Shown here: positions 1-37,964 of the stretch, piece by piece | Position numbering within the stretch: the stretch's first letter is position 1 | How the letters are laid out: each line of letters opens with the position of its first letter | IMG/VR virus record: IMGVR_UViG_3300027852_000027 | Span: 1-37,964 of that record | Reading direction: 5' to 3' (one strand) | Length of the DNA stretch: 37,964 bases | From: a virus | Position numbers and translations under genes: made by a program | Notes under the pieces: model-generated | The model's database searches: none | Seen by the model: only the letters and a program-made list of their open reading frames with translations | Told to the model about the DNA's origin: nothing

Positions 1-122
1 ACCACTAACCAAAACAGCACCATATTATTTCTTTCTCGATTATCCATTAGTTAATCACTCTGTTATCAATTTTAGTGTAGTCATCAGTAAAAGCGTTAAA
101 GTCATCTATCGAATCACGTTCA
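1..122. repeat. Terminal direct repeat, left copy
   Basis: The first 122 bases are identical to the last 122 (37843-37964). Gene order continues smoothly across the join, because a leftward gene (47-208) is followed directly by the 34-aa ORF whose start lies in the repeat. This means either a circular contig closed with an assembly overlap or a terminally redundant molecule. The sequence alone does not decide which. Confidence 0.97.
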
Positions 123-208
123 TCTAGTAGATTCTTGTTATACGATTTCTCTACTTCTAATTGATACGCCAGCTCTTTAATCATGAATTCTTGTATTTTA
201 GTTTTCAT
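47..208 (-). CDS. Small hypothetical protein (53 aa)
   Basis: I do not recognise the family. The protein starts MKTKIQEFMIKELAYQLE and is acidic and probably helical, with no membrane segment or cysteine. It is the middle gene of a tight leftward operon: one base separates its ATG from the TAG of the upstream 47-aa gene, and its stop codon overlaps the ATG of the next gene (37785-37889, reached across the circular join). The operon continues into the cassette array. The ORF is supported mainly by this tight packing. Confidence 0.6.
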   Translation of the reverse strand: MKTKIQEFMIKELAYQLEVEKSYNKNLLDERDSIDDFNAFTDDYTKIDNRVIN

Positions 209-209
209 G

Positions 210-353
210 CTAGCCCCTTAATTCTTTTAGCTTTGCCGTTAGCGCCACCTTTTCAATGGCAGTTAAATAAAACTCAACTCTACTACGATTTAATCCATGC
301 TCTTTTGCTCTAAACTTTTTGATAGCCTTATTGCCTTTTGTTTCTTCTTTCAT
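210..353 (-). CDS. Small basic DNA-binding-like protein (47 aa)
   Basis: This is the first gene of the leftward operon that runs through the genome join towards the cassette array. The protein is basic and contains the pattern 'NRSRVEFYLTAIEK', which resembles the short phage proteins that carry a ribbon-helix-helix-like strand followed by a helix. That resemblance is only suggestive. Its start is preceded by an AAGGATT stretch, and a good sigma70-type promoter lies 30 bases upstream (383-411). It could be an autoregulator of the operon, but this is inference. Confidence 0.55.
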   Translation of the reverse strand: MKEETKGNKAIKKFRAKEHGLNRSRVEFYLTAIEKVALTAKLKELRG

Positions 354-382
354 TTTAATCCTTGCTTGCCTTCGATACAGTA

Positions 383-411
383 AAGATAGTTTATTATTTC
401 CGGTAATGCAA
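383..411 (-). promoter_or_regulatory. Leftward sigma70-like promoter reading toward the cassette array
   Basis: On the minus strand, TTGCAT (406-411) is followed by a 17-bp spacer and TATCTT (383-388). It precedes the 47-aa gene and drives the leftward operon that continues across the genome join into the cassette array. By position it could serve as the cassette promoter (Pc-like role), which is inference. Confidence 0.5.
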
Positions 412-417
412 CCCTAA

Positions 418-446
418 TATTAAAATAAATCAAATTAGTTTATAAT
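418..446 (+). promoter_or_regulatory. Probable rightward promoter for the holin-like gene
   Basis: A perfect TATAAT at 441-446 lies 24 bases before the holin ATG. The -35 region 17 bp upstream (TATTAA) is poor. The ribosome binding site AGAGG follows. The element sits back to back with the leftward promoter at 383-411. Confidence 0.4.
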
Positions 447-470
447 CACTAAAACAAAAGAGGTTTAAAT

Positions 471-830
471 ATGGCTTGGTATGATATTTTTGGCGGTGGA
501 GTAGCTAAATCAATTGAAAATATAGCATCTGAATGGATAGAAACAGACTTAGAAAGCGCAGAGGCTAAAGTATTAATGGTTAAGACGCTTGACCCTAACG
601 GTAAGATGCGAAGAGACTTATCTAATAGAGTTACCGCACTTTACACTTTATACATCGTAACAGCTCTTATATTGCTTATTTGCGAAAGCTTTGGTTTAGG
701 TGATATTAATCAAATAGCAGTAGCGACAGCCAAGGTGACAGAGTTGTTTTTTCCGATAACAACCCTGTTTGGTGTAATTGTTAGTGCTAGCTTTGGTGTA
801 AACTACGCTAACACTAAACAAGATAAATAA
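471..830 (+). CDS. Putative holin, 3-TM/GTA-holin-like (119 aa)
   Basis: The protein has an N-terminal amphipathic part, the pattern 'DPNGKMRRDLSNR', then two clear hydrophobic segments (about residues 58-72 and 90-110) and a short charged tail. This order matches the 'holin of 3 TMs' family found in phages and gene-transfer agents. It would form inner-membrane lesions that let the endolysin reach the wall. It stands alone, rightward, between leftward genes, with a good Shine-Dalgarno (AGAGG). The endolysin lies on the other side of the cassette array, about 4.7 kb away around the circle. A second candidate holin is at 11190-11426. Confidence 0.6.
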   Translation: MAWYDIFGGGVAKSIENIASEWIETDLESAEAKVLMVKTLDPNGKMRRDLSNRVTALYTLYIVTALILLICESFGLGDINQIAVATAKVTELFFPITTLFGVIVSASFGVNYANTKQDK

Positions 831-844
831 CCTTATTCAATATC

Positions 845-865
845 AGCGCTAGTTATTCTAGCGCT
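845..865. terminator. Symmetrical hairpin between convergent genes
   Basis: A perfect 8-bp stem, AGCGCTAG and CTAGCGCT, flanks the loop TTATT. It lies 15 bases after the holin stop and before the 3' end of the leftward 45-aa gene, so it can serve both directions. Only a weak T-rich stretch follows. Confidence 0.55.
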
Positions 866-906
866 TATCATTCCTATTGGTTGTGTTTAAGCTGAAAAAT
901 ACGGCT

Positions 907-1044
907 TTATGCTAAGTATCTCTTCACGTTATCAGTATTAGATAAAAGCGCTTTCATTGCCATATCAAGACTTTCAGCTTCAATAACTTTAGTTTTTACT
1001 ACTTCGCTAATTGGTGGTGCTTCATATTTTATTAAGTATTTCAT
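907..1044 (-). CDS. Small hypothetical protein (45 aa)
   Basis: The ORF begins MKYLIKYEAPPISEVVKT and ends DNVKRYLA. It has one strand-like N-terminal part and a helix around 'SLDMAMKALLSN', which looks like a compact soluble domain of unknown function. It is preceded by GGAAGAGAG, a strong ribosome binding site. It is the last gene of the leftward run 2353-907. Confidence 0.6.
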   Translation of the reverse strand: MKYLIKYEAPPISEVVKTKVIEAESLDMAMKALLSNTDNVKRYLA

Positions 1045-1054
1045 TCTCTCTTCC

Positions 1055-1243
1055 TTATTGGTTATGTTTTAAGTCATCTAATCGCTTCTGCCTTCTGCCA
1101 TATTCACGCAAAAGATTTTTACGTTTACGCTTTTCCTTCTTGGTTTGATAATCATCTTTTTCAATCCCGAACACTGATGAAACTTGCGACGGAGTTAAGT
1201 TAGCTAACCCTAAACCAGCACCTGTAAGACATATCTTTTTCAT
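1055..1243 (-). CDS. Hypothetical basic protein (62 aa)
   Basis: The protein begins MKKICLTGAGLGLANLTPSQVS and has a strongly basic, probably helical second half (KKEKRKRKNLLREYGRRQKR), which may bind nucleic acid. I do not recognise a family. It has a ribosome binding site AAAGGGAAAG and lies between two leftward genes of the same operon. Confidence 0.6.
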   Translation of the reverse strand: MKKICLTGAGLGLANLTPSQVSSVFGIEKDDYQTKKEKRKRKNLLREYGRRQKRLDDLKHNQ

Positions 1244-1267
1244 TATGCTTTCCCTTTATGTTTTAAA

Positions 1268-1684
1268 TTAATGCCCTTGGTAAATTTCTTCGGCACGCTC
1301 TGTAATAGTTTTATCAATAAACTGTTTAAGCCTATTAAGGTAAATTGTTGGCAGTTTCATTTCTAATTCTGTTGCAGGTAGTACAGGCCAACCCATTATC
1401 TGTGGCGCTCTTTCATTCCATGTTCTGACATTCCAGTAAATCATTTCGTTATACTTCTTAATAAACATATGATTTTCTTTGATTGCCTCAGTAATGCAGT
1501 CAGCACTAAAGCCATGTTCGCGGTGATGATACCCACAAGTCTGTTTTTCGGCTTTAATTGTAGTAGGTAACGGACAGCCAGCAATTGAACATTTAGGCCA
1601 TTCTGATGCGTGCGCGTACTCTTTAGCCTTGCTTGATTTATTGGTGCTAACATTAGCAACCAGTGACGCCATATCTTTAGCCAT
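1268..1684 (-). CDS. Hypothetical zinc-binding-like protein (138 aa)
   Basis: Near residues 32-54 there is a Cys/His cluster, C-x4-C followed by C-x2-HH-x2-H (CSIAGC, TCGYHH), which could hold a zinc ion. The C-terminal two thirds is helical with a run of Trp residues (YWNVRTWNERAPQIMGWP). The start codon overlaps the stop of the upstream gene (TAATG at 1682-1686), which shows translational coupling. The position in an early leftward operon beside a replication-like gene suggests a role in early DNA metabolism, but this is a guess. Confidence 0.6.
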   Translation of the reverse strand: MAKDMASLVANVSTNKSSKAKEYAHASEWPKCSIAGCPLPTTIKAEKQTCGYHHREHGFSADCITEAIKENHMFIKKYNEMIYWNVRTWNERAPQIMGWPVLPATELEMKLPTIYLNRLKQFIDKTITERAEEIYQGH

Positions 1685-1902
1685 TATTTATCCCTCCATA
1701 CGTCAGTGTTGTGGTACTTCTCACCAATGCGATGTAATACCTCACCGTTATCACTATCATCAACACAGCGATTGCAGGCAGGGTTGCCACATCCACATTT
1801 ATGCTGGGAATACATATAATAAAGTGCTTCGTGTAAATCTTTAACATCTCTAAGCATACCGTTATCAATAGGTGCTGAATTTCTAACGTGTTCAAGTTTC
1901 AT
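1684..1902 (-). CDS. Small cysteine-rich protein (72 aa)
   Basis: The central part reads CxCxxxxCxxC (KCGCGNPACNRC), a likely single zinc-binding knuckle, between helical ends. The family is unknown. One base separates its ATG from the stop codon of the RHH/replication-type gene upstream, and its stop overlaps the next gene's ATG, so it is a genuine member of the operon. Confidence 0.65.
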   Translation of the reverse strand: MKLEHVRNSAPIDNGMLRDVKDLHEALYYMYSQHKCGCGNPACNRCVDDSDNGEVLHRIGEKYHNTDVWRDK

Positions 1903-1903
1903 G

Positions 1904-2353
1904 TTATTTATCCCATCTTTCTTGGTTAAGGTAAGTAGTTAAATGTAATTCAGGGTAACCGCATTCACCTTTGTTTTTGTTTATATCATCAATGAATATT
2001 AATGTTGCTTGTTCACAAATTTCATTATCGTGACCAGCCATCATTGATCGATACTTTTCATAAGCTTTTTGTTTGGCTCCTTTCTTGCCTTTAGTTTCCC
2101 AGAGCAATAAGAACTGCTCATCTAAATTATCAGGGTAGCTAATTTTTTTACGTGGCGCTTTTGGCGCTTTAGGCTTAGCCAGCTTTTCAGTTGCTACAGT
2201 AGCAATACTACCCTCTGACACTTCGACACAAAACTTTCTAATCATCTTCTCTAATAGAAAGCCTTTAGAGCGTTCGTGCTTTTTTGCGTAGCCTCTTAAT
2301 AGGTTGTGTGCTTCTAATGATACATCTGCTGTTAGCCGTGAATTTCTACTCAT
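1904..2353 (-). CDS. Ribbon-helix-helix protein with replication-type C-terminal domain (149 aa)
   Basis: Residues 1-45 (SRLTADVSLEAHNLLRGYAKKHERSKG) look like a ribbon-helix-helix DNA-binding domain. A Lys/Pro/Ala-rich linker follows (about 58-75). Residues 80-149 match the C-terminal domain common in phage replication-organiser proteins: a 'LLLWETKGKKGAKQKAYEKY' helix and an ending with 'HLTTYLNQERWDK'. It probably acts at the phage origin or as an early regulator, possibly both. It is the first gene of its operon, directly behind a near-consensus promoter at 2391-2418. Confidence 0.6.
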   Translation of the reverse strand: MSRNSRLTADVSLEAHNLLRGYAKKHERSKGFLLEKMIRKFCVEVSEGSIATVATEKLAKPKAPKAPRKKISYPDNLDEQFLLLWETKGKKGAKQKAYEKYRSMMAGHDNEICEQATLIFIDDINKNKGECGYPELHLTTYLNQERWDK

Positions 2354-2390
2354 TCGTTTGTTTTCCTTGTGATTAATATTTCTTGTACAA

Positions 2391-2418
2391 ATAATATCAG
2401 AAAATGTTGCAATGTCAA
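2391..2418 (-). promoter_or_regulatory. Strong leftward promoter with TTGTACAA palindrome nearby
   Basis: On the minus strand a perfect TTGACA (2413-2418) is followed by 16 bp and TATTAT (2391-2396). An 8-bp palindrome TTGTACAA (about 2382-2389) covers the expected start site and is a plausible operator. The -35 lies inside the spacer of the divergent rightward promoter. Confidence 0.65.
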
Positions 2419-2435
2419 ATGTTATGTATTATATT
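2407..2435 (+). promoter_or_regulatory. Rightward promoter overlapping the divergent leftward one
   Basis: TTGCAA (2407-2412), a 17-bp spacer and TATATT (2430-2435) precede the rightward 55-aa gene. Because its spacer contains the -35 box of the leftward promoter, polymerase cannot occupy both at once, a simple switch layout. Confidence 0.5.
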
Positions 2436-2477
2436 TAATTTCATCAACAACAACTAACCAATAGAGAGATAGAAAGC

Positions 2478-2645
2478 ATGTACATTAAAGTAACTAAATC
2501 ATCAAAGTTTAAAGCGGAAGTTGAATGCGTAGATTGCGAGGGATTTAACATATCTGAAACGATAACGCATGCAGAAGCAAGGGCGCTGGCTGTTGATATG
2601 ATGAGTGCAGCTAAGAAGTTATTAGAATTAGATGAGAATAAATAA
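2478..2645 (+). CDS. Small hypothetical protein (55 aa)
   Basis: The protein begins MYIKVTKSSKFKAEVECVDC and ends in a helix (ALAVDMMSAAKKLLELDENK). An N-terminal strand region followed by a single long helix suggests a small soluble fold. The family is unknown. The ATG has an AGAGAG ribosome binding site, and one base separates its stop from the next ATG. Confidence 0.65.
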   Translation: MYIKVTKSSKFKAEVECVDCEGFNISETITHAEARALAVDMMSAAKKLLELDENK

Positions 2646-2646
2646 C

Positions 2647-3105
2647 ATGAACGAATTAAAAATAGAAGCAATAGTAAAGTTTAACAGTGGTGTTGCCTAT
2701 GTATTCAATAGAAAGCCTGATTACAAGTATAAACGTGAAGGTGATTTGCTATGGGCTAAAGATGGGCCATTCTATAGTTGTTACGGTTACGAAAGACCGA
2801 GTAAAGCTTTTCAGGCGTTTGCGGGTAGAAAGTTTGACTTACCTATGCTTGACGGAACTGTTACTCATTGCTCTGGCGAATGGTGGGATAAAGGGCTAGG
2901 TAAATTAAAAGAAATGCTTGACGTTAATCTTGGTCATTTAACAATGCAAACAAAAGAGCAATTAATTAATTGTTATGTTTTTTGTGGGACATCATGTGAT
3001 CTTGATGAGCTGGAAAAACTAAAAGCCAAATATTATGGTCAAATTTACGACTACTGGGAATACGAAGCGGTTATAAAATACAAGCCTGAAGCGAGAAAGC
3101 AATGA
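2647..3105 (+). CDS. Hypothetical protein (152 aa)
   Basis: I chose the ATG at 2647 because it follows the upstream stop by one base. The longer frame would overlap that gene. The protein is rich in aromatic residues and glycine (KFNSGVAYVFNRKPDYKYKR, FYSCYGYERPSK) in its first half and helical in the second. No family is recognised. It is followed by a frame-broken remnant and the structured RNA region. Confidence 0.65.
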   Translation: MNELKIEAIVKFNSGVAYVFNRKPDYKYKREGDLLWAKDGPFYSCYGYERPSKAFQAFAGRKFDLPMLDGTVTHCSGEWWDKGLGKLKEMLDVNLGHLTMQTKEQLINCYVFCGTSCDLDELEKLKAKYYGQIYDYWEYEAVIKYKPEARKQ

Positions 3106-3204
3106 AATAAGATATTTTACGAGCAGAGAGCAAAAAGGAATTTAATTAAAAAGGTAAAAGAATTATCAGCAAAAGTTAAACAACTTGAAAATAAAGGAGA
3201 CTAG
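3102..3204 (+). pseudogene. Possible frameshifted small ORF
   Basis: An ATG overlaps the upstream TGA (ATGA), as in neighbouring coupled genes, but it stops at its third codon (ATG AAA TAA). Removing one T would open a 33-codon basic, coiled-coil-like frame (ending KVKQLENKGD). As it stands this frame has no start codon. It may be a broken gene, a sequencing indel or chance. Confidence 0.25.
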
Positions 3205-3212
3205 TGTAAAAT
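3185..3212 (+). promoter_or_regulatory. Promoter for the structured RNA
   Basis: TTGAAA (3185-3190), a 16-bp spacer and TAAAAT (3207-3212) predict a start near 3219. That is two bases before the first long-range stem of the RNA (3221). The match between predicted start and start of structure supports both calls. Confidence 0.5.
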
Positions 3213-3218
3213 AAGTAT

Positions 3219-3863
3219 TGCAGTGTAGTAGCTGCTTAGAAAGAAACTTAGTATAGGGTATTTAGAACTGTGATCTTTGGTGGGTTTTCCTACTAGGTTT
3301 CACCCCTCTACTAACAGAGGTTACAGTTTTAAGTACCCTTTTTTATGAAACGAATTCATGAAGTATCAAGCGGCAGTTAGCCTGAGTGGAGCTAGCTATA
3401 TTAAAAAGCCGTCGTAAAAGCCGATATCCATATCACCTTTCAAAGCATCTTCTAGTCTGTATAAGTGAAGTGAGTTAAGTTAGATGGCCTTTTGGTTACT
3501 GGCAAAGACGGGCAAGCTTGTGTTAAGCACCCCGTTAATTAAATTGAAGTTACGAACCTTTCAAGCTTAGCTTATTTCACTATACAGATTACCTACACTG
3601 CTCGATAATAACTTATACGTCTATTGCGAAAGCTAATCACGGTTGGATTATTATTTAAAGCACTACAACGATCGCCCAAAGTGCAACTGAGTTCTAAAGT
3701 TATTATAGGGGCTGGACACTACAAGAAGTGGAATGATAACGACCTAATTTAATCTTGTTAATGATTAGGTATCTAAGCGATGCGATGGCTCCGGAGTCAT
3801 ATATTGTTGATTAGATAATAGGACTCAACCTCTTAACTGTGGGTTGGGGTTCTTTTATCTTTT
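3219..3863 (+). ncRNA. Large structured noncoding RNA (about 645 nt)
   Basis: No ORF of useful length covers this region, but it is full of complementary segments. Pairs seen directly are 3221-3228 with 3593-3600 (8 bp), 3231-3237 with 3368-3374 (7 bp, one GU), 3256-3271 with 3323-3338 (16 bp, two GU), 3456-3479 with 3566-3588 (23 bp with one bulge, several GU), 3605-3613 with 3698-3706 (9 bp), 3742-3748 with 3764-3770 (7 bp), plus a GC-GAAA-GC tetraloop near 3630. GU pairs occur in plus-strand sense, which fixes the strand. A promoter precedes it and an intrinsic terminator ends it. The size and phage location recall the large ornate phage RNAs GOLLD and ROOL, but I cannot assign it to either. 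Confidence 0.75.
3824..3863 (+). terminator. Intrinsic terminator of the structured RNA
   Basis: CTCAACC (3824-3830) pairs with GGTTGGG (3842-3848, one GU) around an 11-nt loop, followed by a T-rich tract (TTCTTTTATCTTTT, ending at 3863). It ends the RNA 54 bases before the next gene. Confidence 0.6.
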
Positions 3864-3917
3864 CACTCCACAATTCACCAAAGTCATATATTAAGTAACT
3901 AGTAATAAGAGGTTAAA

Positions 3918-4376
3918 ATGTTAAATCAAAAACACTATATATACTTTATAAAAAGCGGGAATAAACATAATTCTCCTGTGAAAATTGGTTTGGCAGTAAA
4001 TCCAGAAAAGAGGATCGGTGAATTGCAAGTTGGCAACCCTGAATTGTTAAAGTTGATCAGCTCGATAGAGTGCCGAAGCAGAAAGCACGCTTACGGGTTG
4101 GAAAGATGGTTACATAAATGTTTTTCTAAACACCATATCCGTGGTGAATGGTTCAAGGGTAACAAGATAAATATAGGTAGGGCGATCGCTGGATTTGAAA
4201 CTGACGTCCAACTAACAAACCAGAAAGGAAGAGGGATTCACGGAACAAAGAAAGAGGCAAAAATAAACATACTTAAAGGTCAAAATATAGCTTTGCATAA
4301 AACGATACATAAATTAAACCAAGCGATTGATGATGAATTAGATCGTGAATGCTTGGCTAATATGCCAGAGTTATAA
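3918..4376 (+). CDS. GIY-YIG nuclease family protein, T5orf172/MUG113-like (152 aa)
   Basis: The N-terminal 80 residues carry the GIY-YIG fold signature: 'YIYFIK' (the two tyrosines of the motif), 'VKIGLAVNPEKRIGELQ' with the conserved Arg, 'GLERWLHKCFSKHHIRGEWFK' ending in the usual W-F. This matches the T5orf172/MUG113 branch of the superfamily, which cuts DNA. Residues 95-152 are a charged helical tail with no clear family. The gene follows the large structured RNA by 54 bases and could be a homing-type or regulatory nuclease. No split host gene is seen next to it. The ribosome binding site is AAGAGG. Confidence 0.75.
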   Translation: MLNQKHYIYFIKSGNKHNSPVKIGLAVNPEKRIGELQVGNPELLKLISSIECRSRKHAYGLERWLHKCFSKHHIRGEWFKGNKINIGRAIAGFETDVQLTNQKGRGIHGTKKEAKINILKGQNIALHKTIHKLNQAIDDELDRECLANMPEL

Positions 4377-4422
4377 TGACCCATATATTTTAAATAAACC
4401 AAACCACAGAAAGGATAAAAGA

Positions 4423-4707
4423 ATGCCAAGACAAGTTAAAGCATACGGCTGTGAATATAAGTGTGGTAAAAAAGTCGTGTTATCTAAAACAAGTATGATT
4501 GACCACGAATCAAGGTGTTTTCATAACCCAGAAAAGAAAGCTTGTGTAACTTGCGTTCACTTTCAAAAAGAGCATGATAGCAATGGTATGGAGGGAACTA
4601 ATTATTTAGATACTTGGGTGGATTTGATTTGCCATGCTAAAGAAGAATGTATGGATAAATTACAAAACAATTGTGAATTACATAAAACAAAACAGGGGAA
4701 TGAATGA
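4423..4707 (+). CDS. Hypothetical zinc-finger-like protein (94 aa)
   Basis: The ATG at 4423 has a clear AGAAAGGA ribosome binding site. A longer frame would run back into the nuclease gene. Several cysteines and histidines are spaced like zinc ligands: C-x3-C near residues 10-14, then H-x4-C, C-x2-C (ACVTCVHF) and C-x5-C (ICHAKEEC). The function is unknown. Its stop overlaps the next start. Confidence 0.6.
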   Translation: MPRQVKAYGCEYKCGKKVVLSKTSMIDHESRCFHNPEKKACVTCVHFQKEHDSNGMEGTNYLDTWVDLICHAKEECMDKLQNNCELHKTKQGNE

Positions 4708-4868
4708 TGAGTAACAAACTAGGAATAATAATCGCAGGGGACAAAATACACGCTGGCATTGATAAAGAGGACGTAACTGAAATTGAAAACTGCGTTGTTA
4801 TACACTTTGAAGAAAAAGAAGATATGAAAAAGTTTATGGAGAGTACACAATGGTATCAACAAGACTAA
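4704..4868 (+). CDS. Small hypothetical protein (54 aa)
   Basis: The ORF starts at the ATG overlapping the upstream TGA and begins MMSNKLGIIIAGDKIHAG. It is acidic, with a strand-rich start and a helical end (DMKKFMESTQWYQQD). No family is recognised. The four-base overlap indicates coupled translation. Confidence 0.6.
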   Translation: MMSNKLGIIIAGDKIHAGIDKEDVTEIENCVVIHFEEKEDMKKFMESTQWYQQD

Positions 4869-4890
4869 CCAAACATAAGGAATAGAGAGA

Positions 4891-5073
4891 ATGAATAGTA
4901 AAGGCATGGGTAATTGGAGTTTGATATTTTTATTGTTTTCAGTCGTAATAATTACTTATCGATTAATTGCTGACGAGTACCAGCCAGAAGTATTTTATAT
5001 TTTAATTGTTAGCGCGGTATTTAATGTTGGCTCAGCTATAATGAAAAAGCTCGAGTCCTTTGATAAGGAATAG
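4891..5073 (+). CDS. Small membrane protein, two TM segments (60 aa)
   Basis: Two hydrophobic stretches (about residues 9-24 and 34-50) are separated by a short acidic loop (ADEYQPEV), with a charged C-terminus (KKLESFDKE). A strong ribosome binding site (AAGGAATAGAGAG) precedes the ATG. The function is unknown. Small inner-membrane proteins like this are common in phage early regions. Confidence 0.6.
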   Translation: MNSKGMGNWSLIFLLFSVVIITYRLIADEYQPEVFYILIVSAVFNVGSAIMKKLESFDKE

Positions 5074-5218
5074 AAATATCTATTACATAGAAAAACTAAT
5101 AGACGGAGAGCTTCACTACAAAAACACACCTAAAGGTTATTGGATTAAATTTACCAGCAAAATGCTTAATGAGCGCATTACAGAGCTTGAGAAAAGGTTA
5201 GTAGCTGAAGTTGGTTAA
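5060..5218 (+). CDS. Small hypothetical protein with TTG start (52 aa)
   Basis: An open frame runs from a TTG at 5060 to 5218 and overlaps the upstream gene by 14 bases. The protein (NIYYIEKLIDGELHYKN then a helix MLNERITELEKRL) looks like a real small fold, and the coding rhythm matches its neighbours. There is no ATG upstream, so the start is uncertain. A strong terminator follows 39 bases later. Confidence 0.45.
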   Translation: MIRNRNIYYIEKLIDGELHYKNTPKGYWIKFTSKMLNERITELEKRLVAEVG

Positions 5219-5256
5219 TGTTATAATCTATCTCGACGAACAAAATGTAAAGCATA

Positions 5257-5285
5257 AAAAGCCACTTTAAACAGTGGCTTTTTTT
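5257..5285 (+). terminator. Intrinsic terminator
   Basis: A 10-bp perfect stem, AAAAGCCACT and AGTGGCTTTT, surrounds the loop TTAAAC and runs into a T tract. It closes the rightward block 3918-5218 and faces the leftward gene ending at 5316. Confidence 0.9.
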
Positions 5286-5315
5286 ATCTCTTTAATAAGT
5301 TATATATCCATTCAA

Positions 5316-5522
5316 TCATAGTGTTTTAAATATCTCCTCAAGTTCGCTGGCTGGCGTTTGTTTGCGTAAACGTGCAATTGATAGGTTGTCAGTAGCGACT
5401 CTAATCTTATTGCATAGCATGGCTTTATCGCTTGGCTTCTTTGCTAGTGGCTTAGTTTCAGCGTTGATTATTTCCATGCAATTATCAATTACTTTGTCGT
5501 CTATTAAATTGTTGTTACTCAT
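5316..5522 (-). CDS. Hypothetical protein in the regulator cluster (68 aa)
   Basis: The protein begins MSNNNLIDDKVIDNC and is helical and basic in its second half (MLCNKIRVATDNLSIARLRKQ). I do not recognise it. It is the last gene of a three-gene leftward cluster led by the XRE repressor. Its ATG overlaps the stop of the 28-aa ORF upstream (ATGA). Confidence 0.55.
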   Translation of the reverse strand: MSNNNLIDDKVIDNCMEIINAETKPLAKKPSDKAMLCNKIRVATDNLSIARLRKQTPASELEEIFKTL

Positions 5523-5605
5523 GATTCATCTCCGGGATACTCGCAGCCGAAAAACTTATTCCAAAATATTCTAGATTTTTCTAAATGCTTTAATAGTGTT
5601 TTCAT
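5519..5605 (-). CDS. Very small ORF between repressor and next gene (28 aa)
   Basis: This ORF encodes a 28-residue peptide starting MKTLLKHLEKSRIFWNKF. Its ATG overlaps the repressor stop (TAATG) and its stop overlaps the next ATG (ATGA), so the chain of overlaps strongly suggests it is translated. A GGAAGAATA stretch inside the repressor end can serve as ribosome binding site. The function is unknown. Confidence 0.45.
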   Translation of the reverse strand: MKTLLKHLEKSRIFWNKFFGCEYPGDES

Positions 5606-5808
5606 TATTCTTCCCCTAGTGATATAAATTCACTTAATGGTAATTTAAACTCTTTTGCCATATCGTTAAGTGTTGATAGTGTTGGATTGCCATTATATAA
5701 AGCGCTATTAACTGTAGCTTTCGGCTTACATAGGCTTTTTGCTAGATCTTCCATATTCCACTCATTTTTTGCTAAACAAACTTTTACTGCTTTTTTTAAT
5801 TTAAACAT
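5605..5808 (-). CDS. XRE-family (Cro/CI-type) repressor-like protein (67 aa)
   Basis: Residues 5-60 form a helix-turn-helix of the XRE type: 'MEDLAKSLCKPKATVNSALYNGNPTLSTLNDMAKEF' has the usual two DNA-contacting helices and the 'TLSTLNDMAKEF' helix, followed by 'LPLSEFISL'. It should bind operators in the divergent region 5809-5998 and control early transcription. At 67 aa it is Cro-sized, with no cleavage or dimerisation domain like CI. With no integrase in the genome, this does not prove lysogeny. Confidence 0.75.
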   Translation of the reverse strand: MFKLKKAVKVCLAKNEWNMEDLAKSLCKPKATVNSALYNGNPTLSTLNDMAKEFKLPLSEFISLGEE

Positions 5809-5998
5809 TATTACCCTTAATTGTTGATTTGACTATAGTGTATATAAAGAATTAAATAAATGCAAATAAATACTTGCTTTAACAATTTAACGTGCTAATA
5901 TTAATTTCATCAAGCGGTTAAGCAGTTTACTACTTTTCCCCGTTCATACCGCTCCAGCTAAAATGCTAAGGAAAAGTAGACTAATTCAGGGGATAGAG
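5809..5998. promoter_or_regulatory. Divergent control region between repressor and recombination operon
   Basis: This is 190 AT-rich bases between the leftward repressor and the rightward 67-aa gene. A rightward TTGACT near 5830 with an AT-rich -10 region and a leftward TTGCAT near 5867 are candidate promoters, both weak matches. The right part holds a perfect 10-bp inverted repeat (see 5930-5979). Exact operators cannot be fixed by eye. Confidence 0.4.
5930..5979 (+). promoter_or_regulatory. Leader hairpin before the recombination operon
   Basis: CTACTTTTCC (5930-5939) and GGAAAAGTAG (5970-5979) form a perfect 10-bp stem around a 30-nt loop. The 3' arm ends 19 bases before the ATG at 5999, so in the transcript it would sit just upstream of the ribosome binding site. 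There is no T tract, so a leader control element is more likely than a terminator. Confidence 0.5.
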
Positions 5999-6202
5999 AT
6001 GAAAGTTTATACATTTGTAATAGGTTTATTAGATAACGGTAAGCCGAACATTTTCACATCAGTAAGTGATTTTAAGTTGGATAACTGGGAGTTAATCGAT
6101 GTTAGAGAATTGCATTTTAATATTGATAACGACGAGATAATAGAGTTGGCTAAAAAAGCTCAGTTTGCAATTGATTCAATGGAGAGTGTTAGTAATGAAT
6201 AA
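5999..6202 (+). CDS. Hypothetical protein (67 aa)
   Basis: I chose ATG 5999 because it has a clear GGGGATAGAG ribosome binding site. The longer frame starting 36 bases upstream overlaps the leader hairpin. The protein starts MKVYTFVIGLLDNGKPNIFTS, has a strand-rich first part and an acidic helix at the end. The family is unknown. Its stop overlaps the start of the annealing-protein gene, so it belongs to that operon. Confidence 0.6.
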   Translation: MKVYTFVIGLLDNGKPNIFTSVSDFKLDNWELIDVRELHFNIDNDEIIELAKKAQFAIDSMESVSNE

Positions 6203-6914
6203 TTTAAAGTTATGGAACGAGGTTCAAAAAACAGATCCTGCCTACACTAAACAAGCAAGCAAGGGAGCTCATAATTTTACATCTGTAGCGCCCATGTATC
6301 AAAACAAAAAAGCAACCGAGCAATTCGGAGTGCAGGGTATAGGGTGGGGTGTTGTGGTAGGTAGCGAGGTATTCACTGAAAAGGAATATGGAACAACAAC
6401 TATATTATCTTATGATGCGACTATGTTTTTTATTCTTGATGGAGTTCGAGGGGAAATACCAATTCATGCTAGTGAAAAGTCCTGCTATAAAACCAACGGG
6501 TACAAAGGTAAAGAAGGTTATATTAAGATTGATGACGAAGTGAGGAAAAAAGTTGTCACCAACGCAAAAACAAAAGGACTCTCTGAGCTAGGTTTTAGTG
6601 CAGACATATTTATGGGGATGTTCGATGACCCTAATTATGTAGATTACCTTAATTTTGAAATAGGATTAGAAAAAGCAGACGACAAAGAGCAAGAGGTAAA
6701 GGTAAAAATAGAAGAGTTTAATGAGTGGTGCAAAAAAGAGTGTGAATGCTACAAGGCAATAAAAAATAAAAGAACATTAGATTTATTGCTAGCTGGTCAC
6801 AAGTCAAAATTACAAGGAAGATGTCAGTTATTGAATTTAGATTTTAATGGATATTCAAAAGGCTTTGATGTCGCATACAACAATCAACTTAAAGTTATAA
6901 ATGGAGATAAATAA
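6195..6914 (+). CDS. Putative single-strand annealing/recombination protein, Rad52/Erf-like (239 aa)
   Basis: The ATG at 6195 has GGAGAG 8 bases upstream. The N-terminus 'LKLWNEVQKTDPAYTKQASKG' and 'FGVQGIGWGV' are the marks of a widespread phage family ('TDPKxTK ... FGPxGxGWG') that sits in phage recombination modules and is thought to anneal single strands. The SELGFSADIFMGMFDDPNYVDY stretch fits the conserved end of this domain. The C-terminal 80 residues are helical with a CKKECEC cluster and may bind partners. A coiled-coil protein and an SSB-like protein follow directly, the usual company of phage annealing proteins. The exact superfamily (Rad52, Erf or other) needs profile searches. 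Confidence 0.6.
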   Translation: MNNLKLWNEVQKTDPAYTKQASKGAHNFTSVAPMYQNKKATEQFGVQGIGWGVVVGSEVFTEKEYGTTTILSYDATMFFILDGVRGEIPIHASEKSCYKTNGYKGKEGYIKIDDEVRKKVVTNAKTKGLSELGFSADIFMGMFDDPNYVDYLNFEIGLEKADDKEQEVKVKIEEFNEWCKKECECYKAIKNKRTLDLLLAGHKSKLQGRCQLLNLDFNGYSKGFDVAYNNQLKVINGDK

Positions 6915-6915
6915 A

Positions 6916-7950
6916 ATGAGCGAAGTAAAAGAGTTAATCGAGTTTGACAAAATAGCTGCTGGCATTGCTGACATACAAGAGAAAGGTAATTTTATACCTG
7001 ATATGTCAACGAAAGAAGGGTACAACGCAAGTAAGAGGTTTGTGCTTGATGAAACCACACCGACAAGAACAAGGCTTGCAGATGCGCACAAAAAGGCTAA
7101 AGAATACTGGAAGCTTGGCGGGCAGAACGTCGACAAGAAAAAAAATGAAATATTAGAGCTGCTTGTTGATATTCAAAGGCCACATCAAGAGGCTTACAAG
7201 GCGCACGATCAAGCTGAAAAAGTTCGAAAGGCAAAGTTTGAGCAAGACATACAAGATAAAATATGTGAGTTTTACGATTTTAAATTCATGGTTGATATAA
7301 ATAAAACCAGCTCAGAGGAAATATCAAGAATAATAGATTCTTGTGGCGAGATAGATACGGCAGAAGGTTTTTATCACAAATCCAAAGAGGCAGAAATAGC
7401 CAAGCAAGAAACTATGGTTATTCTTAATGATTGTTTGATAACTATCGTTAACCGTGAAGCAGAGCAGCAACGCGAAGCAGAGCTGGCAGAAGAAAACCGC
7501 TTACGTCAAATTCAGATAGATGAGCAGCAAGAAGCGATGCGAATTCAACAGGAAAAAATGGACGCGCAGCAAGCGGAAATTGACCGCGTAGCAAATGAGT
7601 CTCGGGCAAAAGCACAAGCTGAAGCGGATGAAAAACAACGACTGATTGATGAGGCTGAACAAGCTGAACTAGAAAAGAAGCGGGCTGTTGAGCGTGAAGA
7701 ATACGCAAAGCAGCAGGCTGAACAAGCAGCAGAGCGGGCGAAGCAAGATGAAATAAACCGTCAGAAAGCAGAGCAAGAGAAGCAGCGCATTGCTGATGAA
7801 AAGCGAGCTAATAACAATCGTCATGTTACCAAAATCAAAACTCAGGCTAAAAAGTTTATTATGTCTTTTGATATCGATGAAGAGACAGCAATAAAGCTTG
7901 TTCAGGCAATTAGCCATAAAGACGAAAGCACTTTAACAATTAACTACTAA
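6916..7950 (+). CDS. Coiled-coil protein of the recombination module (344 aa)
   Basis: The ATG at 6916 is preceded by GGAG at good distance. Residues 1-175 look like a globular helical domain (MSTKEGYNASKRFVLDETTPTRTRLADAHKKAKEYW in part). Residues about 178-300 are a long Glu/Gln/Ala/Lys-rich coiled coil (repeats such as AEQAAERAKQDE), and a compact C-terminal domain of some 45 residues follows. Similar coiled-coil proteins lie beside annealing proteins or exonucleases in many phages. The role is unknown, perhaps a scaffold or cofactor of recombination. Confidence 0.6.
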   Translation: MSEVKELIEFDKIAAGIADIQEKGNFIPDMSTKEGYNASKRFVLDETTPTRTRLADAHKKAKEYWKLGGQNVDKKKNEILELLVDIQRPHQEAYKAHDQAEKVRKAKFEQDIQDKICEFYDFKFMVDINKTSSEEISRIIDSCGEIDTAEGFYHKSKEAEIAKQETMVILNDCLITIVNREAEQQREAELAEENRLRQIQIDEQQEAMRIQQEKMDAQQAEIDRVANESRAKAQAEADEKQRLIDEAEQAELEKKRAVEREEYAKQQAEQAAERAKQDEINRQKAEQEKQRIADEKRANNNRHVTKIKTQAKKFIMSFDIDEETAIKLVQAISHKDESTLTINY

Positions 7951-7966
7951 AGAAGGGTAAAGAAAA

Positions 7967-8275
7967 ATGGCAAATGTACAATCAAAAGAAAATATGACTA
8001 TCGCAATCCGTGAATATACTGACAACCAAGGCCAACAAAAAAAGGTTTGGAAAACTATCGGTGAATTAATTACATGGGATGACGGAAGTAAATCGTTTGA
8101 ATTGTGGGGGCCAACTGGTTCAACTAAAGGAAATGTTTTTGCTAAAGACGATAATAATCAGCAGCAAAATAATAACCAAGGCCAACAGCAAAACAACCAG
8201 CAAGGCGGCTACCAGCAACCACAACAACAGCAGCAAAATAACTATCAACAAGGGCAAGGCTTTCGCCAAAGCTAA
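7967..8275 (+). CDS. SSB-like protein with Gln/Asn-rich tail (102 aa)
   Basis: Residues 8-60 form a small beta domain (NMTIAIREYTDNQGQQKKVWKTIGE ... FELWGPTGSTKG), as in small phage single-strand DNA-binding-like proteins. Residues 64-102 are almost only Gln, Asn and Gly, a flexible tail of the kind found in SSB linkers. The usual acidic tip of host SSB is missing. The gene follows the annealing and coiled-coil genes, so a role in coating single strands during recombination is likely. AAGGGTAAAG is the ribosome binding site. Confidence 0.55.
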   Translation: MANVQSKENMTIAIREYTDNQGQQKKVWKTIGELITWDDGSKSFELWGPTGSTKGNVFAKDDNNQQQNNNQGQQQNNQQGGYQQPQQQQQNNYQQGQGFRQS

Positions 8276-8316
8276 CTAAACAAAGCCACGGAAGGCGTCT
8301 TAACTGGAGAATAACC

Positions 8317-8439
8317 ATGTTCAACAAGCATCACATAAAACTACAGCATAGAAGATTAACTCATTTTGTAACGAAAGGGTTTTTTGTTGTATTCGTTTTG
8401 ACGGGGTGTGTATGGCTAAATCTAGCATTAATAGTTTAA
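8317..8439 (+). CDS. Small membrane peptide (40 aa)
   Basis: A basic N-terminus (MFNKHHIKLQHRRLTHFV) is followed by one hydrophobic segment (GFFVVFVLTGCVWLNLALIV). An LTGC sequence resembles a lipobox, but only nine residues would follow, so a simple membrane anchor is more likely. GGAGAATAA is the ribosome binding site. It overlaps the next ORF by 28 bases. Confidence 0.45.
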   Translation: MFNKHHIKLQHRRLTHFVTKGFFVVFVLTGCVWLNLALIV

Positions 8440-8540
8440 CTTGGTTTCACATTTACCTAACAATTTTAGCGTGGTTATTGGCAGCAGTAACCACATATTT
8501 CCCACAATCAATACCGTATATTCTAGGATTTATATTATGA
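8412..8540 (+). CDS. Small membrane protein (42 aa)
   Basis: One hydrophobic stretch covers most of the peptide (FHIYLTILAWLLAAVTTYF and a second weaker one at the end). It overlaps the previous ORF in another frame, and its TGA overlaps the ATG of the next gene. GGGG upstream can serve as ribosome binding site. The function is unknown. Confidence 0.45.
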   Translation: MAKSSINSLTWFHIYLTILAWLLAAVTTYFPQSIPYILGFIL

Positions 8541-8725
8541 ATAGAAAAATCAAAAAAATAGCTTGGACTGATGGCATGATTAAAATCATTGCAGACAACT
8601 GTAAAACTAAATCAGCATCAGAAATAGCCAATATGATTAATTCAGCATTTGGCACTAACAAGTCAGAAAACGCAATACACAAAAAAGCGAATATCCAAGG
8701 CTTTAAATTAAGTGCGGTTAAGTAA
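8537..8725 (+). CDS. Small SANT/Myb- or GcrA-like DNA-binding protein (62 aa)
   Basis: The sequence 'AWTDGMIKIIADNCKTKSASEIANMIN' and 'SENAIHKKANIQGFK' has the pattern of a short three-helix DNA-binding domain (W at the start, 'SASEIA' turn, 'NAIHKKA' recognition helix), like GcrA-type or Myb-like proteins. It is the first of three small DNA-binding-type genes in a row. Its stop overlaps the next start (TAATG). Confidence 0.5.
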   Translation: MNRKIKKIAWTDGMIKIIADNCKTKSASEIANMINSAFGTNKSENAIHKKANIQGFKLSAVK

Positions 8726-8946
8726 TGGATATTTCAGCAATACAGAAAAGTTGGCAGGGCTGCGAAGAAACAGCAAAGGCAAGAAGTAAGATAGACCCTG
8801 ATAGTCGAAGAGTAAAATTAAGGGCGGAGGCTGAGCAATTGATAAAAGAAAAAGTGCCTAACGTCACTATACAAAAACGACTGGGCTTAGCCTCAACAAC
8901 TATAAGTAGATACAAGTCAGAAATGACGAATAATATAAACGGGTGA
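8725..8946 (+). CDS. Small HTH protein (73 aa)
   Basis: Residues 30-66 hold a helix-turn-helix like that of resolvase or Mor-type proteins: 'AEQLIKEKVPNVTIQKRLGLASTTISRYKSEM'. The N-terminus is helical and basic. It lies between a Myb-like and a coiled-coil/HTH gene, so it may be a transcription regulator of later genes. The family is uncertain. Confidence 0.55.
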   Translation: MDISAIQKSWQGCEETAKARSKIDPDSRRVKLRAEAEQLIKEKVPNVTIQKRLGLASTTISRYKSEMTNNING

Positions 8947-8949
8947 TCA

Positions 8950-9303
8950 ATGGATACATTAAGAGAGAGTCATCGGAAAAGCAACGAAAAAGCTAGTGAA
9001 ATAGAAAAACTAAAAGAGGCAAACTTAGCACTTAGAGAAAAAAACGCCAATCTATCTAAGAAAGTTGAGTTATTTAGAGTGCAAAAAAGAACAGCAGAAA
9101 AAAACGCAAAAACCTTAAAGGCAAAAAGCATAAGGGTGGCAACTGCACTAGCTAAGTTATGGGTTGACGGGTTCACATCATTAAGCCGAAAAGAATTAGC
9201 TAATAGAATATTTGTTGATGTTGCTTATATTAATAATGAGGCTTCAGCGTATAAACGAGAGATGACAAAGTATGAAAGACCAATTAATAACACTATCAAC
9301 TAG
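8950..9303 (+). CDS. Coiled-coil plus winged-helix-like protein (117 aa)
   Basis: Residues 10-60 form a coiled coil (EKLKEANLALREKNANLSKK). The second half has a helix-turn-helix-like stretch 'SLSRKELANRIFVDVAYINNEASAYKRE'. Together with its two neighbours it forms a row of probable DNA-binding regulators in front of the nin-like genes. It overlaps the NinB-like gene by 32 bases. Confidence 0.5.
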   Translation: MDTLRESHRKSNEKASEIEKLKEANLALREKNANLSKKVELFRVQKRTAEKNAKTLKAKSIRVATALAKLWVDGFTSLSRKELANRIFVDVAYINNEASAYKREMTKYERPINNTIN

Positions 9304-9718
9304 GCAAAACGTTTATCGATTAATAGATAAGTTTCTAGGTGAGAGCCCGCAAGGAAAATGGGATCTTTCAATTATTAAGCGAGGTAAAAAAAGAAGTATT
9401 TCAGCCAACAAGCAGCAGCACTTATGGTATAGGCAACTAGATAAGGCGAGCAATAATATAACTGGATACTCTAAAAGGTTTTGCAAGTATACGTTTGGAC
9501 TGCCTATTTTACTTAATAGCGATAAGCATAAAGACTTTTATGAAACACTTTTTGATATGTGTAATTTTTGGCAAAGAAGCTATGAAACTAGAATTGAGTT
9601 AATGGAAGGGATAGAGGTAACAAGTAAATTCAATACTACAGAATCCAAAGAATACATGGAACAAATGATTTATTATTTTAATGATGCAGGTATACCAATT
9701 AAATTTAAGGATAAATAA
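9272..9718 (+). CDS. ninB: NinB-like recombination protein (148 aa)
   Basis: The pattern 'SISANKQQHLWYRQLDKAS' (S-x-x-QNR/LW type), a conserved F/Y-rich middle and the ending 'MEQMIYYFNDAGIPIKF' resemble the lambda NinB (Orf, YbcN) family, which binds single-stranded DNA and replaces RecFOR functions. Length is close to the family's usual 140-150 residues. It lies directly before a YbcO-like nuclease gene, an order also seen in the DLP12 prophage. The identity is moderate by eye and the symbol is tentative. Confidence 0.55.
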   Translation: MKDQLITLSTRQNVYRLIDKFLGESPQGKWDLSIIKRGKKRSISANKQQHLWYRQLDKASNNITGYSKRFCKYTFGLPILLNSDKHKDFYETLFDMCNFWQRSYETRIELMEGIEVTSKFNTTESKEYMEQMIYYFNDAGIPIKFKDK

Positions 9719-9885
9719 TGCGACTAGTTAAAGCAAAGAGGGATTGTAAGTGTAAGCGCGGTTGTGATATCCGGTCAGGCGACAGTTATTACCCGCAACG
9801 CAGAAAGAAAAAGCTTTGTTTTAATTGTGGATATAAACCGAAAAAGAAAACTTTTATTATTAAATTATTGGAGTGGTTAAAATAA
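9718..9885 (+). CDS. Small zinc-ribbon protein (55 aa)
   Basis: Two cysteine pairs (CKCKRGC near residues 10-16 and CFNC at 34-37) form a likely zinc ribbon, surrounded by many Lys and Arg, which suggests nucleic-acid binding. Its start overlaps the NinB-like stop, and its stop overlaps the next ATG. It is too small for most gene finders but fits perfectly between its neighbours. Confidence 0.6.
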   Translation: MRLVKAKRDCKCKRGCDIRSGDSYYPQRRKKKLCFNCGYKPKKKTFIIKLLEWLK

Positions 9886-10178
9886 TGGCTAAGCAAACTA
9901 AAATAACTAAATCAGCAAGAGGTGAAGATTGCACGTTAATGCTTGGTAATTGCTCGAGTAATGAAACAGTAGTGCTTTGTCATATAGGAAAGAATAGAGG
10001 TATGGGTATCAAGTGCGGTGATCATTTTGCTGTATACGCTTGCTCTAACTGTCATGATGTTATAGACGGCAGAGCGCCAGCATTGTACGGATACGAGATG
10101 ATTGATAGTGCTAAATTGACAGCACTAGAAAGAACTCAGCAAAAATTAATTGATAAGGGTTTGTTATGTCTAAAATAA
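9885..10178 (+). CDS. YbcO-like nuclease, DUF1364 (97 aa)
   Basis: The ATG at 9885 overlaps the upstream stop (TAATG). The sequence has the DUF1364 pattern: 'SARGEDCTLMLGNCS' (C-x6-C), 'ETVVLCHIGKNRGMGIKCGDHFAVYACSNCHDVIDGR' with the C-x2-CH-x3-D zinc/HNH-like core. YbcO of DLP12 is the structural model, a small predicted nuclease. It fits a nin-region recombination set with NinB-like and RuvC-like genes. Confidence 0.75.
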   Translation: MAKQTKITKSARGEDCTLMLGNCSSNETVVLCHIGKNRGMGIKCGDHFAVYACSNCHDVIDGRAPALYGYEMIDSAKLTALERTQQKLIDKGLLCLK

Positions 10179-10624
10179 TTGTAGGTATTGATCCAGATAG
10201 TAAAGCGCATGGCGTAGCCATTTATTATGGTGGTCAGTTAGATATACTGTCATCAATGAATCTTATTGAGCTGCAATGTCTAATTGATAATGATTTAATA
10301 ACAACATCGATAGATAATGACTGGGATATAGAAGTTCATATTGAAGATGTTAACGGTGTTAGTGCTGCATTCATGGCAAGAGATAGAAAAGCAAATATTA
10401 ATGTAAAGCTTAAAATGTCTCAGCATATTGGGATGTGCAAACAATCACAAATTGAACTAGAAAGGCTTTTTGAGTTCTACAAGATAAAAGTAGTTAAGCA
10501 TAAAATATCTAAAATGTGGAAAAAAGACAAAGCTCAATTTGAGAAGATTACAGACTGGAAAGGTCGTAGTAATGAAGATACTAGATCAGCTGCATACTTT
10601 GGTTACTTAGGGTTAAAAAGGTGA
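10166..10624 (+). CDS. RuvC-like Holliday junction resolvase (152 aa)
   Basis: The N-terminal 'IVGIDPDSKAHGVAIY' gives the first catalytic Asp (D9). 'VHIEDVNG' gives the Glu (E60), and 'GRSNEDTRSAAYFGYLGL' near the end gives the last acidic pair (E137, D138), the RuvC RNase-H fold order. It would cut four-way junctions during recombination or before packaging. Length is close to the 150-170 residues of small RuvC-type proteins. The gene overlaps the YbcO-like gene by 13 bases. Confidence 0.8.
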   Translation: MSKIIVGIDPDSKAHGVAIYYGGQLDILSSMNLIELQCLIDNDLITTSIDNDWDIEVHIEDVNGVSAAFMARDRKANINVKLKMSQHIGMCKQSQIELERLFEFYKIKVVKHKISKMWKKDKAQFEKITDWKGRSNEDTRSAAYFGYLGLKR

Positions 10625-10660
10625 TAAAATGAGATCTCATTCACAAAGTAAGGAAGTAAC

Positions 10661-10735
10661 ATGTTAGAAGTAGCCGGAAATGGAAAGACACGTAAAACGC
10701 CCGCAAAGAAAACAAGACCTACACGTAGAAAATGA
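10661..10735 (+). CDS. Very small basic peptide (24 aa)
   Basis: The peptide MLEVAGNGKTRKTPAKKTRP and the tail TRRK is strongly basic. A strong AAGGAAGTAAC ribosome binding site precedes it, and its TGA overlaps the ATG of the next gene. It may bind DNA or help translation of the membrane protein after it. The function is unknown. Confidence 0.45.
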   Translation: MLEVAGNGKTRKTPAKKTRPTRRK

Positions 10736-11184
10736 ATATAATTCAGTGTGTCTTTATAGTGGCATTTGTTGTACTTTTGATCCCTGAAAGGTCAAGGCTT
10801 GCCGCTATAGTTATACTGGTGTTTAATTTAATTTACTTTCAATTTATACTCCCTTTAGATTGGGAGGTTTACTATCACTTCTCAGCAACGCTAAACACTC
10901 TTCTAGGTGTCATTCTTTACTATAGATACAAGTCAGTTGCTATACTCTCATTTTTGCTAATACCGATTAATGTTATTGGGTACTTATTGTGCAAGAATTA
11001 TTACGATCCTTTTATTTATGATAACATGTGCTTTGTTGTGATCGCACTCCAGATAATATTACTCACGGTTAGAGGCTTGACGGATGGAACTAGTTGGGGA
11101 GGTAAAAGAAATTCTTTGGTTTTCCTTGCTAATTTTGATAGCTATAAAAACCATGCTAAAATACAAAAAACACACCAAAAGTAA
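10732..11184 (+). CDS. Multi-spanning membrane protein (150 aa)
   Basis: Four hydrophobic segments are visible (about residues 3-17, 22-43, 62-80 and 97-115 with some uncertainty), then a soluble basic tail (NSLVFLANFDSYKNHAKIQKTHQK). No family is recognised. It precedes a single-TM holin-like gene by five bases, so a lysis or membrane-remodelling role is possible. Confidence 0.55.
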   Translation: MNIIQCVFIVAFVVLLIPERSRLAAIVILVFNLIYFQFILPLDWEVYYHFSATLNTLLGVILYYRYKSVAILSFLLIPINVIGYLLCKNYYDPFIYDNMCFVVIALQIILLTVRGLTDGTSWGGKRNSLVFLANFDSYKNHAKIQKTHQK

Positions 11185-11189
11185 ATCTA

Positions 11190-11426
11190 ATGAACGAAGC
11201 GACAAAGCAAGCGCTAGAGACGATAGCAAGTAACCCAAAAGTAACGACTGCCGTTACTGCCGCAGTAACATCTAATGTTTGGCTTGATTATGGTGAGCCA
11301 GCAGTAAAAATTGTGACAAGTCTAATGGGCTTAGCTGTATTGGTTTTATTAGTAGTTAAACATGCACTAGATATAAAGAAAGAACATTTCACAAATCACG
11401 ACAAAGACAACATAAAGGGTAAGTAA
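11190..11426 (+). CDS. Candidate holin, single-TM (78 aa)
   Basis: The N-terminal part is Ala/Thr/Val-rich and weakly hydrophobic (KVTTAVTAAVTSNVW), followed by one strong membrane segment (VTSLMGLAVLVLLVVKHAL, about residues 39-57) and a highly charged tail (KKEHFTNHDKDNIKGK). This layout is common in small phage holins, typically just ahead of structural genes. The endolysin is far away on the other strand, so the assignment is tentative. Confidence 0.45.
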   Translation: MNEATKQALETIASNPKVTTAVTAAVTSNVWLDYGEPAVKIVTSLMGLAVLVLLVVKHALDIKKEHFTNHDKDNIKGK

Positions 11427-11428
11427 CA

Positions 11429-11761
11429 ATGAATTCATTGCAGCAGCACAAATTAACTCAATACATGATTAATCAAAAAGCAACAAACTCAAGTGTCGCC
11501 CGTTCGATTTCATCTATGAATAATGACCTGTCAGCTGCTATAGAGCATCAGGCATACATGCACAAGAACCCTGACGGAAATATTGATGATGGGCTAGTTG
11601 CTGTTATAGGTTACGGTGCGGAGCAGTTATTGGCACAATATGCAGAAGTTGACGAGAAGCGCCTAGATTTTCTTGCTGTAAAAGCAGGAACAATGACAGT
11701 TGATGAGTTAATAGCAAAATACAATATTGATCTAACTAAATATTCAAATGCGTTGATCTAA
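11429..11761 (+). CDS. Hypothetical virion-region protein (110 aa)
   Basis: The protein is mostly helical (LTQYMINQKATNSSVARSISSMNNDLSAAIEH) and begins the block of fibre-like genes. No domain is recognised. Three bases separate its stop from the next ATG. It could be a small structural or assembly protein for the following fibre-like protein. This is inference from position only. Confidence 0.55.
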   Translation: MNSLQQHKLTQYMINQKATNSSVARSISSMNNDLSAAIEHQAYMHKNPDGNIDDGLVAVIGYGAEQLLAQYAEVDEKRLDFLAVKAGTMTVDELIAKYNIDLTKYSNALI

Positions 11762-11764
11762 AAA

Positions 11765-13300
11765 ATGGCATTTGGTGCAACGCTAACGCTTCCTACTATA
11801 GCGGGCAGTCATTCAAATTTTGCTGTACTGTTAACAAATGGCTCTTTCCCTGCTGCTGCGATTGATGGCGGCGCAAGCTCTATTGATAATGGTGGGGGAA
11901 ATCTACGCGCATATACTGACAACACAAAAACAACACAATTAGCACTAGATGTAATAACGTTTGTTACTGGTGTCTCTCCTGAGATACATGTGAGGGTGAG
12001 CGTTACAGCGCAAACTGGCGCAACAATTTATATTGAGTCTGACTCTGTAGAAACCACACAGCCAGCCGTCGGTGCTGCCTTTGGTAGGAATGACACTTAC
12101 ACAAATGAGGATCTAGCGCACTTACTACCCGATAATGCAGTGGTACAGGTAGATTCTACTGGTAATGATGATGGTGCGATTATTGGGACAGGCGCGACAA
12201 CGGAAAATACCCCACCGTACGGGGCTACAAACTTAGATCTAAACGGCACTAATCATATAAATTCGCTAACAGATCCAACGACAGGATCGACTCACTTAGC
12301 AGTCAGGACCTGGTATAAGACATCAGGTGGCGCGTCTAAGTGTATTTCAGGATCTTGGCTGGGTGGAAATACAAATTCATCATATTTGTTTTTTACCGGA
12401 TCTTCAAATCTAGCGCTACTACGTATTAATAATGGATCATCTGCTTCCGACGCAGTGTCGACAACAAACGTCCAAGACTCGACATGGCATTATATAGCCG
12501 GGATATACGACGGCAGTAACATTAATATTATTGTTGACGGAACCAATGAAGATACAACAGCAAAAACGGGCGCGATACATACGCCCGTATCAGCGCAGTA
12601 TAATATAGGGCGATATAACAACAGCGCATCTACTCGGCCTGAAAATATATATGATCACAGAGTATCAACCAATACAAACATTACGCTTGATTATCTAGCT
12701 ACAGAGTACAACAACGAGAGCGATCCCGACAACTGGTTAACCGTTGGGGCTTGGGTTGATAGTGGCGGTGGCGGTATATCTATAACAGTAGACTCGACGC
12801 TACCTAGTTTATCAAGCTCGTTAAACTTGTCTAAAGTTGATAATTCATTCGATATAGATGTGGCATCAATACTGCCTAGCCTGAGCAGTTCATTAAGTTT
12901 AAGTAAAACAGATAATTTATTTGATATTTCGATCAGTTCAGAACTGCCAAGCCTGACAAGTATATTAAACTTATCTGTTGTTAATCCGGGTAATAACGCG
13001 AGCATAAACTCCTTTTTACCTAGCCTTTCATCGTCTTTAAGTCTGACAAAATCAGATCCCGCTGCCGGGGTATCGATAAGTAGTGAGTTACCTAGTTTAA
13101 TATCATCATTATCACTAACCGTTAATAATCCAGCGTTTGATGCTAGCGTGGCATCAGTTCTGCCTAGCTTAAACAGTTCTTTGTCTTTATATAACGGAAT
13201 ACTAGGCATATCAGTAGGTGATAGGAATAATATCAATATAGTGGTAAAATCAAGAAATATAGACGTTATAACAAATTCAAGAAATATAGAGGAATATTAA
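11765..13300 (+). CDS. Fibre-like protein with LamG-type domain and 24-residue repeats (511 aa)
   Basis: Residues about 140-320 look like a concanavalin/LamG-type beta-sandwich (YGATNLDLNGTNHIN, 'LAVRTWYKTSGG', 'DSTWHYIAGIYDGSNINIIVDG'), a fold that often binds glycans. Residues about 338-480 consist of six tandem repeats of 24 residues built on 'LPSLSSSLSLSK', probably an elongated fibrous shaft. The end carries two 'SRNI' motifs. It probably serves as a receptor-binding or decoration protein on the virion. Its place before the packaging genes instead of after the tail genes is unusual. Confidence 0.6.
   Translation: MAFGATLTLPTIAGSHSNFAVLLTNGSFPAAAIDGGASSIDNGGGNLRAYTDNTKTTQLALDVITFVTGVSPEIHVRVSVTAQTGATIYIESDSVETTQPAVGAAFGRNDTYTNEDLAHLLPDNAVVQVDSTGNDDGAIIGTGATTENTPPYGATNLDLNGTNHINSLTDPTTGSTHLAVRTWYKTSGGASKCISGSWLGGNTNSSYLFFTGSSNLALLRINNGSSASDAVSTTNVQDSTWHYIAGIYDGSNINIIVDGTNEDTTAKTGAIHTPVSAQYNIGRYNNSASTRPENIYDHRVSTNTNITLDYLATEYNNESDPDNWLTVGAWVDSGGGGISITVDSTLPSLSSSLNLSKVDNSFDIDVASILPSLSSSLSLSKTDNLFDISISSELPSLTSILNLSVVNPGNNASINSFLPSLSSSLSLTKSDPAAGVSISSELPSLISSLSLTVNNPAFDASVASVLPSLNSSLSLYNGILGISVGDRNNINIVVKSRNIDVITNSRNIEEY
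12773..13210 (+). repeat. Six tandem 72-bp coding repeats in the fibre-like gene
   Basis: The repeats encode about 24 residues each, with the core LPSLSSSL and a variable second half (SKVDNSFDI, SKTDNLFDI, SVVNPGNNA, TKSDPAAGV and so on). The DNA copies have diverged, so this is an old expansion instead of a recent slippage. Confidence 0.8.
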
Positions 13301-13302
13301 CA

Positions 13303-13686
13303 ATGGCAACTACAATCGGGTTAGGCTCACAGACAGCGATGGCTACAGGGCTATCAACATATTTAGCAACAGAGTCGCTGGTTATTTATGATGGAACACC
13401 ACCAGCAAATGCAAAGGCGGCACTGTCTGGAAATGTCGCGTGTGCTACTCATACACTAGCCGGATTCATTGAAAGCGGAGGTGTGTTAACTGCTAATGCT
13501 ATAGCATCGGTAACTATTGCTAATTCATCGACAGGCGGTGTTACTTTCGGGAGAATTCTTGTGGGTGGCATATCTCAGTGGCAAGGCATAGTAGGCGCAG
13601 AAATAACTGTTACACCTGATGCTAATTATGTCGCAGGCGGAACAAGTAACGTTACAGCAATGACGTTAACTACTCCAGACGCGTAA
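13303..13686 (+). CDS. Hypothetical virion protein (127 aa)
   Basis: This is an Ala/Thr/Gly-rich, strand-rich sequence (LATESLVIYDGTPPANAKAA, IASVTIANSSTGG) without charged clusters, of the type found in phage structural proteins. It lies two bases after the fibre-like gene's stop and one base before the next start region, so it is in the same transcript. No family is recognised. Confidence 0.6.
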   Translation: MATTIGLGSQTAMATGLSTYLATESLVIYDGTPPANAKAALSGNVACATHTLAGFIESGGVLTANAIASVTIANSSTGGVTFGRILVGGISQWQGIVGAEITVTPDANYVAGGTSNVTAMTLTTPDA

Positions 13687-13687
13687 C

Positions 13688-13966
13688 ATGCAATATTTTC
13701 AAGAGCCAAAAACGCCAAGTGATGATGATCGTTATAGCTTTACTATCGATGAATCATGGCTAGATGGTGAAACAATATCCTCTGTTGTATGGTCTGTCGA
13801 AACTGGCAGTTCATTAACTACATCAATAGAAGATATAACTTCAAATGTTGTAAGTGCTTTGTTTTCTGGTGGGGTCGATGGTCGATGGTGTGTAACAGCC
13901 AAAGTTAACACGCCAACAAGAGACAAAGACTTCTGCGGAAAGCTAACGGTAAGAAGCTGTTGTTAA
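13688..13966 (+). CDS. Ig-like small virion protein (92 aa)
   Basis: The order of strands (DRYSFTIDESWLDGETISSVVWSVETGSSLTT ... GRWCVTAKVNT) resembles a small bacterial Ig-like/beta-sandwich domain often attached to virions. It ends with a Cys pair (RSCC). It is the last gene before an internal promoter at 13960-13988. The assignment is by pattern only. Confidence 0.5.
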   Translation: MQYFQEPKTPSDDDRYSFTIDESWLDGETISSVVWSVETGSSLTTSIEDITSNVVSALFSGGVDGRWCVTAKVNTPTRDKDFCGKLTVRSCC

Positions 13967-13988
13967 ACCTTTGTTAAACTAATATAAT
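13960..13988 (+). promoter_or_regulatory. Strong late-type promoter
   Basis: TTGTTA (13960-13965), a 17-bp spacer and a perfect TATAAT (13983-13988) lie at the end of the 92-aa gene. Transcription would start near 13995 and give a leader of about 100 nt to the virion-protein gene at 14098. Confidence 0.65.
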
Positions 13989-14097
13989 AGCGCTAGGTGT
14001 TGTTGGGACGCCTAGGTTGCGCAACCGACCCAACATAACAACCCAACTATATTTCATCTCCCAATGCTCACGGATGAGTTATTTTTTAGGGGACATC
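13989..14097 (+). promoter_or_regulatory. Structured 5' leader of the virion-protein mRNA
   Basis: GTTGGG pairs with CCCAAC, and the same stem extends outwards through TGTT and AACA. Inside lies a perfect GGTTGC/GCAACC palindrome. A second small hairpin (CTCA-CGGA-TGAG) is followed by a T-rich stretch and the AGGGG ribosome binding site. The leader may regulate translation or early termination. Confidence 0.45.
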
Positions 14098-15828
14098 ATG
14101 TCAACATCATTATCACCAGTATCATTACCAGCTAACACTTGGGTAGATTTATATGTATCTACAGGAATATCTGTTGGCGCTCAATTAATAATTCAAAACA
14201 GACGGACTGACGATGTTTTCTTGTCTGAATCTGCAACAGAGCCTTCAGGATTAGTTAATAACCTTGGGGGTAACAAATTAGTTGGTAAAGAGTTTATTAC
14301 TAATATTTCAGGTAATGAAGGTGCATGGGCCTATTCAGAAAAAGGCGGCTCTTTACAGGTAGAGGAAGCTAGTAGCTTTACCCCGTACACCGGAGATCCG
14401 ACAGACGCGTCTCAAGAATTACAAAAAACCGCCTTTGGTGAGTTATCCGTTGCAGAACCAACGCCAGTAATTCAAGTTTCAGCGCAATACGGACTAACCG
14501 ACGAGATAATGACAATAGCCACTGGTAGTGGTTCTACATATAATGACAACAGTTTATTTAATGTGAGTACAGGGGTAAACCCAGAGTCAATTGCTTCACT
14601 TAACACTACTAGACAGTTAGCATATAAGCCCGGGCAAGGTGCATTAGCTAGATTTACAGCAATGTATACGCAAGGTGCTACAGATAGCTTACAGGCTGCT
14701 GGCTTGATTAATTCGGAAGATTCTTTTGCGTTTGGATTTGTAGATGAAGATTTCGGGATAATCTATTCTAGAAATGGCAGTGTTGAACATCAAGAATTAA
14801 CCGTGACCACTGGCGCAACAGGTAGTGAGAATGCGACTATAACCGTTAACGGCATTAACTACACAGTACCCTTAACGACAGGGGGTTTAAATCATAACGC
14901 TCAAGAGATAGCCTCAAGTTTGTCGGATCAAGTTGCTAACTTTCTATTTTCTGCAAATAATAATGTAGTGTCATCGATAGATCAGCTTCCGTCAGTAGGG
15001 TTGTCTTATGCGTTTTCAAGTGCAACAGCCGTTGCTACATGGGTGCAAAAGAAAGCAGGTGCAGCACCAATATTTAACCTTATACCCCAGACAACATGGA
15101 ATAGAAATCAAGTTTCATGGTTAGATCCCACTAAAGGGAATGTATACTCTATTGCTATACAATATCTCGGATTTGGCAATATATCATTCTACATTGAAGA
15201 TGAGGCCTCTGGTGCTCCTATTCTCGTACATATGATAGAGTATTCAAACAAAAACACTACTCCTAGCGTTAGCAACCCTACATTTAGAATAGGGTGGTTA
15301 GTTAGAAACACAGGCAATACAACAGATATTATTGTTAGTGGCGCATCAGCAGCAGGGTTTATAGAAGGTAAAAACAATATAGACACTATTCCTCGTGCAG
15401 TAGAATCTGTAACTACCGCAATCGGAATTACTCAAACAAATATAATTACAGTTAGAAATAGATTTCATTTCGGAGATAAAATAAACAGGGCAGATATTGT
15501 TCCGTTGTTAATATCCATGGGTACAGAGGGTGCTAAAGGTGCGTTTTTTAGATTAATTGCCAACCCTGAATTTACTGGAGATATTAACTTTAATTATATA
15601 AACGAACAAAGCTCTGTAGCTGAATACTCAACAGACCAAGTAGCTTTAGTTCCTGATACTGGGCGCTTCATAGCTTCCTTCTTGGTTACTGAGCAAGGAC
15701 AAGTAATAGGCTCTAGCGACTTTGCAACAAGGATATTTCCGGATGACTGGTTAACATTATCAGCAGCAGTAACAGCAAACCCAGCAGCAGTAATGACAGC
15801 ATCAGCAGTATGGCAAGAAGATACTTAA
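14098..15828 (+). CDS. Large virion protein, probable fibre/decoration (576 aa)
   Basis: I chose ATG 14098, which has TAGGGGAC as ribosome binding site. A longer frame would start inside the structured leader. The protein is strand-rich with few charges and begins MSTSLSPVSLPANTWVDLYV, a start seen in small phage head-decoration domains. The middle holds a Gly/Thr-rich stretch 'TVTTGATGSENATITVNGINYTVPLTTGG', typical of fibrous virion proteins. It is the last gene before a strong terminator, expressed from its own promoter. The precise role is unknown. Confidence 0.6.
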   Translation: MSTSLSPVSLPANTWVDLYVSTGISVGAQLIIQNRRTDDVFLSESATEPSGLVNNLGGNKLVGKEFITNISGNEGAWAYSEKGGSLQVEEASSFTPYTGDPTDASQELQKTAFGELSVAEPTPVIQVSAQYGLTDEIMTIATGSGSTYNDNSLFNVSTGVNPESIASLNTTRQLAYKPGQGALARFTAMYTQGATDSLQAAGLINSEDSFAFGFVDEDFGIIYSRNGSVEHQELTVTTGATGSENATITVNGINYTVPLTTGGLNHNAQEIASSLSDQVANFLFSANNNVVSSIDQLPSVGLSYAFSSATAVATWVQKKAGAAPIFNLIPQTTWNRNQVSWLDPTKGNVYSIAIQYLGFGNISFYIEDEASGAPILVHMIEYSNKNTTPSVSNPTFRIGWLVRNTGNTTDIIVSGASAAGFIEGKNNIDTIPRAVESVTTAIGITQTNIITVRNRFHFGDKINRADIVPLLISMGTEGAKGAFFRLIANPEFTGDINFNYINEQSSVAEYSTDQVALVPDTGRFIASFLVTEQGQVIGSSDFATRIFPDDWLTLSAAVTANPAAVMTASAVWQEDT

Positions 15829-15844
15829 AGTAAAAAGATTGATT

Positions 15845-15867
15845 AAAGGGCTTAATTGCCCTTTTTT
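15845..15867 (+). terminator. Intrinsic terminator
   Basis: A 7-bp stem AAAGGGC/GCCCTTT with the loop TTAATT runs into six T. It ends the fibre-like block before the packaging genes. Confidence 0.9.
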
Positions 15868-15912
15868 ATTATCTTAAATAAATCAGTAGCTTAGTTAGCC
15901 CTTCTCATCCTA

Positions 15913-15941
15913 TGTATAACAATCATTCAATCGTGTATAAT
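15913..15941 (+). promoter_or_regulatory. Promoter of the packaging and head operon
   Basis: A perfect TATAAT (15936-15941) lies after the terminator. The -35 region at 17 bp (TGTATA) is weak, so an activator may be needed. A very strong AAGGAGG ribosome binding site precedes the terminase gene. Confidence 0.45.
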
Positions 15942-15974
15942 AAAGGTAAATCCCAACTAAATTAAGGAGGCTTT

Positions 15975-16418
15975 ATGCCAGCTCCTAAAGGTAATCAATT
16001 CTGGAAAGTGAGAAGCAAGCACGGTAGAGATAAAATATTCTCTGACTGTGACATTCTTTGGAGTGCTTCTTGTGAATACTTTGAGTGGTGCGAAGAAAAC
16101 CCACTAATAGAACAAAAGATATTTCATGCTTCCGGAGTGATAACCAAAGATGAAGTAACAAAAATGCGAGCTATGACCATTGCAGGTTTATGCGTATTTC
16201 TTGATATAGGCACAAGTACATGGCATGAATATAAGAAAAAAGAAGATTTTTCGGAAGTCATTACGCGAATAGAGGATATAATTTACAATCAGAAATTTAT
16301 GGGGGCGGCAGCAGATATGCTTAATGCAAACATAATAGCTAGAGATTTAGGGCTTTCTGACAAAACAGAAAATGAAACCGTTCACAAAATAACTAAAGCT
16401 GATATAGAGGAATGGTAG
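15975..16418 (+). CDS. terS: Terminase small subunit, P22 gp3-like (147 aa)
   Basis: The sequence follows the P22 gp3-type DNA-packaging family: 'PKGNQFWKVRSKHGRDKIFSD', 'LWSASCEYFEWCEENPL', 'VTKMRAMTIAGLCVFLDIGTSTW', 'FMGAAADMLNANIIARDLGLSDK'. Length matches. The subunit recognises the phage pac site and recruits the large subunit, which for P22 means headful packaging. The pac site is often inside this gene. The gene overlaps terL by 7 bases. Confidence 0.9.
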   Translation: MPAPKGNQFWKVRSKHGRDKIFSDCDILWSASCEYFEWCEENPLIEQKIFHASGVITKDEVTKMRAMTIAGLCVFLDIGTSTWHEYKKKEDFSEVITRIEDIIYNQKFMGAAADMLNANIIARDLGLSDKTENETVHKITKADIEEW

Positions 16419-17641
16419 ACTTAAGAAAGTTTCAGCAACACGTTAAAGAAAAGTCCCCTGCATTCGTACCTTTGTTTAAAAATAAATTAAGATATGAAAT
16501 ACCATGGGGTGGTGCTGGTTCTGGCAAGTCTCACATTGTAGCCAGAAAACTACTATATAGAATGCTTAATGAATCTCATGTTAAGCACAATATATTGATT
16601 ATACGCAAAGTGGATAGAACAATTAAAAAATCAGTATGGACGCTGATGAAAAACATCATATCTATATGGGGGCTAACTAAGCAGTTTAATTTTAACCAAA
16701 CAGACCGAACAATGATATATAAGCCTACTGGCTCTCAATTCATGTTTTCAGGTCTTGATGATGTAGAGAAGCTAAAGTCTATCGAAGGCGTTACCTCTAT
16801 ATGGTGTGAGGAAGCGACAGAGCTTTTACAGGAAGATTTCGAGCAGTTAGACTTACGTTTACGTGGCGAGTTTGGTTGCTTAAAGCAAATAACATTAACA
16901 TTTAACCCTATAAGCGATCAGCACTGGATAAAAAAGATATTCTTTGATGATCCGATTGATGGTGTATTTACATTAAAAACAACTTATTTAGATAATGCTT
17001 TTATTGATGATGAATACAAAATGGTAATGGAGAACAAAAAGAAATCCAATCCTCGCTATTATGGTATTTACGCTTTAGGTAATTGGGGCACTGCTGAAGG
17101 CTTGATATTCAATAATGTAACTCAGCGATTAATTAAAGAAGAAGAGATAAAAGACTTGGATTGCTACCAAGGCTTAGATTTTGGCTATACAAACGACCCG
17201 ACCGCATTTAATCAGTCTTACGTTGATCACATTAATAAAAAGATATTTGTATATGACGGCTTTTATCAAAAAGGCATGAGCAACGCGCAAATAGCTGAAG
17301 AAATAACAAAGATGTTAGCCCACAAACACAAAACAACTGCTGATAGCTCAGAGCCTAAATCAATAGATTATATAAAAAGTAAAGGCGTCAGAATAGAGGG
17401 AGCACTCAAGGGCGCTGACTCTATTAACACAGGTATCGATTTTCTGTTAGAATATGAAATAACAGTAAACGCTCATTTAGTTGAATTTATGACCGAGTTT
17501 GATAATTATGCTTGGGGAGTAGATAAAAAAACTAATAAAGCGACTAACAAACCAATTGATGATTTTAATCATTTTATAGACGGTCTAAGGTATGCTTTAG
17601 AATGTTTGTTTAAAAAATCTAAAACATTCTTTGCAGGATAA
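16412..17641 (+). CDS. terL: Terminase large subunit (409 aa)
   Basis: The N-terminal ATPase has Walker A 'GGAGSGKS' (residues 33-40), Walker B with catalytic Glu 'TSIWCEEA' (128-135) and coupling motif 'TLTFNPIS' (161-168). The C-terminal nuclease shows 'GLDFGYTNDPTAF' with Asp 256 and 'DDFNHFIDGLRYAL' near the end. It belongs to the PBSX-type terminase group. It pumps DNA into the prohead and cuts it. Length is normal. Confidence 0.95.
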   Translation: MVDLRKFQQHVKEKSPAFVPLFKNKLRYEIPWGGAGSGKSHIVARKLLYRMLNESHVKHNILIIRKVDRTIKKSVWTLMKNIISIWGLTKQFNFNQTDRTMIYKPTGSQFMFSGLDDVEKLKSIEGVTSIWCEEATELLQEDFEQLDLRLRGEFGCLKQITLTFNPISDQHWIKKIFFDDPIDGVFTLKTTYLDNAFIDDEYKMVMENKKKSNPRYYGIYALGNWGTAEGLIFNNVTQRLIKEEEIKDLDCYQGLDFGYTNDPTAFNQSYVDHINKKIFVYDGFYQKGMSNAQIAEEITKMLAHKHKTTADSSEPKSIDYIKSKGVRIEGALKGADSINTGIDFLLEYEITVNAHLVEFMTEFDNYAWGVDKKTNKATNKPIDDFNHFIDGLRYALECLFKKSKTFFAG

Positions 17642-17654
17642 TAACGAGGAAGAT

Positions 17655-18938
17655 ATGCAGATCCCATTCAAAAGATTTTTCACTAAAAAGAAGGTATCTC
17701 AATCGATAGAGAAGTCTTACACTTCTGCTGAGGTTGAAAATATTTATACTAAGGCAGCGCAATGGAACGACTGGGACTCATCAAAAGCAATCGAAGAAGG
17801 CTATAAATCTGCCGTTCCCGTTTATGCTTGTGTTAAAAAGCGTATGGACTCTATCGCCAGCATACCTTTAGTAGTTGAAGTTAAAAGCGGTGACGAATGG
17901 GAAGCACAACCTAATCACCCGTTACAAATGCTTTTAGATAACCCTAACCCTGAGATGACCACAAGCACACTAACTAAATTGATGGTGGCTCATTTAGATT
18001 TAGCTGGCAATGCTTACTGGATGAAAGTTAAAGCGGGTGCAGGGAATACAACTAAGGAATTATGGCCTACATTGCCTCAGCATGTCTCTGTTAGTGGCTC
18101 CCAACAACGATTAGTTGAATATTACACTGTAGGGGTTGAGCAAAAGCGTGTATCTGAAGATGATATGTGTCATTTTAAGTTTATTGACCCAAGCTCTTTA
18201 ATATTTGGTCAGGCACCACTAAAAGCAGCAGGCAAAGCAGTAGATATTGATAACGCTGGCCAAGCATGGCAGAAAGTATCAATGCAGAATCGCGGTGTGC
18301 CTGATTTACACGTTAGTTATGAAAACCCTGATATGACTCCGGAGCAATACGAGCAAGCGAAGGACGCAGCAAAGAAAAATACAGGGCCGGGCGAGGCTCG
18401 CGCTCCATGGGTTACATCAAAAGCAACAATCAAACAATTATCTATGTCACCTGTTGAAATGGATTTCATGGAAACAAGGCGATTTACCCGTGAAGATATA
18501 TGCTCAGCTTATGGTGTGCCATCTTCTTTAATTGCCGAAATGGGTAATGTTAATCTCGCTAATGCTGAAACAGCAAGGCGCGCATTCTGGCAAGATACAA
18601 TCGTACCTTTAATGGATGAAATCACAGATGCGTTAAATATGTGCTTAGCATCTGAATATGGTGCTGATGTTCGTATAAGCTATGATCTATCTAACATTCC
18701 AGCGTTACAAGAAAACTACTCGGAGAAATTAACCAATGCTAAAACTATGTGGTCAATGGGCGTCCCGTTTAATGTTGTCAATCAGCGTTTGGAGCTTGGT
18801 CTTGATGATATTGATGGCGGTGATATTGGTTATATTCCTACGGGCGTTATTCCGGCTATCTTTGATTTTGATACCGAAGTCGATGAAGAAGCAAAAAAAG
18901 CCGTATTCAATCAACTTATAGAGAAGCATAATGGGTAA
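17655..18938 (+). CDS. Portal protein, HK97 family (427 aa)
   Basis: I chose the ATG at 17655 because GAGGAAGAT precedes it. The longer frame overlaps the terL end. The sequence carries family landmarks: 'AVPVYACVKKRMDSIASIPLVV', 'HPLQMLLDNPNP', 'LAGNAYWMKV', 'SAYGVPSSLIAEMGNVNLANAETARRAFWQDTIVPLMDEITDALN'. Twelve copies form the portal ring through which DNA passes. It lies after terL and before the MuF and protease genes, the canonical order. Confidence 0.95.
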   Translation: MQIPFKRFFTKKKVSQSIEKSYTSAEVENIYTKAAQWNDWDSSKAIEEGYKSAVPVYACVKKRMDSIASIPLVVEVKSGDEWEAQPNHPLQMLLDNPNPEMTTSTLTKLMVAHLDLAGNAYWMKVKAGAGNTTKELWPTLPQHVSVSGSQQRLVEYYTVGVEQKRVSEDDMCHFKFIDPSSLIFGQAPLKAAGKAVDIDNAGQAWQKVSMQNRGVPDLHVSYENPDMTPEQYEQAKDAAKKNTGPGEARAPWVTSKATIKQLSMSPVEMDFMETRRFTREDICSAYGVPSSLIAEMGNVNLANAETARRAFWQDTIVPLMDEITDALNMCLASEYGADVRISYDLSNIPALQENYSEKLTNAKTMWSMGVPFNVVNQRLELGLDDIDGGDIGYIPTGVIPAIFDFDTEVDEEAKKAVFNQLIEKHNG

Positions 18939-19119
18939 GTTATATATTGCCGGAATTGATTTAGATGGCGTTAACTTTAAATACTTAGGCTGTTACCAGT
19001 CTTTTGATAGAGCTAAGGCTAGATGTAATACAAGTAAATGCTTTGTTGGTGAAATAGAGCGTAATAAACCGCAACCATTAACATTAGAAGGATGGGTAGT
19101 TACTTACCCTAAAGCTTAA
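18931..19119 (+). CDS. Small hypothetical protein between portal and MuF (62 aa)
   Basis: The protein begins MGKLYIAGIDLDGVNFKYLG and has two cysteines. It overlaps the portal end by 8 bases, and its final base is the first base of the next ATG. Small uncharacterised proteins at this place are common in HK97-type head operons. The function is unknown. Confidence 0.6.
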   Translation: MGKLYIAGIDLDGVNFKYLGCYQSFDRAKARCNTSKCFVGEIERNKPQPLTLEGWVVTYPKA

Positions 19120-19889
19120 TGCTAGCAACCGGAAGAAATAGAGAACAAGAGCGAGCATCACAACAGCAAATGATGAATCGCATCATCAGTCGTTATAATC
19201 GTGCTATTGCTAGAGAAATCACTAGAGCTATGAATGATTATGCGCGACATATAGGTGACCCAATGGTTAATGCCGAGGTTAGGCTTAAGCACATGGATAA
19301 CATGACAAGAATACTTACTCGCCTATGGACTCAATCCGGTAAAATGTCAGTAGAGCATAACTTTAATATTGTAAAATCTTATTATGATATGGAGTTAAAA
19401 AAAGGTTCTGATTTTCCTGATTTGACCACGCCTATTGTAGATAAAGCCATTGCCGATTGGGTACGCGCTTATGGTGGTGGAAAGATAACAGAAATAACAG
19501 GAACAACAATGAGCGACATCAATAAAATTGTCGCTGATGCTAGAGTGGAAGGGTTAAGCGAGCGTGAGACAGCTAAATTAATAAGCGCTATTGCTCCAAC
19601 TAAATCAGCATCAAGAAGCCAAACAATAGCAAGAACTGAGGCGCACGGAAGTAGCCAAGGTATTAGCTTAGATGTTGCTAACGAAACAGATATTCCATTA
19701 GTTAAAGTTTGGCTATCTGACAAGGGCGAATCAGCAAGGGAGGAGCATTTAGACGTTGACGGGCAGAAAAGAGCTTTAGCCGATGACTTTAGTGTAGGCG
19801 GTGAAAGGTTAGAATACCCCGGTGATCCTAGCGGAAGTGCCGAGAATGTCATTAACTGCAAATGCGTAATAGGCTATGAAGTGGCTTAA
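19119..19889 (+). CDS. Phage head morphogenesis protein, Mu F/SPP1 gp7-like (256 aa)
   Basis: The C-terminal part shows the family motif: 'SRSQTIARTEAHGSSQGISL' and 'WLSDKGESAREEHLDVDGQ ... VINCKCVIGYEVA' with the paired cysteines. The N-terminal 110 residues are helical. Proteins of this family are minor head proteins that help assembly or DNA exit. Its position between portal and prohead protease fits. Confidence 0.85.
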   Translation: MLATGRNREQERASQQQMMNRIISRYNRAIAREITRAMNDYARHIGDPMVNAEVRLKHMDNMTRILTRLWTQSGKMSVEHNFNIVKSYYDMELKKGSDFPDLTTPIVDKAIADWVRAYGGGKITEITGTTMSDINKIVADARVEGLSERETAKLISAIAPTKSASRSQTIARTEAHGSSQGISLDVANETDIPLVKVWLSDKGESAREEHLDVDGQKRALADDFSVGGERLEYPGDPSGSAENVINCKCVIGYEVA

Positions 19890-19918
19890 TTGACCACTAT
19901 TTAATAAATTGATAGAAT
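19890..19918 (+). promoter_or_regulatory. Internal promoter before prohead protease and capsid
   Basis: TTGACC (19890-19895), a 17-bp spacer and TAGAAT (19913-19918) lie in the only gap of this operon. An extra promoter here would raise the level of capsid protein. The following ribosome binding site is AAGGGG. Confidence 0.6.
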
Positions 19919-19943
19919 AAGGTTAATTATTTAAGGGGTTTTC

Positions 19944-20606
19944 ATGGAATACAAGTCGTTAGAGTTCAAAGCCGAATCAGTTGACATTGGCGCTAGAACA
20001 TTTGAAGGGTATGCTTCTACATGGGATTTAGATCAAACAAACGATATTATCCATCAAGGCGCATTCACTAAGACTATAAAAGAAGGTATGCCAGCCAATA
20101 AAATTAAAGTTTTATGGCAGCATAACGAGCCTTTAGGTTTACCGCTTGAGATGCACGAAGATTCAACAGGCTTATATGTTAAAGGCTATGTATCTAAAAC
20201 TTCTCTCGGTGATGACGCTTTAACGCTAATGAGTGATAAAGTAGTTAACCGTATGAGTATAGGGTTTTCAATACCTCAGAATAAATCTAACTATGACGAT
20301 CAAGGTGTAAGAAACATCTTTGAGACTAAGTTATATGAATTTAGCCCGGTGACATTTCCAGCTAACGAAAATGCTTTTATTAAAAGTATTGCAACATTTA
20401 ACGAGCAGGCTATCATAGCTAAGACTAAAGGTTTGCACGTAACAGATTCAAAGGAGTTAAGTTTTTTACTTGATTCTTTGAAAGCACTTATGCAGAGTAA
20501 TGAGCCGCAACAAAGCACTCATAATGAAGCTAAGCCGCTAATTGAAGAGTGTACTACAACACTAAAATCACTTGGCGACTTTGCCAAAACATTAAATTTT
20601 AAATAG
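19944..20606 (+). CDS. HK97-type prohead protease (220 aa)
   Basis: The sequence shows the herpesvirus-type/HK97 serine protease fold: 'FEGYASTWDLDQTNDIIHQGAF' start, catalytic His 60 in 'LWQHNEPLG', catalytic Ser 105 in 'VNRMSIGFSIP', and 'EFSPVTFPANENAFI'. It trims the capsid protein N-terminus and itself during prohead maturation. Residues 160-220 form a helical tail likely removed by self-cleavage. Confidence 0.95.
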   Translation: MEYKSLEFKAESVDIGARTFEGYASTWDLDQTNDIIHQGAFTKTIKEGMPANKIKVLWQHNEPLGLPLEMHEDSTGLYVKGYVSKTSLGDDALTLMSDKVVNRMSIGFSIPQNKSNYDDQGVRNIFETKLYEFSPVTFPANENAFIKSIATFNEQAIIAKTKGLHVTDSKELSFLLDSLKALMQSNEPQQSTHNEAKPLIEECTTTLKSLGDFAKTLNFK

Positions 20607-20615
20607 GTATATATT

Positions 20616-21815
20616 ATGTCTGACGAAATCAAAGAAATTAAAAGCCAGTTTGAGACTACCTCAGCAGAGCTAAAAAACGCATTAACCCTAATGCAAGATG
20701 AAATTAAGTCGAAAGGTTCAGCATCTAAAGAAACTAACGACCGAGTATTCAAAGCAGAGCAAGGCTTAGATACAGTCGTTAAATCTGCACAAGATATGGA
20801 GACTCGCTTAACTGAATTAGAAGTTAAAGCTAATCGCCCATCTCAAACAGCGCAAAGTGTACGCAAGTCATTAGGTCAATGTTATGTTGAATCTGAAACT
20901 TACCAAGAAGTTAAATCTACTACTCGCGGTAACTCTGTACCAGTAGAGCAAAAAGCAATTAGTGACGGTGCTGGTAGTGCAGGTGCATTAACAGATCAAA
21001 TGCGTGTACCAACTATCTTTAAAAACCCTAATCGCCCTATGTTTATTCGTGATTTAGTCAATCATGTACCAACAATGGATAGTGCAGTTGAAATTATGCG
21101 TGAAAACGTATTTACTAACAACGCAGCACCACAAGCAGGTGAGTTAGTAACTAAAGCTGAATCTGATATTACTTTTTCTTTAGAAACGTACAAAGTGGAA
21201 ACGCAAGCGCATTGGCTACAAGCTTCACGCCAAATTCTTGCTGATGCTAATCGCCTTCGCTCTTATATCGATGGTCGCTTAATGTATGGTTTAGATTTAT
21301 TGTTTGATGCACAGTTATTATCTGGTGACGGTACAGGTCAAAACTTTACAGGCTTACTTGTTGATGCTGATGTATCTGATGTTGGTGCTTCCGCTGCTGA
21401 ATCTGGCACAGTTTGGCTAGAACATATCCGTAAAGCTATTACTCAATGTCAATTGTTCGAGTATTACAATATCAACGGTATCGTTTTAAATCCTGCTGAC
21501 TGGGAAACTATCGAAGTTTCTACAGGCTCAGATGGTCACTTTATCTGGGCTTCAGTTCCAGATGGTGCGCAAATGCGCTTATGGCGTGTTCCAGTAGTTG
21601 TTACTAATGCTATGCCACAAGGTACATTCATCTTAGGCGACTGGACTATGGGTGCTACATTGTATGACCGTGAACAGAAAAACGTTCGTATCAGTGAAAG
21701 CAATGGTACAGACTTTGTTAAAAATGCCGTGACTATTCTTGCAGAAGAACGCGCAGCATTCGCAATCGAGTTACCTAAAGCATTCTGTAAAGGTACATTA
21801 ACAGCAGCGGCTTAA
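20616..21815 (+). CDS. Major capsid protein, HK97 fold (399 aa)
   Basis: The first about 100 residues are a coiled coil (KSQFETTSAELKNALTLMQ, METRLTELEVKAN), the delta-domain scaffold removed by the protease. The rest matches HK97 gp5-type capsids: 'GGALTDQMRVPTIF'-like start of the mature chain, 'ADANRLRSYIDGRLMYGLDLLFDAQLLSGDGTGQNFTGL', 'GIVLNPADWETIEV', and 'RVPVVVTNAMPQGTFILGDWTMGATLYDREQKNVRISE'. A terminator follows. Confidence 0.95.
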   Translation: MSDEIKEIKSQFETTSAELKNALTLMQDEIKSKGSASKETNDRVFKAEQGLDTVVKSAQDMETRLTELEVKANRPSQTAQSVRKSLGQCYVESETYQEVKSTTRGNSVPVEQKAISDGAGSAGALTDQMRVPTIFKNPNRPMFIRDLVNHVPTMDSAVEIMRENVFTNNAAPQAGELVTKAESDITFSLETYKVETQAHWLQASRQILADANRLRSYIDGRLMYGLDLLFDAQLLSGDGTGQNFTGLLVDADVSDVGASAAESGTVWLEHIRKAITQCQLFEYYNINGIVLNPADWETIEVSTGSDGHFIWASVPDGAQMRLWRVPVVVTNAMPQGTFILGDWTMGATLYDREQKNVRISESNGTDFVKNAVTILAEERAAFAIELPKAFCKGTLTAAA

Positions 21816-21833
21816 TCGCTAACGTTGAATGAT

Positions 21834-21860
21834 AAAGGGGGCTTAATCACCTCCTTTTTT
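21834..21860 (+). terminator. Intrinsic terminator after the capsid gene
   Basis: AAAGGGGG pairs with CCTCCTTT (one GU) across an 8-nt loop, then T6. It separates the capsid transcript from the leftward insert. Confidence 0.8.
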
Positions 21861-21864
21861 ATGC

Positions 21865-22161
21865 CTAAATATCATCATTTTCAATGTTTTTACTTGTAAC
21901 TGTAATGCTGCAATCTAGTACGTTTTTGAAGCAAGATACTCTGTGTATTATTGCTTTCATTTTTTCATTATTTGGAAGTGTATCAGCAATACCATCTAAA
22001 TAATTTATATCAGCGTAAAAAGAACTAAGCTCAATATAGTTATAGCTATCTGCTGAGTAAGTAGATAGTGCCTTTTGTAGGAACTCTAATCCATTCTCAT
22101 CTATGCTGTATGTTACTATTTGCTTTGCTTTTTCATCTTCCTTTTTGAATATTTCAAACAT
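21865..22161 (-). CDS. Moron-cluster hypothetical protein (98 aa)
   Basis: The soluble acidic protein begins MFEIFKKEDEKAKQIVTYSI, with a helix-strand pattern and three cysteines. No family is recognised. It is the last gene of a three-gene leftward cluster inserted between capsid and connector genes. Its start overlaps the end of the HTH-like gene by 8 bases. Confidence 0.6.
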   Translation of the reverse strand: MFEIFKKEDEKAKQIVTYSIDENGLEFLQKALSTYSADSYNYIELSSFYADINYLDGIADTLPNNEKMKAIIHRVSCFKNVLDCSITVTSKNIENDDI

Positions 22162-22321
22162 GCTTACCCTCCAGCGTATCTATCTTTTCTTTAATTAATT
22201 TATTTTGCTTATTATCTTTATTTGCGTGTTCACGATACCAGCGCAGTGAATAGCCGATAACCTCGCAGAACTCTAAAAGCGTATAGCCTTTATTTCTAAT
22301 CTTTCTTGTTAGTTTGTTCAT
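22154..22321 (-). CDS. Small HTH-like regulator of the moron cluster (55 aa)
   Basis: The sequence 'GYTLLEFCEVIGYSLRWYREHANK' has a short helix-turn-helix pattern (a sharp turn after the C/V pair, then a W/Y-rich recognition helix), as in small Cro/CII-like or plasmid Alp-type regulators. Its ATG overlaps the stop of the upstream gene (ATGA). It may regulate the repeat-rich promoter region at 22595-22663. This is inference. Confidence 0.55.
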   Translation of the reverse strand: MNKLTRKIRNKGYTLLEFCEVIGYSLRWYREHANKDNKQNKLIKEKIDTLEGKHV

Positions 22322-22572
22322 TTACTTTTAAATCCTTTATTTAATAGTTTTGATTGGTTAGCCATGTGATTAGCCTGCGCTATTGACCTATCAGCTATAG
22401 CTAACCCTTTTTGAAATCTATCTGTATTGGCGCTTATGATCACGCTGATTTCAGCGCTTGCTGTTGCTGCATCTCTAGCCATCATAGCGATTATGGCAGC
22501 CTTTCTGAATATAAAAGGCTTACCATAAGTTTTACGCCATACCTTTTGCTTATTTCTTTTAACTTGTTTCAT
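22318..22572 (-). CDS. Moron-cluster hypothetical protein, basic with hydrophobic middle (84 aa)
   Basis: A very basic start (MKQVKRNKQKVWRKTYGK) leads into an Ala/Ile-rich helical middle (AAIIAMMARDAATASAEISVIISA) and a polar, basic C-terminus. It could be weakly membrane-associated or a DNA-binding helix bundle. The family is unknown. It is the first gene of the cluster, behind the promoter at 22605-22633. Confidence 0.5.
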   Translation of the reverse strand: MKQVKRNKQKVWRKTYGKPFIFRKAAIIAMMARDAATASAEISVIISANTDRFQKGLAIADRSIAQANHMANQSKLLNKGFKSK

Positions 22573-22594
22573 TATAAACCCCTGTTATTTGCTT

Positions 22595-22663
22595 CTTTTG
22601 CATTATCTTAGTTCACCTTTTGCATTATATCAAGGTGTATTAGCAAAATAATTGTCAAGGTGT
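22595..22663. repeat. Operator-like direct and inverted repeats
   Basis: CTTTTGCATTAT occurs at 22595-22606 and 22617-22628 (22-bp period, about two DNA turns). TCAAGGTGT occurs at 22630-22638 and 22655-22663. CACCTT (22614-22619) and AAGGTG (22632-22637) form an inverted repeat across the promoter. This is the layout of a cooperative repressor site. Confidence 0.6.
22605..22633 (-). promoter_or_regulatory. Leftward promoter of the moron cluster
   Basis: On the minus strand TTGATA (22628-22633), a 17-bp spacer and TAAGAT (22605-22610) precede the 84-aa gene. The core lies inside a set of direct and inverted repeats that look like operators. Confidence 0.55.
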
Positions 22664-22693
22664 TAAAATACATAAAAACCAAAGGGGTTTAAA

Positions 22694-22927
22694 ATGTATA
22701 TTGCAGTTATAGGCTTTACCACTGGTAGCCGAACATTTAAAGCAGGTGATAAGGTTCCTAAAAATTTACCTTATAATTCCATTAGATTAAAGCGCGGATT
22801 AATTAAAGAAGCTAAAGTTATTGAACCTACTGAAACAAAGGTTATAAAAGATGAGTTACTACACAGCGACAACAACAAACGGAAATCAAAGAACTCAGCC
22901 AAATCAAAAAAGCAATCGAACAAGTGA
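22694..22927 (+). CDS. Small head protein of the connector block (77 aa)
   Basis: The protein begins MYIAVIGFTTGSRTFKAGDKVP and ends in a Lys/Ser/Asn-rich tail (KRKSKNSAKSKKQSNK). No family is certain. Short proteins with an SH3-like 'F-K-A-G-D-x-V' stretch are common just after capsid genes. AAGGGG is the ribosome binding site. It overlaps the connector gene by 77 bases in another frame. Confidence 0.6.
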   Translation: MYIAVIGFTTGSRTFKAGDKVPKNLPYNSIRLKRGLIKEAKVIEPTETKVIKDELLHSDNNKRKSKNSAKSKKQSNK

Positions 22928-23495
22928 TCCGTTAGTCAGCCCTATATCAACATCAGATATGGCTAACTTTCTAGGATTGCCAATGCCTTTGCTTGTTGCT
23001 GATGAAGTCCTTATTGATGGGCTTCTTGTTGCTGCTTGTCAGTTTTATATTGATTACACCAACAAAGAGCTATTAAAAAGAAACTATACGCTTAAATATG
23101 ATCGCTATCCTGAAAGACAATCAGCTTTTGGTGGTCTTGGTGCAATGCACTCTAATCAAGATTGGTGGATAAGTTTTTGTGTGTGGCCTGTTGATTCAAT
23201 TGTTAGTGTTACGGTAGATAATGAAGTTTTAGTTGATGGTGATGATTACAGTTACGACTTAGATTCAGAGCCAGCAAGATTAACATTAGAGCAAACTTTA
23301 GCTTGTCCTATCGTGATTAATTATGATGCAGGGTACGCAACAAGTGAAGAAATACCACCAAACGCTCTAACAGGCATTCAATTACTAACGGCTTATCTGT
23401 TTGATCACCGTGGCGCGTGTGATGTTTCAATGGCTGCTCAGCAATCAGGGGCTAAAACTATGTGGGCGTCCGATGTGATGATATTAACACTATGA
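22851..23495 (+). CDS. Head-tail connector, gp6-like adaptor (214 aa)
   Basis: The middle and end match the gp6-like/adaptor family: 'LLVADEVLIDGLLVAACQFYIDYTNKEL', 'WPVDSIVSVTVDNE', 'IVINYDAGYATSEEIPPNALTGIQLLTAYLFDHRG'. The ring of adaptors sits under the portal. The first 35 residues are low in complexity (Thr/Asn/Ser) because they overlap the previous gene. The start could be a later codon, but the ATG at 22851 has an AAAGG site. Confidence 0.75.
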   Translation: MSYYTATTTNGNQRTQPNQKSNRTSDPLVSPISTSDMANFLGLPMPLLVADEVLIDGLLVAACQFYIDYTNKELLKRNYTLKYDRYPERQSAFGGLGAMHSNQDWWISFCVWPVDSIVSVTVDNEVLVDGDDYSYDLDSEPARLTLEQTLACPIVINYDAGYATSEEIPPNALTGIQLLTAYLFDHRGACDVSMAAQQSGAKTMWASDVMILTL

Positions 23496-23830
23496 AATGT
23501 TGTGATATAACAGCCGGAATGCTTAGGCATCCGATTATAATTGAACGTCAAACAAAAGTTAAAAATGACTCTGGTGGTCAGAATGTATTATGGTCAACTC
23601 ATAAAAACATGAAAGCACAAGTAAAGCCAAAATCAGGGCGCGAACGTGTTTATGGTATGCAGTTAGAGTCACCTTTAACGCACACTATTATTATTCGTTA
23701 CACTACTGATATTTTAACAGTCGATAGAGTCCTTTTTAATGGTCGCTTAATGCAAATTAGAGCAGTAAGAAACTTAGAAGAGATGAATCGCTGGATTGAG
23801 CTATCTTGTGAAGAAGGCGTAGCGCTTTGA
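23492..23830 (+). CDS. Head closure protein, head-tail adaptor family (112 aa)
   Basis: The ATG at 23492 overlaps the connector stop (ATGA). The sequence 'GMLRHPIIIERQTKVKNDSGGQNVLWSTHKNMKAQVKPKSGRE' with 'ILTVDRVLFNGRLMQIRAVRNLEEMNRWIELSCEE' is characteristic of SPP1 gp16-type/head-tail joining proteins that close the connector after packaging. Confidence 0.85.
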   Translation: MKCCDITAGMLRHPIIIERQTKVKNDSGGQNVLWSTHKNMKAQVKPKSGRERVYGMQLESPLTHTIIIRYTTDILTVDRVLFNGRLMQIRAVRNLEEMNRWIELSCEEGVAL

Positions 23831-24282
23831 GTGCTGTTACTGTTGTTGGTATAGATAAGCTTAACGCTACATTAAAAGAGCTTGAGAAAGACGCTGGTAG
23901 GCATTCAAAATCAGCTTATATTGCAGGTGGTAAGCTTGTAGAAGGCGAAGCAAAAAGATCTATTCAGGAACGTTCACCCGGCCAGAATGTAACAAGATAC
24001 AGGAGTGGCGGTGGTAGTTATCAACACCAAGCATCAGGGCCAAACGAAACACCAAACACCGATACAGGTCGATTAGTATCTAGTATTAATACAGAACCTA
24101 CTGATAACGGTGTTTTTGTTGGTACATCTTTAGAGTACGGTAAATATTTAGAGTTTGGCACAAAAGATATGGACGAAAGGCCGTGGTTAATTCCAGCTTT
24201 AAATAAAAAGTCTGATGATATAATTAAATTACAAATTGGCGCGGTAAATAAATCAATACTGGAGAACGAACACAATGTTTGA
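23827..24282 (+). CDS. Neck protein, HK97 gp10-like (151 aa)
   Basis: The gene starts with TTG at 23827, overlapping the upstream TGA, as no ATG fits. The sequence has the gp10/Tail-completion pattern: 'GGKLVEGEAKRSIQERSP', 'NTDTGRLVSSINTEP', 'VFVGTSLEYGKYLEFGTKDMDERPWLIPAL'. It joins head and tail in siphophages. Confidence 0.85.
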   Translation: MSAVTVVGIDKLNATLKELEKDAGRHSKSAYIAGGKLVEGEAKRSIQERSPGQNVTRYRSGGGSYQHQASGPNETPNTDTGRLVSSINTEPTDNGVFVGTSLEYGKYLEFGTKDMDERPWLIPALNKKSDDIIKLQIGAVNKSILENEHNV

Positions 24283-24697
24283 GTTAGATTTGCAAAAAGC
24301 CGTTTATCTTGCGCTTAGCGATGTTATTAGTGCACCAGTTTATGATCATGTCCCTCAAAATACTTCATATCCATATGTGGTAATAGGAGAGGATAATTTC
24401 GTTGATTGGTCTACTGATGATAAAAACGGTTTTGAAGCTACTGTAAACATTCACGTATGGGATCGACCGGAAGGTAATTCAGGTTCGAGAGGTCGCGCTA
24501 ACGTTAAAGTGATACAGGGCGAAATATATGGTATATTACAACGTAGCAGCTTTGTTGTAGGTAGCTATGGTAATCCCGGTATGAGTTTCGAGTATTCTGA
24601 TGTGTTTATGGATACAGACGGAACAACTTACCACGGAGTGCAAAGGTTCAGAGATAATTTTGCTGAAAAAAACGAATTTAATTTAGGTGTTTGTTAA
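24275..24697 (+). CDS. Tail terminator/completion protein, DUF3168-like (140 aa)
   Basis: The protein begins 'LQKAVYLALSDVISAPVYDHVPQNTSYPYVVIG' and has 'ATVNIHVWDRPEGNSGSR', both landmarks of the DUF3168/gp17-like tail completion family. It caps the tail tube end that meets the head. It lies at the standard position before the tube gene. Confidence 0.85.
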   Translation: MFELDLQKAVYLALSDVISAPVYDHVPQNTSYPYVVIGEDNFVDWSTDDKNGFEATVNIHVWDRPEGNSGSRGRANVKVIQGEIYGILQRSSFVVGSYGNPGMSFEYSDVFMDTDGTTYHGVQRFRDNFAEKNEFNLGVC

Positions 24698-24707
24698 GGG
24701 GTATAGT

Positions 24708-25106
24708 ATGACTGTAGGTGCAGGAATTTTAGGGCGTGACGCAACATTAACTATCGCGGGTCAGCCAATAGCAGGAGTAACAACCAAGGGTTTATCTATT
24801 GCTAATGAGGCTGTTGATGTTTCTAGTGATGATAGCGCTGGTTATCGTGAATTAATGGCGCAATCTGGAATGTCTACATTAGACCTTTCCGTGTCAGGTG
24901 TAACAAAAAATTTAGAGTTGATGCGTTCGTGTATTGTAAATGAAAGTAAAATGTATGCGTTCACGCTAACTTATACAGATAGCTCTGTAATTGCTTTTGA
25001 TGGCTTTTTTTCAACATTAAGTCAAACTGGAGAGCATAACACGGCATTTACTTTTGATGCAGCGTTCCAAAGCTCAGGCGCTTACACGTTCACACCGGGG
25101 CCATAA
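24708..25106 (+). CDS. Major tail tube protein (132 aa)
   Basis: I chose ATG 24708, which has AAGGGG. The protein has the tail tube pattern of TP901-1-like families: 'ATLTIAGQPIAGVTTKGLSIANEAVDVSSDDSAGYRELM', 'TLDLSVSGVTKN', 'FTFDAAFQSSGAYTFTPG'. It should polymerise into the non-contractile tail tube. There is no sheath gene, so the phage is a siphovirus. Confidence 0.85.
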   Translation: MTVGAGILGRDATLTIAGQPIAGVTTKGLSIANEAVDVSSDDSAGYRELMAQSGMSTLDLSVSGVTKNLELMRSCIVNESKMYAFTLTYTDSSVIAFDGFFSTLSQTGEHNTAFTFDAAFQSSGAYTFTPGP

Positions 25107-25109
25107 TCC

Positions 25110-25469
25110 ATGATAATTTTTCCCAACACAGAAATATCATGGGGTGGCAAAGAGTACACCACTAAAGTAACTATGCGCGTGATCAACAAGATTGAGCAAA
25201 CAGTTAGCCTTGCGCCTTTAGCTATGAAGTTACAGCAGGGTGACATTGTCATATCTCACTTAGCTGTAATTTACGGTAACCTTTTAAGGTCTGGAGGCTG
25301 TAACGTTTCAGATGATGAGGTTTATGCTTCAATGATGGGCGTTGATACTGGTGCTGAGTTAGATCAAGCGGAAATAATGACCGCTGCCGGAGTTGCTTTA
25401 GCTTGTTGTTTCCCTGAAAGGCCAGCGGAAGAACAAGCAAAAAAGACAAGCAATCACAAGGCGAGCTAG
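25110..25469 (+). CDS. Tail assembly chaperone, short form (119 aa)
   Basis: This is the unshifted product, the G-type chaperone that coats the tape measure. 'EISWGGKEYTTKVTMRVINKIEQTVSL' and the alternation of short helices match siphophage gpG-like proteins. It lies between the tail tube and tape measure genes. Confidence 0.8.
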   Translation: MIIFPNTEISWGGKEYTTKVTMRVINKIEQTVSLAPLAMKLQQGDIVISHLAVIYGNLLRSGGCNVSDDEVYASMMGVDTGAELDQAEIMTAAGVALACCFPERPAEEQAKKTSNHKAS

Positions 25470-25690
25470 ATTGTGATTGGGCTTCTTTTTACAAGATAGC
25501 TGTTGGTAATTGGGGTATATCTCCTTCTGATTTTTGGGAGATGTCACCTACTGAATTCTGGTTGATATACGAAGCAAAATTACCTCCTAAAACCATCGGT
25601 GGAATGTCAGAAGAACACACCGACATATTAACCGAAATGCTAGAAGAGGCAGAAGAAAAATGGCAGCAAGCGCAACAGTTGGCGGAATAA
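25110..25690 (+). CDS. Tail assembly chaperone, -1 frameshift product (about 193 aa)
   Basis: The fusion joins the first 112 codons of the upstream ORF to 81 codons of the -1 frame, ending at the TAA at 25688-25690 and overlapping the tape measure start. The second part is 'DCDWASFYKIAVGNWGISPSDFWEMSPTEFWLIYEAK', a typical T-part with the W/F-rich 'PSDFW..SPTEFW' motif. As in lambda G/GT, the longer form recruits the tail tube to the chaperone-coated tape measure. The slip site and stem are listed separately. Confidence 0.8.
25439..25479 (+). promoter_or_regulatory. Programmed -1 frameshift signal
   Basis: The heptamer A AAA AAG (25439-25445) is in the 0 frame of the short chaperone. Five bases later a perfect 9-bp stem CAATCACAA (25451-25459) and TTGTGATTG (25471-25479) with an 11-nt loop can stall the ribosome. 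The slip joins the -1 frame that codes the T-part. This is the same heptamer used by E. coli dnaX. Confidence 0.9.
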
Positions 25691-27429
25691 AGGTAAAAAT
25701 CGGAGCCGATACAGCAGGCTTTGAAACCGGACTACAGAAAACCCGTAAAGGCTTAAACTCTATTGGAAAGTGGGGTACTGCTGCCGCTGCTGCTGTTGCT
25801 GTTGGTGCTGCCGCAATAGTTAAATCTCAATTAAGTATATTAGACTCATTAGCCAAAACTTCTGATGCTCTCGGCATTCAGCAACAAAAACTTCAAGCAC
25901 TTCAGCACATCGGTGAATTAACCGGAACATCTAACGAAATGGTAAATAAATCCCTTGAGCGTATGCAGAGGAATTTAGGTGCTGCTGCTCGTTTGGGTGG
26001 TGCTAGTGCTGATGCTCTCGCTGATTTAGGCGTTAATGTTCAAGAGATAATAAGCCTTAAGCCTGAAGAGCAGATGGAAGTGTTAGCAAAAGCACTTTCA
26101 GGTGTAGAGAATCAAGTTGTAAAAGCCTCTATAGCTAATGATATTTTCGGGCGCAATGGCACAAGAATGCTCAAAATGTTAGAACAATTAAAAACTGAAG
26201 GGTTAGATCCTACAGTTAAATCATTGGATGATATGGGTGTATCGCTAACTCGAATAGATACATCAAAAGTCGAACAGGCCAATGATGCAATGTTTAAAGC
26301 AAGCGAAGTTACTACAGGTTTAGCTAATAAACTGACGGTTAAGCTTAGCCCTATCCTAGAAGCTATATCAAATCAATTCATAGAAGGCGCAAAAAATTCT
26401 AAAGGATTCTCCAGCGCAATAGATGACGGATTCAACACAGCAATAAGTGTAATAGGTGTTTTTGCTGATGGCTTGCATGGCATAGAGATTATAGCTAAAG
26501 GTCTTGAAATAGCATTTAGGGCGACAGGGCTGGGTATTATAAAGATATGGCAGGGCGTCACCACTGTTATAAATAGAATAGTTAATCAAACAACTAAAGA
26601 TTTAAACTCATTAATAGAGCTTGCTAATAACATTCCCGGTATTGATATAGATCAAATATTAATAACTGACAGCGAATCGAAAATATTTGCAGATAGATTA
26701 GCAGCAACAGCATCTACAGCATTAGATGGTGCTATAAATGAGCTTCATGAAAAAATGATGGAGCCATTGCCGTCCGAATCACTTAAGCAATGGGTTGCTG
26801 ATGCAGAGCAAGCCGCTACAGAAGTAGCTGAAAAATTAACAGGCGCTACCACTCCGACAGATGAAGAAATTGAGCTTGTTATAGAAAAACAAGCAATAAT
26901 AACTGACGAAGAACGCAAGGCAGCAGAAGCTAGAATAAAACTAGCACAAGCTGAAGCCGCAGCCAAAAAAGCCGCGATGAGTACAATGTTTAATGACTTA
27001 GCCTCTTTAATGAACACAGGAAGCAGGAAAGCATTTAAAATTGGCAAGGCTGCTGCAATCGCTAATGCTTCCATAAAAGGTGTTGATGCTGCCGTTGCCG
27101 CTTGGGATGCTGGTATGTCTACTGGTGGCCCTTGGGCGCCTGTTGTTGCCGCTGCTTATGCTGGCGCTTCATTATTAAAAACTGGTACGATGATAAATCA
27201 GATTAAAAGCCAGTCTTTTGGTGGTGCTTCTGCTCCAACATCATTTAGTGGCGGATTACCAACAGTTAACACAAATGGTGGCGGTCAGTCGCAACCAAAT
27301 CAAACAAATGTTAGTATAGATATAGTTGGAAGCGAGAACGCAACATTCTCTCGCGGTCAAATCGAAAGCCTTATTGGTGGCATAAATGACGCGACTAATG
27401 ATGGCGTAGTATTAAATACAGGAGGTTAG
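25660..27429 (+). CDS. Tape measure protein (589 aa)
   Basis: A hydrophobic stretch near residues 35-55 (AAAAAVAVGAAAIV), then 'DALGIQQQKLQALQHIGELTGTSNEMVNKSLERMQRNLG' helical heptads, and a C-terminal 'NDLASLMNTGSRKAFKIGKAAAIANASIKGVDAAVAAWDAG' match the usual tape measure C-terminus. The gene overlaps the chaperone frameshift frame by 31 bases. At about 1.5 angstrom per residue a tail near 90 nm would result, a rough estimate. Confidence 0.9.
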   Translation: MAASATVGGIKVKIGADTAGFETGLQKTRKGLNSIGKWGTAAAAAVAVGAAAIVKSQLSILDSLAKTSDALGIQQQKLQALQHIGELTGTSNEMVNKSLERMQRNLGAAARLGGASADALADLGVNVQEIISLKPEEQMEVLAKALSGVENQVVKASIANDIFGRNGTRMLKMLEQLKTEGLDPTVKSLDDMGVSLTRIDTSKVEQANDAMFKASEVTTGLANKLTVKLSPILEAISNQFIEGAKNSKGFSSAIDDGFNTAISVIGVFADGLHGIEIIAKGLEIAFRATGLGIIKIWQGVTTVINRIVNQTTKDLNSLIELANNIPGIDIDQILITDSESKIFADRLAATASTALDGAINELHEKMMEPLPSESLKQWVADAEQAATEVAEKLTGATTPTDEEIELVIEKQAIITDEERKAAEARIKLAQAEAAAKKAAMSTMFNDLASLMNTGSRKAFKIGKAAAIANASIKGVDAAVAAWDAGMSTGGPWAPVVAAAYAGASLLKTGTMINQIKSQSFGGASAPTSFSGGLPTVNTNGGGQSQPNQTNVSIDIVGSENATFSRGQIESLIGGINDATNDGVVLNTGG

Positions 27430-27432
27430 AAA

Positions 27433-27708
27433 ATGGCTACAGTTTGTTTAGTTCCAGAGTTAATAAGCCCTATTCAAACGGGTGATTTATTAGTATCTGA
27501 AACAAAAATAGATATTGAGACAGGTGACTTATTAGGCGCTATAGCTAAAGAAGATATAGCTACAGGTGGCTTATTAGGCGCATCCGCCAAGGTAGATATA
27601 GTAACTGGTGATTTACTGGTTGCTTCTGCTAAAGTCGATATAGTTACAGGTGGGCTAGTGCCTTCGCTTGCTAAAAACGGGTTAACTCCTTTAGGTGTTT
27701 GCGTATGA
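27433..27708 (+). CDS. Tail-region protein of five 14-residue repeats (91 aa)
   Basis: Most of the protein is five tandem repeats of 14 residues with the core 'TG(D/G)LL...AK.DI' (TGDLLGAIAKEDIA, TGGLLGASAKVDIV, TGDLLVASAKVDIV and variants). The repeats could make a small beta-solenoid or filament. No family is recognised. It lies between tape measure and distal tail genes. Its stop overlaps the next ATG. Confidence 0.6.
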   Translation: MATVCLVPELISPIQTGDLLVSETKIDIETGDLLGAIAKEDIATGGLLGASAKVDIVTGDLLVASAKVDIVTGGLVPSLAKNGLTPLGVCV

Positions 27709-28523
27709 TTGACGGGGATTTTTACTTGGCTACTGATAGAACGCAATGCTTAGAGCCTTTGCCGCTACCATCTACAAGCAATTTTCCTCTAAATTATGCG
27801 CGTATAGGCTATGAAAACACACTACTAAACGGAAGCGCTACAGCAACAAGTGACACTGTTGGCAGCGCAAACATGCTGACACCATCTACTTATGATAAAT
27901 GGCGCCCTGTATTAGATCCTTCGGATTGTACATTGATAGGTGTTTCTAAACTGTGTAATTATGTCGGCATTGCTGCTCATAACTTAAGCGGTGCAACTAT
28001 TGTAGTAAATATCAGTAACGGGGGAGCATTGACCGAAATATACAACGGTGTTGCGCCTAGTAATAAGCCGTTACGCATTGGGTTTACTGAATCAACTTAT
28101 GATCGCGTTTTTATTGATGTGTCAGGAACTACAGTTGCTGAAATTGGCGTGGTGTATCTTGGTAAAGAATTAGAAATGATGCGCCCTAATTACTCAGGCT
28201 ATTCGCCAGCAACATTAAGCTCTAAAGATGTTTTTACTCCACAAATGTCTGATGGTGGCCAGTTCTTAGGTAAGCAATTAGTAAGAAAGGGTTTTGCTAC
28301 ACAAGCAAACTTTCAACATTTAACTTATGAATGGTATGAATCAGAGTTTCAGCCATTTGTAGAAGCAGCAAAAACAACTCCTTATTTTTGGGCGTGGAAC
28401 TTACAAGAACACCCTAACGAAATTGTTTTCGGGTGGACTAATGAAAACATAAAGCCTTCACTGATGGGTATTAGAAACTGGTTAGAGGTGTCTTTTGATA
28501 TTGATGCTCACGGGAATTTATAA
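27705..28523 (+). CDS. Distal-tail-like minor tail protein (272 aa)
   Basis: The ATG at 27705 overlaps the upstream stop (ATGA). The middle part 'LIGVSKLCNYVGIAAHNLSGATIVV' has the jelly-roll-like strand order of distal tail or baseplate proteins. The end 'FWAWNLQEHPNEIVFGWTNENIKPSLMG' is also typical. It lies before the large hub protein, where distal tail protein genes normally are. Confidence 0.65.
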   Translation: MIDGDFYLATDRTQCLEPLPLPSTSNFPLNYARIGYENTLLNGSATATSDTVGSANMLTPSTYDKWRPVLDPSDCTLIGVSKLCNYVGIAAHNLSGATIVVNISNGGALTEIYNGVAPSNKPLRIGFTESTYDRVFIDVSGTTVAEIGVVYLGKELEMMRPNYSGYSPATLSSKDVFTPQMSDGGQFLGKQLVRKGFATQANFQHLTYEWYESEFQPFVEAAKTTPYFWAWNLQEHPNEIVFGWTNENIKPSLMGIRNWLEVSFDIDAHGNL

Positions 28524-30796
28524 TGAGCTATGACGAGGCTAAAAAAGAGTTTATAAAAGAAAAATTCTGGTACATAGAAATTGACCTAGACTATTGTGAT
28601 AATACTTATGGCTCCGCGCCTTGTACTGCTTCAGTTGGTGTTACTGGCGATATAAAATGTTTCAACACTAGCTTTACCTGTCAAGATAAGGCTAATTATG
28701 CAGCATCACCTAAAACATATAGGTATTGTACTAATGTATCTCCATTGCCTGAAGGTTTAGACGCTATACCATCTTTACTATCAGCCCCATCTATAGATGC
28801 TGTTAAATTTAACCCTGAAGGTGGTTTAGGTGTTAACGGTGGCATAACGTTGCAATTTAAAGATCACCCATCTAATGATGTAGGCATTGATAAATATGTA
28901 AACGAGCGAACATATATACCTTATGAGACTGGCACTTATTGGGGTAAGTTAAGAGCAAGAAATCCTCACTATAATAATAGAGAAATACGCGCCTACTCTG
29001 GTTATCTTGTTGATGGTAAATTCGACATAGCTAACTTTGAAAAAAGAACGTATGTTATCGATCAAATAGATGCACAGCGCGGAAGAGGTATAGTAAAAGG
29101 CAAGGATGTATTAAAGCTTGCTGATGATGATCGCTCTCAATACCCTGTAAAATCAACAGGTGAATTGTCTGCTGATATTGACAATGTAGTAACATCTTTA
29201 ACGCTTACGCCTGCTGGTGTTGGTGATTTGGAATATGACTCATCAGGATGGATTAACCTTAGTGATGAAGTAATGTCATTTACTCGAGTTGCTGATGTCA
29301 TGACAGTTGTTAGGGGTCAGTACAATACAGTTGCTACCACTCATTCATCGGGCGATGCTGTTCAGCAGTGCGCATATTTTAATGACCGAGTAGAAAATAT
29401 AGTTTATTTTTTGCTTACTACCCCTTCAAATATAAACCCGTCTTTTATAAATTTGCCTGATTGGGTTATAGAGTCAGATGATAATTTCCCTTATATGTTT
29501 GAGGCTTTACTTACTGAGCCTATAGGCGTTAAAGCATTATTGAAAGAATTGGCAGAAAATGCGCCACACTCACTAAATTTTAATGAGGTTAGCCAGTTAA
29601 TAGAGTTTACAGCACTAAAAGAGCCACCAATAAATATAAACTATATAAATAATCAGGCTAATATCACAGGAACTTTAAGCCCTACCGATCATCCAGAAAA
29701 AAGAATCTCTGATGTGTTTGTTAGATTTGGGCGTAGAGATCCAACGCAAAAAATGGACGAGCTTAATAATTATTCTCAAACTTATGTTAGAAGTGATTTA
29801 GCTTCAAGTGGTGCTGATGAATACGATGGCGAGAAAATAAAAACCATCAATTCAAGATGGATTAATAATTTTAATAAAGCCGCGGCTGTTGATTTGGCTG
29901 CAAAGTTTGGGCGTAGATTCTCAAAAACTCCACGAGAAATATCTTTTACTGTTACAGCTAAAGATTCTGATTTATGGATTGCTGACAATATAGGGATTAA
30001 CCATCCTGAATTGCAAACTGTAACAGGTGAGCAAGGCGATAACATTTACCAGATAATGAGCGTAAAAGAAGCTGGCGATTTTAAATATACTGCCATGGAA
30101 TATACTTACGGTGATGCTTTGCCGGACGATCCAGAGTCAGGAATTAATTTAATTATCCTTGGTGGCAATGTTAACAACATAAACCTAAGAACTATTCATG
30201 ATTCGATATTTTCAACACCAACCGATAGCACTATAGTTAAATTTATTATAGATAACGGTGTAGAAGTTGGAAGCACATCAACAGCCAACGAATCCATAAA
30301 TACTGGCTCATGGCCTGCTTTGATGGAGCCTATACGCTTATTCATAAAAGGTGAAGCTGCCGGGCGTGGTGGTGATGGGTTTTTTAACTTTGACGGTGAA
30401 GATGGTGGGCTTTGCTTGCTAATGAATCATGATGTAACAATCGAAGATATTACAGGTATTCTTGGTGGTGGCGGTGGCGGTGGCGGTGGTGTTAATCATC
30501 AACTTTCACCAGATCATGCTGTTGGTGGTGGTGGTGCTGGCTTAGTTAACAGTAACCCTAACGGACAAAATCAAACAGGTGGCGCAGGCCAAGACATTCC
30601 TTTTGGCCCGTATGACTTAATTGCTGGCGATGGTGGCGATTTAGGCTTAGACGGTCAAGATGGCACTTCTATACCTTTAATACCTGAAGAAATAGATATA
30701 TATCTTGGTGGTGCTGGTGGTGCTGCTATAGATACAAACGGCTTTAATCTTATAATTACAAACGGTGCAGCAAACATCAAAGGGGCAATATTATGA
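28523..30796 (+). CDS. Tail hub protein with polyglycine adhesin-like C-terminus (757 aa)
   Basis: The N-terminal 500 residues look like a tail hub/central tip protein: 'KEKFWYIEIDLDYCDNTYG', 'QFKDHPSNDVGIDKY', 'RGQYNTVATTHSSGDAVQQC' (the R-G-Q-Y-x-T motif). The last 140 residues change to Gly-rich runs (G9 near residue 650, GGGGAG, GGAGG), as in the polyglycine helices of phage adhesins. The gene overlaps the tailspike by 4 bases. Confidence 0.7.
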   Translation: MSYDEAKKEFIKEKFWYIEIDLDYCDNTYGSAPCTASVGVTGDIKCFNTSFTCQDKANYAASPKTYRYCTNVSPLPEGLDAIPSLLSAPSIDAVKFNPEGGLGVNGGITLQFKDHPSNDVGIDKYVNERTYIPYETGTYWGKLRARNPHYNNREIRAYSGYLVDGKFDIANFEKRTYVIDQIDAQRGRGIVKGKDVLKLADDDRSQYPVKSTGELSADIDNVVTSLTLTPAGVGDLEYDSSGWINLSDEVMSFTRVADVMTVVRGQYNTVATTHSSGDAVQQCAYFNDRVENIVYFLLTTPSNINPSFINLPDWVIESDDNFPYMFEALLTEPIGVKALLKELAENAPHSLNFNEVSQLIEFTALKEPPININYINNQANITGTLSPTDHPEKRISDVFVRFGRRDPTQKMDELNNYSQTYVRSDLASSGADEYDGEKIKTINSRWINNFNKAAAVDLAAKFGRRFSKTPREISFTVTAKDSDLWIADNIGINHPELQTVTGEQGDNIYQIMSVKEAGDFKYTAMEYTYGDALPDDPESGINLIILGGNVNNINLRTIHDSIFSTPTDSTIVKFIIDNGVEVGSTSTANESINTGSWPALMEPIRLFIKGEAAGRGGDGFFNFDGEDGGLCLLMNHDVTIEDITGILGGGGGGGGGVNHQLSPDHAVGGGGAGLVNSNPNGQNQTGGAGQDIPFGPYDLIAGDGGDLGLDGQDGTSIPLIPEEIDIYLGGAGGAAIDTNGFNLIITNGAANIKGAIL
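30462..30490 (+). repeat. GGT/GGC triplet run coding polyglycine
   Basis: About nine consecutive Gly codons, mostly GGT and GGC, code the longest glycine run of the hub protein. Such runs can change length by slippage and alter receptor binding. Confidence 0.8.
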
Positions 30797-33171
30797 CGCG
30801 TTCAGTATTTCAACGCTACGCAAGAAACGAAAACGGGGAAGCTATTTCACTGGCTGAGATAAATGTAATTATATCTAGTGGCCCAGTGGCGGATATATAT
30901 GCAGATTCAACGGGAGGCTCTCCAATTACACAGCCATTAGTAGCTGATGCAAACGGTTATTTTAGGTTTTATGTTGAGCCGGGGCTTTATGACGTTTCAG
31001 CAACAGATCCGGTTTTATTTTCAGTATCTACATTCTTACGTGAAGAAATTGGAACATCTAGAGAGTCGTTAATTGATGACGACCAACATGCAAAACCCTA
31101 TAGTCCATTAAATAAACCTGATGCAGTAGATGTTAATTATGACAATTCATCTTCAGGGCTAACTGCAACAGAAGTTCAAGCGGCAATTAATGAGGTTAAT
31201 GCAAAAACAGATCTAATCAACGACCTGTCACAAGCGTATGAGTTTGCAACGGTCGCAGAATACAAAGCGTTTACCACTGAATTTCCTTTGTCTAAAAGAA
31301 TTTATTTAGCCGATAGAAACGCCTATTTTACTGTTATTGCATCAGGCACAGAAGACGGATTTAATATAATTAAAAACACAACTTTATCACAGAGTATTAA
31401 TTTAATCGTAGGAAAAGATATCATTGTCAGTCAGTGGATAGACGCAGACGCAGACTTTCAAGCCGCAATACCTTTTATGGATGCTTTAGGCAAGAAAATC
31501 ATTATTGACAGGGCAGTCAGTGCGTCAACTGCTACGGTTATTAATTCAGATGTAGAGTTTACACCACAAGGCACCTATACAACTGCCGAGGTTGCACCAG
31601 ACCCAAATGTGGCTATTTATCAATTTAACGGAAATGTGACAGCCCCAAGGTCTGAAATATTTCTTGGAGATGGCGATATTGTTTTGAACGGCTCAAGTCG
31701 TGTTGTTTATCCTGAATGGTTTGGTATATTTAATTTTGATAATGGAAATGATGGGAGCGTCAATTTAGACTCTAATATTAGACGTGCTGGTCGCTGTAAT
31801 GGCGATTCTCAATGTGCTATTGAATTTGGTAACGGACTTTATTACATTAGAGATTTTTTAATTGACCAGTCTAATTCTGGAATTATAGGTCAAGGCAAGG
31901 ATAATACTTTTCTTAAAAACTCTATTGTTAATAACACATCAACTAGATTTGGTGTGCAGGTAACTATTTTTGCCCCTACTACTGCATTACCTGCCAACTT
32001 GGGGAATAGAAACTGGGTAGGGACAAGCACAACTACAGATTGCTACATTAGAGATTTAACGATTGTATGGAATGATACTGACACAGTGGCAACAGACCCA
32101 CAAATGAATTGTTTTGCATGGCTAGGTTGTCAAGGCGGTGAAATTAGAAATGTTCACGCCTCATTGCCTACAGGTCAACGCGCCTTTGCTATCCAAACGA
32201 ACGACCAAGATCAAGAGACAGAAGATGTCTTGATGACAGGTTGCTCTAGTGATGGCGGCATATCTGGCATTTATTTATCAGAGGGGTTTGTTACCAATAC
32301 GGGTAAAACGTTCAAAAACATTCAAGTTATTAATAATCACTTCTCTGTCAGATTAGTGGCGAGTGACGAGCCTTTAGGTCCATCTTCTTCTATTATATTG
32401 CATGGTTTAGAGGTTCCTGCAAATATTGATGTGACAGAGGTTATTATTAGAGATAATCATTGTGAGGGTGGAGCTAAAGGTGTGCACACTCAAAGCCCAG
32501 ATGTTACAACAAAATGGAATTCAAAGGTGATACTTGAAGCCAATTCATTTAAAGACTTTAGAGAGCAAGGCATACTATCTTATATTGAAGATATGGATAT
32601 CATAAGAAACACTTTTGATTCAACTTTAATGGAAACACAAACAATACAAGCTGGTGGCATTGTTCTTTACACTAACGCTAATGGTGGGGCATTAACTAAT
32701 TCACTGATAGGGAATATATTTAAAAACCTATCTGGTACGGGTACGATTTATGGTGTATCTATCAACTCTAACGAGGGCTGTAATCACTTGTTGGACGATA
32801 ACGTGTTTAGATATGACAATGGGTTATCTCCTGCTTATGATGTTTTTTTCTTGGATAGTACAGGCGTGTTGGGCGATGTTAAATTATCAAACAATACTTT
32901 TTATGACACTGCAGCCGCTAATGTTCGCGGCACAACGATCAGTCAGGAGATGCTTTACCATGATTTAGGCGGAAATCAGAAAATGAACCTATTTAATGGT
33001 GAGATATATGACGTCAGGTTGTCAGCGCCCGTAGATTCTCGCTACTACAAGCGAGGCGAGACTTTAAAGTATGGTCTTGCAGTGTTTACCGCAGGCACTC
33101 AAACAGGGTATATATGCACAGCTGATCATACTCCACTATCTGCCGGGACATGGAAAAGCGTGATAGGTTAA
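30793..33171 (+). CDS. Tailspike, probable right-handed beta-helix receptor-binding protein (792 aa)
   Basis: Residues 1-80 ('NGEAISLAEINVIISSGPVADIYADSTGG' then 'YFRFYVEPGLYDV') form a small N-terminal domain seen in virion attachment proteins. From about 280 to 700 come repeated short strands with 'N-N-T-F', 'DNHCEGG' and 'EANSFKDF' turns typical of beta-helix spikes that bind or cut surface polysaccharide. The end 'KYGLAVFTAGTQTGYICTADHTPLSAGTWK' looks like a trimeric cap. No catalytic residues can be assigned by eye. Confidence 0.75.
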   Translation: MTRSVFQRYARNENGEAISLAEINVIISSGPVADIYADSTGGSPITQPLVADANGYFRFYVEPGLYDVSATDPVLFSVSTFLREEIGTSRESLIDDDQHAKPYSPLNKPDAVDVNYDNSSSGLTATEVQAAINEVNAKTDLINDLSQAYEFATVAEYKAFTTEFPLSKRIYLADRNAYFTVIASGTEDGFNIIKNTTLSQSINLIVGKDIIVSQWIDADADFQAAIPFMDALGKKIIIDRAVSASTATVINSDVEFTPQGTYTTAEVAPDPNVAIYQFNGNVTAPRSEIFLGDGDIVLNGSSRVVYPEWFGIFNFDNGNDGSVNLDSNIRRAGRCNGDSQCAIEFGNGLYYIRDFLIDQSNSGIIGQGKDNTFLKNSIVNNTSTRFGVQVTIFAPTTALPANLGNRNWVGTSTTTDCYIRDLTIVWNDTDTVATDPQMNCFAWLGCQGGEIRNVHASLPTGQRAFAIQTNDQDQETEDVLMTGCSSDGGISGIYLSEGFVTNTGKTFKNIQVINNHFSVRLVASDEPLGPSSSIILHGLEVPANIDVTEVIIRDNHCEGGAKGVHTQSPDVTTKWNSKVILEANSFKDFREQGILSYIEDMDIIRNTFDSTLMETQTIQAGGIVLYTNANGGALTNSLIGNIFKNLSGTGTIYGVSINSNEGCNHLLDDNVFRYDNGLSPAYDVFFLDSTGVLGDVKLSNNTFYDTAAANVRGTTISQEMLYHDLGGNQKMNLFNGEIYDVRLSAPVDSRYYKRGETLKYGLAVFTAGTQTGYICTADHTPLSAGTWKSVIG

Positions 33172-33177
33172 ACTTAA

Positions 33178-33210
33178 CAGCACAAGGGGTATAAAATACC
33201 TCCTGTGCTG
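33178..33210. terminator. Bidirectional hairpin between tailspike and endolysin
   Basis: CAGCACA and TGTGCTG enclose a second stem GGGGTAT/ATACCTC (one GU, one mismatch between the stems). It lies between convergent genes. It has no long T tract but is stable enough to stop or insulate both transcripts. Confidence 0.7.
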
Positions 33211-33216
33211 ACCATG

Positions 33217-33588
33217 TTAAAATGTCTTTAACCACTTTTGAACATCAAATCCCGGACATAACTTAGATGAAACTTCGTTATGTCCTAAAACTTTTAACTC
33301 TGGATATTTAAACTTTTTTTCTAAAACTAAGTTTTTCAATATCGCCCATTGTTTATCATTAAACTCATCACGCCCAATCATGCAAACACCAATAGCATTA
33401 TTATGCCCTTTAGCGTGTGAGCCTTTCCAATACTCGGGGCGTCCTGCCTGAAGCTCCCCTTTTGGTGTTATAACCCAGTGATAGCCAATACCATCCCATC
33501 CGTTTTCCAAGTGCCAGCGGTGAATGTCAGCGGCATTATGATACCGACCGTTCGGGGTATCAGAGCAATGTAGAATTAGTTCTTTCAT
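33217..33588 (-). CDS. N-acetylmuramoyl-L-alanine amidase endolysin, T7 lysozyme-like (123 aa)
   Basis: I chose the ATG at 33588 because AGAGAGATT precedes it and the family starts there. The amidase-2 fold shows zinc ligands His 7 ('LILHCSDTP'), His 103 ('VLGHNEV') and Cys 111 ('KLCPGFD'), catalytic Tyr 36 ('GIGYHWVI') and Lys 109, matching T7 lysozyme residues. It cuts the amide bond between muramic acid and L-Ala. There is no signal peptide, so a holin is needed. The gene runs opposite to the tail genes. Confidence 0.95.
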   Translation of the reverse strand: MKELILHCSDTPNGRYHNAADIHRWHLENGWDGIGYHWVITPKGELQAGRPEYWKGSHAKGHNNAIGVCMIGRDEFNDKQWAILKNLVLEKKFKYPELKVLGHNEVSSKLCPGFDVQKWLKTF

Positions 33589-33620
33589 CTTTAATCTCTC
33601 TATATTCGTATGAATAATTT

Positions 33621-33722
33621 TCATTGGCTGCATAAATATACACACTGAGACGGAATCATTAACACAGCAACTATAATAAACAGTAACAGTAAAAATAAAA
33701 ACTGATTGGCTTTATGCTTCAT
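33621..33722 (-). CDS. Small membrane/secreted peptide next to endolysin (33 aa)
   Basis: A basic start (MKHKANQ), a strong hydrophobic stretch (FLFLLLLFIIVAVLMI) and an end with two cysteines (CVYLCSQ) make up this peptide, just upstream of the endolysin. It may be a spanin-like or accessory lysis peptide. Length is short for known spanins. It has GGTGAATT before the ATG. Confidence 0.4.
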   Translation of the reverse strand: MKHKANQFLFLLLLFIIVAVLMIPSQCVYLCSQ

Positions 33723-33887
33723 AATTCACCCATTTCTAAATGTAACAAGCGTGGAAAGGCGGAACTTTTAAAATCCTTTCCGTGTTTGCACAAAAAACGC
33801 GGAACAGTTAAAACTATAAGTCACTGTAAACATTAACAATTCTATTTTTGCTATTCCGTGTTTGCGCAATTCCTGCTAATTGTAGTG
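33723..33887. other. Noncoding gap with repeated 16-mers and small inverted repeats
   Basis: TTCCGTGTTTGC(A/G)CAA occurs twice, at 33778-33793 and 33854-33869, differing in one base. CGGAAC also occurs twice between and before them, and GGAAAGG/CCTTTCC forms a hairpin near 33753-33780. No ORF fits. The repeats could be operators or a worn recombination site at the end of the array. Confidence 0.5.
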
Positions 33888-34055
33888 TTATGTTACTAAA
33901 CCAAGCTCGGTTGCCAATCCAGTTAAAACAACCTTAAATAATAGTGGTCTATCTTTGTGCCAATTAATCAAGGTGCGCTCTTTTACACCTGTTAACTCTG
34001 ACATTTGACGCAAGGATTTTAACCCTTGCGCTTTGGCTTTCTTTGATGCTGTCAT
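33888..34055 (-). CDS. Small HTH regulator in the terminal cassette-like unit (55 aa)
   Basis: The protein begins MTASKKAKAQGLKSLRQMSE and has the helix-turn-helix 'QMSELTGVKERTLINWHKDRPLLFKVVLTG', a pattern common in small phage and integron-type regulators (S/T-G-V then W). It ends in LGLVT, like two cassette genes, and the DNA of the end is identical over 21 bases to them. Its ATG overlaps the stop of the 89-aa gene (TAATG). It may regulate the promoter at 34375-34402 or the lysis genes. Confidence 0.65.
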   Translation of the reverse strand: MTASKKAKAQGLKSLRQMSELTGVKERTLINWHKDRPLLFKVVLTGLATELGLVT

Positions 34056-34324
34056 TAACATTCACCTTTTAACTTGTAAAACATGTATTGATCAAACGCG
34101 CTTTTTTTATCAACATTAGTTAAAAGAGAAAAACAAAACTCGCTAAACTTTTTAACTTCTGCTGCAACGTATGCTTGAACTGTATTAGTGTGATCTTCTT
34201 CGTTCATACCTAAAAATATTTCTTTCATTCCGTCTTGCTCTAGTGAAGCACTAACCATATTGATAAGGCTTAAAACATCGTTGGTAGTTACGTTCATTGC
34301 TTGTGCTAGTGTAGTTACGTTCAT
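34055..34324 (-). CDS. Hypothetical protein with repeated N-terminal MNVTT (89 aa)
   Basis: The N-terminus carries a duplicated motif (MNVTTLAQAMNVTT), from an exact 14-nt duplication at 34284-34297 and 34311-34324, so the second Met (27 bases later) could also be the start. The rest is helical (EEDHTNTVQAYVAAEVKKFSEFCFSLL). No family is recognised. It lies behind a strong promoter and is coupled to the HTH gene. Confidence 0.6.
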   Translation of the reverse strand: MNVTTLAQAMNVTTNDVLSLINMVSASLEQDGMKEIFLGMNEEDHTNTVQAYVAAEVKKFSEFCFSLLTNVDKKSAFDQYMFYKLKGEC

Positions 34325-34374
34325 AATCTTAATCTCTTTAATGTTTCGGGGTTATCCCCTAACTCTTAAAACTA

Positions 34375-34416
34375 ATTATACGCAACTATTGCATATAATC
34401 AAGTATAAAATGCAAT
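34375..34416 (-). promoter_or_regulatory. Cassette-borne promoter with inverted-repeat operator
   Basis: On the minus strand TTGATT (34397-34402), a 16-bp spacer and a perfect TATAAT (34375-34380) form the promoter. ATTGCAT (34388-34394) and ATGCAAT (34410-34416) make a perfect 7-bp inverted repeat over the -35 region, a likely operator. A GGGG-ATAA-CCCC hairpin follows in the leader. It drives the 89-aa and HTH genes, perhaps also the lysis genes. Confidence 0.65.
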
Positions 34417-34442
34417 TATTTCACGCTTATTTTAGTAACGGC

Positions 34443-34520
34443 AACATAGCAATAAATTCACTCTGACACGCAACAGCTCGCTGCGCTCCTTTGTGCTTAG
34501 CCGCATAATTAGCGGTTATA
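34443..34520 (-). other. attC-like site A
   Basis: Minus strand, it runs from TATAACC through CGCTAATTATGCGGCT, an inner AGGAGCGCAGCGAGCT hairpin and ends TTGCTATGTT. The arms are imperfectly complementary (AATTATGCGG against the part before TTTATTGC). It follows the 59-aa gene, whose stop is six bases away. Confidence 0.7.
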
Positions 34521-34525
34521 TTGCC

Positions 34526-34705
34526 TTACATCGGTATACTCATTGCGTCAAAGAAAAAATCAACAGCACAGTCATACATTGTCGGGTGGTACATCATATA
34601 CCCATCGCCACTAACTTTATTAAAGTCATCCTTTATTTTTATTACCGCTCTTTTTTCGTACTTATTCAGCTCTTCAAACCAGTGTTTCGTTTCTTTATCA
34701 TTCAT
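34526..34705 (-). CDS. Cassette-borne small acidic protein (59 aa)
   Basis: This ORF lies between sites B and A and was found by translating the gap. The protein begins MNDKETKHWFEELNKYEK and ends FFFDAMSIPM. It has a helical first half and a Y/M-rich middle. The family is unknown. Its ATG has an AGAAAGAAA stretch upstream. The fit between two sites supports it as a real cassette gene. Confidence 0.6.
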   Translation of the reverse strand: MNDKETKHWFEELNKYEKRAVIKIKDDFNKVSGDGYMMYHPTMYDCAVDFFFDAMSIPM

Positions 34706-34740
34706 TTTCTTTCTCGCTTATATTGTTGTGTAACCAGTAA

Positions 34741-34799
34741 ACATAACAACCTAATTCATGGTCGGACTCAGCAAGCTGAGCCACATAATTAATGGTTAG
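34741..34799 (-). other. attC-like site B (copy of the D/H type)
   Basis: Minus strand, it runs ACTAACCATTAATTATG, then GGCTCAGCTTGCTGAGTCC (a stem with one bulged base), then CATGAATTAGGTTGTTATG. It is nearly identical to sites D and H. It follows the 60-aa zinc-ribbon gene. Confidence 0.8.
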
Positions 34800-34803
34800 T
34801 GAG

Positions 34804-34986
34804 CTAGTGAATAATACTTGGCGCGGTGCCATAAAGCTTATCTAGTTCAGGGTTTTTAGCCCCGAATCTCCAAGCCTGAATAGCTTCCGCCCATTCACTT
34901 TCACACTGCTCACATCTATCTTCATAGTATTTTAGTTCTTCATCTGTCAATTGTTGATGGCATTCTCTGCAATTTTTAATATTCAT
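34804..34986 (-). CDS. Cassette-borne zinc-ribbon protein (60 aa)
   Basis: The ATG at 34986 gives 60 residues. An upstream TTG is less likely. Two C-x2-C pairs (NCREC near 5-9, RCEQC at 25-29) form a zinc ribbon, followed by an acidic/aromatic C-terminus (EWAEAIQAWRFGAKNP). Zinc-ribbon mini-proteins of this size are common in phages and cassettes. The function is unknown. Confidence 0.65.
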   Translation of the reverse strand: MNIKNCRECHQQLTDEELKYYEDRCEQCESEWAEAIQAWRFGAKNPELDKLYGTAPSIIH

Positions 34987-35002
34987 TATCAATCCTTAAG
35001 CT

Positions 35003-35080
35003 CACTAACAACACGCTCAATCGTGACCGCTACTGCTCGCTACGCTCTCAAAACGTAGCGGCACATTAGCTGCGGGTTAT
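35003..35080 (-). other. attC-like site C
   Basis: Minus strand, it starts ATAACCCGCAGCTAATGTGCCGCTACG, has an inner GAGCGTAGCGAGC hairpin and ends GTTGTTAGTG. The arms pair CCGCTACG with CGTAGCGG-type segments. It follows the 62-aa gene. Confidence 0.75.
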
Positions 35081-35089
35081 ATTGCACTT

Positions 35090-35278
35090 CTATTTCAGTG
35101 ACCATCCAGAGTTATTCAACCTAACCTCGTGATTTTCATTAACCTGAGACGTCCACACGTACTCACTTATTTTCTTATCAAGGGTTATTTCTTGGCACCC
35201 TTTATTGTCCCACCCAATAATTACATCGCCTTTTTTAAATTCGTACCCGTCCATAATCAACTCGTTACATCTCTTCAT
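35090..35278 (-). CDS. Cassette-borne small protein (62 aa)
   Basis: The protein (MKRCNELIMDGYEFKKGDVI) is a strand-rich SH3/OB-like sequence with 'GDVIIGWDNKGCQEITLD'. No family is recognised. AGGTAGAG is the ribosome binding site. It lies between sites D and C. Confidence 0.65.
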   Translation of the reverse strand: MKRCNELIMDGYEFKKGDVIIGWDNKGCQEITLDKKISEYVWTSQVNENHEVRLNNSGWSLK

Positions 35279-35307
35279 TTCAACTCTACCTTCTGTGTAT
35301 GTGCAAA

Positions 35308-35366
35308 ATATAACAACCTAATTCATGTTCGGACTCAGCAAGCTGAGCCGCATAATTAATGGTTAT
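35308..35366 (-). other. attC-like site D
   Basis: Minus strand, it is ATAACCATTAATTATG, GGCTCAGCTTGCTGAGTCC, GAACATGAATTAGGTTGTTATATT. It differs from sites B and H by only a few bases, and shares about 18 bases more upstream with H. Confidence 0.85.
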
Positions 35367-35560
35367 ATTGCCTTAGTCTTTAAGTCATTCCACCAAGCGG
35401 TTCGCTCAATAGCTCTCAACCTCTTAATCACCTTTCCTCTTGGGTCATAGCGTTTTGCGCCTTTTGCCTTTCTATTATCCCACGCTTTACCGTCTTTCTT
35501 ATTAAGCCGCGAGTTATTAAATTTCAATCTTGTGTCTGCTAGTCTTTCTAAATATGTCAT
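35363..35560 (-). CDS. Cassette-borne basic protein (65 aa)
   Basis: The ATG at 35560 has GGAGAATAAAC in front, so the longer frame is not used. The protein is very basic (NKKDGKAWDNRKAKGAKRYDP and KVIKRLRAIERTAWW), which suggests nucleic-acid binding. Its stop lies inside the first bases of site D, as is usual for cassettes. The function is unknown. Confidence 0.65.
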   Translation of the reverse strand: MTYLERLADTRLKFNNSRLNKKDGKAWDNRKAKGAKRYDPRGKVIKRLRAIERTAWWNDLKTKAI

Positions 35561-35587
35561 TCGTTTATTCTCCTGAGTTAACGGCAA

Positions 35588-35666
35588 ATATAACAACCGT
35601 AATTAAATCTGACTGTAACTGCTGGCTACGCTGGCGCATTTTCAGCAGTTTATTACATGGTTAGGC
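35588..35666 (-). other. attC-like site E, best match to the attC consensus
   Basis: Minus strand, it starts GCCTAAC, a perfect RYYYAAC box, continues CATGTAATAAACTGCTGAAAA, has a CCAGCGTAGCCAGCAG inner arm and ends GTTGTTATATT. AAACTGCTG and CAGCAGTT pair as arms. It follows the 85-aa gene by 3 bases. Confidence 0.85.
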
Positions 35667-35669
35667 GGA

Positions 35670-35927
35670 TTAGTAAATAACCTTTTTGTATACATCACCA
35701 CGAGCAGTTATTAACAAATCATCATTGCCCTTCACAACCTTTACACAGTCATCTAAATGCGCCAACTCATAACCATGCTTCATCAAATTAGCAAGCTTAT
35801 ACTCTGCCCTTTTAATAAATCCTTTTGGGTATAAGTCATCGCGCCTAACAACGGTTTTCAAGTCGGATTCGCTAACAGTTGTCTTCTTTTCTGGCAATAA
35901 AAGCTCAGTGTATTTTTCTGTTTCCAT
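35670..35927 (-). CDS. Cassette-borne hypothetical protein (85 aa)
   Basis: The ATG at 35927 has GAGGAGA ten bases upstream. A GTG at 35954 would lengthen it, but the RBS favours the ATG. The protein has a short acidic start, a basic middle (VVRRDDLYPKGFIKRAEYK) and an end with 'DLLITARGDVYKKVIY'. No family is recognised. Confidence 0.65.
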   Translation of the reverse strand: METEKYTELLLPEKKTTVSESDLKTVVRRDDLYPKGFIKRAEYKLANLMKHGYELAHLDDCVKVVKGNDDLLITARGDVYKKVIY

Positions 35928-35945
35928 AGCATTTTTCTCCTCTGA

Positions 35946-35976
35946 TGCGCTCACACGCTTAAAACTAAGGTTATGT
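35946..35976 (-). other. Truncated attC-like remnant F
   Basis: Minus strand, ATAACCTTAG then TTTTAAGCGTGTGAGCGC lies between two cassette genes. Only one arm and one ATAACC end remain, and no GTTAT end follows. It may be a deleted site that fused two cassettes. Confidence 0.5.
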
Positions 35977-36216
35977 TACTAAACCAAGCTTGGCTTTTAG
36001 TTCTAGTATTTCTTTCATGTCGCTCAATGACCTTATATGATCAAAAACAACGGTAAAGTCATAATCAACATAATGTCGCGTTTCACCAACCCAGTGAAAC
36101 CAGTTATTAATTACGTCAGTGTCCGTCTGCAAGTATTTAATTTCTTTCCTGTAATTACTAAACGCTATATGCGTAGCACCTTCTGGTGCTTTTTCTAATA
36201 TTTCTTTGTCATTCAT
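35971..36216 (-). CDS. Cassette-borne hypothetical protein (81 aa)
   Basis: The ATG at 36216 follows AGGATTGAT, the same short leader as the 93-aa cassette gene at 37743. The protein (NDKEILEKAPEGATHIAFSN) carries the 'PEGATH' start seen in many small phage proteins, and ends in KLGLVT, like two other proteins of the array. Two Trp-rich strands (NNWFHWVGETRHYVDYDF) follow. The function is unknown. Confidence 0.7.
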   Translation of the reverse strand: MNDKEILEKAPEGATHIAFSNYRKEIKYLQTDTDVINNWFHWVGETRHYVDYDFTVVFDHIRSLSDMKEILELKAKLGLVT

Positions 36217-36242
36217 TTTATCAATCCTATTCAGTGGCGGTA

Positions 36243-36322
36243 ACATAACAACAAATTCATGTCGGAAATTAACTGCTCGCTACGCTCACTACAACGTTAA
36301 TTCCGCATAATTCAAAGGTTAT
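36243..36322 (-). other. attC-like site G
   Basis: Minus strand, ATAACCTTTGAATTATGCGGAATTAACG, an inner AGTGAGCGTAGCGAGCAGTT hairpin and CATGAATTTGTTGTTATGTT. It pairs TTATGCGGAATTAACG with complementary bases on the other arm and is close to site J. Confidence 0.85.
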
Positions 36323-36564
36323 ATTGCACAAAGCTTTTCTCTTAATTCTCTGGCTCTACCTGCTTTTCGTTCAAACTGAATTATAGCTATAGCCAAATCT
36401 TGCAGGTGTTCATGACCATACATCCCTAAGCCATTAGTTAACGCTACATGGTGAGGGTGCATAAATCCTTGCCCCGTCTCACTATTACCATCATCACAAT
36501 GCAAATAATGGCGATCACCTTTACCATCTGTAATGCTCCATAACCCTTGAGTTACCTTTTTCAT
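36319..36564 (-). CDS. Cassette-borne hypothetical protein (81 aa)
   Basis: The sequence has a Gly/His/Asp-rich middle (GDRHYLHCDDGNSETGQGF, MHPHHVAL) that could bind metal, then a helix (DLAIAIIQFERKAGRAREL). No family is recognised. Its stop (TAA in ATATAACC) lies inside site G. GAGGTCAAGATA precedes the ATG. Confidence 0.65.
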   Translation of the reverse strand: MKKVTQGLWSITDGKGDRHYLHCDDGNSETGQGFMHPHHVALTNGLGMYGHEHLQDLAIAIIQFERKAGRARELREKLCAI

Positions 36565-36593
36565 TATCTTGACCTCTTCTGTGTATGTGCAAA

Positions 36594-36654
36594 ATATAAC
36601 AACCTAATTCATGGTCGGACTCAGCAAGCTGAGCCACATAATTAATGGTTAGGT
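36594..36654 (-). other. attC-like site H
   Basis: Minus strand, CCTAACCATTAATTATG, GGCTCAGCTTGCTGAGTCC, GACCATGAATTAGGTTGTTATATT. It is nearly identical to B and D, with an ACCTAAC end that fits the RYYYAAC box. Confidence 0.85.
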
Positions 36655-36661
36655 GTTTCTT

Positions 36662-36943
36662 TTACCAACTCTGCCTAGGTGGCACAACTGACTCATTTCC
36701 ATCATACTCATCTATTTCAAATTCTGCATTATCTGGTATTTCTTCTATTTGTAGATCGGCACACATTCCGTTAGCTTCTTCACCTAAATCCTCTATAACT
36801 TTTATTAAGTCAGGATCAGCTCTATCATCGCCATAAAAATCATAACAACCAACAGGCTTACCTTTTAACTCAGTTAAAATCTTGCATGCTTTATCGCTCA
36901 ACCCAAACCCGCCAAAACACGCATTATATGCTACTTTTTTCAT
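36662..36943 (-). CDS. Cassette-borne conserved-type protein (93 aa)
   Basis: The start 'KVAYNACFGGFGLSDKACKIL' and 'DLIKVIEDLGEEANG' and 'EIPDNAEFEIDEYDGNE' correspond to a family of small proteins ('CFGGFxLS') found in phages and mobile regions. Its function is unknown as far as I know. The gene overlaps the small zinc-ribbon ORF upstream by 20 bases. AGAAAGAGAG is the ribosome binding site. Confidence 0.7.
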   Translation of the reverse strand: MKKVAYNACFGGFGLSDKACKILTELKGKPVGCYDFYGDDRADPDLIKVIEDLGEEANGMCADLQIEEIPDNAEFEIDEYDGNESVVPPRQSW

Positions 36944-37055
36944 CTCTCTTTCTCCATTGTTTTAATCTGCATTTATTGCAACAGTATTTAGCTCTTTTAG
37001 TGCCGTAAAACTCAGTGTTGCATTCTTTGTTTTGACACTTCTTTTTCTCAATCAT
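36924..37055 (-). CDS. Cassette-borne mini zinc-ribbon protein (43 aa)
   Basis: The peptide (MIEKKKCQNKECNTEFYGT...) has C-x4-C and CC-x2-C pairs typical of a small zinc ribbon with basic ends. It is in the same cassette as the 93-aa gene and overlaps it by 20 bases. It is too short for most gene finders, but the cysteine pattern supports it. Confidence 0.6.
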   Translation of the reverse strand: MIEKKKCQNKECNTEFYGTKRAKYCCNKCRLKQWRKRDEKSSI

Positions 37056-37119
37056 GGGTAGAGTGTAACGCAGTTTCGTTTCAAGTCAAGAAATAAAAAG
37101 GCGTATTCCAAAAGAAAAC

Positions 37120-37197
37120 ACCTAACAACTACAATCAGTCGGAATTTAACAGCTTAACGCTTCGCTACTGTTAAATCCGCTGTTGTTCAGGTTAGCG
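37120..37197 (-). other. attC-like site I
   Basis: Minus strand, it starts GCTAACCTGAACAACAGCGGATTTAACAG, has an inner AGCGAAGCGTTAAGCTGTTAAATTCCG arm and ends TTGTTAGGTG. GGATTTAACAG and CTGTTAAATTCC are almost perfect arms. It follows the 48-aa gene. Confidence 0.85.
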
Positions 37198-37201
37198 TGC
37201 A

Positions 37202-37348
37202 TTACTCTATAAACTCATATCGCGTGTAAATAGGTATAAATAAAAACCAGTATGTGTAAACCCTGTATAACGCTCTTTCCTTTTTAGTGTCGAACTTACC
37301 TCTAAAAATATCTTTTTTCGCTGTACTGTGCGTTTGTCTAAAAATCAT
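37202..37348 (-). CDS. Cassette-borne small protein (48 aa)
   Basis: The ATG at 37348 follows GGAGAGAAAG, so earlier starts are less likely. The protein is basic (FRQTHSTAKKDIFRGKFDTKK), then aromatic (YRVYTYWFLFIPIYTRYEF), perhaps membrane-associated at the end. No family is recognised. It lies between sites J and I. Confidence 0.55.
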   Translation of the reverse strand: MIFRQTHSTAKKDIFRGKFDTKKERALYRVYTYWFLFIPIYTRYEFIE

Positions 37349-37388
37349 TTTCTTTCTCTCCATTAATTTTGGTGTTAACGTAAAACTC

Positions 37389-37466
37389 GCTAACAACTAA
37401 TTCATAACGGAAATTAACAGTTCGCTACGCTCCTAAACGTTAATTCCGCATAATTCAAGGGTTATG
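37389..37466 (-). other. attC-like site J
   Basis: Minus strand, ATAACCCTTGAATTATGCGGAATTAACG, an inner AGGAGCGTAGCGAACTG part and GTTATGAATTAGTTGTTAGCG. It closely matches site G and pairs GGAATTAACG with CGTTAATTTCC-type bases. The stop of the 93-aa gene lies in its first bases. Confidence 0.85.
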
Positions 37467-37743
37467 TTACTAAACCAAGCTTGGCTTCAAAATAATCAGC
37501 GAATAAATCTTTTAGTAAAATACTCGCTATGCGGTCAACCTCAAAATCATCTATAGGCATACCGTTATTAAATCGCTCTACCCTGTGATAATTATTATAA
37601 ATCAACTCTATATCCCATAATTTCATGTTACTTGGTGCACTTCTGATTGGGTCAGGGTTAAAATCAACCTCTGCATAAACACCATCGCTTTTTGCTATCG
37701 TATTAATTTTTACTGCAATATCCAACAGTGTAGTATCTTTCAT
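37462..37743 (-). CDS. First cassette-borne protein (93 aa)
   Basis: The ATG at 37743 follows AAGGATTGAT, so the longer frame reading through site K is rejected. The protein (KDTTLLDIAVKINTIAKSDG) is acidic and has an aromatic middle (WDIELIYNNYHRVERF), and its end 'AKLGLVT' matches two other array proteins. It is the first cassette after the phage operon. The function is unknown. Confidence 0.7.
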   Translation of the reverse strand: MKDTTLLDIAVKINTIAKSDGVYAEVDFNPDPIRSAPSNMKLWDIELIYNNYHRVERFNNGMPIDDFEVDRIASILLKDLFADYFEAKLGLVT

Positions 37744-37770
37744 TTTATCAATCCTTTTCAGTAACGGTAA

Positions 37771-37800
37771 CATAGCAACCGTAATCAAAATCTGACCAGC
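37771..37800 (-). other. Half attC-like site K at the head of the array
   Basis: Minus strand, GGTCAGATTTTGATTACGG then TTGCTATGTTACCG. This copies the downstream arm of site E (CAGATTTAATTACGGTTGTTATATT) but has no upstream arm. It is thus the junction between phage DNA and the first cassette. It could be the core of an insertion site. Confidence 0.6.
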
Positions 37801-37889
37801 CACTCTATAACCTCATAACCACCAATAGCAACAAGAGCAGCCACCACTAACCAAAACAGCACCATATTATTTCTTTCTCGATTATCCAT
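37785..37889 (-). CDS. Small single-TM membrane peptide (34 aa)
   Basis: This ORF encodes MDNRERNNMVLFWLVVAALV and a short rest, with one strong membrane segment. Its ATG overlaps the stop of the 53-aa gene across the genome join, and its TGA lies inside half-site K. It is the last phage-type gene before the array, so its end may have been remodelled by the cassette insertion. The function is unknown. Confidence 0.5.
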   Translation of the reverse strand: MDNRERNNMVLFWLVVAALVAIGGYEVIEWLVRF

Positions 37890-37964
37890 TAGTTAATCAC
37901 TCTGTTATCAATTTTAGTGTAGTCATCAGTAAAAGCGTTAAAGTCATCTATCGAATCACGTTCA
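37843..37964. repeat. Terminal direct repeat, right copy
   Basis: This is an exact copy of bases 1-122. The unique genome length is therefore about 37,842 bp. Features listed at 1-122 apply here too, including the 3' end of the 53-aa gene and the start of the 34-aa membrane ORF. Confidence 0.97.

Follow-up and report, generated by a model that had tools for sequence, protein, structure and literature searches.

The array and its phage genome

The window, that is, the whole stretch of DNA analyzed here, is a virus record of 37,964 bases. Its bases 1-122 are identical to bases 37843-37964, a direct terminal repeat of 122 bp, and the genome is therefore most likely complete. Because of its tail, head and terminase genes we assign it to the tailed phages, probably to the siphoviruses; the terminase shares 82% identity with that of phages infecting Vibrio breoganii and 74% with that of Pseudoalteromonas phages. 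A leftward block of genes on the minus strand (353-210, 208-47 and 37889-37785) feeds into an array of small genes. The phage membrane peptide encoded at 37785-37889 (minus strand) is located directly upstream of this array in the sense of transcription, and an N-acetylmuramoyl-L-alanine amidase (33217-33645, minus strand) follows downstream, beyond the array's left end. The original prediction placed an integron-type cassette array at 34443-37800. The right end, at about 37.80 kb, agrees with our limits, but the left end reaches 33.83 kb instead, and the array comprises 10 units. No array is present in isolate phages related by their terminase (Vibrio 1.085.O, Pseudoalteromonas AL and PHS3, Aeromonas 62AhydR11PP and Alteromonas XX1924), and P12002L gave no match with the attC models built here.

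Read from left to right, the array begins with a conserved site at 33700-33893 (33831-33893 in its narrower limits; plus strand), which is different from the attC sites, ends in AGTGTTAT with the break point G|TTA, and is a candidate for an attI-like element. All cassette reading frames are on the minus strand and all attC sites on the plus strand; scores in brackets refer to the covariance model R2 described below. The first two frames encode an HTH regulator (33888-34061; 89% amino acid identity to the related phage contig L178) and the MNVTT protein (34055-34324; 83% amino acid identity to L178 and 73% in the array-less phages L271 and L272). They are followed by attC site H (34444-34521), whose R'' box is degenerate (TAGC) and which moves with the MNVTT-HTH cassette in L178. 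Next come a frame of 59 aa (34526-34705), site A (34741-34801; 24.0 bits), a frame of 62 aa with a weak likeness to zinc ribbons (34804-34992), and site F (35003-35082), an R2 match that is 97.6% identical to an L178 site accompanied by other ORFs. A second frame of 62 aa (35090-35278) precedes site B (35308-35368; 33.4 bits, E = 3e-6), and a frame of 77 aa (35363-35596), whose start likely lies further in (MTYLER), precedes site G (35588-35666; 24.2 bits). The following frame of 94 aa (35670-35954) is bordered on its right by a degenerate junction, in which only an R' box, GGTTATGTTAC, can be read from the sequence (about 35955-35980, plus strand). To its right are a frame of 91 aa resembling phrog_6698/20106 (35971-36246), site D (36243-36324; 43.0 bits, E = 7e-9), a frame of 81 aa (36319-36564) and site C (36594-36654; 33.5 bits, E = 3e-6). 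Two frames share the next interval: one of 93 aa from the phage family phrog_16527 (36662-36943; E = 9e-30, with homologs in other phages), and a zinc finger of 43 aa (36924-37055) with a conserved TTGACN16TACACT-like promoter upstream. Site I (37120-37197; 18.4 bits), a frame of 64 aa (37202-37396), site E (37388-37467; 27.7 bits; 97.4% identical to an L179 site accompanied by other ORFs) and a frame of about 100 aa (37462-37803; 80% amino acid identity to L175) complete the series. The right boundary is a truncated attC, J, read from the sequence as a 5' half only and cut by a phage gene (37767-37797, plus strand).

The suggestion that about ten leftward mini-genes are present was borne out: where homologs exist, the differences fall mostly at third codon positions of the minus-strand frame, which supports coding. 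The products in the window are small, and one of them belongs to the phage family phrog_16527. Sister arrays encode a DNA methyltransferase and the DNA-modification protein Mom, both with known functions in restriction evasion, which suggests that the cargo of these arrays includes genes for counter-defense and host take-over. The sigma-70-like promoter of the zinc-finger cassette is kept in three phages; therefore, some cassettes are perhaps transcribed on their own. Over the array region as a whole, promoter-like matches are no more frequent than expected by chance. A scan of viral contigs with the protein of the cassette at 37462 found nothing.

attC sites and cassette ends

An attC site consists of an R'' box (RYYYAAC) and an R' box (GTTRRRY) around an imperfect hairpin with L boxes. 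Nine full sites in the array have this architecture, including the pairing in the folded form. As a bacterial reference we used 66 attC sites from 16 bacterial integrons, whose orientation is known because they adjoin intI genes. Covariance model R1 was built from 34 of these, and model R2 from 35 attC sites of other phages, with the window excluded; both are home-made and stand in for the attC model of IntegronFinder. Default search filters were used, as searches run unfiltered failed to find long-looped sites, probably through a limit on hit length.

It had been proposed to search the minus strand with such a model; the matches are on the plus strand instead. Searching both strands of the 38 kb at E <= 10, R2 returned nine matches, eight of which are the sites listed above at 34.7-37.5 kb, all on the plus strand and with site D as the best; the ninth, at 14 kb, is a chance match. 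Applied to 1.73 Mb of viral sequence, of which 0.98 Mb came from amidase-related phages and 0.75 Mb from other viral contigs, R2 gave nothing below E = 0.3. R1 found a single site in the window, site D (18.5 bits, E = 0.01). It scores higher on sister arrays (23.4 bits in L178 and 23.3 bits in L175), and it also recovers phages of Qi et al. Under R1 the window sites fall below the 20 bits that a passage of PMC9892861 quotes as a cut-off, albeit for another model. Since R2 finds eight sites and R1 only one, the window sites are, by these models, diverged attC sites of a phage type. An Rfam scan of the window gave no match, and the attC subtype of the window, searched as a pattern across genome contigs, gave 20 matches, all chance-like. 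A 15-mer from the 3' half of attC was discarded as a probe, its matches in viral contigs being mostly due to chance. The hairpin GAGCGTAGCGAGC, which had been named as the central hairpin that the sites often have, is indeed frequent in the array but not diagnostic of attC.

In a true cassette the R'' box is complementary to the start of the same cassette, because the two meet in the circle. For each unit we took the 14 bases beyond GTTA at one end and compared them with those at the other. The match between a unit's own ends averaged 5.6 (n = 46), versus 2.0 for other pairs (n = 417; p~1e-16), and the two ends within one linear site matched at 2.0 (n = 55), i.e., at background. Bacterial arrays follow the same trend (4.2 for own versus 2.9 for other ends). 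The window cassette flanked by sites C and I has ends that match across about 16 bases. Judged by their ends, the units in the window are integron cassettes of the circular type. The original prediction was to fall if the sites proved to be unrelated terminators; the complementarity of the cassette ends and the T-runs missing after the sense hairpin at nearly all sites largely rule out this terminator reading, and the phage attC model matches the sites.

Orientation of the reading frames and the left-end site

Reading frames that are co-directional with attC are usual in integrons, although this is not strictly defining. For the phage sites, orientation was taken from a search keyed on the TAACA end, with which two other indicators agree. 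A bacterial half-site profile, which with a site's own locus left out oriented 66/66 bacterial sites correctly, places eight of the nine window sites on the plus strand, with one tie. Unpaired extra bases on one side of attC set the strand choice, and in eight of the nine window sites they are found in the 5' half of the plus strand; the same half carries them in other phage sites (28 vs 7) and in bacterial sites (41 vs 5). Using the longest ORF per interval, we found that the ORF opposes attC in 46/49 intervals of the phage arrays (the window and eight related contigs), with none in agreement and three ambiguous, whereas in bacterial integrons 60/62 ORFs agree with attC, none oppose it and two are ambiguous. 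The window alone has eight of nine intervals opposed, none in agreement and one ambiguous. On these assignments, every cassette ORF in the window is inverted relative to its own attC. The earlier statement that genes and sites lie all in one orientation therefore holds for each class, but the polarity of the sites (plus) opposes that of the genes (minus). Our re-analysis of two unrelated published phages, Pseudoalteromonas phage PH101 and Myoviridae MW202573, likewise puts their attC sites and their annotated genes on opposite strands; a third, Tetrasphaera phage TJE1, is canonical, its annotated genes running with attC. The text passages of PMC9892861 that were searched make no mention of an inversion of phage cassettes.

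Eight arrays begin at the conserved left-end site, and the sequence to its right is different in each. The site ends in AGTGTTA in the window, L091, L006, L178 and L311, and a shorter form occurs in L211, L212 and L213. Between L178 and L311, identity is 94.7% across the 151 bp up to GTTA, and beyond this point it is at chance level. In attC polarity the site is located where attI would sit, and AGTGTTA resembles an R box; the left-end regions also carry terminator-like hairpins in the leftward sense. The cassette content of related phages switches exactly at G|TT, beside this site, and G|TT is the point of IntI-catalyzed recombination. For the MNVTT-HTH cassette, which is common to L178, homology extends from the left R' point via the genes and attC H to the next R', the L178 copy having an extra stretch between its two genes; by this extent, MNVTT-HTH with attC H is a canonical cassette unit in plus polarity. 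Where attC sites are shared between phages, homology continues for at least 10 bases past R'' in 8/40 pairs and past R' in 1/40 (p = 0.048). Most pairs share the attC body alone and neither neighboring ORF, for which simple exchange at R' does not account. The G|TTA break points, together with the capture in a host integron described below, suggest that IntI may recombine the window sites.

Proposed role of host integrases and possible origins of the inverted array

Scanning 296 genomes from one bacterial order with R2 revealed one clear case, genome G364, which carries intI and a chromosomal array of canonical cassettes. Amid these is one phage-type cassette (L258, 13935-14287) with a phage-type attC, a leader like that of phage cassettes, an inverted ORF, and ends that match (GTTATATTTGCC and GTTATGTTTGCC). 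All attC sites of the G364 array, the phage-type one included, are on one strand. This arrangement provides natural evidence that IntI handles phage-type and bacterial cassettes alike, in plus polarity. We infer that the transfer went from phage to host; the 88-aa protein of the G364 cassette has no homolog in the phage collection. The leader pattern GGCAAAYATAACAA was searched in 395 genomes, and among the loci kept there was no phage-type case besides G364. A search for the same cassettes in integrons had been proposed; the cassette proteins of the window have no match in the 395 genomes of the same order, although an empty answer of this kind is weak. The idea that the phage moves cassettes between integron-bearing hosts thus gains a little support from one phage-type cassette in one bacterial integron, and that absence stands against it. 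This host-facing view also overlooks that the ORFs all oppose attC and would therefore be antisense to the host promoter Pc.

The observations are probably best explained by an integrase-less phage platform, i.e., an integron cassette array that is served by the IntI of the host and has its own pool of cassettes. In an infected integron-bearing host, IntI would act in trans on the folded bottom strand of attC, excising and inserting cassettes of the phage array, mostly drawn from other phages. The phage would transcribe the array leftward, against attC polarity, as part of the gene block that ends at the amidase, so that only cassettes with inverted ORFs would be useful to it; this leftward reading by the phage would be what maintains the inversion. 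The inverted phage pool would stay apart from the sense-oriented pool of the host. More tentatively, and with less confidence than an even chance would warrant, one could propose that gammaproteobacterial phages carry a 'split integron', made up of an attI-like end site and inverted cassettes with the recombinase contributed by the host, in which a phage-only pool of counter-defense genes is isolated by orientation. With transcription running against attC, the bottom strand, which is the recombinogenic one, would be the displaced non-template strand, and expression and recombination would therefore be coupled; phage cassettes captured by a host integron would stay silent, being antisense.

An alternative explanation, which we regard as rather unlikely, is a founder accident: an early array happened to sit against phage transcription, its cassettes were made from phage genes and shuffled by host IntI, and what resembles an attI-like platform at the left end is only a transcription terminator that carries a terminal half-site. 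The leftward terminator-like hairpins of the left-end regions and the array of TJE1, which lacks the inversion, are consistent with this explanation. However, the inversion is found again in H101/PH101 and MW202573, two unrelated phages. Up to G|TTA the left-end site shows 94.7% conservation, whereas a different cassette comes first in each array, as would be expected of an insertion platform. It is improbable that the array is an ordinary CALIN, a fragment of a host chromosomal integron that the phage took up and whose host cassettes it carries. Such captures are known from Vibrio anguillarum prophages, according to passages of PMC9892861, and the window does have attC-like sites without intI. 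Nevertheless, its ORFs are all inverted, as opposed to no clear inverted case in 62 host cassettes; its attC subtype occurs in genome contigs no more often than by chance; its cassette proteins are missing from 395 genomes of one order; phage families, phrog_16527 for example, are represented in the cargo; related phages have the sites and the left end in common; and no bacterial integron was found with the same cassettes, order and orientation. It is highly improbable that the hairpins merely resemble attC and serve as terminators, as sites of RNA processing or as phage repeats of a dispersed kind. R1 does score most window sites low, and attC bodies recur alone between phages. Against this reading, T-runs are missing at nearly all sites, the core boxes are in place, the unpaired bases are asymmetric and the two ends of each cassette match each other; sister arrays pass R1 at 23 bits, and one bacterial integron has a cassette of this type placed exactly between its attC sites.

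A CALIN is defined by two or more attC sites with no intI nearby, and phage attC sites were earlier reported mainly as scattered captures. A complete integron has an intI gene, an attI site where the array begins, and a promoter Pc from which the array is read along attC; the genes of the phage array point in the opposite direction. The original description of the array as CALIN-like, in a tailed phage that lacks intI, is upheld by the eight R2 sites and by a search for the tyrosine recombinase family PF00589 across the closed genome, which gave no match to intI or any other tyrosine recombinase. The phage arrays share with sedentary chromosomal integrons of Gammaproteobacteria the attC architecture, the G|TT point, small ORFs and end complementarity; however, host ORFs run with attC and phage ORFs against it, the phage has no intI, and its cassette ends match over a longer stretch. 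The TJE1 CALIN is also a phage-borne attC array without intI, but its genes run along attC. Phage CALINs are known from Qi et al. 2023 (PMC9892861), passages of which report recombination of phage attC with attI1 through IntI1 for 5/6 tested sites. Like the array of the window, the CALINs described there, especially those of PH101 (KR534323) and MW202573, belong to tailed phages and consist of attC sites with no accompanying intI. Compared with what those passages describe, the present array is longer (10 units) and belongs to a different phage group, and our analysis adds a systematic inversion compared with bacteria, a conserved left-end site and capture by a host. The systematic inversion and the shared end site are new relative to known phage CALINs.

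Under the platform reading that we prefer, these phages have in common a cassette system that follows an orientation rule of its own, has a separate end site and comprises many interchangeable genes, among them the restriction-evasion enzymes of the sister arrays. Such a system offers a mechanism for the rapid turnover of accessory genes in phages. It also makes the traffic between phages and host integrons testable, and an ORF that runs against attC provides a simple mark for phage-derived cassettes in bacterial integrons.

Genome ends and genes outside the array

The first and last 122 bp of the window (1-122 and 37843-37964) form an exact direct terminal repeat; joined at this repeat, the record makes a circle of about 37,842 bp. 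An ORF at 3918-4376 matches GIY-YIG/homing-endonuclease phage families, and a protein built of repeat units of the type TGDLL.ASAKVDI/TGG is encoded at 27433-27708, adjoining the tape-measure gene. Among ten array-bearing phage records a tyrosine recombinase is found in one only, that of L210, as a 386-aa frame (G568:C1:25948-26442).

Cassette genes and their shared ends

The protein of the cassette ORF MNVTT (34055..34324, minus strand) is also encoded by an ordinary gene (8001-8258 in L271/L272) in phages that lack attC sites, so either an ordinary phage gene was turned into a cassette or the change went in the opposite direction. Three different cassette ORFs of the window (3' ends at 33888, 35971 and 37462) share the C-terminal tail LGLVT*, encoded by GTTATGTTACTAAACCAAGC directly after the R' point, the G|TT exchange point; the homologue of the 37462 ORF in phage contig L175 has this tail too. 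The integron of the bacterial genome G364 (L258 13500-17795, L265 and L266) holds several copies of a cassette of about 335 bp without a gene (GTTAGTTCAACCGGG...), interspersed with gene cassettes.

Recurrence of attC bodies

Among sites from nine other phage contigs (L091, L175, L178, L179, L210, L211, L213, L214 and L311) and the window, different phages share attC bodies with identities of up to 98%, while the ORFs flanking them on both sides are unrelated. The recurring bodies look as if they were independent modules.
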